Source: Bacteriovoracaceae bacterium
GTDB lineage: Bacteria > Bdellovibrionota > Bacteriovoracia > Bacteriovoracales > Bacteriovoracaceae
Direction: 5' to 3'
DNA length: 33,826 nt
Assembly (NCBI GenBank): GCA_021732585.1
Contig: JAKFUR010000056.1
Location: 1 to 33,826, forward strand
The notes beneath the pieces are model-generated. The model made no database searches. It was not told the origin of the DNA and saw only the letters and a program-made list of their open reading frames with translations. How positions within the stretch are numbered: position 1 is the stretch's first letter; each line of letters begins with the position of its first letter. The position numbers were made by a program, and so were the translations under genes. This document shows, piece after piece, positions 1-33,826 of the stretch.

Positions 1-477
1 GGCCATAGATCCTAAGAACCAGCCGCCCGCCACCAGAGTTGCAAAAATAAATTTCTTCAGCAAAAGAAAATTAAAATTCCAATAGCTGTCCCCGCTCCAA
101 TCACCTTTCAGGTTTACGGCGTAGGTAATGATCAAATGGGCCAGAATAAGAGCTGAGTTATAGCGCCAGATAATGCTCCAGCTATCCCCCGAAGAAAGAT
201 AGGCGTAGAGAGCGAGACATGGAAACAGCACCAAGGCCGTTTGCAAAAGACTTTTCTTAATCGGCTTCCAGTCACGATTCTCCGTGGCAATAATCACACC
301 TAGAGAAAGTGGAATGCCCATAATGGCTGTGAGAAGAATAGCCTCAATTTGCGTGATCTCATCGCTGGAATTGAGCTGCTGATTCAAGGCAAAGTAGACC
401 GCCGCCGCGAGTCCACATACAAAAGTATAAGGGAAACGTTTCATTGCCCCGAGGGCCTGGCCAAGAAGTGTATTCAT
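1..477 (-). CDS. DUF4153-like integral membrane protein, 5' part only
   Basis: This gene runs off the left edge; 159 codons are visible from ATG at 477. The start overlaps the stop of the upstream exonuclease gene (ATGA, 474-477), so translation is probably coupled. The visible protein has about five hydrophobic stretches separated by short polar loops. The ends FALNQQLNSSDE, the loop ATENRDWKPIKK and the segment SYWNFNFLLLKKFIFATL resemble DUF4153 membrane proteins. The family's function is not established. It is the third gene of a minus-strand operon after ybiT and the exonuclease. The family call rests on pattern memory and is moderate; the open frame and coupled start are clear. Confidence 0.65.
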   Translation of the reverse strand, partial: MNTLLGQALGAMKRFPYTFVCGLAAAVYFALNQQLNSSDEITQIEAILLTAIMGIPLSLGVIIATENRDWKPIKKSLLQTALVLFPCLALYAYLSSGDSWSIIWRYNSALILAHLIITYAVNLKGDWSGDSYWNFNFLLLKKFIFATLVAGGWFLGSMA

Positions 478-1739
478 GCCAAAAAGCGTACCACCAAGCG
501 TTTCATATCGGGATAGTTTTCTAGCTGATGAATCTCCACTTCTCCATGGGCATCTACAAATCGCACTTCTTGTAGTTGCCCCTGTCGCACCACCACAAAA
601 GCTTTCTCATCTGGCCTGCGGCCGGCTTGCTCAATTTCATGATCGCCACTTAAGACATCTTCAGGTGACATCTTTTCTGCCAGCCGTTCAACAACTTTCT
701 CATGACCCAGGATTTGGTGAAACTGGCGCATCTTATCCGCAAAAAAGAGCGTATCGACATCCACAGCAAAAGCTTCTTGATAGACCCTCGCTCGAGCGGC
801 TTGTGCGGTTGTTCGTGAACCCCAACGTGAAGCTTCTTCATCAGTGCTGGTACTCACACGCACTTCTTCACCTGGCGGAGCCGTGGGATGTAGTGTGAGA
901 GTGTAGCGGAAATTGATTTTTCGTGAGGCCCTGTTCATGACAGGCCGAAGAGTTTTAATGAAATGAAGCTCCATCAAACAAGCCACCAGATCACTGCCCC
1001 ATTCACGCGCTTCGACACGCGCGACATGCTGACGAATCTCAAGATCACGCTTGGAGTTCCCCGCTGTCTGAAAGTGGCTTTTCACCCTATCACGAATATT
1101 TTTAGCCTTGCCGACATAAAGCAAAAGCCCCTGACGAGTATAAAAAAAGTAAGTTCCTGGAGTATTCGGAAGTCGCTCAAGAGTTCCATCGTCAAGCTCA
1201 GGTGGCAGTGGCTTTGGAGCCGCTTCACTTACGGCCAACGGAGCACTCTCTTGTACTCGCCGAAAAATTTCCCAACACGCCTTGGCATCATCCAGCGCCC
1301 TATGCTCGGCCAAACGATTCAGTTGAAAATGTCGGGAGAGATTATGAAGTGAGTAAGAAGGCAAACCTGGAAAAACTTTGCGTCCAAGCCTGACCGTACA
1401 AAGTACTTCCCGCTGAAAGGTGTAACCTAATTCTGAAAACTCACGTTGCAGAAAACGATAATCAAAAAACGCATTATGAGCGACAAACGTACGCCCATCG
1501 GTCAGTTCAACGATCTTCTTGGCGACACCGTAGAACTTCGGAGCTTCGGCGACCATGTCATCGCTAATACCAGTGAGTTTGGTGATGCCCCATGGGATCG
1601 GGCATTCGGGATTGATCAGGCTCGACCACTCTTCGGTCACTACGCCGTCATCCACACAAACGATCGCCACTTCCGTGATCTTATTTCCTTCACGGTTCAT
1701 GCCTGTGGTTTCAATGTCCACAACGGCAAAGCGGCCCAT
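474..1739 (-). CDS. DnaQ-like 3'-5' exonuclease fused to a UvrC/Cho-type GIY-YIG nuclease domain
   Basis: This 421-residue protein joins two DNA-processing nuclease domains. Residues 1-165 are a DEDDh exonuclease, with VVDIETTG (Asp8, Glu10), HNAFFDYRFL (Asp93) and HRALDDA (His146, Asp151). Residues 190-275 are a GIY-YIG domain like the N-terminus of UvrC or Cho: PGTYFFY, LYVGKAKNIRDRV, and a MELHFIKTLRP segment that supplies the catalytic Glu257. No UvrC C-terminal RNase H-like or helix-hairpin-helix part follows, and the last 145 residues have no domain I recognise. The known family is DNA polymerase III epsilon-like/Cho fusions, thought to act in repair-associated incision and trimming. 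It starts 3 bases after the ybiT stop without a clear ribosome site, so it is probably coupled to ybiT. Confidence 0.9.
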   Translation of the reverse strand: MGRFAVVDIETTGMNREGNKITEVAIVCVDDGVVTEEWSSLINPECPIPWGITKLTGISDDMVAEAPKFYGVAKKIVELTDGRTFVAHNAFFDYRFLQREFSELGYTFQREVLCTVRLGRKVFPGLPSYSLHNLSRHFQLNRLAEHRALDDAKACWEIFRRVQESAPLAVSEAAPKPLPPELDDGTLERLPNTPGTYFFYTRQGLLLYVGKAKNIRDRVKSHFQTAGNSKRDLEIRQHVARVEAREWGSDLVACLMELHFIKTLRPVMNRASRKINFRYTLTLHPTAPPGEEVRVSTSTDEEASRWGSRTTAQAARARVYQEAFAVDVDTLFFADKMRQFHQILGHEKVVERLAEKMSPEDVLSGDHEIEQAGRRPDEKAFVVVRQGQLQEVRFVDAHGEVEIHQLENYPDMKRLVVRFLA

Positions 1740-1742
1740 GAT

Positions 1743-3329
1743 CTATTCGAGACCGAGGAACTGATCGTAGGTGCACTCTTCGTCGCGACAGCCTTTTGCT
1801 TGAATCTCAATCACTCGGCTAGCAATGGTTTGCACGAACTCATGGTCATGAGATGTGAACAGCAAGGTGCCTTTGAAATCCACCATGCCATCGTTCAAGG
1901 CCGTGATGGTTTCAAGATCCAAGTGGTTGGTCGGGTTTTCAAAGATCAAAACGTTGTGGCCCGCGAGCATAAGCTTCGAGAGCATGCAGCGAACTTTTTC
2001 GCCCCCTGAAAGCACAGTCGATTTCTTTTTCGCTTCTTCCCCTGAGAACAACATGCGTCCCAAGAATCCACGCAAGAATGTTTCCGTTTGATCAGCTGAG
2101 TACTGACGAAGCCAGTTAACTAAATCCAAAGAGGCGTCTTGGAAGAAAGCTCCGTTATCTGACGGCATATAACCACGAGACGTCGTAATCCCCCATTGAA
2201 TATCACCGGCATCAGGCTTACGCTCTCCTGCAAGAACCTGAAATAATGTCTTCGTCGACATCTCAGACGGGCCTAAGAAGACAATCTTCTGCCCTTTTTT
2301 CACAGTGAAACTCAAATCGTGGAACATACGCTCGCCATCAATCGTGAGAGAAAGTTTTTCCACACGCAAAAGCTGATCGCCCGCTTCACGCTCTTGGCGG
2401 AATCCCACGAAGGGATATTTACGAGTCGAAGGCTGAATGTCTTCCAGGGTGAGTTTATCCAAAAGTTTCTTACGAGACGTGGCTTGCGAAGACTTCGAGG
2501 CGTTGGCCGAGAAGCGCTGAATGAACTCTTTAAGTTCTTTCATCTTGTCTTCGGTCTTCTTATTGGCATCGCCAAGCATTCGCTGAGCGAGCTGGCTTGA
2601 TTTGTACCAGAAGTCGTAGTTACCCACGAAAAGTTTAATCTTATTAAAATCGATATCGCAGATATGGGTACAAACTTTATTCAAGAAGTGACGGTCGTGG
2701 GACACAACCAAAACCGTCGAGTCTTCTTGCTCGCCTAAGAACTTCTCAAGCCACTGAACTGATTTTAAGTCCAGGTCGTTGGTCGGTTCATCCAAAAGCA
2801 AAATTTCCGGTTTACCGAAGAGCGCTTGTGCGAGGAGAACTTTCACTTTTTCGCCACCGGCGAGATCTTTCATTTTCTTAGTGAGCATATCTGTGCCAAT
2901 GCCAAGACCTGCGAGCAAAGCACCCGCTTGTGACTCTGCTTCCCAGCCATTGAGTTCAGCGAAACGAGCTTCCAGATTGGCGGCGCGCTCCCCATCTTCA
3001 TCAGAGAAATTCTCTTTGGCGTAGAGAATTTCTTTCTCTTGCATGATCGACATCAATTCAGCGTGACCCAGCAAAACAGTTGTGAGAACTTCTTCTTCTT
3101 CATAGGCAAAGTGGTTTTGGCGAAGAACGGCCAGACGCTCACCTGGAGTGATTTCTACTGAGCCGTTGGTGGATTGAATTTCACCGCTCAAAATTTTTAG
3201 GAATGTTGACTTGCCCGCACCGTTGGCACCGATCACGCCGTAGCAGTTACCTTTAGTGAACTTAAGGTTCACATCATCAAATAATGTACGACCGCCAAAC
3301 TGTAGGCGAATGTTATGGGTAGCGAGCAT
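1743..3329 (-). CDS. ybiT: ABC-F ATPase, YbiT type, with a degenerate second nucleotide site
   Basis: This 528-residue protein has two ABC domains and no membrane segments, and matches E. coli YbiT (530 residues) along its length. ABC-F proteins act on the ribosome. Site 1 is intact: Walker A GANGAGKST (34-42), Q-loop Gln71, signature LAGGE and Walker B LLLDEPTNDLD (Glu181). The linker has the ABC-F SANASKSSQATSR region (about 274-286). Site 2 is damaged: Walker A reads GPSEMSTKT (353-361), the Q-loop Gln is replaced in GYMPSD, and Walker B reads LIFENPTNHLD, so the catalytic Glu is Asn465. Signature LSGGEK and the SHD switch remain. Start ATG 3329 has GGAG about 9 bases upstream. It is the first gene of the operon. 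Confidence 0.93.
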   Translation of the reverse strand: MLATHNIRLQFGGRTLFDDVNLKFTKGNCYGVIGANGAGKSTFLKILSGEIQSTNGSVEITPGERLAVLRQNHFAYEEEEVLTTVLLGHAELMSIMQEKEILYAKENFSDEDGERAANLEARFAELNGWEAESQAGALLAGLGIGTDMLTKKMKDLAGGEKVKVLLAQALFGKPEILLLDEPTNDLDLKSVQWLEKFLGEQEDSTVLVVSHDRHFLNKVCTHICDIDFNKIKLFVGNYDFWYKSSQLAQRMLGDANKKTEDKMKELKEFIQRFSANASKSSQATSRKKLLDKLTLEDIQPSTRKYPFVGFRQEREAGDQLLRVEKLSLTIDGERMFHDLSFTVKKGQKIVFLGPSEMSTKTLFQVLAGERKPDAGDIQWGITTSRGYMPSDNGAFFQDASLDLVNWLRQYSADQTETFLRGFLGRMLFSGEEAKKKSTVLSGGEKVRCMLSKLMLAGHNVLIFENPTNHLDLETITALNDGMVDFKGTLLFTSHDHEFVQTIASRVIEIQAKGCRDEECTYDQFLGLE

Positions 3330-3427
3330 AGAATTTTCTCCGGAATTTGAAATGCTTACCTACCACGGGTTGTCTTTTGGGTCTATTTGCTACTAAACTG
3401 CGCCAATAAATTGTCCAGGAGACACCT

Positions 3428-4462
3428 ATGTCAATTCAAGCCCTTGGCATCTTGATCGCTGTTCTTATTCCTACTTTTTACGCTCAGGCGGATTCCACTC
3501 GCTGCCCAGAGGCCTCTCGCGACAACACCATCAGCTACGAAGTGCTGGAAACCTGCCTGCTCAATAATGGCGTTCAACTCGAAGTTCACGGTGTCGTTCC
3601 CATGAGCTCGATGTTTGTGGTGACCTACCGCAACCCGAATAACTTTTTCCAATCCGTGCATCTCTCTTTGCTCGGCAGCTCTCCTGAGATGCGCACGTTC
3701 ATCAAAACTCTTAAGCGACATGATGTCATTTTAGTAAAGGGCGGCTACCAGAATATTCCAGCACCACAAAAACATATCCGCGCCTCTGATATCTCACTCG
3801 TAAGCCGCAGCAGCGGAGCTCCTCATAGCGATGAGTACACCTACGAAGCCCTTCCAGCCGAAATCCTCGGGATGAAAAGTTTTATTGGCAAAGTTCACGC
3901 CGTTTACGGCGATGGCCGTATCCTGGTTGTTGAGCACAAAGACCTCGTAGTCCCTGTTTATGTGGAAGCTCAATGGAGCGCTGAGGCCAACCTGCTTTCA
4001 CGCGGTGATAAAATCGAAATCAACTATGTCATTCAAGAAGGCCCTTCTCGTCCGGTGCACGTGAATTTTGATCCGGCCCACCCGGATGCGCTCAAAGTGC
4101 TGCACGCTGTGACAGCGGACCATGGCAAGCCAAAAACCATGACTGGCAAAATGATCATGTTCCCGAAAAGCCCGATAGTGATGTTCCCGGTCTTCGCCAT
4201 CGACGTTGATATGGGTGATGGCGTGCTTTTACCTCATACCGTTTTGAGCTTCACGGATGTTGAACTCTTCAAGAAGGTCCGCGCGAAATTCCAAGAGGCA
4301 TGGGATCGTCATCCTGAAACCGTTCGTAACTATCGCAACAAATTCATCAACGATGCCCTCACGGTGACCGTGAGTGGCACCTACAACATGATCGATCCGT
4401 TGCAGGCGAACCCACAATTGGTCATCACCTCTCTTGATGATATCAAAATCGCCACACCGTAG
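3428..4462 (+). CDS. Exported protein of unknown function
   Basis: The 344-residue product starts with a cleavable-type signal peptide (about residues 1-22, ending near AQA/DS) and has no later membrane segment, so it is probably periplasmic or secreted. It has two Cys near the N-terminus (RCPEAS, LETCLLNN) that could form a disulfide. The central part, from GMKSFIGKVHAVYG onward, looks like a beta-rich domain, with a possible second copy starting at KTMTGKMIMFPKSP. I recognise no family. AGGAGA lies 6 bases before the ATG. The next gene starts 5 bases after its stop, so the two form an operon. Confidence 0.85.
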   Translation: MSIQALGILIAVLIPTFYAQADSTRCPEASRDNTISYEVLETCLLNNGVQLEVHGVVPMSSMFVVTYRNPNNFFQSVHLSLLGSSPEMRTFIKTLKRHDVILVKGGYQNIPAPQKHIRASDISLVSRSSGAPHSDEYTYEALPAEILGMKSFIGKVHAVYGDGRILVVEHKDLVVPVYVEAQWSAEANLLSRGDKIEINYVIQEGPSRPVHVNFDPAHPDALKVLHAVTADHGKPKTMTGKMIMFPKSPIVMFPVFAIDVDMGDGVLLPHTVLSFTDVELFKKVRAKFQEAWDRHPETVRNYRNKFINDALTVTVSGTYNMIDPLQANPQLVITSLDDIKIATP

Positions 4463-4467
4463 TTGCT

Positions 4468-5349
4468 ATGGCGAAATGGAAGAAATGGCTGATCGCTCTC
4501 TTCCTCGTGGGTGCCGTTGGCACCCTCGTTGTTTTACTCGTTCTGGTGGACTCACTTCCAGGCCCCAAAGAAATCGCTCAAGTCGTCGATGCCCCACCGA
4601 CTCCTAAGCCCCATGAAACCCATGATATCGGCGTAGCGGGCAAGAGTGCTCCAAAGCCGGAAGACAAGACTCAACCGACAGACAGTAAGTCGCAAGAAAA
4701 CAACAAAGATGTGGTTTTGGCGTTCATGGAAGAAGACCCAGCAGACATTCGTGTCTGCGACAATCTCACACAGAGTAAAATGTTTGAGCAACAAAAGAAC
4801 AACAAAGAGATGTCCTTTGATGACCTCTTCAAAGACACTTCTCGCACGGACCCTATTGCAGAATCCTTGCGTATTCCCATCAAGGCCATCTTTCAAGACG
4901 AAGAAGTCACTGCACTTTTAAGTGATGTAATGAAAGTGGATACCAGTAAGTTGAATAAAGCGGAGAAAGACTCTTTGCTCGACAAGCTCGGTTTTTACAC
5001 ACGGGCCGCCAGCACGGCAGCGAGCCTGTTAAGTCGTAAGAAGCACTTCGAAGCCCTTGGAGATCGCGCGATTCATATGAGCCTGCTCGCTCGCATCGCG
5101 ATCCTCAAACCAGAAAAATACGAGGCGCTCAATCTGCGTGGGATTTGTGAAGATATGGAGCGTTCAATCGTGAGCGGTGAAAAAACCAGTGTGAAGCAAG
5201 AGCGCAAAAAGATCTTAGCGCTTATTCAAGATGCGGGCCTGACACCCGCCGATCTCAAGTTTGATCCAAAGATGTTTCTTAACTTCGACGTACAAATGTC
5301 GAATAACAATGTGTCGTTTAGTCTCGGTGGCAAAGAGCCTGCGAACTAA
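4468..5349 (+). CDS. Membrane-anchored protein of unknown function
   Basis: The 293-residue product has one N-terminal membrane segment (about residues 7-28, preceded by KWKKW). A Pro/Lys/Thr-rich linker (about 30-75) follows, then a mostly helical, charged domain that would face the periplasm. It has no Cys pair motif or enzyme motif I recognise. The start ATG lies 5 bases after the stop of the previous exported protein with no clear Shine-Dalgarno, which suggests translational coupling and a shared job, perhaps in the envelope. The function is unknown. Confidence 0.82.
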   Translation: MAKWKKWLIALFLVGAVGTLVVLLVLVDSLPGPKEIAQVVDAPPTPKPHETHDIGVAGKSAPKPEDKTQPTDSKSQENNKDVVLAFMEEDPADIRVCDNLTQSKMFEQQKNNKEMSFDDLFKDTSRTDPIAESLRIPIKAIFQDEEVTALLSDVMKVDTSKLNKAEKDSLLDKLGFYTRAASTAASLLSRKKHFEALGDRAIHMSLLARIAILKPEKYEALNLRGICEDMERSIVSGEKTSVKQERKKILALIQDAGLTPADLKFDPKMFLNFDVQMSNNNVSFSLGGKEPAN

Positions 5350-5362
5350 TGAAGAGGGCCAA

Positions 5363-5545
5363 ATGATGATTGAATCCTCATGCCATTGTGGTGCGGTCCA
5401 ACTCAAGATTGAAGCGGAAGCTCCCTCGACACTGACCTCATGCAATTGCTCGATCTGCCGTCGATATGGAAGCCTGATGGCCTACTTCTCACCCAAGCAG
5501 GTCACAGTATTGGCGGCGGCAGGTGCGACGTCTTTTTGTCGGTGA
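5363..5545 (+). pseudogene. 5' fragment of a GFA/CENP-V family protein
   Basis: These 60 codons match only the start of the GFA (glutathione-dependent formaldehyde-activating-like) zinc fold. CHCGAVQL supplies the first Cys pair, SCNCSICRRYG the second, and the fragment ends near VTVLAAAGATSF. The family normally runs to about 110-150 residues and has a further CxxC; both are missing here. The frame closes at TGA 5543-5545, exactly where an L,D-transpeptidase domain begins in another frame. AAGAGGG precedes ATG 5363, and a second in-frame ATG follows at 5366. It looks like a remnant left by a deletion or rearrangement, or an assembly join. Confidence 0.7.
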
Positions 5546-5907
5546 ACAAAGCAACCCAAAGAGCGGAACTGTTTATTCAAGGTTCGTTAGTAGGAACTTA
5601 CAAAGTTTCTACTGGGGCCGCAGGCACACCAACCCCAAATTTTGATCGCCGTCCGAACGGCCGCATCTACGATAAGTATTCTTCAAGCAAATTCCCTGGT
5701 GGCGACTACGCCGGACTTGGAAACATGCCGTACGCGGTCTTCATCTCTGGTGGATTCGCCATTCACGGTACACCAAAAGGAAATTGGGGTCGCTTAGGAA
5801 CTCGCGCCTCACACGGTTGCGTACGCATTCATCCGGACAATGCAAAGATCTTCAACAAAGCGGTACGTAAGTACGGTATTTCTCAGAGCTGGATTACCAT
5901 TAGATAA
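5440..5907 (+). CDS. L,D-transpeptidase (YkuD domain) lacking its export signal
   Basis: The conserved domain begins around 5530 (FLSVNKATQRAELFI) and carries the YkuD active site: IHGTPKG, then SHGCVRIHPDNAKIF with catalytic Cys near residue 127 of the open frame. L,D-transpeptidases crosslink peptidoglycan or anchor proteins to it, in the periplasm. The first 30 or so residues read from ATG 5440 are the GFA fragment translated in a different frame. They show no signal peptide and no ribosome site. TTG 5536 or GTG 5542 are possible internal starts, also unsupported. As drawn the enzyme could not be exported, so this is probably a 5'-truncated gene. The C-terminus is complete and is followed by a strong terminator. 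Confidence 0.75.
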   Translation: MQLLDLPSIWKPDGLLLTQAGHSIGGGRCDVFLSVNKATQRAELFIQGSLVGTYKVSTGAAGTPTPNFDRRPNGRIYDKYSSSKFPGGDYAGLGNMPYAVFISGGFAIHGTPKGNWGRLGTRASHGCVRIHPDNAKIFNKAVRKYGISQSWITIR

Positions 5908-5916
5908 CATCTCAGC

Positions 5917-5955
5917 GACAGCTCACAGGCTTTTCTGTGAGCTGTCCTGTTTTTT
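5917..5955 (+). terminator. Rho-independent terminator after the L,D-transpeptidase gene
   Basis: A perfect 12-base-pair stem (5917-5928 with 5935-5946, arm GACAGCTCACAG), a 6-base loop and a T run at 5950-5955 lie 10 bases past the stop. The T run overlaps the stop codon of the convergent uup gene. Confidence 0.9.
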
Positions 5956-7864
5956 AAGACTTCTTCTCTAGCTCCGCCCACTCTTCAATCAGATCATCGA
6001 GCTTCTTTTGAGCTGCAGCCAAATCGCTGTTGAAGCCTTCGGACTTTTTCTTCGATTGCGGATTGCTGTAATCGAGTGCTGCAAGTTTCGCCTCGATGGA
6101 GGCCACGAGTTTTTCCTGCGCCTCCAACTCTCCCGCGATCTTGCCTAAGCGATCACGATCTTTGTTAGATAGTTTTCCACCCGCCTTATTATCCGACTTC
6201 GCCGGAGGCGTGCGCTTTTTGAGTTCAGCTTCGAGTTCCATCGCTTCCAGGAACATTTCCGCTTGGCCCCAACCGCCCTCAAAAATTTCCATGCCTTGAT
6301 CATGAATCAACCAGCACTTATCCGTGACGTTTTCAATAAAGGTTCTATCGTGGGCGACGATGATCAAAGCGCCTTGGTAAGCGCGCAACTCTTCTTCCAA
6401 GATACCAATGGTCTCAAGGTCCAAGTCGTTGGTCGGTTCATCGAAGATCCACAAGTCGCGGGCGTGCTTCATGAACTGAGCGAGCTGCAAGCGGTTCTTC
6501 TCCCCACCGGAGAACGTATGGATCGGACGCTTCAACTCTTCTGAACGGAAGAGGAAACTCTCCAGGTAGCTCGCCACGTGGCGCTTCTCACCCATGTTAG
6601 AAATCACGAAGTCGATACCCTCGCCCACCAGCTGCCATGGAGTGATGTCATTGGGCAAAGTTTCTCGTTTCTGCGAGAAGTGACCCACATCCAGGCCATC
6701 CACTTTGCGGATCGTGCCTTCGGTGGGCTTGAGTTGATCAAGGATGAGCTGAATGAGAGTTGATTTACCCACACCGTTGCCGCCCATGAGTGCGATCTTG
6801 TCGCCCTTCGCGAGAGCGAAGTTCACGCCGCGATAGAGATTTCGAGGTCCGAATGAGAGACCCATGTCCTCGGCCTGCACCAAGATTTTTGTCTTGCGGC
6901 CTGAGGCCTGTAAGTTGAGGTCCACCGATTTGTGCGCCTGGGCCTTCAGCTCGCGGATGTTACTTTGCAGGGTATCGTAGTCTTCAATACGCTTTTTACT
7001 TTTGGTACGACGGGCCTTGGCCCCACGATGAATCCACGCGCTCTCGCGGCGATTGTGGTTTTCCAGGCGATCGAGTTCTTTGTTCCGGCGCGCTTCTTCT
7101 TGCTGCAAATGCTCGAGGTATTCCGAATAGGTACCTTGAAAACTTTTAAGTTTTCCGTTTTGGATATGCACGATGCGATCAACCACGTTGTTGAGCAAGC
7201 TGCGATCGTGCGAGATGACCATGAAGGTTTTGCGTGACGACTGCAGCTCTTCTTCAAAACGCTTGATGGTTTCAAGATCAAGATGGTTGGTCGGCTCATC
7301 CCACAGCACCACTTGGTGCGGACACGAGAGTCCCAAAGCGAGAGCGATTTTGCGTTGCTCACCACCGGACAGTGCGATCACTGGCTGAGTCAGGTCTTCC
7401 AGGCCGAAGCCTTTCAGATAGCTCATGTAGGACGTATGCAAACGGTCTTCGCCGCCTTCATTCAGGATGGCGTAGAGTTTTTCTTGCTCGGCTAACAATT
7501 TCTCAAAATCGCCTTCGCCCAGTGAGAGCTTCTCACCGATATCATGCAGACGAGTCTTCACTGTTTTCCACTGCGGGTAGTACTCGTAGAAATAGTCTTC
7601 CAGGCTCAGATCGCCTGGTGGCAAAATTTCTTGGGGCACGTGAAAGATAGTGAGGTCACGGTTGCGATCGTAGATAAACGCAGGCACGGTGGTATCCGGT
7701 GCTTGTAATCCCATCATGACTTTGAAGAGCGAGGACTTCCCGTGGCCATTCAAACCGAGCACACCGATGCGATCGCCCTCGTTTAAAGTGAAGGTGATCT
7801 CTTTAAAAATCTGTTTGTGCGGATGCGAAAGAGAAAGATTTTGCAGGGTGAGAAGTGTCGTCAT
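5954..7864 (-). CDS. uup: ABC-F ATPase, Uup type
   Basis: The 636-residue protein has two ABC domains and no membrane segments, close to E. coli Uup (635). Both sites look competent: Walker A GLNGHGKSS (37-45) and GGNGVGKST (360-368), Walker B LWDEPTNHLD (Glu190) and IFDEPTNDLD (Glu475), and signatures LSGGEQ and FSGGEK. The linker is Arg/Lys-rich (about 255-295). The last 80 residues, from about KLSNKDRDRL onward, form the Uup-type C-terminal coiled coil, which in E. coli Uup binds branched DNA. No Shine-Dalgarno precedes ATG 7864; the bases are pyrimidine-rich, and a promoter sits directly upstream, so the mRNA may be leaderless. It is convergent with the transpeptidase gene and divergent from a helicase. 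Confidence 0.93.
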   Translation of the reverse strand: MTTLLTLQNLSLSHPHKQIFKEITFTLNEGDRIGVLGLNGHGKSSLFKVMMGLQAPDTTVPAFIYDRNRDLTIFHVPQEILPPGDLSLEDYFYEYYPQWKTVKTRLHDIGEKLSLGEGDFEKLLAEQEKLYAILNEGGEDRLHTSYMSYLKGFGLEDLTQPVIALSGGEQRKIALALGLSCPHQVVLWDEPTNHLDLETIKRFEEELQSSRKTFMVISHDRSLLNNVVDRIVHIQNGKLKSFQGTYSEYLEHLQQEEARRNKELDRLENHNRRESAWIHRGAKARRTKSKKRIEDYDTLQSNIRELKAQAHKSVDLNLQASGRKTKILVQAEDMGLSFGPRNLYRGVNFALAKGDKIALMGGNGVGKSTLIQLILDQLKPTEGTIRKVDGLDVGHFSQKRETLPNDITPWQLVGEGIDFVISNMGEKRHVASYLESFLFRSEELKRPIHTFSGGEKNRLQLAQFMKHARDLWIFDEPTNDLDLETIGILEEELRAYQGALIIVAHDRTFIENVTDKCWLIHDQGMEIFEGGWGQAEMFLEAMELEAELKKRTPPAKSDNKAGGKLSNKDRDRLGKIAGELEAQEKLVASIEAKLAALDYSNPQSKKKSEGFNSDLAAAQKKLDDLIEEWAELEKKS

Positions 7865-7873
7865 ATGGGCGGG

Positions 7874-7902
7874 AGTTTAGCAGCGCAAATAACGCATGTG
7901 AA
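7874..7902 (-). promoter_or_regulatory. Candidate promoter for uup
   Basis: On the minus strand, TTCACA (7897-7902) is separated by 17 bases from TAAACT (7874-7879). The last base of the -10 box is 9 bases from the uup ATG, so transcription would begin within about 0-3 bases of the start codon. Confidence 0.45.
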
Positions 7903-7919
7903 CAACTAAGACACATTCT

Positions 7920-7947
7920 TCGACATCTTAAACGGGCCGTGTTAAAT
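7920..7947 (+). promoter_or_regulatory. Candidate promoter for the first DEAD-box helicase gene
   Basis: TCGACA (7920-7925), a 16-base spacer and TTAAAT (7942-7947) precede the helicase ATG 7957 by 9 bases. This is the same geometry as the divergent uup promoter, and again there is no Shine-Dalgarno. Confidence 0.35.
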
Positions 7948-7956
7948 CCTTCCCAC

Positions 7957-9597
7957 ATGAATATGACAACCACTGAACCGACCGAAACCCCAGAACCTAT
8001 CCCTACTCCTGCTCCTGCCCCCGACGCCACTTGGGCCGACACGGGTCTTGACCCTCGACTTCTCGATTTGATTGAAAAAGCGGGTTACCGCTCGCCCACG
8101 TTGGTACAAAGTCGTGCCATCCCGGCCGCTCTCCAAGGCAAAGATGTTCTCGTATCTTCGGCCACTGGCTCTGGCAAAACTGCCGGGTTTGTTCTGCCAG
8201 CACTGCAACGTTTTATCGGACGCGACGGAACTTTTATCCTCGCCCTTGCTCCAACGCGCGAAATTGCTCAACAAACTGGTGCTGTATTTGAACAATTCGG
8301 TGCCCCCTTGGGCTTCCGTGTCGCAGTTTGTATCGGTGGCGCTAGCATTCCCCTCGAAAAAGAAGCTCTCCAGAAATCACCTCACGTCATCGTCGCCACA
8401 CCTGGTCGCTTGTGCGATCACCTTGAACGCGGCAACGTCTGGCTCTAATTTATCCAGTGCCTCATTCTTGATGAAGCTGACCGCATGCTCGACATGGGTT
8501 TCTCAGATCAATTGAACAAGATCACGGACCAACTTCCGAAAGAACGCCAGGCGATGATGTTCTCGGCGACATTCGCCCCAGAAGTTGAAAGACTCGCGCG
8601 CAAAATCATGAAAGACCCCGTCGAAATCACCATCGACAAAGTTTCATCATCAACTCCTAAGATTGAACAACGCCTTTTGAACGTGCCTGAGTACGCTAAG
8701 ATCGGCGCTCTCATGCGCATCATGCGCCAAGAGCCGGGCACAATCTTTGTTTTCGCTAACTCGAAAGACAAAGTGTCGAACATCTGGCGTGCCCTACATG
8801 CCAAACGCATCTACGACGTGACTTACATCCACTCTGACTGCACCCAAGACCACCGTGAGCAGGCCATCGCCGATTTCAAGTCGGGCAAGTACCGCGTGCT
8901 CATTGCCACAGACGTCGCCGGTCGCGGCATTGACGTGGAAGATGTTGCACACGTGGTGAATTTTGATCTTCCAAAAGAAGCGGAAGACTACGTTCACCGC
9001 ATCGGTCGTACCGGTCGCAAAGGTAAAACAGGTAAATCAACCAGCTTCGCTGCTGAACGCGATGAGCGCTTGCTCGCTGCCATTGAAAAACTTGTCGGTC
9101 CGATTATTGTTGATGAACCAAGAAGAGATGATCGTCCGCGCGACGACCGTCCTCGTGATGATCGCCCACGTCGCGATGATGGCAGAGGCCCTCGTCGAGA
9201 TGACAATCGCGGTCCAAGAAACGATCGCCCAGAAGGCGCCCGTCTTGAAAGCAGCCGTGGTCCTCGTCGTGATGATGGCCGAGGCCCACGTCAGGACAAC
9301 AGAGGCCCGCGTCCTGATAATCGTGGACCCCGTCCGCAAACTCCCAATGCTCCTCACCAAAATGCGGAAGCTCCTCGCGAGCCACGTTTTATGTTGGATC
9401 AACACGGCAATAAGATCTTGGGACCTGATGGAAACCCGATGATCAAACGCAGTCGTAATCGCAACAATCGCAATCGTCGTCCTCGTGAAGACGGTGCTCC
9501 TCGTGAAGCCCAAGCGGCCAGTACACCTTTGAAATCAGTTGAGAGCGCTCCGAAAAAAGGCCTCATCGCAAAAGTGTTGGGCTGGTTTAAAGGTTAA
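7957..9597 (+). pseudogene. DEAD-box RNA helicase interrupted by an in-frame TAA
   Basis: Read through one stop, this is a 546-codon DEAD-box helicase. The first part has the Q-motif region, Walker A ATGSGKT (69-75), PTREIAQQ and TPGRLCDH. TAA at 8446-8448 (codon 164) then interrupts it. The same frame continues directly into CLILDEADRMLDMGF, SATFAPEV, ATDVAGRGIDV and HRIGRTGRKG. A single base change (for example GAA to TAA) would explain it. The first ATG after the stop (8485) lies inside the DEADRM motif, so a restart product would lack motifs I and II. The C-terminus is an Arg/Asp/Pro/Gly-rich low-complexity tail with RDDRPRDDRPR repeats, ending in LGWFKG. A related intact helicase follows. 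Readthrough or a sequencing error are alternatives to true inactivation. Confidence 0.85.
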
Positions 9598-9604
9598 TTT
9601 TCTT

Positions 9605-9633
9605 GTGCTCTGCCCCTAAGACGGGTAGAGTAC
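9605..9633 (+). other. Hairpin after the interrupted helicase gene
   Basis: An 11-base-pair stem with two G-T wobbles (9605-9615 with 9623-9633) and a 7-base loop starts 8 bases after the stop. No T run follows (next bases TTAAAAG), so it is a weak terminator or an RNA-processing or stabilising element. Confidence 0.4.
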
Positions 9634-9643
9634 TTAAAAGCCC

Positions 9644-9699
9644 CTCAGGTAAGGCGAGATAGCGTCAATTCAATTTTGGCGACTATACCTGAGACGCTA
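9644..9699 (+). promoter_or_regulatory. Interleaved inverted repeats in the leader of the second helicase gene
   Basis: CTCAGGTA (9644-9651) pairs with TACCTGAG (9686-9693). TAGCGTC (9660-9666), inside that loop, pairs with GACGCTA (9693-9699) just outside it. This is the arrangement of an H-type pseudoknot, or of two alternative hairpins that share one base. It lies about 60 bases upstream of the helicase start, so it could be a leader RNA structure. Its role is inference. Confidence 0.4.
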
Positions 9700-9760
9700 C
9701 GGACACAATGTCCATCGTTTCAACTTTCTTGCCACATATTGTTTCCCTCGAAGGAGTCCC

Positions 9761-11524
9761 ATGGACGCTCTGACCTCGTTTGATTCTCTTGAATTGCCTA
9801 TTCCCATCAAGAAGGCCCTCGCTCACTCCAACATTTCTGTCCCCACTGAAATTCAGGCCCAGGCGATCCCTCACGCAATGCTTGGCAAAGATATTATCGG
9901 CCTCGCGCAAACCGGCACTGGTAAAACCCTCGCCTTCTGCCTTCCGCTCGTCACTCTTATGGATCGCGATGGCGACAACAACGACTGCGCACTGATCCTC
10001 GCTCCGACTCGCGAAATCGCCATTCAAGTCACAGAAGTGCTTAAACATCTCACTTCAAAAATGACCGGCCGCTGGCATCCCGTACTCGTCATCGGCGGCG
10101 TGGGCATGCAGCCACAAATTGATGGCCTAAAAAAACATCCGCGTTTCATCGTGGCGACTCCGGGTCGCTTGGTTGATCACATGCGCGAACGTCATGCGCA
10201 ACTTGATAACGTTAAATTCCTCGTGCTCGATGAAGCTGACCGCATGCTCGACATGGGCTTTGCTCCTCAATTGAACGAAGTCCTGCGCGGCCTTCCGCGT
10301 GAACGCCAAACCATGCTCTTCTCAGCGACGTTCCCGAACGAGATCGCTGACATCAGCAAAAAATACTTGAAAGATCCGGTTCGTGTAGAAGTTGGCCCAG
10401 GCCACTCAACGCCGATCGACACCATCAAGCAAGAAACCCGTGAGATGCAGGAAGAAGACAAGTTCGGTGTGCTCATGGAATTGATCAACGGCTGCGAAGG
10501 CACCATGATTGTTTTCACACGCACCAAGTACCGCACAGAAAAACTCGCGCGCCAGCTCGATAAAAACGGCATCTCGGCCGGTCGCTTGCACGGAGATCGT
10601 TCACAGTCTCAACGTCAGACAACACTCAAAGCTTTCAAAGACGGCGAGATTCGCATCTTGGTAGCGACCGACATCGCCGCTCGCGGTATTGATGTCCCGG
10701 AAGTTGGCCATGTCATTAATTACGACATCCCGCACGTACCAGAAGAATACATCCACCGCATCGGTCGTACCGGTCGCGCGGGTGCTTCAGGTCACGCCAT
10801 CGCTTTCCTCACGCCCGAAGTTCGTGAAGAGTGGCGTGCGATCTTGAAGTTGATCGATCCTGAGCTCTATAAAAATACGCCAAAAGTCGCGAACGCTGTT
10901 CGCCCGGAAAAACCAGGTCAGCGTCGCCAAGATGGCGGCCGTGATCAAGGACACAACCCACGCATTGATAGAAATGCTGCTCGCCAAGAGCGCAACGCTG
11001 GTCAAGGCGGCGGAGATCGTGGACCTCGCCGTGATGATCGCGGTCCACGTCGCGACGACAGAGGTCCACGCCGTGACGACAATCGCGGCCCACGTCCTGA
11101 ACGCACGGACGCTCAACCTCAACAAATGCAAGCCCAAGGCAACGAAGCCTACGGTGATGAAGATTCATCAGGAAATATGGCGCAGCCATCTTTAGAAGAA
11201 CAAATGTCACGCATTGATCGCGCCCAAAAGCGTGAACGCTTCGCGGGTAATCGCGGTGGACAAGGCGGCCCTCGTGGCGGCGGTCCGAATCGCGGCGGCC
11301 CTAACCGTGATCGCGGTCAAGGCGGCGGCGGGCGTGGACCTAACAGAGGCGGGCCGGATCGCGGCCCTCGTCGTGACGATAATCGCGGCCAACGTCCTCA
11401 ATCGGCCCCACAGTCCTCTCAGCCTCGTGACGACGCTGACGACAATGCAGGCAATCGTGCGGGTGCGGGCGGTGAGGATAAAAAAAAGACCGGATTTGAT
11501 TTGATGGGTTGGTTTAAGAAATAG
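9761..11524 (+). CDS. DEAD-box ATP-dependent RNA helicase, RhlE-like
   Basis: This 587-residue RNA helicase has all core motifs intact: Q-motif region PTEIQAQAIP, Walker A AQTGTGKT (49-56), PTREIAIQ, TPGRLVDH, DEAD (157-160), SATFP (188-192), ATDIAARGIDV and HRIGRTGRAG. Such enzymes unwind short RNA duplexes during ribosome assembly or RNA decay. From about residue 385 the protein is low-complexity, rich in Arg, Gly, Asp, Pro and Gln. It has RGPRRDD-type repeats and RGG-like GGRGPNRGG runs, expected to bind RNA and perhaps promote condensation. It ends in DLMGWFKK, like the LGWFKG end of the upstream paralogue. AAGGAG lies 6 bases before ATG 9761. A terminator follows. Confidence 0.93.
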   Translation: MDALTSFDSLELPIPIKKALAHSNISVPTEIQAQAIPHAMLGKDIIGLAQTGTGKTLAFCLPLVTLMDRDGDNNDCALILAPTREIAIQVTEVLKHLTSKMTGRWHPVLVIGGVGMQPQIDGLKKHPRFIVATPGRLVDHMRERHAQLDNVKFLVLDEADRMLDMGFAPQLNEVLRGLPRERQTMLFSATFPNEIADISKKYLKDPVRVEVGPGHSTPIDTIKQETREMQEEDKFGVLMELINGCEGTMIVFTRTKYRTEKLARQLDKNGISAGRLHGDRSQSQRQTTLKAFKDGEIRILVATDIAARGIDVPEVGHVINYDIPHVPEEYIHRIGRTGRAGASGHAIAFLTPEVREEWRAILKLIDPELYKNTPKVANAVRPEKPGQRRQDGGRDQGHNPRIDRNAARQERNAGQGGGDRGPRRDDRGPRRDDRGPRRDDNRGPRPERTDAQPQQMQAQGNEAYGDEDSSGNMAQPSLEEQMSRIDRAQKRERFAGNRGGQGGPRGGGPNRGGPNRDRGQGGGGRGPNRGGPDRGPRRDDNRGQRPQSAPQSSQPRDDADDNAGNRAGAGGEDKKKTGFDLMGWFKK

Positions 11525-11534
11525 TTAACTCTTG

Positions 11535-11563
11535 AAGGGCCCCATCGGGGCCCTTTCCTATTA
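11535..11563 (+). terminator. Rho-independent terminator after the second helicase gene
   Basis: A 9-base-pair stem (11535-11543 with 11547-11555, arm AAGGGCCCC) has a 3-base loop and a short T/C tail, and begins 11 bases past the stop. Confidence 0.75.
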
Positions 11564-11667
11564 TGCTGCTGCAAAGCGTCTTACAACTTAGTTTTCAGTC
11601 CAGATAAATCCGTTTATTCTTTGATTTCATTCAATTTATCTTCCCCTTTTTCAAGGAGATCCGGCCG

Positions 11668-12369
11668 ATGGATATCGCAATGTTTACGCACGAAGGGCTC
11701 GTTATGCTGCTTCGTTGGATTCACTTCTTCGCGGGCGTCGCGTGGATTGGTCACCTGTACTACTTCAACTTCGTACAAGGCGCTTTCTTCGCTGAGATCG
11801 AAGCTCCTGTGAAGAACGTCGCTTTCTCAAAGCTCGTTCCTAAAGCTCTTTGGTGGTTCCGTTGGGGCGCCATGGGCACCTTCCTTTCTGGTCTCGCTAT
11901 GCTCGCCATCGCGGGTGCTGATTTGAAAGGTGATTTCTTCCTGACTCCTTACGGTCTCTACATCTGGCCAGGTGCCTTGATGGGAACCATCATGTTCTTG
12001 AACGTGTGGTTGATCATTTGGCCTAACCAGAAAATCTTGATCGCTAACGCCAACACTGTTATCGGCGGCGGTGCTGCTAACCCAGCGGCTCCAGCAGCAG
12101 CGGCGAAAGCGTTACTTGCCTCACGTACCAATGTGTTGTTCTCATTCTCACTCTTGTTCTTCATGGGGGCTTCACGCCACCTGGGTTTGGGCATGGGCGA
12201 AGCAATGAATCCATATCCAGCGATCGCCACTCTCAGTGCGATCATTCTCGCACTTGAAGCGAACGCGATCTTCGGCAAGCTGGGTCCTATCGCCACAGTT
12301 AAAGGTGTGATTCACTTCGGTCTTTTGTTGATGGTTGTTATGTACGGTCTCTTGGAGGCTTTGGTCTAA
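11668..12369 (+). CDS. PuuD-like (urate oxidase N-terminal domain) membrane protein
   Basis: This 233-residue integral membrane protein has about five to six hydrophobic helices. The segments LRWIHFFAGVAWIGHLYYFNF, WWFRWGAMGTFLSGLAML, IWPGALMGTIMFLNVWLIIWPNQK and FMGASRHLG match the Urate_ox_N domain of PuuD. In the founding family that domain is fused to a C-terminal cytochrome c and oxidises urate. Here the cytochrome is a separate gene starting one base after this stop, so the two products probably form one electron-transfer unit. No other urate-pathway gene is nearby, so the substrate is uncertain. AAGGAG lies 9 bases before ATG 11668. Confidence 0.82.
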   Translation: MDIAMFTHEGLVMLLRWIHFFAGVAWIGHLYYFNFVQGAFFAEIEAPVKNVAFSKLVPKALWWFRWGAMGTFLSGLAMLAIAGADLKGDFFLTPYGLYIWPGALMGTIMFLNVWLIIWPNQKILIANANTVIGGGAANPAAPAAAAKALLASRTNVLFSFSLLFFMGASRHLGLGMGEAMNPYPAIATLSAIILALEANAIFGKLGPIATVKGVIHFGLLLMVVMYGLLEALV

Positions 12370-12370
12370 A

Positions 12371-12841
12371 ATGAAAAAGATTTTTCTTGGGGGCCTCTTG
12401 GCCCCCCTGCTTATCTCTTGCAGTGCTGAACAAAAAGTCGATTACAGTACTCGGACCATGAGTCCAGTGCCGGCGCCGACCACCGTTGAAGCGCGTGAAG
12501 CGGCTCAGGCCAATGCTGGCGGAGTCAAAAAAGAAGCGGCGGTGTTTGTCGCAGAAGCCGCTCCAGAATCAAGCCCTGCTCTCGTGGCGCAAGGCCGGAT
12601 TCTCTACGAATCAAACTGCATCTCATGCCATAACAAGAATCCGTTGGAGAAAGGGTCGATTGGGCCCGCTCAGGCGAACACTCCTTGGGAAGTGGTTAAG
12701 GTTAAAATCGTGACTGGCCGTTATCCAGAGGCCTTGCCTCCAGGTTACGTTCCGGCCCGTACCACCAAGGCCATGCGTGCGTTTCCAAAGCTTGAGAAAG
12801 ACCTGCCGGCCTTATGGGCCTACATTCAAAGTTTTAAGTAA
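12371..12841 (+). CDS. Lipoprotein c-type cytochrome
   Basis: This 156-residue lipoprotein has a signal peptide with lipobox LLISC (Cys17), then an Ala/Glu-rich linker of about 50 residues, then a single cytochrome c domain. Heme attachment is CISCH (Cys83, Cys86, His87). TKAMRAFP probably supplies the distal Met, and LWAYIQSF is the usual C-terminal helix. It should be tethered to a membrane face in the periplasm. Translation is probably coupled to the PuuD-like gene: its ATG follows that stop by one base, with GGAGG further upstream inside the previous coding region. It is the likely electron acceptor for that protein. Confidence 0.88.
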   Translation: MKKIFLGGLLAPLLISCSAEQKVDYSTRTMSPVPAPTTVEAREAAQANAGGVKKEAAVFVAEAAPESSPALVAQGRILYESNCISCHNKNPLEKGSIGPAQANTPWEVVKVKIVTGRYPEALPPGYVPARTTKAMRAFPKLEKDLPALWAYIQSFK

Positions 12842-12856
12842 GTTTTACTCGTTTCG

Positions 12857-12878
12857 GCCCCATTCTCCTGGATGGGGC
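12857..12878 (+). other. Hairpin between the cytochrome and phospholipase genes
   Basis: A 7-base-pair GCCCCAT/ATGGGGC stem (12857-12863 with 12872-12878) with an 8-base loop lies just past the cytochrome stop. No T run follows, so it is at most a weak terminator; the phospholipase gene starts 12 bases later. Confidence 0.35.
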
Positions 12879-12890
12879 TAAACTTCCCTC

Positions 12891-14708
12891 ATGAAATTTT
12901 GTGCCCTCTTTTTAGCTTTATTTGCGACCTCTTCGCACGCGGGACTCTTTCCGCCTGAACGTGGTAACTACAAATACAAAGTCGAAGACATCACCCAACG
13001 TTATGAAGAACGCGGTCTCAAGTATCTCATTTTTAATCCAGCACGCGCGCTCCCTGATGCTCGCTACAAGATAAACAAGCGTGGTGAATTCCAAATCAAA
13101 GACTGGTTCCAGCAAGATTGGTTTGAGATGCAAGATACGTTCGCTGTGGATGTGGCGGCCTACAACACCCACTACAACGCCGAGACCTTTAACGAAGCCA
13201 AACGCCAGGCCTTTAGCGAACTCACATTTAGCAAGCGTCGCTTTCTTCATCGAAAAGTTATTCCCACGCCAAGAGAATGGGGTGGACTGAATCATCCTCC
13301 TATTAAAGAACTGACTCTTCCCTTGGAACAATACTCTGCCGCCCACTCACCGCTGGTAGCGACGACCTCGCCGTATTTTGATCCGGCCCTTCACCGCGAC
13401 ATTGATGAAGTGTCTAAGTCAGAACTCTCCTTTGGGAACACCATCACACTCCTCGAAGACAAAGGTGCCTTCGAAGCGAAAAAAGATTTGATCCGAGCTG
13501 CAAAAGAAACCATCCTCATGGGCTCACTGGTTTTTGTCTGTGACAAGGGTACTCAAGAGATCGTGGATCTGCTTATTGAACGCCATAAGGCCGGTGTGGA
13601 TGTGCGTGTACTCGTCGATGCTACCATCAGTAAGTTCCTCAATCATCGTCAGTGTACGCGCCAGTTGCGCAATGCTGGCGTAGAAGTCATCGAAGGAGAT
13701 GATTTCTGGAAGTACGGCCGAGCGATTTATCACACCAAGAGCCTTATCGTGGATTTCAAAGCGGCCATCAGTGGCGGTCACAATATGATCGACGCCGACA
13801 ATCTTTCGCGTGGGACAGATTTTCAAAACCGTGATGTCGATATTCTCACCCAAGGCCCCTTGGTCACAGACATCGCCATGGCTTTTATTAAGGATTGGAC
13901 TTACTTCCAGCAAAAACGCATCCGCAAGAATGTGACTGACGTAAATGGCTATCAAGAAAAAATGCTCAAGCGCCAAGAACTCGAACGCGAGCAGGGACAG
14001 CGCGGAGCTGACCATTACCCTCGTGTGCTGGGTGATGAGAATGCGCGCATGCAGGGTGTTTGCCGCTATATTCGCCAGTCTCCAGCAGAGGATCGTCAGA
14101 TCATCGGCAAGGCCTATTTAAAAATGCTCGATGGCGTACAAAATTACTTAGCGATCACCAATCCCGTGACGTCCGACTCGAAAGTCACACGCCTCAATCG
14201 TCCGCTCTTGCCCATCATCGAGTGGAAAGATCGTTTCGGCATGTACAACAAACTATTTGATAAACTCCAAGCGATCGCCAAGCGCGGCACACGCATCGAC
14301 TACATTACCACCAACATCGATATGGCGGGTAACGAGAACGTAGCGATGCTCAATGAAGAAATTCGCGAACTCACCGCAGAAGGTCGTGAGGCCAAGGCGA
14401 CCCTCGCCCTCTTCCAAATTCATGTGTGGAATCGCTTCTACGGCAAACCTCACTACAAAAATTTACTGAAAGACTGGGTGAAGTATCCCAACATGCACAT
14501 CTGGACTCATATCAGTTTCATGCACTCGAAGGTCTTCCACTTCGATCGGATCGCGGCGTCTATTGGCTCGTACAACTTCCAACACAACGCCACTGACCAT
14601 TCTTACGAAGGCACCACCATCTGCCAGGACACATCCCTTAATCAGCAGCTAGACCGCGTGCTGGTACAGGACATGGCCAACTCAATTCCGCTTATTTTTA
14701 AGAAGTAA
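12891..14708 (+). CDS. Exported phospholipase D/cardiolipin synthase-like protein
   Basis: The 605-residue protein has a signal peptide (about residues 1-17, SSHA/GL) and two PLD catalytic (HKD) motifs. The first is HTKSLIVD followed by GGHN (His281), where the usual GS is GG. The second is HSKVFHFD followed by GSYN (His545). PLD enzymes hydrolyse or transfer phosphodiesters, and two motifs make one active site. The signal peptide points to a periplasmic or secreted lipase or nuclease rather than a membrane-embedded cardiolipin synthase. There is no clear Shine-Dalgarno before ATG 12891, and the gene follows the cytochrome gene closely. Its 3' end overlaps the convergent GIY-YIG gene by 27 bases. 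Confidence 0.88.
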   Translation: MKFCALFLALFATSSHAGLFPPERGNYKYKVEDITQRYEERGLKYLIFNPARALPDARYKINKRGEFQIKDWFQQDWFEMQDTFAVDVAAYNTHYNAETFNEAKRQAFSELTFSKRRFLHRKVIPTPREWGGLNHPPIKELTLPLEQYSAAHSPLVATTSPYFDPALHRDIDEVSKSELSFGNTITLLEDKGAFEAKKDLIRAAKETILMGSLVFVCDKGTQEIVDLLIERHKAGVDVRVLVDATISKFLNHRQCTRQLRNAGVEVIEGDDFWKYGRAIYHTKSLIVDFKAAISGGHNMIDADNLSRGTDFQNRDVDILTQGPLVTDIAMAFIKDWTYFQQKRIRKNVTDVNGYQEKMLKRQELEREQGQRGADHYPRVLGDENARMQGVCRYIRQSPAEDRQIIGKAYLKMLDGVQNYLAITNPVTSDSKVTRLNRPLLPIIEWKDRFGMYNKLFDKLQAIAKRGTRIDYITTNIDMAGNENVAMLNEEIRELTAEGREAKATLALFQIHVWNRFYGKPHYKNLLKDWVKYPNMHIWTHISFMHSKVFHFDRIAASIGSYNFQHNATDHSYEGTTICQDTSLNQQLDRVLVQDMANSIPLIFKK

Positions 14709-14966
14709 CAGCTTCTGGGCCCTAGTTAGGGACTTCACATGGGCCTCAAACTTGGAGGCCTCAGAGCGATTTTTGAACTTCTTCTTGAAGCGAATCTCAA
14801 CTGGCGCCCCGGAATGGAAGTACTTCGCGCCGCCCTTAATTTCACCCGCATGCTGGCGAAAACGTCGCTCCAGGTCCGTCGTTATCCCGGTGTAGAGTGC
14901 CCCCTTCTCGGTCTCGATAATATAGGCCCACCAAGGTTTAACCGGTGACTTTCCGACTTTTTCCAT
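14682..14966 (-). CDS. Small GIY-YIG nuclease-fold protein (YhbQ/UPF0213-like)
   Basis: This 94-residue protein is almost entirely a stand-alone GIY-YIG domain: WWAYIIETEKGALYTGITTDLERRFRQH, then FKNRSEASKFEAHVKSLTRAQK, where the Glu before AHVK is the expected metal ligand. This size and pattern fit the YhbQ/UPF0213 group, implicated in DNA repair or nucleic-acid processing. Its last 27 bases overlap the end of the phospholipase gene on the other strand, and its start faces mscL. The start lacks a clear ribosome site, so a slightly different start is possible. Confidence 0.87.
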   Translation of the reverse strand: MEKVGKSPVKPWWAYIIETEKGALYTGITTDLERRFRQHAGEIKGGAKYFHSGAPVEIRFKKKFKNRSEASKFEAHVKSLTRAQKLLLLKNKRN

Positions 14967-15002
14967 AAGATAATATTGGCAAAATTTTAATAAGGAGTCT
15001 TC

Positions 15003-15401
15003 ATGAGCTTGATGTCTGAATTCAAAAGTTTCGCTATGCGTGGCAACGTGGTTGACCTCGCGGTCGGCGTGGTTATTGGCGCAGCTTTTGGTAAAATCGT
15101 TTCTTCACTCGTGGCCAACATCGTCACTCCAGTGATTGGTGTCATGGTGGGCGGTGTGAAGTTTGATCACCTCAAAATTATGCTCAAGGAATCAACAGAC
15201 CCTGCGATTGCCTCGGTTACCATCGACTACGGTATTTTCTTGCAGTCAGTGTTTGATTTCGTCATCGTGGCTTTCGCTATCTTCGCTGTTGTTAAGGCCA
15301 TGAACTCGATGAAGAAGAAAGAAGAAGCGTCACCGACGCCAGCCGCGACTCCGGCCGACGTCATGTTGCTTACTGAGATTCGTGATCTTCTCAAAAAATA
15401 G
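15003..15401 (+). CDS. mscL: Large-conductance mechanosensitive channel MscL
   Basis: The 132-residue protein (E. coli 136) has the MscL layout. It has an N-terminal amphipathic helix, a first membrane helix with the gate ([22 protein letters not shown]), a periplasmic loop, a second membrane helix ([18 protein letters not shown]) and a cytoplasmic bundle ending EIRDLLKK. It releases solutes from the cytoplasm on osmotic downshock. AAGGAG lies 6 bases before ATG 15003. It is convergent with the pirin gene, with only 6 bases between the stops and no terminator visible there. Confidence 0.97.
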
Positions 15402-15407
15402 TTCTTT

Positions 15408-16289
15408 CTAGTTCTCGGGGAGCGGGATGAAATCCTGCTCCTTCGGAACCTTGCCAAACTTCTGCTCGCGCTGATCTCTCCACTCTACTTTCGCCTGCTC
15501 AATCCGCTCTTTGCTCGAAGAAACAAAATTCCACCAAATATGGCGTGGCTCTGGCAGTGGCTCACCACCGAAGATCAATACCCTTGAATCAATTCCTGCT
15601 TTGAATTGAACTGCTGAGCCCGCTGCGAAAACGATCAACACCCCTTCACCGTGATTCACGCCTTCAATCTGCACTTCACCTTTCGCGACGTACAACGCCG
15701 CCTCGTGAGTGGCCGGCATCGGGAACTCACCTACATGACCTTGCTTGAGTGAAGCCTCAAAATAAAACAGCGGTGAGTAAGTTGCCACCGGTGAACGAAC
15801 ACCTTGGTACTCGCCCGCGATCACGCGCCAATCCACGCCCCCTTGCTTGTACATCGGAAGTTCATGGGCATCGTAATGCACAAAACTTGGTGCGACTTCT
15901 TCATGGGACTTCGGAAGCGCAATCCACAACTGAATGCCTTCAACGGTCATATTGTTTTGACCGTGCTCGGGAGTTGAGCGCTCGGAGTGTGAAATGCCAC
16001 GCCCGGCGGTCATCCAGTTCACTTCGCCGGCCAAGATCTTCAACTCGTTCCCAAGAGAATCACGGTGGAGAATCTCCCCACTGAAAAGATACGTAAGAGT
16101 TGAGAGACCAATGTGCGGATGCGAGCGCACCAACATTTCAAAGGTTGAAGAAATTTTCACTGGCCCCATGTGGTCCCAGAAAATAAACGGGCCCACCATG
16201 CGCTTATGCACAAAGGGCAGAGCGCGACGGACCATCATGCCGTCACCCAGATCTCGCTCGCGCGGAGGAATGACAAGACTTACGCTCAT
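15408..16289 (-). CDS. Pirin-family bicupin protein
   Basis: From ATG 16289 the protein has 293 residues and the two cupin barrels of pirins. Metal ligands are conserved: His57 and His59 in SHPHIGL, and His101 and Glu103 in ISHSE, nearly the positions of human pirin. Bacterial pirins include quercetin dioxygenases and redox regulators; the role here is not shown. I chose the internal ATG because GGAGG sits 6 bases upstream and its start overlaps the OsmC stop as ATGA (16286-16289), a coupled arrangement. A longer frame to 16343 exists but would read into the OsmC gene. Confidence 0.93.
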   Translation of the reverse strand: MSVSLVIPPRERDLGDGMMVRRALPFVHKRMVGPFIFWDHMGPVKISSTFEMLVRSHPHIGLSTLTYLFSGEILHRDSLGNELKILAGEVNWMTAGRGISHSERSTPEHGQNNMTVEGIQLWIALPKSHEEVAPSFVHYDAHELPMYKQGGVDWRVIAGEYQGVRSPVATYSPLFYFEASLKQGHVGEFPMPATHEAALYVAKGEVQIEGVNHGEGVLIVFAAGSAVQFKAGIDSRVLIFGGEPLPEPRHIWWNFVSSSKERIEQAKVEWRDQREQKFGKVPKEQDFIPLPEN

Positions 16290-16663
16290 ACAACCTCCGT
16301 CTGGATCGTGGCGGAAATATGGAGCATCTTGTGGATGGGGCATTTGTTGGCGATCTCAGTGAGCTTAGTGACTTGTTCGCTGGTGAGATGGGGATCAAAT
16401 TTGAGGGTACGACCGATAATGACTTCTGCGCCTTCGGCCAGAGTCTTCACACCCACGTGTGTGACGCCGATGTCCCAGCCTTTGCGGGCAGCATACATCT
16501 GCATCGTCTGCAGTGTGCAGCCCACCAGAGCGGCCTCCAGCAGCTCGTGAGGGTTCGGTCCGGTGTCTTCGCCACCCAATTTTGCATCCAGATCAGAACA
16601 GAACGCGTGGCGCGCGTCTGAGAGCATAACTTTAAATGGTTTTTCTAACGTTCCATGCACCAT
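16286..16663 (-). CDS. OsmC-family peroxiredoxin-like protein
   Basis: From ATG 16663 the product has 125 residues and the OsmC fold: ELLEAALVGCTLQTMQMYA (Cys49) and IANKCPIHKML (Cys108), the two conserved cysteines that reduce organic hydroperoxides in the family. The ATG has GGAGG 7 bases upstream. A longer frame reaches 16789, but that would run under the divergent methyltransferase and lacks a ribosome site. It is followed without a gap by the pirin gene, so both are likely one oxidative- or electrophile-stress operon. Confidence 0.92.
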   Translation of the reverse strand: MVHGTLEKPFKVMLSDARHAFCSDLDAKLGGEDTGPNPHELLEAALVGCTLQTMQMYAARKGWDIGVTHVGVKTLAEGAEVIIGRTLKFDPHLTSEQVTKLTEIANKCPIHKMLHISATIQTEVV

Positions 16664-16705
16664 GAGGGCCTCCAAAGAGATGTCATTCAAGATAGCTTTA
16701 TACCT

Positions 16706-17329
16706 ATGAAGCCATTTGACCAGAGCTATTGGGATACCCATTATCAAGACATCAAAACCATTGATGGAATTGGTAATGTAAAAGACCACTCGCGCTATCT
16801 CCTTGCGTATTTCAACATCGAGGGATTTAACCCGGAGTCTATGGTCGATTTAGGATTTGGCACCGGCCATTTGATGAAAGAGATGGCGCGCGCGCTCAAG
16901 CCCCGTCGCATCGAAGGTATCGAACCCTCACCGCCCGCTTTTAAACGCATGAAAATGCCTAAGGCGAAACTTCATCACGAAGACCTGGTGACTTGGGCCC
17001 GCAATCCCGCTCGCGCACGTTGGGCCTTTGACTTAGGACTGTGCACATCGGTGCTGCAGTATCTGAGTGATAAAGAACTCAAAGAAGTATTGCCCATTAT
17101 GGCGAAGCGCTGCCGTTATATTTATCTCACGGTGCCAACAGATATTGAGTACAAACGCCAGCAAAGTGAATTGCAGTTCAGTGATTCTTGGGCACGGGTC
17201 AGAACCCGTGATCAATACCAGAAACTCATCCGCCCGCATTTCACCTTTATTTCTAGTCGGATTTTGGAGAGCAAAGTCTTCTACGACGACACCACCACAG
17301 AATTTCAGGATCTGCTCTTTCGGTTCTGA
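16706..17329 (+). CDS. Class I SAM-dependent methyltransferase
   Basis: From ATG 16706 the protein has 207 residues. SAM motif I is VDLGFGTGH (47-55), an acidic strand end follows in IEGIEPSPPAF, and LCTSVLQYLSD fits motif IV. The methyl acceptor is unknown; the C-terminal part (SWARVRTRDQYQKLI) is typical of the group without pointing to a substrate. A longer frame from 16655 would overlap the OsmC start. There is no good Shine-Dalgarno. It is divergent from OsmC with 42 bases between the starts. Confidence 0.85.
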   Translation: MKPFDQSYWDTHYQDIKTIDGIGNVKDHSRYLLAYFNIEGFNPESMVDLGFGTGHLMKEMARALKPRRIEGIEPSPPAFKRMKMPKAKLHHEDLVTWARNPARARWAFDLGLCTSVLQYLSDKELKEVLPIMAKRCRYIYLTVPTDIEYKRQQSELQFSDSWARVRTRDQYQKLIRPHFTFISSRILESKVFYDDTTTEFQDLLFRF

Positions 17330-17417
17330 CTGAATCTTAACGCTATAAATTTTTCACAGCTCGTTTCCTAAGTGAGACCGGCCCTCTAAAGTGCGCTCAC
17401 AACTCTAAGGAGCCTCT

Positions 17418-17960
17418 ATGAAAAACCTTTTTCTCGTCGCCTGCTTGACTGTGACCACGCTCGCCCAAGCCGCCACCTTCAAGCGCCTCAATAAGATTTC
17501 CACATCAAGCCTTGAAGCCCTCACCACGGAGCTCACGGATTCTGTGAGCGATCTTCCCATCGAGTCTCCGGACAATATGGAAACCATGGTGGATCGCCAG
17601 TCGTACAAGTTGACCAATCTCAACGAAGCCGTTCCTGCGACCCTGAAACAGCTCGCTCATCGTCTGGCCGCTGAGGCCCGTGATACCGCCGACAGTGTGA
17701 CCGTGAAAAAGATTACCCTCACCACCTTGAGTTCGTGGGAGCGGGTTGAGAACATTGTTTTCGGGGCGTTTAGCTTCATTGATAACCCTGAGACCCAAAT
17801 GTCGTCATTTTCTGAGACTTTGGTGAACGTTCTTAAGAAGCACCGGGTAGAACTCTACTCCATCGAAGTTATTGGAAATAATGGCACTTTTAGCGCCCTC
17901 GCCGTTGTGGACACCAAGAAACAAGAGATCCTTTTGCTGGGCAGTCAGTACGTTTTGTAA
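17418..17960 (+). CDS. Exported protein of unknown function
   Basis: The 180-residue product has a signal peptide (about 1-18, ending AQA/AT) and no later membrane segment. The rest is mixed helix and strand with no Cys in the mature part and no motif I recognise. AAGGAG lies 7 bases before ATG 17418. It precedes another exported gene on the same strand, but 73 bases and a palindrome separate them. Confidence 0.82.
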   Translation: MKNLFLVACLTVTTLAQAATFKRLNKISTSSLEALTTELTDSVSDLPIESPDNMETMVDRQSYKLTNLNEAVPATLKQLAHRLAAEARDTADSVTVKKITLTTLSSWERVENIVFGAFSFIDNPETQMSSFSETLVNVLKKHRVELYSIEVIGNNGTFSALAVVDTKKQEILLLGSQYVL

Positions 17961-18003
17961 AATCTTCGCAGTCACCTCGCTCTAGCGCCCTCTCAGGCTA
18001 TAA

Positions 18004-18027
18004 CTCATGGGTATCTTTACCCATGAG
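18004..18027 (+). promoter_or_regulatory. Perfect palindrome overlapping the ribosome site of the next gene
   Basis: CTCATGGGTA (18004-18013) pairs perfectly with TACCCATGAG (18018-18027) around a 4-base loop. The second arm contains most of the GAGG that precedes ATG 18034. In RNA it would mask the ribosome site. Alternatively it is a DNA operator, because TATAAC at 17999-18004 resembles a -10 box and would place the transcript start inside it. Confidence 0.5.
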
Positions 18028-18033
18028 GTCTGT

Positions 18034-19533
18034 ATGAAATGGTTAGCCGTACTGGCACTAACTCCATTGCTTTCTTACGCCATGATTTCTCCCGAGGCCC
18101 TCGAGCTCGCGCGTCTGCAACAAGAAGCGGCGGCCCTTCGTCACACTCTCGGTGGCTGCAGTATTACCGAAGCAGGTGAAGAGATTCGTGGGCTGGACGT
18201 GGTTCAAAGTAAAAACGACAAGCGCGCGCTGGTTCTCGATAACAGCATCGCTAACGATACATTTGCCCTTCACGAAGAATGCCGCCAATCACAGGCCGGC
18301 GTTCGCCTTCTTGCCATTCAACAACACGCCAGCGAACTCGCACGCAAGTTGGGCATCCAGACCAGTCTCCCGTCTGGTATTAGCGATGCATTCAGTGCAC
18401 CAGAAGACGAACTTAATCTCGAAACACTTTCTGAAGCCACTGTACGCTCGATGGATCGTGAGCTTTGCCCGAACGATGAGTTACCTAGTGACCTACTCAC
18501 CTGGCACGCTTTCTTTTTACAGAATGGTTATCTCTGCACCGTGCAGACTTACAAAACCATGTCACAGGAATTGAACACCGTTGCCGGCAAAGAATTTGCA
18601 CAGGCCGGTTTTGATGAACTCGCTCAGATGACTCTTCCTCAACTTAAAACACTCTTCAAGTCTGAGTTCGCAGACGAGCTCGCAGAAGACAAATTGAAAA
18701 TCGCTTTCATTCCGCAGCTCTCATACGAGAACGGCATGCTCTCGGGGATTTTCCCTTACCGCTTGTTCTTGGATCAAACAGAAAAAACGGGCTACACGTT
18801 TCTGCAAAGAGAATTGGGTCGCCTCGGCGCTAACGTCAAAGTCATCTACCGCAACAGCCTGGCTCCACTTGAAGCCCAGGTCCGTGAAACAGAAGAAGGT
18901 CTCGCAGAATTAGAAGGCCCCCATTTGGTCATCAGCCGCTCCATGGGATCTCGCGTGATGAACGAAGTGAAGAAGCGTGCTGAGCTTGGTATCGCCAATG
19001 GTACCGCCAGCGTTGCCGCTTGGTACAACGTCGGCGGAACCCCGAACGGAAGTGTGATCGCTGATTATAAATCTCGTCCAGATGTTTTCTATCGCGCCGT
19101 TTTTCCTACTGTGGCCGATACGTTAAAACTTCCTGTGGGTCTGATCGCCAAAGATCCACGCGTGGTGGATCACTTGCCGGCGACAATCTATGCGGCCCTT
19201 GATCGTGCCAATCTTCCCACCATGGCCCATCACGAGCATTTGAATCCTGCCGGCAACAACGCCAGTGCGATGAAAGTCTATAATCTTATTTTCCTTGCGC
19301 CAGGCTATGAGCGTGCCACACAAAACGTGGACCCGGTTTACACACACATGCTCTCTTACGGGCCAACCGAGGGCAGTGCTCCCTTGGCCGGTGCGGCCGT
19401 GGACACGATGGCTTCTGCCCGGGTATTTTATGATCTCGACCATCTTGCGTTCTGGAAATTGACTCCGCAAGAAGGATTGGCCATGTACCTCCGCACACTT
19501 ATCGCAGGTAAAAGAGCAGGGCTTTCATTCTAG
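18034..19533 (+). CDS. Exported alpha/beta-hydrolase-like protein
   Basis: From ATG 18034 the product has 499 residues: a signal peptide (about 1-16, SYA/M), a helical N-terminal region with several Cys, and from about residue 220 a domain like alpha/beta hydrolases. KLKIAFIPQLSY looks like a core strand. VISRSMGSRV looks like a nucleophile elbow with candidate Ser303, although the usual first Gly is Ser. YNVGGTPNGS and FYDLDHLAFW may supply further active-site residues. A lipase or esterase role is a guess from the fold. I prefer ATG 18034 over 18007 because it has GAGG upstream and opens directly into the signal peptide. Confidence 0.7.
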   Translation: MKWLAVLALTPLLSYAMISPEALELARLQQEAAALRHTLGGCSITEAGEEIRGLDVVQSKNDKRALVLDNSIANDTFALHEECRQSQAGVRLLAIQQHASELARKLGIQTSLPSGISDAFSAPEDELNLETLSEATVRSMDRELCPNDELPSDLLTWHAFFLQNGYLCTVQTYKTMSQELNTVAGKEFAQAGFDELAQMTLPQLKTLFKSEFADELAEDKLKIAFIPQLSYENGMLSGIFPYRLFLDQTEKTGYTFLQRELGRLGANVKVIYRNSLAPLEAQVRETEEGLAELEGPHLVISRSMGSRVMNEVKKRAELGIANGTASVAAWYNVGGTPNGSVIADYKSRPDVFYRAVFPTVADTLKLPVGLIAKDPRVVDHLPATIYAALDRANLPTMAHHEHLNPAGNNASAMKVYNLIFLAPGYERATQNVDPVYTHMLSYGPTEGSAPLAGAAVDTMASARVFYDLDHLAFWKLTPQEGLAMYLRTLIAGKRAGLSF

Positions 19534-19573
19534 TTTGTTAAGATTGGGGCCTCCCCCTTTTCATTTCCTTGGA

Positions 19574-19593
19574 CGGCAAGGTATCACTTGCCG
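19574..19593 (+). other. Hairpin in the leader of the next gene
   Basis: CGGCAAG (19574-19580) pairs with CTTGCCG (19587-19593) around a 6-base loop. It ends 6 bases before the AAGGAG at 19599. It could stabilise the 5' end of the mRNA. Confidence 0.35.
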
Positions 19594-19610
19594 CAAACAA
19601 GGAGCCCCCC

Positions 19611-20282
19611 ATGCGTATTCTTTTGACCCTCGCGGTCACTCTCATGTCAGTTTCTGCCTGGGCACTGCCCGTCTACAACTGCGATATCACCGCAACCGCT
19701 AAACGTGGTTCTTGGGGTGAGACGGCAACACCTTGGACAAAAAAACTTCTGCTTTCACCAGCATTCACCAACCGTGTCGATTTTTTGCAAACAACGTTAG
19801 ACCTTCGCGTGGATGCGGGTGGCGTGATTGCGGGCTCGGTGAATAACCAGCCCAACTTCATTCTCCGCGGCGACGTCATGAACGGCAGCTTCGAGAGCGC
19901 TCACCACACTGGCACCATCAAGTGTGAACCAGAGATTCAACTCAGCTTCGTATTGCAGAACAAATCATGGAAGCAGTACTACACCATCGACCCGATTATC
20001 TCTCAGGGCCACATCTTAACGAGTGCCGACTTGGGCTCTGTGGATTACGGTTTCTTGTGCTTTTTGGGTGATGTGAAAGAAGTGAACAACTCTCTCTCAC
20101 TCGGTTTTGGTGTTGTCGGCAAAATCGTCAACGACTATCGCATCGACTTTACTTGGGAAGCGGAAGACTGCGTTCGTTGGACCGGCAGCAATCCTGACGA
20201 CAGCATGTGTATTGAGTACCGACGTAACAAGCGCTCGAAGTCAGTGAAGAACTGCTACGGCGAACCCGATCCACGTTCATAA
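19611..20282 (+). CDS. Exported protein of unknown function
   Basis: From ATG 19611 the product has 223 residues with a signal peptide (about 1-19, SAWA/LP). The mature part has Cys in YNCDIT, IKCEPE, FLCFLG, EDCVRW, MCIEYR and KNCYGE, which suggests disulfides in a beta-rich periplasmic or outer-surface protein. No family is recognised. I chose ATG 19611 because AAGGAG lies 6 bases upstream; an in-frame ATG at 19569 has none. The 16 bases ending in the ATG are identical to those before the exported gene at 21841. Confidence 0.83.
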   Translation: MRILLTLAVTLMSVSAWALPVYNCDITATAKRGSWGETATPWTKKLLLSPAFTNRVDFLQTTLDLRVDAGGVIAGSVNNQPNFILRGDVMNGSFESAHHTGTIKCEPEIQLSFVLQNKSWKQYYTIDPIISQGHILTSADLGSVDYGFLCFLGDVKEVNNSLSLGFGVVGKIVNDYRIDFTWEAEDCVRWTGSNPDDSMCIEYRRNKRSKSVKNCYGEPDPRS

Positions 20283-20293
20283 GATATTTTTAA

Positions 20294-20521
20294 TTACGGG
20301 GAGACGACCTTAACGGTGTCTCCCTTGTACTCGACGACTTGCCCACTGCGGATTTTACAACGCTTACGGGTCTCCACTACGCCATCCACTTTCACAACTC
20401 CCGTCGCGATGATGTGCTTGGCTGCGCCGCCGCTCTCGCACATGTCGGCGATCTTCATGAGATCGCAGAGAGCGATGAACTCGTGGCCAGCAGCGAGGGG
20501 AATTTCGACGGGTGTTTTCAT
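20294..20521 (-). CDS. Small S4-domain RNA-binding protein (YbcJ-like)
   Basis: From ATG 20521 the protein has 75 residues, nearly all one S4 domain: IALCDLMKIADMCESGGAAKHIIATGVVKVDGVVETRKRCKIRSGQVVEYKG, with the S4 loop GVVKVDG and the basic R-KRCKIR segment. YbcJ-type proteins bind RNA and are linked to ribosome-related functions. The start overlaps the stop of the 70-residue gene upstream as ATGA (20518-20521). It is the last gene of a cyclophilin, unknown, S4 operon and is convergent with the exported gene ending at 20282. Confidence 0.88.
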   Translation of the reverse strand: MKTPVEIPLAAGHEFIALCDLMKIADMCESGGAAKHIIATGVVKVDGVVETRKRCKIRSGQVVEYKGDTVKVVSP

Positions 20522-20730
20522 TCGCGTGATCGTCTTTTCATTTCTCTGTTCACCGACTGCAGCAACGCCTTGCACTCGCCTTCCGACATTCCGGCGAGCA
20601 TGTGGCTCTTCTGCAAATCCTTAGCGCCATCGCCGTGAGTTCCAAACGACTCGATCCGATTATTCAGATTATTCCGTAGCGTGCGAAGTTTCTTGGGAGT
20701 CAGGACGGTGAGATCGAGTGCCTCTTTCAT
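20518..20730 (-). CDS. Small protein of unknown function
   Basis: This 70-residue soluble, basic protein (APKKL-type helix TPKKLRTLRNNLNNRIES, then GDGAKDLQKSHMLAGMSEGECKALLQ) has no signal peptide. I recognise no family. It looks real: AAGGA precedes its ATG, it starts 8 bases after the cyclophilin stop, and its stop overlaps the S4 start. With that partner an RNA- or ribosome-related role is possible. Confidence 0.7.
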   Translation of the reverse strand: MKEALDLTVLTPKKLRTLRNNLNNRIESFGTHGDGAKDLQKSHMLAGMSEGECKALLQSVNREMKRRSRE

Positions 20731-20738
20731 GGATTCCT

Positions 20739-21290
20739 TTATTTACGACGAATACTTTTAATCATGACGTTATCCATCGGCACATTCTGATGACCACTGC
20801 GGTTACCGGTGCGGACCGCTTTGATGCGATTCACGATATCCATACCCTTAGTGACCTTGCCAAAAACAGCGTAACCCCAACCTGCTTCTGTCATATCTGT
20901 ATGGTTTAGAGCAGAGTTATTTTCAACGTTGATGAAAAATTGTGCGGTTGCCGAATGAGGGTCTGAAGTCCGCGCCATGGCGACAGTACCTGTTTCATTC
21001 AACAAGCCGTTATTGGCTTCGTTCTTCACAGCTGCGCGTGTGGTTTTCTGCACCATTTTTTTGTTGAAGCCGCCGCCTTGAATCATGAAACCTGGAATCA
21101 CACGGTGGAAGATGGTGTTGTCATAGAACTTGGCATCCACGTAGGCCAAGAAGTTCGCCACACTCAAAGGCGCCTTCTCTTGGTTGAGTTCAATTTCAAT
21201 TACACCGTGAGTCGTTTTCATCACAACCACGGGAGACGCCGCGTAGGCGCTGAAGATGAAAGTACTTAAAATAATGAGCAATGATTTCAT
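20739..21290 (-). CDS. ppiA: Periplasmic cyclophilin-type peptidyl-prolyl isomerase
   Basis: The 183-residue protein has a signal peptide (about 1-17) and a complete cyclophilin domain: FHRVIPGFMIQGGGF holds the active-site Arg, ARTSDPHSATAQFFINV the substrate-binding core, and GYAVFGKVTKGMDIV the C-terminal part. It matches E. coli PpiA closely and should speed proline isomerisation during folding in the periplasm. A GAGG ribosome site 9 bases upstream lies inside a hairpin (21298-21315). It heads a three-gene operon. Confidence 0.95.
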   Translation of the reverse strand: MKSLLIILSTFIFSAYAASPVVVMKTTHGVIEIELNQEKAPLSVANFLAYVDAKFYDNTIFHRVIPGFMIQGGGFNKKMVQKTTRAAVKNEANNGLLNETGTVAMARTSDPHSATAQFFINVENNSALNHTDMTEAGWGYAVFGKVTKGMDIVNRIKAVRTGNRSGHQNVPMDNVMIKSIRRK

Positions 21291-21297
21291 GGATAAT

Positions 21298-21315
21298 CCC
21301 TCAAGAGTTTGAGGG
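21298..21315 (-). promoter_or_regulatory. Hairpin covering the ppiA ribosome site
   Basis: On the minus transcript CCCTCAA (21315-21309) pairs with TTGAGGG (21304-21298) around a 4-base loop. The second arm contains the only Shine-Dalgarno (GAGGG) before ATG 21290, so the fold would limit translation. Confidence 0.45.
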
Positions 21316-21346
21316 GATACACTAACCGATGACTCGGTCGAAGGTC

Positions 21347-21378
21347 TATAGGGTAACGCCCAGTGACGCTACCCTATA
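21347..21378 (-). terminator. Hairpin after the exported gene at 21389, possible terminator
   Basis: A 12-base-pair stem with one mismatch (21347-21358 with 21367-21378, outer arm TATAGGGTA) lies 10 bases past the stop of the upstream minus-strand gene. No T run follows on the minus strand, so termination may be inefficient. Confidence 0.4.
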
Positions 21379-21388
21379 AAGAATAAAA

Positions 21389-21841
21389 CTAGAGTTTACG
21401 GTAGCTGAATTCTTGCTCAGTTCTCATGTCTGAGTGGCAGTTGTCGCCTGAGAACGCTACTTCCGCTGTGATGCCTTCCACAGAAGCTACGCTTCCATCA
21501 CGCTTCACCACTAAAGTGGCTTCCGTTGTCGCGCCCCAAGTGTCGCCGCAGTAACCGCCGGCAACATTGTTTTCCACATTAAACTTGAATGCGATCGTTC
21601 CATTGCCAAGGTCACGGCCATTTCTCAACTCAACCGTTTTAACTGCACGATTACCGTCGACTGAAAAACGCACCAGCGCTTTGCTGGCAGCGAAAATATC
21701 CAACTGCAACTCAACTTCACCAAAACAAAGTTCGCGAGAGAGGCTTACTTCTTTCGTGACGAGTTCAACGTCGCGTGTGAAACAAGCGGTTGAGGCGAAG
21801 ACCGGAAGAGAAATAAATAAGGCCAGAAAAGCTATTTTCAT
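21389..21841 (-). CDS. Small exported protein of unknown function
   Basis: This 150-residue protein has a signal peptide (about 1-16, VFA/ST) and four Cys in the mature part (TACFTR, RELCFG, GGYCGD, DNCHSD), likely two disulfides. Alternating hydrophobic residues suggest a beta-sandwich. It has no recognised family. AAGGAG lies 6 bases before ATG 21841, in a 16-base segment identical to the one before the exported gene at 19611. It is divergent from the arylamine acetyltransferase gene. Confidence 0.8.
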   Translation of the reverse strand: MKIAFLALFISLPVFASTACFTRDVELVTKEVSLSRELCFGEVELQLDIFAASKALVRFSVDGNRAVKTVELRNGRDLGNGTIAFKFNVENNVAGGYCGDTWGATTEATLVVKRDGSVASVEGITAEVAFSGDNCHSDMRTEQEFSYRKL

Positions 21842-21909
21842 GGGGGGCTCCTTGGGGGTTATATGAGGTGGATTTACACCTGCCCCCTGTGGCCGTCTAC
21901 TCTGGCACT

Positions 21910-21918
21910 TGTTAAGAT
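21910..21918 (+). promoter_or_regulatory. Candidate extended -10 promoter for the acetyltransferase gene
   Basis: TG-T-TAAGAT fits an extended -10 box and ends 6 bases before ATG 21925. No Shine-Dalgarno is present, so transcription would start at the A of the start codon. Confidence 0.35.
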
Positions 21919-21924
21919 TCGGCC

Positions 21925-22698
21925 ATGAAGAAATATTTACAAAAGCTCGGCTATAGCGGCGATCTAACCCCTAGTTATGAGTTACTACGCGACTTACACC
22001 GCCTCCATCAGGCCAAAATCCCCTTCGAGAACTTAGACATTTTGTTAAACAAGATCCCCGCCCTGGACGATGCTTCGCTTGAAGCAAAACTCCTCGACTC
22101 TGCCCGTGGCGGCTACTGCTTTGAGCTGAATCTCTCCTTTGGACGCCTCCTACGCAGCTTAGGCTTCGACGTGCAGCCACGACTGGCCCGTGTCCTCCTC
22201 ATGAATCCTGATGCCACTCAAGTGCCTCGCACTCATGTCTGGCTCATGGTGAAACTCAAAGGCGAAATCTATCTCGCCGACGTAGGTTTTGGCGCCGGTT
22301 CAGTGCTGGAGCCAGTCCTGCTTGCGCCTGGTGCGCCTTTTACGCAAGACAAAGAGACCTTCCAAATCCAAGAACTACCCGGTCCTAAGGGACTTACTCT
22401 GATGCGCGAACATCGCGGTGAAATGAAGCCGCTTTATTGGATGGACCCTTCGCCGGTCTATCCCATCGATATGGTGCAAAGTAATTTTTGGGTGGCCACC
22501 TATCCCGGCTCACGCTTTAGACAAGGCCTCACGCTCACGGTCTATCAAGGCCAAGATCGGACCTCGCAAGGTGATCTGAATGGGGCCAAAAATGGCACTG
22601 AGCTCGCACTTCAGCTTAAAAATCGGTTTGGCATTGAGGGTTTAACGCCTCAAGAGTGGGATCAGGTCCATAAGCGTCTGGCCGACATGGCGCTCTGA
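21925..22698 (+). CDS. nat: Arylamine N-acetyltransferase
   Basis: The 257-residue protein is a typical bacterial NAT, which moves acetyl from acetyl-CoA onto arylamines or hydrazines. The Cys-His-Asp triad is complete: Cys65 in RGGYCFELN, His104 in PRTHVWLMV and Asp119 in LADVGFGAG. The N-terminal helical region holds KIPFENLDIL, also conserved in the family. The C-terminal lid is shorter than in enteric enzymes. There is no ribosome site before the ATG. It is divergent from the exported gene at 21841 and upstream of menB. Confidence 0.95.
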   Translation: MKKYLQKLGYSGDLTPSYELLRDLHRLHQAKIPFENLDILLNKIPALDDASLEAKLLDSARGGYCFELNLSFGRLLRSLGFDVQPRLARVLLMNPDATQVPRTHVWLMVKLKGEIYLADVGFGAGSVLEPVLLAPGAPFTQDKETFQIQELPGPKGLTLMREHRGEMKPLYWMDPSPVYPIDMVQSNFWVATYPGSRFRQGLTLTVYQGQDRTSQGDLNGAKNGTELALQLKNRFGIEGLTPQEWDQVHKRLADMAL

Positions 22699-22728
22699 AG
22701 GTAAATTCCCCTCATTCTAGGAGCCTTT

Positions 22729-23616
22729 ATGATATCGCCGATTTTCGATGCAACTCAGTGGACTGAGATCAAAGAATTTCCCTTTGAAGACATCACTTTT
22801 CATAAGGCCAAAAACACCGGCGCGGTTCGGATCGCCTTTAACCGTCCCGAAGTGCGCAACGCCTTCCGTCCCCAAACTGTCGATGAACTCCTCACAGCAC
22901 TTGAATGGTCACACCAACAAAACAATGTGGGCGTGATCTTGCTCACCGGTAACGGTCCATCGGCCAAAGATGGCGGCTGGGCGTTTTGCTCGGGCGGCGA
23001 TCAACGTGTGCGTGGCAAACAAGGCTACGAATACTCAACATCTAAAACATCTCGCGCCGGTCACGGCCGTCTGCATATCCTCGAAGTTCAACGCATGATT
23101 CGTTTCATGCCGAAAGTCGTGATCGCCGTTGTTCCTGGTTGGGCAGTGGGCGGTGGTCATTCACTTCACGTGGTGTGTGACATGACGCTCGCTTCAAAAG
23201 AGCACGCCATCTTTAAACAAACTGATCCTGATGTCGCTTCGTTTGATTCTGGTTACGGCTCGGCATACCTCGCACGCCAAGTAGGTCAGAAGCGCGCGCG
23301 GGAAATTTTCTTCCTCGGTCATAACTATTCGGCGCAAGAAGCTTTTGAGATGGGCATGGTGAACAAAGTTGTTCCGCACGCTGATCTAGAAAAAGAGGCG
23401 CTGGATTGGGCGACCACCATTTGTGGGAAATCTCCTACTGCTATCAAAATGCTGAAGTTTGGTTTTAACTTGATTGATGACGGTTTGGTCGGTCAGCAGA
23501 TTTTTGCGGGCGAAGCCACTCGCCTCGCTTACGGTACTGAAGAAGCCCAAGAGGGCCGCACGGCCTTCCTTGAAAAACGTGATCCTGCTTTCGAGCAATA
23601 CCCATGGTTGTATTAA
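22729..23616 (+). CDS. menB: 1,4-dihydroxy-2-naphthoyl-CoA synthase (MenB)
   Basis: The 295-residue crotonase-fold enzyme closes the second ring of menaquinone by Dieckmann condensation of o-succinylbenzoyl-CoA. MenB-specific features are present: RPEVRNAFRPQTVDEL, the loop GWAFCSGGDQRVRG, GWAVGGGHSLHVVCD for the oxyanion hole, and QTDPDVASFDSGYGSA with the conserved Ser/Asp. The C-terminus ends EKRDPAFEQYPWLY, as in the family. GGAG precedes ATG 22729. The organism therefore probably uses menaquinone. No other men gene is in the window. The next gene starts 2 bases after its stop. Confidence 0.95.
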   Translation: MISPIFDATQWTEIKEFPFEDITFHKAKNTGAVRIAFNRPEVRNAFRPQTVDELLTALEWSHQQNNVGVILLTGNGPSAKDGGWAFCSGGDQRVRGKQGYEYSTSKTSRAGHGRLHILEVQRMIRFMPKVVIAVVPGWAVGGGHSLHVVCDMTLASKEHAIFKQTDPDVASFDSGYGSAYLARQVGQKRAREIFFLGHNYSAQEAFEMGMVNKVVPHADLEKEALDWATTICGKSPTAIKMLKFGFNLIDDGLVGQQIFAGEATRLAYGTEEAQEGRTAFLEKRDPAFEQYPWLY

Positions 23617-23617
23617 T

Positions 23618-23986
23618 ATGGCCGAGCATCTACACGTCTGGGGAATGAAGCACGAAGACCAAATGGATAAACTCATCCAGGTCTTCACTGACTTTGAGGT
23701 CCCGCATACTTTTCATGATTACCGTGATGATCAACCGGAAGATGATCGTCTTCAGCGTTGGGCCGATTATCTCCAGCAAGATTTTCCCGTGAATGGTCGC
23801 AGCACCCTGTGGAAAAAATCAGAACGCATGTTCATGAAGCTTGAACCTGCTGAGCGCATGAATTGGCTTCGTAAGCATTACCAGGTTCTTGAACGTCCAA
23901 TCGTGGAAGACGAGAACTTTGAGGTGCTCATGACTGGTGCACGGCCGGAGCGCATTCTTAAAGAACTCTGCAACATCAGACTTTAA
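23618..23986 (+). CDS. ArsC/Spx-like thioredoxin-fold protein without the catalytic cysteine
   Basis: From ATG 23618 the protein has 122 residues. The segments HLHVWGMK, VPHTFHDYRDDQPEDDRLQRWADYL, GRSTLWKKSER and ERPIVEDENFEVLMTGARPERILKEL follow the ArsC/YffB pattern across the whole domain. The family's active-site Cys (as in KNCDT) is replaced by Glu13 in MKHEDQ, so reductase activity is not expected. The only Cys is near the C-terminus. It starts 2 bases after menB with no ribosome site of its own, so it is probably co-translated with menB. Its 3' end overlaps the Fic gene by 11 bases. Confidence 0.8.
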   Translation: MAEHLHVWGMKHEDQMDKLIQVFTDFEVPHTFHDYRDDQPEDDRLQRWADYLQQDFPVNGRSTLWKKSERMFMKLEPAERMNWLRKHYQVLERPIVEDENFEVLMTGARPERILKELCNIRL

Positions 23987-24692
23987 AGAGATTCAGCGTC
24001 TCACTGATCCCTTGGCAAATCCGCCTCACGGCCAATTCTGGTGTGTGGTCACGATCCTTATCTAGTGCACTCACAAACGATGAAGCATCATTCGGAAAGG
24101 CCAGCGGAGGCAATCCTGCTTGCGCCAAACGCCAGTCGGTCACCAGTCGTGCCGTCCGACCGTTGGCATCCGCAAAGAAATGCAGCGTGATGAGCCACTG
24201 ATAAAGTTTGGCGGCCTCTAAGATCGGATGTTCGGTCTCAAGCGTTGCTAGAATCTCACTTTCAAAAATTGTCCACAGCACTGCGAGATCCTTCGCCGGT
24301 GGATATTCTCCATTTCCGCCTTGGAGGTCTGTTGCACGCAAAAGTCCAAATGAAGCCGGATTGAGTTTGGTATGGAGCGAGAGGATGGTGGCGCCATCAA
24401 TCGCTGTTTGATCCAGGATAAACTGACGAAGCTCTTCATTAGCATCGGCCCAATGAGTGAGGGCCACTTGGGTGGGAGCATTGATTTCTTTAATGAGTGT
24501 AGTCGATGCCTGCAGACGTTGAAAACCCAAGAGCTCTATTTTATCAGCCGTCGGCGCTGGCATTTGAGCGCACACGCTCTCCACTTGGTCCACCAAGCTC
24601 AACGCTTCAGCTGAAATGTCTTGTTGAGAAAGAAGGCGCAGGGCCTCAAGAGAAAGAGGACTCAAGTTCGTATTGAGTTGAGTCCTCTTCAT
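23976..24692 (-). CDS. Fic-domain protein (probable AMP transferase)
   Basis: The 238-residue protein carries the Fic core with motif HFFADANGRTAR (His171 as base), typical of enzymes that move AMP from ATP onto target proteins. The flap region is GLLRATDLQGGNGEYPPAKDL. A class II-type inhibitory helix (S/TxxxEG/N) is not clear; the best candidate TLIKEIN near residue 66 is degenerate, so self-inhibition is uncertain. There is no signal peptide. It starts 3 bases after an exported-protein gene and is probably in one transcript with it. The C-terminus overlaps the ArsC-like gene. Confidence 0.88.
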   Translation of the reverse strand: MKRTQLNTNLSPLSLEALRLLSQQDISAEALSLVDQVESVCAQMPAPTADKIELLGFQRLQASTTLIKEINAPTQVALTHWADANEELRQFILDQTAIDGATILSLHTKLNPASFGLLRATDLQGGNGEYPPAKDLAVLWTIFESEILATLETEHPILEAAKLYQWLITLHFFADANGRTARLVTDWRLAQAGLPPLAFPNDASSFVSALDKDRDHTPELAVRRICQGISETLNLFKV

Positions 24693-24695
24693 TTT

Positions 24696-25229
24696 CTACT
24701 TTCTTTTGAAAACGGTCTTCGATGGCAAGGTCACTGTGCCCACACCAGCGACGTCGATCACGACAGCTTTGCCGCTCACAGAAATCAAACGCACTGACTT
24801 CGTGCCTGCTGCACCGATATCAAGCTGCATCTTGCCTGAAGCACATTCAGAACTCTCTGTGCGCTTGAGATCATTCAGGCCTGTCGCGAGATCACCGAAC
24901 CAACGATCGGCGACATGTAGGACTTTGCCTGTAACAGGATCGATGACTTCAATGGTGAGTGTGTCAGGAGCTTCACTTGGTTGGCAGATTCCAATCACAG
25001 CGCGATCGCCGTGAAAATCGCCGGTGTTGCCATTCTTCACAACGCGCACACCGATGACCACTTTGCGGCTAAAGCCCAAAGAACCCACCGCCATCACTGG
25101 AGCACTCGTGTAGAGAGTCCCAGAGACAGTTGAAACTTGTGCGTGGGCCGCAGAAGCCGTGAGGAGTGAGGTGACAGGAGTGGCGAGCAACAGACTAGCG
25201 ATCAAAAAAGACTCAGATCTTGTTTTCAT
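24696..25229 (-). CDS. Exported protein of unknown function, co-transcribed with fic
   Basis: From ATG 25229 the product has 177 residues: a long signal peptide (about 1-31, AAHA/QV) and a beta-rich mature part with Cys in IGICQPS and SECASGK. No family is recognised. I chose ATG 25229 because AAGGA lies 6 bases upstream; an in-frame ATG at 25235 touches that site and is too close. The Fic gene follows after 3 bases. Confidence 0.8.
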   Translation of the reverse strand: MKTRSESFLIASLLLATPVTSLLTASAAHAQVSTVSGTLYTSAPVMAVGSLGFSRKVVIGVRVVKNGNTGDFHGDRAVIGICQPSEAPDTLTIEVIDPVTGKVLHVADRWFGDLATGLNDLKRTESSECASGKMQLDIGAAGTKSVRLISVSGKAVVIDVAGVGTVTLPSKTVFKRK

Positions 25230-25318
25230 GGTCATTCCTTGGGGGTGAGGAGTATTTGCGGGCAAACTAGCTGAAGTCCTTCCGCTCGTCCTCCCCTTTA
25301 TAAAAATTACCTAGCTGA

Positions 25319-26101
25319 CTAAAGTTTTTCTTGAGTTAGACTCAGTTCCCACTCATCCAACGTGCGATAAGGTACACAGCGCGAGGCTTCGAACGTGCGG
25401 CGCATACGCACATTCAATGAACTCGTGCCACCGTGATAGCTTGTCCCACCCTGCTCTCGAAGGGCCGCAAAGCCGTGACGATGAACCCAACGCCCGAGAC
25501 TGAGGCCACGAAAATCCGGATGCACACCCATATAGGCCAGGCGTGACCAGCCATTTTTAAGATCCACTTGCGGCACGACTAACGCTGCGATTTTGTCTTT
25601 CATAAAACCCACGTGCACACAATCAAGTCCACAGGTGAGTTCAGGATCGTTCAACCAATCCTGAATGTACTTAATAGGATCGCCGTCGAGATCATCTTCT
25701 GGATCGCCTTCTACGACTTTTAAGAGTAGATCAGCGATTTGGCGGTCGCTCCACTTTAATTCCGCCGCCGTTTTCCAAGTAAGTGGCGTGCCTTCCTCAC
25801 CTTGTAAATCTGCTAGCGGTGTCTTGAACTCCACTCGTTCTAATTTATGCACAAAACCCAACCGTTTAAGCTCAACAGCAATCTGTGGAGCTAAGCCTTT
25901 CTGCTCCAAACGCATCATCACTTTGCCGGCCTTCTGTTCAGTTGCCGCCGTGAGAGCGTGATTAAGAAACGTACGCCAGACTTCCATAGGAACGTGCGCT
26001 TCGAGTCCACGATAAGTGATGCCGTAAATATCCGCCCACAGGGGCTTGAGCCCCACACAACATAATTCAGTACCCTGAGAATCAACATGATTCCAAAACA
26101 T
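25319..26101 (-). CDS. GNAT-family N-acetyltransferase
   Basis: The 260-residue protein has a GNAT acetyl-CoA site in its C-terminal half: LAYMGVHPDFRGLSLGRWVHRHGF (motif A, pyrophosphate loop RGLSLG) and SLNVRMRRTFEASRC (motif B). The N-terminal 100 residues are not a pattern I recognise, and the substrate is unknown. The ATG has AGAGG 5 bases upstream, inside two possible RNA pairings. A 15-codon ORF with a perfect ribosome site lies upstream in the same frame, separated by one TAA. If that stop is a mutation or error, the true protein would begin at 26218 with 39 extra residues. Confidence 0.85.
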   Translation of the reverse strand: MFWNHVDSQGTELCCVGLKPLWADIYGITYRGLEAHVPMEVWRTFLNHALTAATEQKAGKVMMRLEQKGLAPQIAVELKRLGFVHKLERVEFKTPLADLQGEEGTPLTWKTAAELKWSDRQIADLLLKVVEGDPEDDLDGDPIKYIQDWLNDPELTCGLDCVHVGFMKDKIAALVVPQVDLKNGWSRLAYMGVHPDFRGLSLGRWVHRHGFAALREQGGTSYHGGTSSLNVRMRRTFEASRCVPYRTLDEWELSLTQEKL

Positions 26102-26106
26102 AAAAC

Positions 26107-26183
26107 CTCTTTGATCTTTATAATAAAAATTAAGAGGCGACGACTGGTCAGTGGTGTTTCGAGGGGAAACTTAGATCAAAGAG
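26107..26183 (-). promoter_or_regulatory. Candidate translational attenuator of the GNAT gene
   Basis: On the minus transcript CTCTTTGATCT (26183-26173) is perfectly complementary to AGATCAAAGAG (26117-26107). The first arm covers the last codons and stop of the upstream mini-ORF; the second overlaps the GNAT ribosome site. A competing CCTCTT (26137-26132) can also pair with the same AAGAGG (26111-26106). A ribosome ending the mini-ORF would cover the first arm. Confidence 0.45.
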
Positions 26184-26218
26184 ACAGAGGCCGCCGATAC
26201 TAGATTTGAATTTTTCAT
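26171..26218 (-). CDS. 15-codon upstream ORF (leader peptide candidate)
   Basis: The ORF encodes MKNSNLVSAASVSLI and ends TAA at 26171-26173. It has the best ribosome site in the window, AGGAGG 5 bases before ATG 26218. It is in frame with the downstream GNAT gene with no further stop between them. It is either a leader peptide that controls the acetyltransferase, a small protein, or the true GNAT N-terminus cut by a nonsense change. Confidence 0.5.
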   Translation of the reverse strand: MKNSNLVSAASVSLI

Positions 26219-26265
26219 AGAGACCTCCTGGTTGAGACTTAGTTGTAGCGAAGATGAATTGAAAT

Positions 26266-26289
26266 GAAAAGGGGGACCGAAGTCCCCCT
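26266..26289 (-). terminator. Rho-independent terminator with TTCG tetraloop
   Basis: On the minus strand GGGGGAC-TTCG-GTCCCCC (26288 to 26271) is followed by TTTTC. The stem begins 5 bases past the stop of the tryptophan-rich gene. Confidence 0.92.
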
Positions 26290-26293
26290 AGAA

Positions 26294-26578
26294 TTAAGCC
26301 GCTTTCTTTTTGCCGTTATCTTGCCACACAGACCAAACTTCCTTGGTCCACGTCGACTTCGTGTTCTCAACCCACTTCTTTGCCCACAATTTCTCGTGAA
26401 CAAACTTCTCCAACTCTTCTGGAGTCTGCACGTCCACCCACAAAACCATGTCCCACTCGCCCATCGTCGAGGCGGCCCACTTCACTTCTTTCCACTTTTT
26501 GAGCCAGCTCCAGTTTTCCCAAACCGGTGCATCTTTATTCCACTTAACATAAACCTGGGCAGTCCATTTTTTAGACAT
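26294..26578 (-). CDS. Tryptophan-rich small protein resembling a stand-alone Lrp/AsnC ligand-binding (RAM) domain
   Basis: From ATG 26578 the product has 94 residues, of which I count 14 Trp (15%), together with many Lys. It has no signal peptide. The spacing of STMGEWDMVLWVDVQTPEELEKFVHEKL and VENTKSTWTKEVW follows the AsnC-type dimeric alpha/beta barrel: the tG-yD turn, the helix, then the t-T strand, with Trp at positions that are usually other hydrophobics. There is no DNA-binding domain. CAAGGAG lies 7 bases before the ATG, and a textbook terminator follows, so it is a monocistronic real gene. The function is unknown; a ligand- or membrane-contacting regulator is a guess. Confidence 0.85.
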   Translation of the reverse strand: MSKKWTAQVYVKWNKDAPVWENWSWLKKWKEVKWAASTMGEWDMVLWVDVQTPEELEKFVHEKLWAKKWVENTKSTWTKEVWSVWQDNGKKKAA

Positions 26579-26725
26579 GAGAGTTCTCCTTGAATTGAAT
26601 GTTCGCCTGCTTATCGAAGGAAGCACTGGAGGAGATAAGGAGTTTAGCTGGGGCGGCAAAAATCGTCTTTGCCCAATCGAACTAGCTCGGTCTACCATTT
26701 AGACATTACATATTGAGGAGTATCT

Positions 26726-28015
26726 ATGAACGAGAGCTTTTGGCGGAAAATTCGTGCCCTTTTTGATCTTCGTTCAGATACGGACTACGACAATACGGAC
26801 GCCTCCATCCGCCAGAACGTCGACTTTAAAAGTGCAAACGCCTGGACCCTGGTTTTTGCAATCTTTATCGCCTCTGTCGGGCTTAACGTAAACTCAACGG
26901 CCGTCATCATCGGTGCCATGTTGATCTCACCTCTCATGGGTCCGATCGTGGGCGCAGGCTTTGCTCTTGGGATCAATGATTTCGAATTACTCAAACGTGC
27001 TGGCCGTAACCTCCTGATCGCCATTGCCATCAGTGTTGTCACCTCGACGCTCTACTTTCTAATCTCTCCGTTCTCCGAAGCTCAATCTGAGTTGCTCGCA
27101 AGAACGGCTCCTAACTTTTATGACGTCCTTATTGCCGCGTTTGGCGGTGCTGCTGGAATCGTCGCTGTTTCACGCAAAGAAAAAGGAAATGCTATTCCTG
27201 GTGTCGCCATTGCCACGGCCCTCATGCCTCCTCTCTGTACCGCCGGCTTCGGGATCGCAAATGGCGAGCCAAAGTATTTCCTTGGTGCAATCTATCTGTT
27301 CGTCATCAATTCGGTGTTTATCTGCCTCTCGACCTACGTCTTCGTTCGTTATTTAAAGTTCAAGAAAATTTCTTATGCTGAAAAACTTGAACAGATTCGC
27401 ATCGACCGCTGGGTGATGAGCATTGCAGCGATCGTGATTGTTCCAAGTCTTATTACAGCTTGGCTTCTCCTCAAAGAGTCTGGATTCAAGCTTAAGGCCA
27501 ACTCCTTTGTTGAGCGTGAGATGCAGAGTAAAGGCACCTTCATTGTTGAGAAGAAAATGAACTACCGCTGGGAGAAAAGCTCCATTGAAATCACCCTTCT
27601 GGGAGACCAGCTCTCGAAAGATAAAATTAAAATGCTGGAGGAAAAGAAGAACCTCTACGGCCTCGAGGACGCAAAGCTCGTCATCAATCAGGTTTCCATC
27701 GAGGACAAGATTGACCAACGGATCGCAAGCACAAACCAGGCCCTCTCGAGCAAGACACTATTCTATGAACAAAAAATTGCCGGCCTCGAGAAGACGATCC
27801 AAATCTCCCAAGAAGCTCAGTCATTGGAACAAGACACGTTGAACGAGCTTAAGACGTTTAACCAAGACTTGGTGTCGTCTTCAATGCGTGGGAACGACTT
27901 CATGCTGATTTGGAAGAAGAATCCAGGGAAAAAATCTCGCGAGTCGGTGGAGGCGTTTCTAAAGCTTCGACTCAAGCAGGAAAATTCTCAGATCATTCAT
28001 TCGATAAAGATCTAG
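26726..28015 (+). CDS. DUF389-family membrane protein
   Basis: The 429-residue protein has a short soluble N-terminus, then about six to seven membrane helices between residues 35 and 255. The DUF389 hallmark NSTAVIIGAMLISPLMGPIVGAGFALGI sits in the first part, with IPGVAIATALMPPLCTAGFG further on. A 170-residue cytoplasmic or periplasmic C-terminal region rich in Glu and Lys follows, with a predicted coiled coil (about 330-385). The family's transport or sensory role is not settled. GAGGAG lies 7 bases before the ATG. Its TAG stop interlocks with that of the convergent ygiQ in the palindrome CTAG. Confidence 0.9.
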   Translation: MNESFWRKIRALFDLRSDTDYDNTDASIRQNVDFKSANAWTLVFAIFIASVGLNVNSTAVIIGAMLISPLMGPIVGAGFALGINDFELLKRAGRNLLIAIAISVVTSTLYFLISPFSEAQSELLARTAPNFYDVLIAAFGGAAGIVAVSRKEKGNAIPGVAIATALMPPLCTAGFGIANGEPKYFLGAIYLFVINSVFICLSTYVFVRYLKFKKISYAEKLEQIRIDRWVMSIAAIVIVPSLITAWLLLKESGFKLKANSFVEREMQSKGTFIVEKKMNYRWEKSSIEITLLGDQLSKDKIKMLEEKKNLYGLEDAKLVINQVSIEDKIDQRIASTNQALSSKTLFYEQKIAGLEKTIQISQEAQSLEQDTLNELKTFNQDLVSSSMRGNDFMLIWKKNPGKKSRESVEAFLKLRLKQENSQIIHSIKI

Positions 28016-29838
28016 GCGCCGAAGAGTTCTTTACGAAGTTCGTCCATCTTATGCTTACTCAGGTAATTGCGGATGAAGTTCTTGTTTTCGGCTTTGTACC
28101 AGAAAAAGAAGTTACGCTGCTTGGTTTTATCGTCCAAGGTGATCGCGGTTTCTACGGGTTTAAGCGTATATGGGTGATGGCCTGAGTAATAGATCTCAGT
28201 GGCCACGGTCATAGGTGTGGGCGTGAAGTCCTGCACCTGCTCAAGCTTATAGCCGAGCTTCATAGTTTTCGACGCCAGCTGGGCCATATCCTCAGGTTTG
28301 CAACCTGGATGGCTTGAAATGAAGTACGGGATGATCTCTTGGCGAATGCCCTTTTTCTTCGAGATCTCTTCGAATTTCTTTTTGAAAATGTGGAAGAACT
28401 CAAAGCTCGGCTTACGCATGACCTTAAGGACGTGATCTTCGGTATGTTCAGGGGCAACTTTCAAGCGGCCTGATACGTGATGAGTAACAAGCTGCTCGAC
28501 ATACTCTTCATCGGCCTTGGGATGACTTGAGCGCGGATCAAACATCAGGTCATAACGAAGACCTGAACTAACAAACGCCTTCTTCACCTGGGGGTGCGCG
28601 GCGACTTCTTTATAGAGTTCAGTCATCTTAGTCGGATCAGTCTCGAGGTTTTTACAAACTTGTGGGAAGACACATGACGGAGCCGCACACTTATCACAAA
28701 TCGCCTGATCAATGCCCTTCATCTGATACATGTTAGCCGATGGGCCGCCCATATCAGAGATGTAGCCTTTGAAGTCTGGCATCTTCACCACTTGATCAAG
28801 CTCACGCAAGACGGACTCTTTCGAGCGCGAGGCGATCATTTTCCCTTGGTGCGCTGAAATCGTGCAGAAGCTGCAACCACCGAAACAGCCACGGTGAGTA
28901 TTAAGAGAGAACTTAATCATCTCAAAGGCGCTGATGGGCCCGCGGTCTTTATACTTAGGATGCGGAAGGCGGGTGTAAGGTAGATCAAAAGAAGCATCCA
29001 CCTCTTTCTCAGTCATGGTCTGGTAAGGCGGATTGATGACGAGAGTCTTGCCTTCTACTTTTTGCAACAAACGATTGGCGTACTGTTTATTACTCTCCAC
29101 TTCCACGTGCATAAAGTTGCGTGCGTAAGCGAGTTTGTCTTTCAAGCACTCTTCATGGCTGGTGAGTTCCTGGTCTTCCCATTTGGTGGTGGGAACTTCG
29201 TCGGCCAGGAAAGCGGTCTGCGGAACGTTTTTGAGCTCTGAGAACGGAATGCCCTTAGAAGCGAGCTTCGCAATATCACGCAGCGGCTGCTCTCCCATGC
29301 CGTAGATCAACATATCCGCGCCTGAGGTGGTCAAGATGTTCGGCAGGAGTTTATCCGACCAGAAATCATAATGAGTGACTCGGCGAAGAGAGGCTTCGAT
29401 ACCACCCAAGACCACCGGAGTGTCTGGGTAGAGGTCCTTGAGAATCTTAGAATAGACAGTGGTGGCGTAGTCCGGGCGATGGTTGGTGGCGCCGCCCGGC
29501 GTGTAAGCGTCTTCCGAACGGGTACGCTTAGCCGCGGTGTACTTGTTAACCATGGAATCCATGTTCCCGCTGGTGACGCCGAAGAAGAATTTTGGCTTAC
29601 CGAATTTTTTGAAGTCCCGCAGGTCATCCTGCCAGTTAGGCTGAGCGATGATGGCGACTTTCATGCCCAGGGATTCGAGAATACGCCCAATAACGGCGGT
29701 ACCGAACGCTGGATGATCGACGTAGGCGTCGCCTGTGACCAAGATCACATCGAGTTCATCCCAACCACGCTTCTTGGCCTCTTTCGCAGTCAGCGGAAGC
29801 CATGCAGTGATGGGTAATGGGTTCGTCTCGGTCGTCAT
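28012..29838 (-). CDS. ygiQ: YgiQ-family radical SAM protein
   Basis: From ATG 29838 the protein has 608 residues. It combines an N-terminal domain (GWDELDVILVTGDAYVDHPAFGTAVIGR, B12-binding-like) with a radical SAM core. The [4Fe-4S] ligands are Cys318, Cys322 and Cys325 in RGCFGGCSFC. A second Cys group, CDKCAAPSCVFPQVC, lies downstream. YgiQ is widespread but its reaction is unknown. I prefer ATG 29838 because family members start near this point (LPITAWLPLT); an in-frame ATG at 29916 lacks support. No Shine-Dalgarno precedes it (GGCGCCC), and TATCTT lies 7 bases upstream, so the mRNA may be leaderless. Confidence 0.94.
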   Translation of the reverse strand: MTTETNPLPITAWLPLTAKEAKKRGWDELDVILVTGDAYVDHPAFGTAVIGRILESLGMKVAIIAQPNWQDDLRDFKKFGKPKFFFGVTSGNMDSMVNKYTAAKRTRSEDAYTPGGATNHRPDYATTVYSKILKDLYPDTPVVLGGIEASLRRVTHYDFWSDKLLPNILTTSGADMLIYGMGEQPLRDIAKLASKGIPFSELKNVPQTAFLADEVPTTKWEDQELTSHEECLKDKLAYARNFMHVEVESNKQYANRLLQKVEGKTLVINPPYQTMTEKEVDASFDLPYTRLPHPKYKDRGPISAFEMIKFSLNTHRGCFGGCSFCTISAHQGKMIASRSKESVLRELDQVVKMPDFKGYISDMGGPSANMYQMKGIDQAICDKCAAPSCVFPQVCKNLETDPTKMTELYKEVAAHPQVKKAFVSSGLRYDLMFDPRSSHPKADEEYVEQLVTHHVSGRLKVAPEHTEDHVLKVMRKPSFEFFHIFKKKFEEISKKKGIRQEIIPYFISSHPGCKPEDMAQLASKTMKLGYKLEQVQDFTPTPMTVATEIYYSGHHPYTLKPVETAITLDDKTKQRNFFFWYKAENKNFIRNYLSKHKMDELRKELFGA

Positions 29839-30031
29839 GGGCGCCAAGATAGCCTTAGGCCTGAGTCTCTGGCCATGAGTAGTTTTTACACGCTTGTGGT
29901 GTCTGAACCCCACCATTCAGTGTCACTGTGGCACCATAAATATTATTTTTTATCACTAATTGTTTTCGTTGTTGCGACGAATTCAGGGTGCATGTAGAGA
30001 AGCTACAACACACCCGCCATTGGAGGATCCT

Positions 30032-32035
30032 ATGCGCGCCCTTGCCCTACTCACACTCTTCGTCGTGCCTTCAGCCTTTGCCGGAGTGGTCTACACTTCT
30101 GGAGATTGGGAGTTGGACGATACCTCTACACGCTCAAACCCTAACGGCACATGCATCGCACGGACCTTGGGTGGTGATGACCGCGTGGACATGGCGCTGG
30201 AACTTCGTTACCCAAAAAATAAAACGGCTGCGTTAGAAATGTACCTCACTCAAGAAAACAGCAGGGTGAAAGCTTGGGACATTATCCTTAGAGACGATAG
30301 CGTGATGGCGCTTGGTACTCTTGGCAAAATTGGTCGCAAGGAAACTTACTGGGCCGTTCCACAAAAAATGGCTGCAGTGATCGCTCAATTGCAAGATCGC
30401 AAGAACATCAAACTTAAGACCGCAGATGGTTCACGCGATCCTCGTTTTGAGCTTTCATATAACGGTTTCAAAAACGTCTTAGCGAAACTCGAAGAGCGCT
30501 GTAACGGAAAAGTTTCAGTGCTTGATGCAGCTTTTGAAGCCTCATTCACAGCAGGTAACCCGGTGGCTAAATCGGCGGGCTTTACTGTTGAAACAACCAC
30601 ACAAGCTCGCGAGCTTTACATCTCTGCTCACGCCGTTCACCTCTCAAAAGGGGCCAACGTGAAAGAGATGGCGGCCTTGCGCCAACGTTTTGCTTCACAA
30701 TTGGCTGAAGCCACTAAACTTGAAGATACTATCCATCGCACAAGCACACTCGACATTCCTGCCACACAAGCTGCCCAAGTCGCTAACGACCAGCGCGAAA
30801 CGGTGGCACAAAACGAATTGCAACGCTTGGCCGTGGCTATTCCCGCACATAGCGCAGCGGTGACTTCAGCTAACGCTGTTGTGGCAACTGCTGAATCTGC
30901 CGTAGCTCCTCACCGGGCTGAACAAGCTCAACGTTCGGGGGCTGCTCGCAGAGAACGTAGCAACGTGAACAACAGCATAAGCCGTATTGCTCAAATCGAT
31001 TCTGACCGTTCAAATGCTTTGGCGAACATTCGCTCTCTTGAGATTGAGCGCTCACAAGCACAAGACAGTGCGAACCGCGCTGCCAGTGCTCTCTTCTCAG
31101 CCGAGCAACAAGAACGCCGTGACGAAAACGAATTCCGCAACTTCGATCCGAGTCGCGAACTTCGTTACAGACTTGATCGCAACTCTCAATACCAGCAGGC
31201 TGAGCGCGAATTCCAAACTTCAGTGGCTGCTCAACGTGATATTGAAAACCAAGTGGCCGATGCACGCAAGGTCGTGATCGCCGCGGAAGCCAAGCTGACC
31301 GGCTGTCGCTCAACTGTGGGCGCTGATTGCACTGGCGCGGAAACAGCTGTGACTGAAGCTCGCAACGACGTGGCTCGTCTCCAGGGTCTTGAGCGTAACC
31401 TCGAGAACCGTGTGGCTCAGCTTCGCAGCATTCTTACTAATGAACGTCACCAAGCCGAGCGTGAAGTTGAAGCCATTCGCCTAAAACTTCGCGACGATAT
31501 GATTCGCTCGCAAGAACGTGTGGCCGATCTTCGCGCGGCTCAAAACCGCGCCGAGACTCGCGTGCGCGAGATCAGCAACTTCGAAATCCCACGCTTGAAC
31601 GACCAGATCACCGCCATCGATCGTGAACGTCCGTTGGTGGTAAGTGAATTGAACCGCGCTCGTCCAGAAGCCGCACGTCTCGAAGCAGAGCAAGCTGCTT
31701 TCGAGCAGCGCGTAGGTTGGGCCGCGAAGTACTCTGCCCTCGTGAACGCTCAGAATGCGTTGAACGCTCGCACCAACGAGTTGAACTCAGCTTTGGCCTC
31801 TCAACGTAACGCTAACAATACAGTGGCTGCGACACGTGCCGAACGTACACGCCTTGAGCAAGTTTTGGCGGGTCAGCAGCAGCTCTTGGCCGGCTCTCGT
31901 TCACGGTTGATTGAAGTGCGTGTTTCTCTCGAGCCGTTTGAAGCTGAACGCGGCCGTATTGAGATGGTTGCTGGTCAACTTGATGGCCAGTTCAAGGATC
32001 TCGCTGCTCAGTTCGCAACTCGTCTTCCTCAGTAG
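30032..32035 (+). CDS. Large exported coiled-coil protein of unknown function
   Basis: From ATG 30032 the product has 667 residues. It has a signal peptide (about 1-17, AFA/GV) and a globular N-terminal domain to about residue 175 with Cys in NGTCIAR and EERCNGK. Almost 490 residues of Ala/Glu/Arg/Gln-rich heptad-like sequence follow, a long coiled coil. It is interrupted near GCRSTVGADCTGAET, where two Cys could close a loop. It has no further membrane segment or peptidoglycan-anchor motif that I can see, so it could be a periplasmic spacer or filament. TGGAGG lies 5 bases before the ATG. The 193-base upstream gap holds AT-rich DNA (29936-29965) likely to contain the promoter. A terminator follows. 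Confidence 0.85.
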   Translation: MRALALLTLFVVPSAFAGVVYTSGDWELDDTSTRSNPNGTCIARTLGGDDRVDMALELRYPKNKTAALEMYLTQENSRVKAWDIILRDDSVMALGTLGKIGRKETYWAVPQKMAAVIAQLQDRKNIKLKTADGSRDPRFELSYNGFKNVLAKLEERCNGKVSVLDAAFEASFTAGNPVAKSAGFTVETTTQARELYISAHAVHLSKGANVKEMAALRQRFASQLAEATKLEDTIHRTSTLDIPATQAAQVANDQRETVAQNELQRLAVAIPAHSAAVTSANAVVATAESAVAPHRAEQAQRSGAARRERSNVNNSISRIAQIDSDRSNALANIRSLEIERSQAQDSANRAASALFSAEQQERRDENEFRNFDPSRELRYRLDRNSQYQQAEREFQTSVAAQRDIENQVADARKVVIAAEAKLTGCRSTVGADCTGAETAVTEARNDVARLQGLERNLENRVAQLRSILTNERHQAEREVEAIRLKLRDDMIRSQERVADLRAAQNRAETRVREISNFEIPRLNDQITAIDRERPLVVSELNRARPEAARLEAEQAAFEQRVGWAAKYSALVNAQNALNARTNELNSALASQRNANNTVAATRAERTRLEQVLAGQQQLLAGSRSRLIEVRVSLEPFEAERGRIEMVAGQLDGQFKDLAAQFATRLPQ

Positions 32036-32041
32036 ATTCTC

Positions 32042-32083
32042 TTCCTGGGAGCGTGGTCCATCCGCGCTTCCAGGAAAATTTTC
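32042..32083 (+). terminator. Terminator after the coiled-coil protein gene
   Basis: A 12-base-pair stem with one G-T pair (32042-32053 with 32065-32076) has an 11-base loop and is followed by AATTTT. It starts 7 bases past the stop. Confidence 0.6.
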
Positions 32084-32149
32084 CAAGCCCACTTTCATTC
32101 TTAAACTTTCTTGCTAGAACTCCTCAACCTACCCACCCCAGGAGTTTTT

Positions 32150-32584
32150 ATGAAGACTATTCTTTCTGCATTTGTTCTCATGCTTTCATTCAGCGCAGCT
32201 GCGACCGTGGATGTGTTTACATCTGCCGCCATCGTTACCTACGACTTCAACTCAGAAGAGTTCCACGTCACGAAGGCTCCAATCGTTGGTTGCGTTGGTC
32301 TTCCACGTGGCCCGGAATTGGCCCAGCTCACTGCGGAATACCAAGCACCTTCTAATATTGGTTGCGGCGGAGTGGCCAGAACACAGAACATCAACGCCTT
32401 GTCTTGTGGAACTGTCACCAACTCAGAAGAGTCTCGTGACTACAGCACATTCTCAAAAATCACTCTGGATATCTCGAAATGCGCAGCGAAGAATGACCCG
32501 AAATTCATCACAATGGTAAGAACGGCCGTGGCGATGAACTTCAACAACCCAACAAACAAAGTTAAGTTGACTCTCGTTAAGTAG
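32150..32584 (+). CDS. Small exported protein of unknown function
   Basis: From ATG 32150 the product has 144 residues with a signal peptide (about 1-18, SAAA/TV). The mature part has Cys in VGCVGL, IGCGGV, LSCGTV and SKCAAK, an even number that suggests two disulfides in a beta-rich fold. No family is recognised. AGGAG lies 6 bases before the ATG. It is monocistronic, with terminators on both sides. Confidence 0.83.
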   Translation: MKTILSAFVLMLSFSAAATVDVFTSAAIVTYDFNSEEFHVTKAPIVGCVGLPRGPELAQLTAEYQAPSNIGCGGVARTQNINALSCGTVTNSEESRDYSTFSKITLDISKCAAKNDPKFITMVRTAVAMNFNNPTNKVKLTLVK

Positions 32585-32591
32585 TTTCAGC

Positions 32592-32616
32592 AGGGCCGGG
32601 AAACCGGCCCTTTTTC
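32592..32616 (+). terminator. Rho-independent terminator with GAAA tetraloop
   Basis: The 8-base-pair stem AGGGCCGG/CCGGCCCT (32592-32599 with 32604-32611) has a GAAA loop and a T run, 7 bases past the stop. Its tail overlaps the stop of the convergent gene. Confidence 0.93.
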
Positions 32617-32956
32617 ATTTCACATCTCTGAATATAAAGAAGACCGCTCCTACTAAGCAAACCGAGGCGTAGAAGAAGTTCTTCGTCAGCGGCACTTTCA
32701 TAAACATCACACAGAACACAGCAAACACCGTCATGGTGATCACTTCTTGCATGACCTTGAGTTGTGGCAAAGTGAAGTGCTGATGTCCTATGCGATTGGC
32801 CGGCACCTGGAAGACATATTCAAAGAACGCAATTCCCCAACTAATCAAGACAACTATCCACAAGGGCTTGAGAGTCATGTCCCCTTTCAGATGCCCGTAC
32901 CAGGCAAAGGTCATGAAGATATTGGATACGAGGAGCAGCAAGATAGGTGTAATCAT
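32615..32956 (-). CDS. DMT-family (DUF486) small membrane protein
   Basis: From ATG 32956 the protein has 113 residues and four membrane helices, the usual size for DUF486. PILLLLVSNIFMTFAWYGHLK, WGIAFFEYVFQVPANRIG, LKVMQEVITMTVFAVF and NFFYASVCLVGAVFFIF match the family, which resembles half-size drug/metabolite transporters. The substrate is unknown. A perfect TATAAT sits 6 bases before this ATG and AAGG directly touches it, so the mRNA is likely leaderless. An in-frame ATG at 33001 lies upstream of that -10 box. Confidence 0.9.
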   Translation of the reverse strand: MITPILLLLVSNIFMTFAWYGHLKGDMTLKPLWIVVLISWGIAFFEYVFQVPANRIGHQHFTLPQLKVMQEVITMTVFAVFCVMFMKVPLTKNFFYASVCLVGAVFFIFRDVK

Positions 32957-32962
32957 CCTTAG

Positions 32963-32968
32963 ATTATA
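32963..32968 (-). promoter_or_regulatory. Consensus -10 box for the DMT-family gene
   Basis: On the minus strand TATAAT (32968-32963) is perfect and ends 6 bases before ATG 32956. TTGCAC 19 bases further upstream is a weak -35 candidate. A GGGG-TTGT-CCCC inverted repeat sits in the spacer. Confidence 0.5.
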
Positions 32969-33066
32969 AGGGGACAACCCCGGATAAGTGCAAGACTTCA
33001 CACATTTATTTTGAAAAAATGAACCGAAAGTACCTCGCTTGCGTCTAACAGTTAGAGGATCAAGAT

Positions 33067-33826
33067 ATGCTGCTCATCTTGCTGTTTTCTAGTCTCGCTC
33101 ATGCTGCTCCGGTTTTTACTTGGGCGGGATGTGTTGCGCTCGCGAGCGAAAAAAACCCATCACTCGCGGCAGGAAATTACCAACTCTCGGCTTCAGAAGC
33201 GAAAAAGAAAGCCGCGATCAGTGCCTTTCTTCCTTCAGTGTCGGGCTCACTCAGCTGGAACCGCTCAGGTGTGCAACGTGATGGCGAAGGCTTCGCCACC
33301 TTAAGCAACACCGGTGATACCTACAGTGCAGGACTGAACGCCGAAATGAACCTATTTGCGGGTTTGAGAGATAAAGCGAGAGTTGATCAAGCAGATTTTA
33401 ATATTGAGGCCAGCAAGGCCCAGCTCCAAACGACCAAAGCGCAGATCAGTTTTGATCTCAAAAGTGCCTACGAAGGTTTGCTCTACGCTCTCTCTTATCA
33501 AACACTCACACAAGAAATTATCAAACGCCGCGAAGAAAACCTTAAGATGGTGCAGCTGCGATTTCAAAGTGGTTTAGAGAATAAAGGTTCATTCCTATTG
33601 TCTGAAGCTTATCTTGCCCAGGCCCGCTACGATGATCTGCAAGCGCAGAACGCCGCGCGTGTGGCCCGTGCGCAACTCGCGCGTACGTTGGGAATTGATG
33701 AGCAAGATGAATTCCTGATTGAAGGCGAAGTGCCCCAGGATGCACCTGATGTTCGACCGAACTTTAGAGAACTCGCTCTTACAACTCCCACGTACTTCGC
33801 CTCACGCTCTGTCGCTGATGCGGCCA
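33067..33826 (+). CDS. TolC-family outer-membrane protein, 5' part only
   Basis: The gene runs off the right edge with 253 codons visible. It has a short signal peptide (about 1-14, AHA/AP). The TolC/OEP repeat follows: CVALASEKNPSL, AFLPSVSGSLSWNRSG, the beta segment with NLFAGLRDKARVDQA, and the long helix to LRFQSGLENKGSFLLSEAYLAQARYDDLQAQNA. Such trimeric channels export substrates with an inner-membrane pump and a periplasmic adaptor, whose genes would be expected further right. AGAGG lies 8 bases before ATG 33067. It is divergent from the DMT-family gene. Confidence 0.92.
   Translation, partial: MLLILLFSSLAHAAPVFTWAGCVALASEKNPSLAAGNYQLSASEAKKKAAISAFLPSVSGSLSWNRSGVQRDGEGFATLSNTGDTYSAGLNAEMNLFAGLRDKARVDQADFNIEASKAQLQTTKAQISFDLKSAYEGLLYALSYQTLTQEIIKRREENLKMVQLRFQSGLENKGSFLLSEAYLAQARYDDLQAQNAARVARAQLARTLGIDEQDEFLIEGEVPQDAPDVRPNFRELALTTPTYFASRSVADAA

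Follow-up and report, generated by a model that had tools for sequence, protein, structure and literature searches.

The window, i.e. the whole stretch of 33,826 nucleotides that was analysed, carries at 26294..26578 (-) the coding sequence of a tryptophan-rich, stand-alone RAM-domain protein, here called W-RAM, as assigned from its translation, a match to PF01037, its homologues and its dN/dS ratio. The product, MSKKWTAQVYVKWNKDAPVWENWSWLKKWKEVKWAASTMGEWDMVLWVDVQTPEELEKFVHEKLWAKKWVENTKSTWTKEVWSVWQDNGKKKAA, is 94 residues long and contains 14 Trp (14.9%), the count that a sequence-only reading of the locus had given and that is borne out by translation of the exact open reading frame. A Shine-Dalgarno motif (AAGGAG, 26586..26591 (-)) lies 7 nt 5′ of the ATG, and an AGGAG-like site precedes the ATG in most relatives; the terminator scan places an intrinsic terminator (AGGGGGAC-TTCG-GTCCCCCT, then a T-rich tail, TTTC) at 26270..26289 (-), the stem of which is kept in the related genome G002 through a C-to-T change that leaves a G-U pair. 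Both the strong ribosome site and the TTCG-loop terminator noted by that reading are present. The upstream gene, which encodes a DUF389 protein, is divergent, so that W-RAM should start from its own promoter. No Rfam match (T-box and others) was found at the W-RAM gene in the 20 loci scanned, and RNA regulation of the gene was discarded on this ground. At some distance, a molybdenum/tungsten cofactor riboswitch (RF01055, 44 bits) was seen in one locus of a related genome (L016:911-1025 (-)), about 500 bases from the W-RAM gene.

Upstream of the ribosome site, a putative FliA (sigma28)-like -10 box, TCGATAA, is found at 26611..26617 (-), with one mismatch to CCGATAA, together with a putative, weak -35 element, TTATC, at 26634..26638 (-), 16 nt 5′ of the -10 box and with two mismatches; the arrangement in the window is, thus, TTATC-N16-TCGATA, to be compared with the consensus TTAAG-N16-CCGATA. 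In Bdellovibrio bacteriovorus, two-thirds of the mapped attack-phase promoters carry this FliA site (PMC3627812). Across the family, 20 of 41 genes have, 15-65 nt 5′ of the start, a CCGATAA box with no more than one mismatch, versus 18 of 215 control starts (p=6e-9), the box having been noticed in these same 41 genes before its enrichment was tested; in held-out loci, it was present in 6 of 25 (p=0.026), and the full bipartite consensus is weakly enriched (p=0.008). One locus (L061) has the exact consensus at -35 and two others (L062, L048) come close to it. Since the held-out and bipartite tests are much weaker than the discovery set, the promoter is regarded as suggestive, and attack-phase expression is plausible for part of the family.

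Several features were observed downstream. In the interval from the W-RAM terminator to the following gene lies a 15-codon open reading frame, MKNSNLVSAASVSLI (26171-26218 (-)), with a CAGGAGG ribosome site, which is possibly a leader peptide; together with adjoining bases (about 105 in total) it is 91% identical in G002, where the gene order is kept, and a search of 18 other related genomes gave no match to the region. A perfect inverted repeat of 11 bp, CTCTTTGATCT/AGATCAAAGAG, spans 26110-26185 (-), from the end of the small frame to the ribosome site of a 260-residue gene; it is partly kept in G002 and folds no better than shuffled sequences. The 260-residue orphan itself (25319-26101 (-)) lacks a Pfam match; G002 encodes a relative with 84% identity, G020 gives a single distant match, and the other relatives searched give none. 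Two genes further downstream, a Fic/DOC-domain protein is encoded (PF02661, E=7e-11; 23976-24692 (-)).

The tryptophan load of W-RAM is extreme. Trp makes up 1.23% of the pooled residues of the 501 other genes from the same 41 regions and at most 5.1% of any one gene, and no 85-residue stretch of these genes holds more than seven; at this local background, the probability of finding at least 14 Trp in 94 residues is 1.3e-11. Chance does not account for the Trp content, and the earlier statement that it is far above normal is correct. All 41 homologues examined contain 11-16 Trp. In their alignment W5, W13, W23, W42 and W69 are invariant, and W77 (39/41), W82 (38/41) and W47 (35/41) nearly so; conservation of the tryptophans among homologues, on which the sequence-only reading had made its proposal depend, is therefore found. 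The other aromatic residues are scarce in the family (Tyr 0.1%, Phe 1.5%), and positions occupied by Tyr in RAM domains (for example, in the G-x-Y-D turn) are, accordingly, Trp in W-RAM. In the literature searched, no description of a Trp-rich AsnC/RAM domain was found, in agreement with the earlier remark that no described AsnC-type domain like this was known.

The assignment to the RAM fold is supported by profile and structure comparisons. The Pfam profile PF01037 (Lrp/AsnC ligand-binding, RAM) matches residues 25-76 with E=3.4e-9 and 36.9 bits, above the gathering cut-off of 25. An AlphaFold2 model, built from a seven-sequence alignment and of moderate confidence (pLDDT 72.6, pTM 0.62), comprises β5-11, α23-28, β32-37, β44-50 and α53-64, with β4 poorly modelled. 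When it was compared with the PDB by Foldseek, the leading matches were all Lrp/AsnC proteins (probability 1.00), DM1 among them (TM 0.78 by target length, 2.9 Å rmsd), and the first matches of the family profile in the PDB are the stand-alone RAM proteins 2e1a/2cvi (DM1) and 2zbc (STS042). The predicted fold, β-α-β-β-α followed by the poorly modelled β4, is that of the RAM domain (β-α-β-β-α-β), as had been proposed. As to the final T-x-T strand, which the sequence-only reading had considered kept, it reads T-K-S in the protein of the window and T-x-T in other members. G40 and D43 of the G-x-x-D turn and T73 of β4, which we take to be the RAM features for binding of the amino acid backbone, are found in 41/41 members; E57 and F59 are further invariant non-Trp residues. 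The backbone-binding residues of RAM domains are known to be well conserved, although the source does not name them (PMC2995911). The N-terminal helix-turn-helix of Lrp/AsnC regulators is absent and, with β1 beginning at residue 5, there is no room for it. Overall, sequence and model support the interpretation of W-RAM as a Trp-specialized RAM domain.

Among known systems, the closest likeness is to DM1 of Pyrococcus horikoshii (2e1a/2z4p) and STS042 of Sulfolobus tokodaii (2zbc), which also consist of a single RAM domain of 75-95 residues with no helix-turn-helix, and share with W-RAM the G-x-(Y/W)-D turn and the same predicted fold. SraA/DM1-like stand-alone RAM proteins form dimers and octamers, with the amino acid effector bound at dimer-dimer interfaces. 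W-RAM differs from DM1 and STS042 by its 13-18% Trp and near lack of Tyr, as opposed to their normal composition, and by having been found here only in Bdellovibrionota-like bacteria. The full-length Lrp/AsnC (feast/famine) regulators have a C-terminal ligand domain homologous to W-RAM (PF01037), but carry the helix-turn-helix that W-RAM lacks. TTHA0845 of Thermus thermophilus (2djw) provides a bacterial stand-alone RAM-like structure of 80 residues (TM 0.73 by target length), with which no sequence similarity was detected in sequence searches, including that of the family profile against the PDB.

Homologues of W-RAM, about 82-96 residues long, were found in 23 of 98 related genomes and, in the phylum, in 69 of 369 genomes from eight families, always as one copy per genome; a 34-row profile recovered the same 69 genomes. 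Bit scores fall from above 104 for full-length matches (two contig-edge fragments of W-RAM score less) to 28, where ordinary Lrp-sized proteins begin, so that no intermediates between the two families are seen. Against the nearest relative, differences at the three codon positions number 3/1/25, with dN/dS of approximately 0.03. From such comparisons, W-RAM is judged to be a real gene family under purifying selection. The gene tree has two deep branches and mixes bacterial families to some degree, with one of them (f6) in three places, which suggests transfer or differential loss. An exact-peptide-pattern search of wider genome contigs returned close relatives only, and a mobile or phage origin was rejected, since plasmids, phages and viral contigs yielded no match. 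In 5 of 20 loci scanned (L008, L009, L010, L014 and L016), a tRNA gene is found no more than about 250 bases from W-RAM; such genes could point to sites at which a transferred W-RAM gene was inserted. Across 41 regions no neighbour gene recurs, except for local clusters in close relatives; with no conserved neighbour, nothing points to a pathway for W-RAM, and operon or pathway inference was abandoned.

The preferred interpretation, to which we assign a probability of about 0.42, is that W-RAM is a cytosolic, stand-alone RAM protein, probably homo-oligomeric, with a core or pocket built of tryptophans, that senses a small molecule around the predatory cycle. Such a free-standing domain, devoid of a DNA-binding domain, would probably assemble into a dimer, possibly an octamer as in DM1, and would act as a sensor or carrier; the tryptophans would rebuild the core, the barrel face and the walls of the pocket. 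The ligand would occupy the interface that in RAM domains receives amino acid backbones; an amino acid or a prey-derived aromatic metabolite is the most likely candidate. Stand-alone RAM proteins are indeed known to bind Ile, Leu, Phe, Met, Val and Gln, and to change their oligomeric state (PMC2995911). The gene would be expressed as a monocistronic message, possibly within a FliA attack-phase program, and the hosts, as predators, would obtain Trp from their prey; the response may be set around predation.

The tryptophans could, instead, form a binding surface for a large partner, planar or hydrophobic, such as haem or a porphyrin, a quinone, a membrane interface or a glycan. What favours this unlikely solution is that W47 and W69 occupy positions at which the Lrp consensus has a polar residue and Gly, respectively; the earlier view that the tryptophans replace other hydrophobic residues of the barrel does not, therefore, hold for every Trp. 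A precedent for a tetrapyrrole in an Lrp fold is provided by the sirohaem decarboxylase AhbA/AhbB, in which the fold serves a non-regulatory purpose and sirohaem is held in the cleft between the subunits (PMC4145669), but AhbA/AhbB is a two-domain heterodimeric enzyme and a weak Foldseek match (rank 46). Moreover, no residue able to ligate a metal is conserved in W-RAM (at position 61, one subfamily has mostly His, the other Trp), and its N-terminus is unlike a signal peptide. The net charge is not conserved either: it ranges from +5.6 to -4.5 and is negative in most members, which weakens the earlier idea of a surface of tryptophans with lysines and led to rejection of a basic, AMP-like surface.

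In another explanation, the tryptophans serve packing only, and W-RAM is an ordinary amino acid-binding RAM protein, the core of which has drifted to Trp since predators fed on prey can readily afford costly residues. In the Bdellovibrionota, costly amino acids are outsourced, proteomes are costlier, and costly proteins are reportedly used in active predation (PMC11988736). However, the 5.1% Trp given above is the maximum for the other genes of the 41 regions, Trp is kept throughout the phylum's depth, and both Tyr and Phe are depleted, all of which makes drift a poor candidate.

A different type of explanation, of low probability, is that the Trp content is itself the function, W-RAM being a Trp reserve, or a gauge the synthesis of which depends on Trp supply, in predators that need this amino acid. 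Trp occurs in 32 alignment columns in at least one of the 41 members, yet the variance of the Trp count is 1.48, versus 3.27 expected for independent columns (P of about 0.001 with all rows and 0.025 with rows below 70% identity), in a test that ignores phylogeny and for which eight divergent rows give a permutation P of 0.09. The subfamilies exchange positions while keeping the total: subfamily one uses W25, W29 and W34/W36 (mean count 12.9), and subfamily two W8, W26, W31, W36, W61 and W81 (mean 13.6). Because of this partly different usage at the same total, the Trp content looks conserved beyond single sites, and a count that is held while positions move leaves room for a role of the content itself; a simple pocket explanation does not predict a near-constant count despite Trp turnover. 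As to supply, indole-glycerol phosphate synthase (IGPS, trpC) is absent from 94 of 98 related genomes and 20 of the 23 W-RAM carriers, so that most carriers should need external Trp; from their gene content, the carriers appear to be mostly Trp auxotrophs, and Trp synthesis seems to be beyond the majority of these bacteria. Trp dioxygenase, a published predator marker (PMC4646340), is found in 20 of 23 carriers versus 41 of 75 non-carriers (p=0.006, all genomes), but the association is treated as weak, since within the main family it is not significant (17/19 versus 27/41, p=0.066). Against a role of the content also stand the invariance of G40, D43, E57, F59 and T73, which argues for a specific folded protein, and the lack of trpC in most genomes that have no W-RAM. 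A combined form, with selection on the amount of Trp rather than on its sites and a RAM fold, possibly itself sensing amino acids, as the scaffold of a Trp-loaded gauge or reserve, has a slim chance of being correct.

Finally, it is improbable that W-RAM acts in general as a modulator of full-length Lrp/AsnC regulators, entering hetero-oligomers with them as a subunit and altering their DNA binding: although hetero-octamers of DM1 with FL11 are known in vitro (PMC2995911) and one genome (G000) encodes two other PF01037 proteins, W-RAM is the sole PF01037 protein in G026, G027 and G065 (99, 100 and 94% complete), so that it can act without an Lrp partner, and the carrier G073 (98% complete) has no PF01037 match at all at the cut-off.

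W-RAM is, thus, a deeply conserved, single-copy protein of extreme composition, with a recognizable fold for ligand sensing, and belongs to a phylum of bacterial predators in which little is understood of how nutrients and prey are sensed. Should the tryptophans form the pocket, W-RAM would show the extent to which a RAM domain can be re-engineered; should the Trp load itself be under selection, W-RAM would be one of the rare proteins in which amino acid content is the function.
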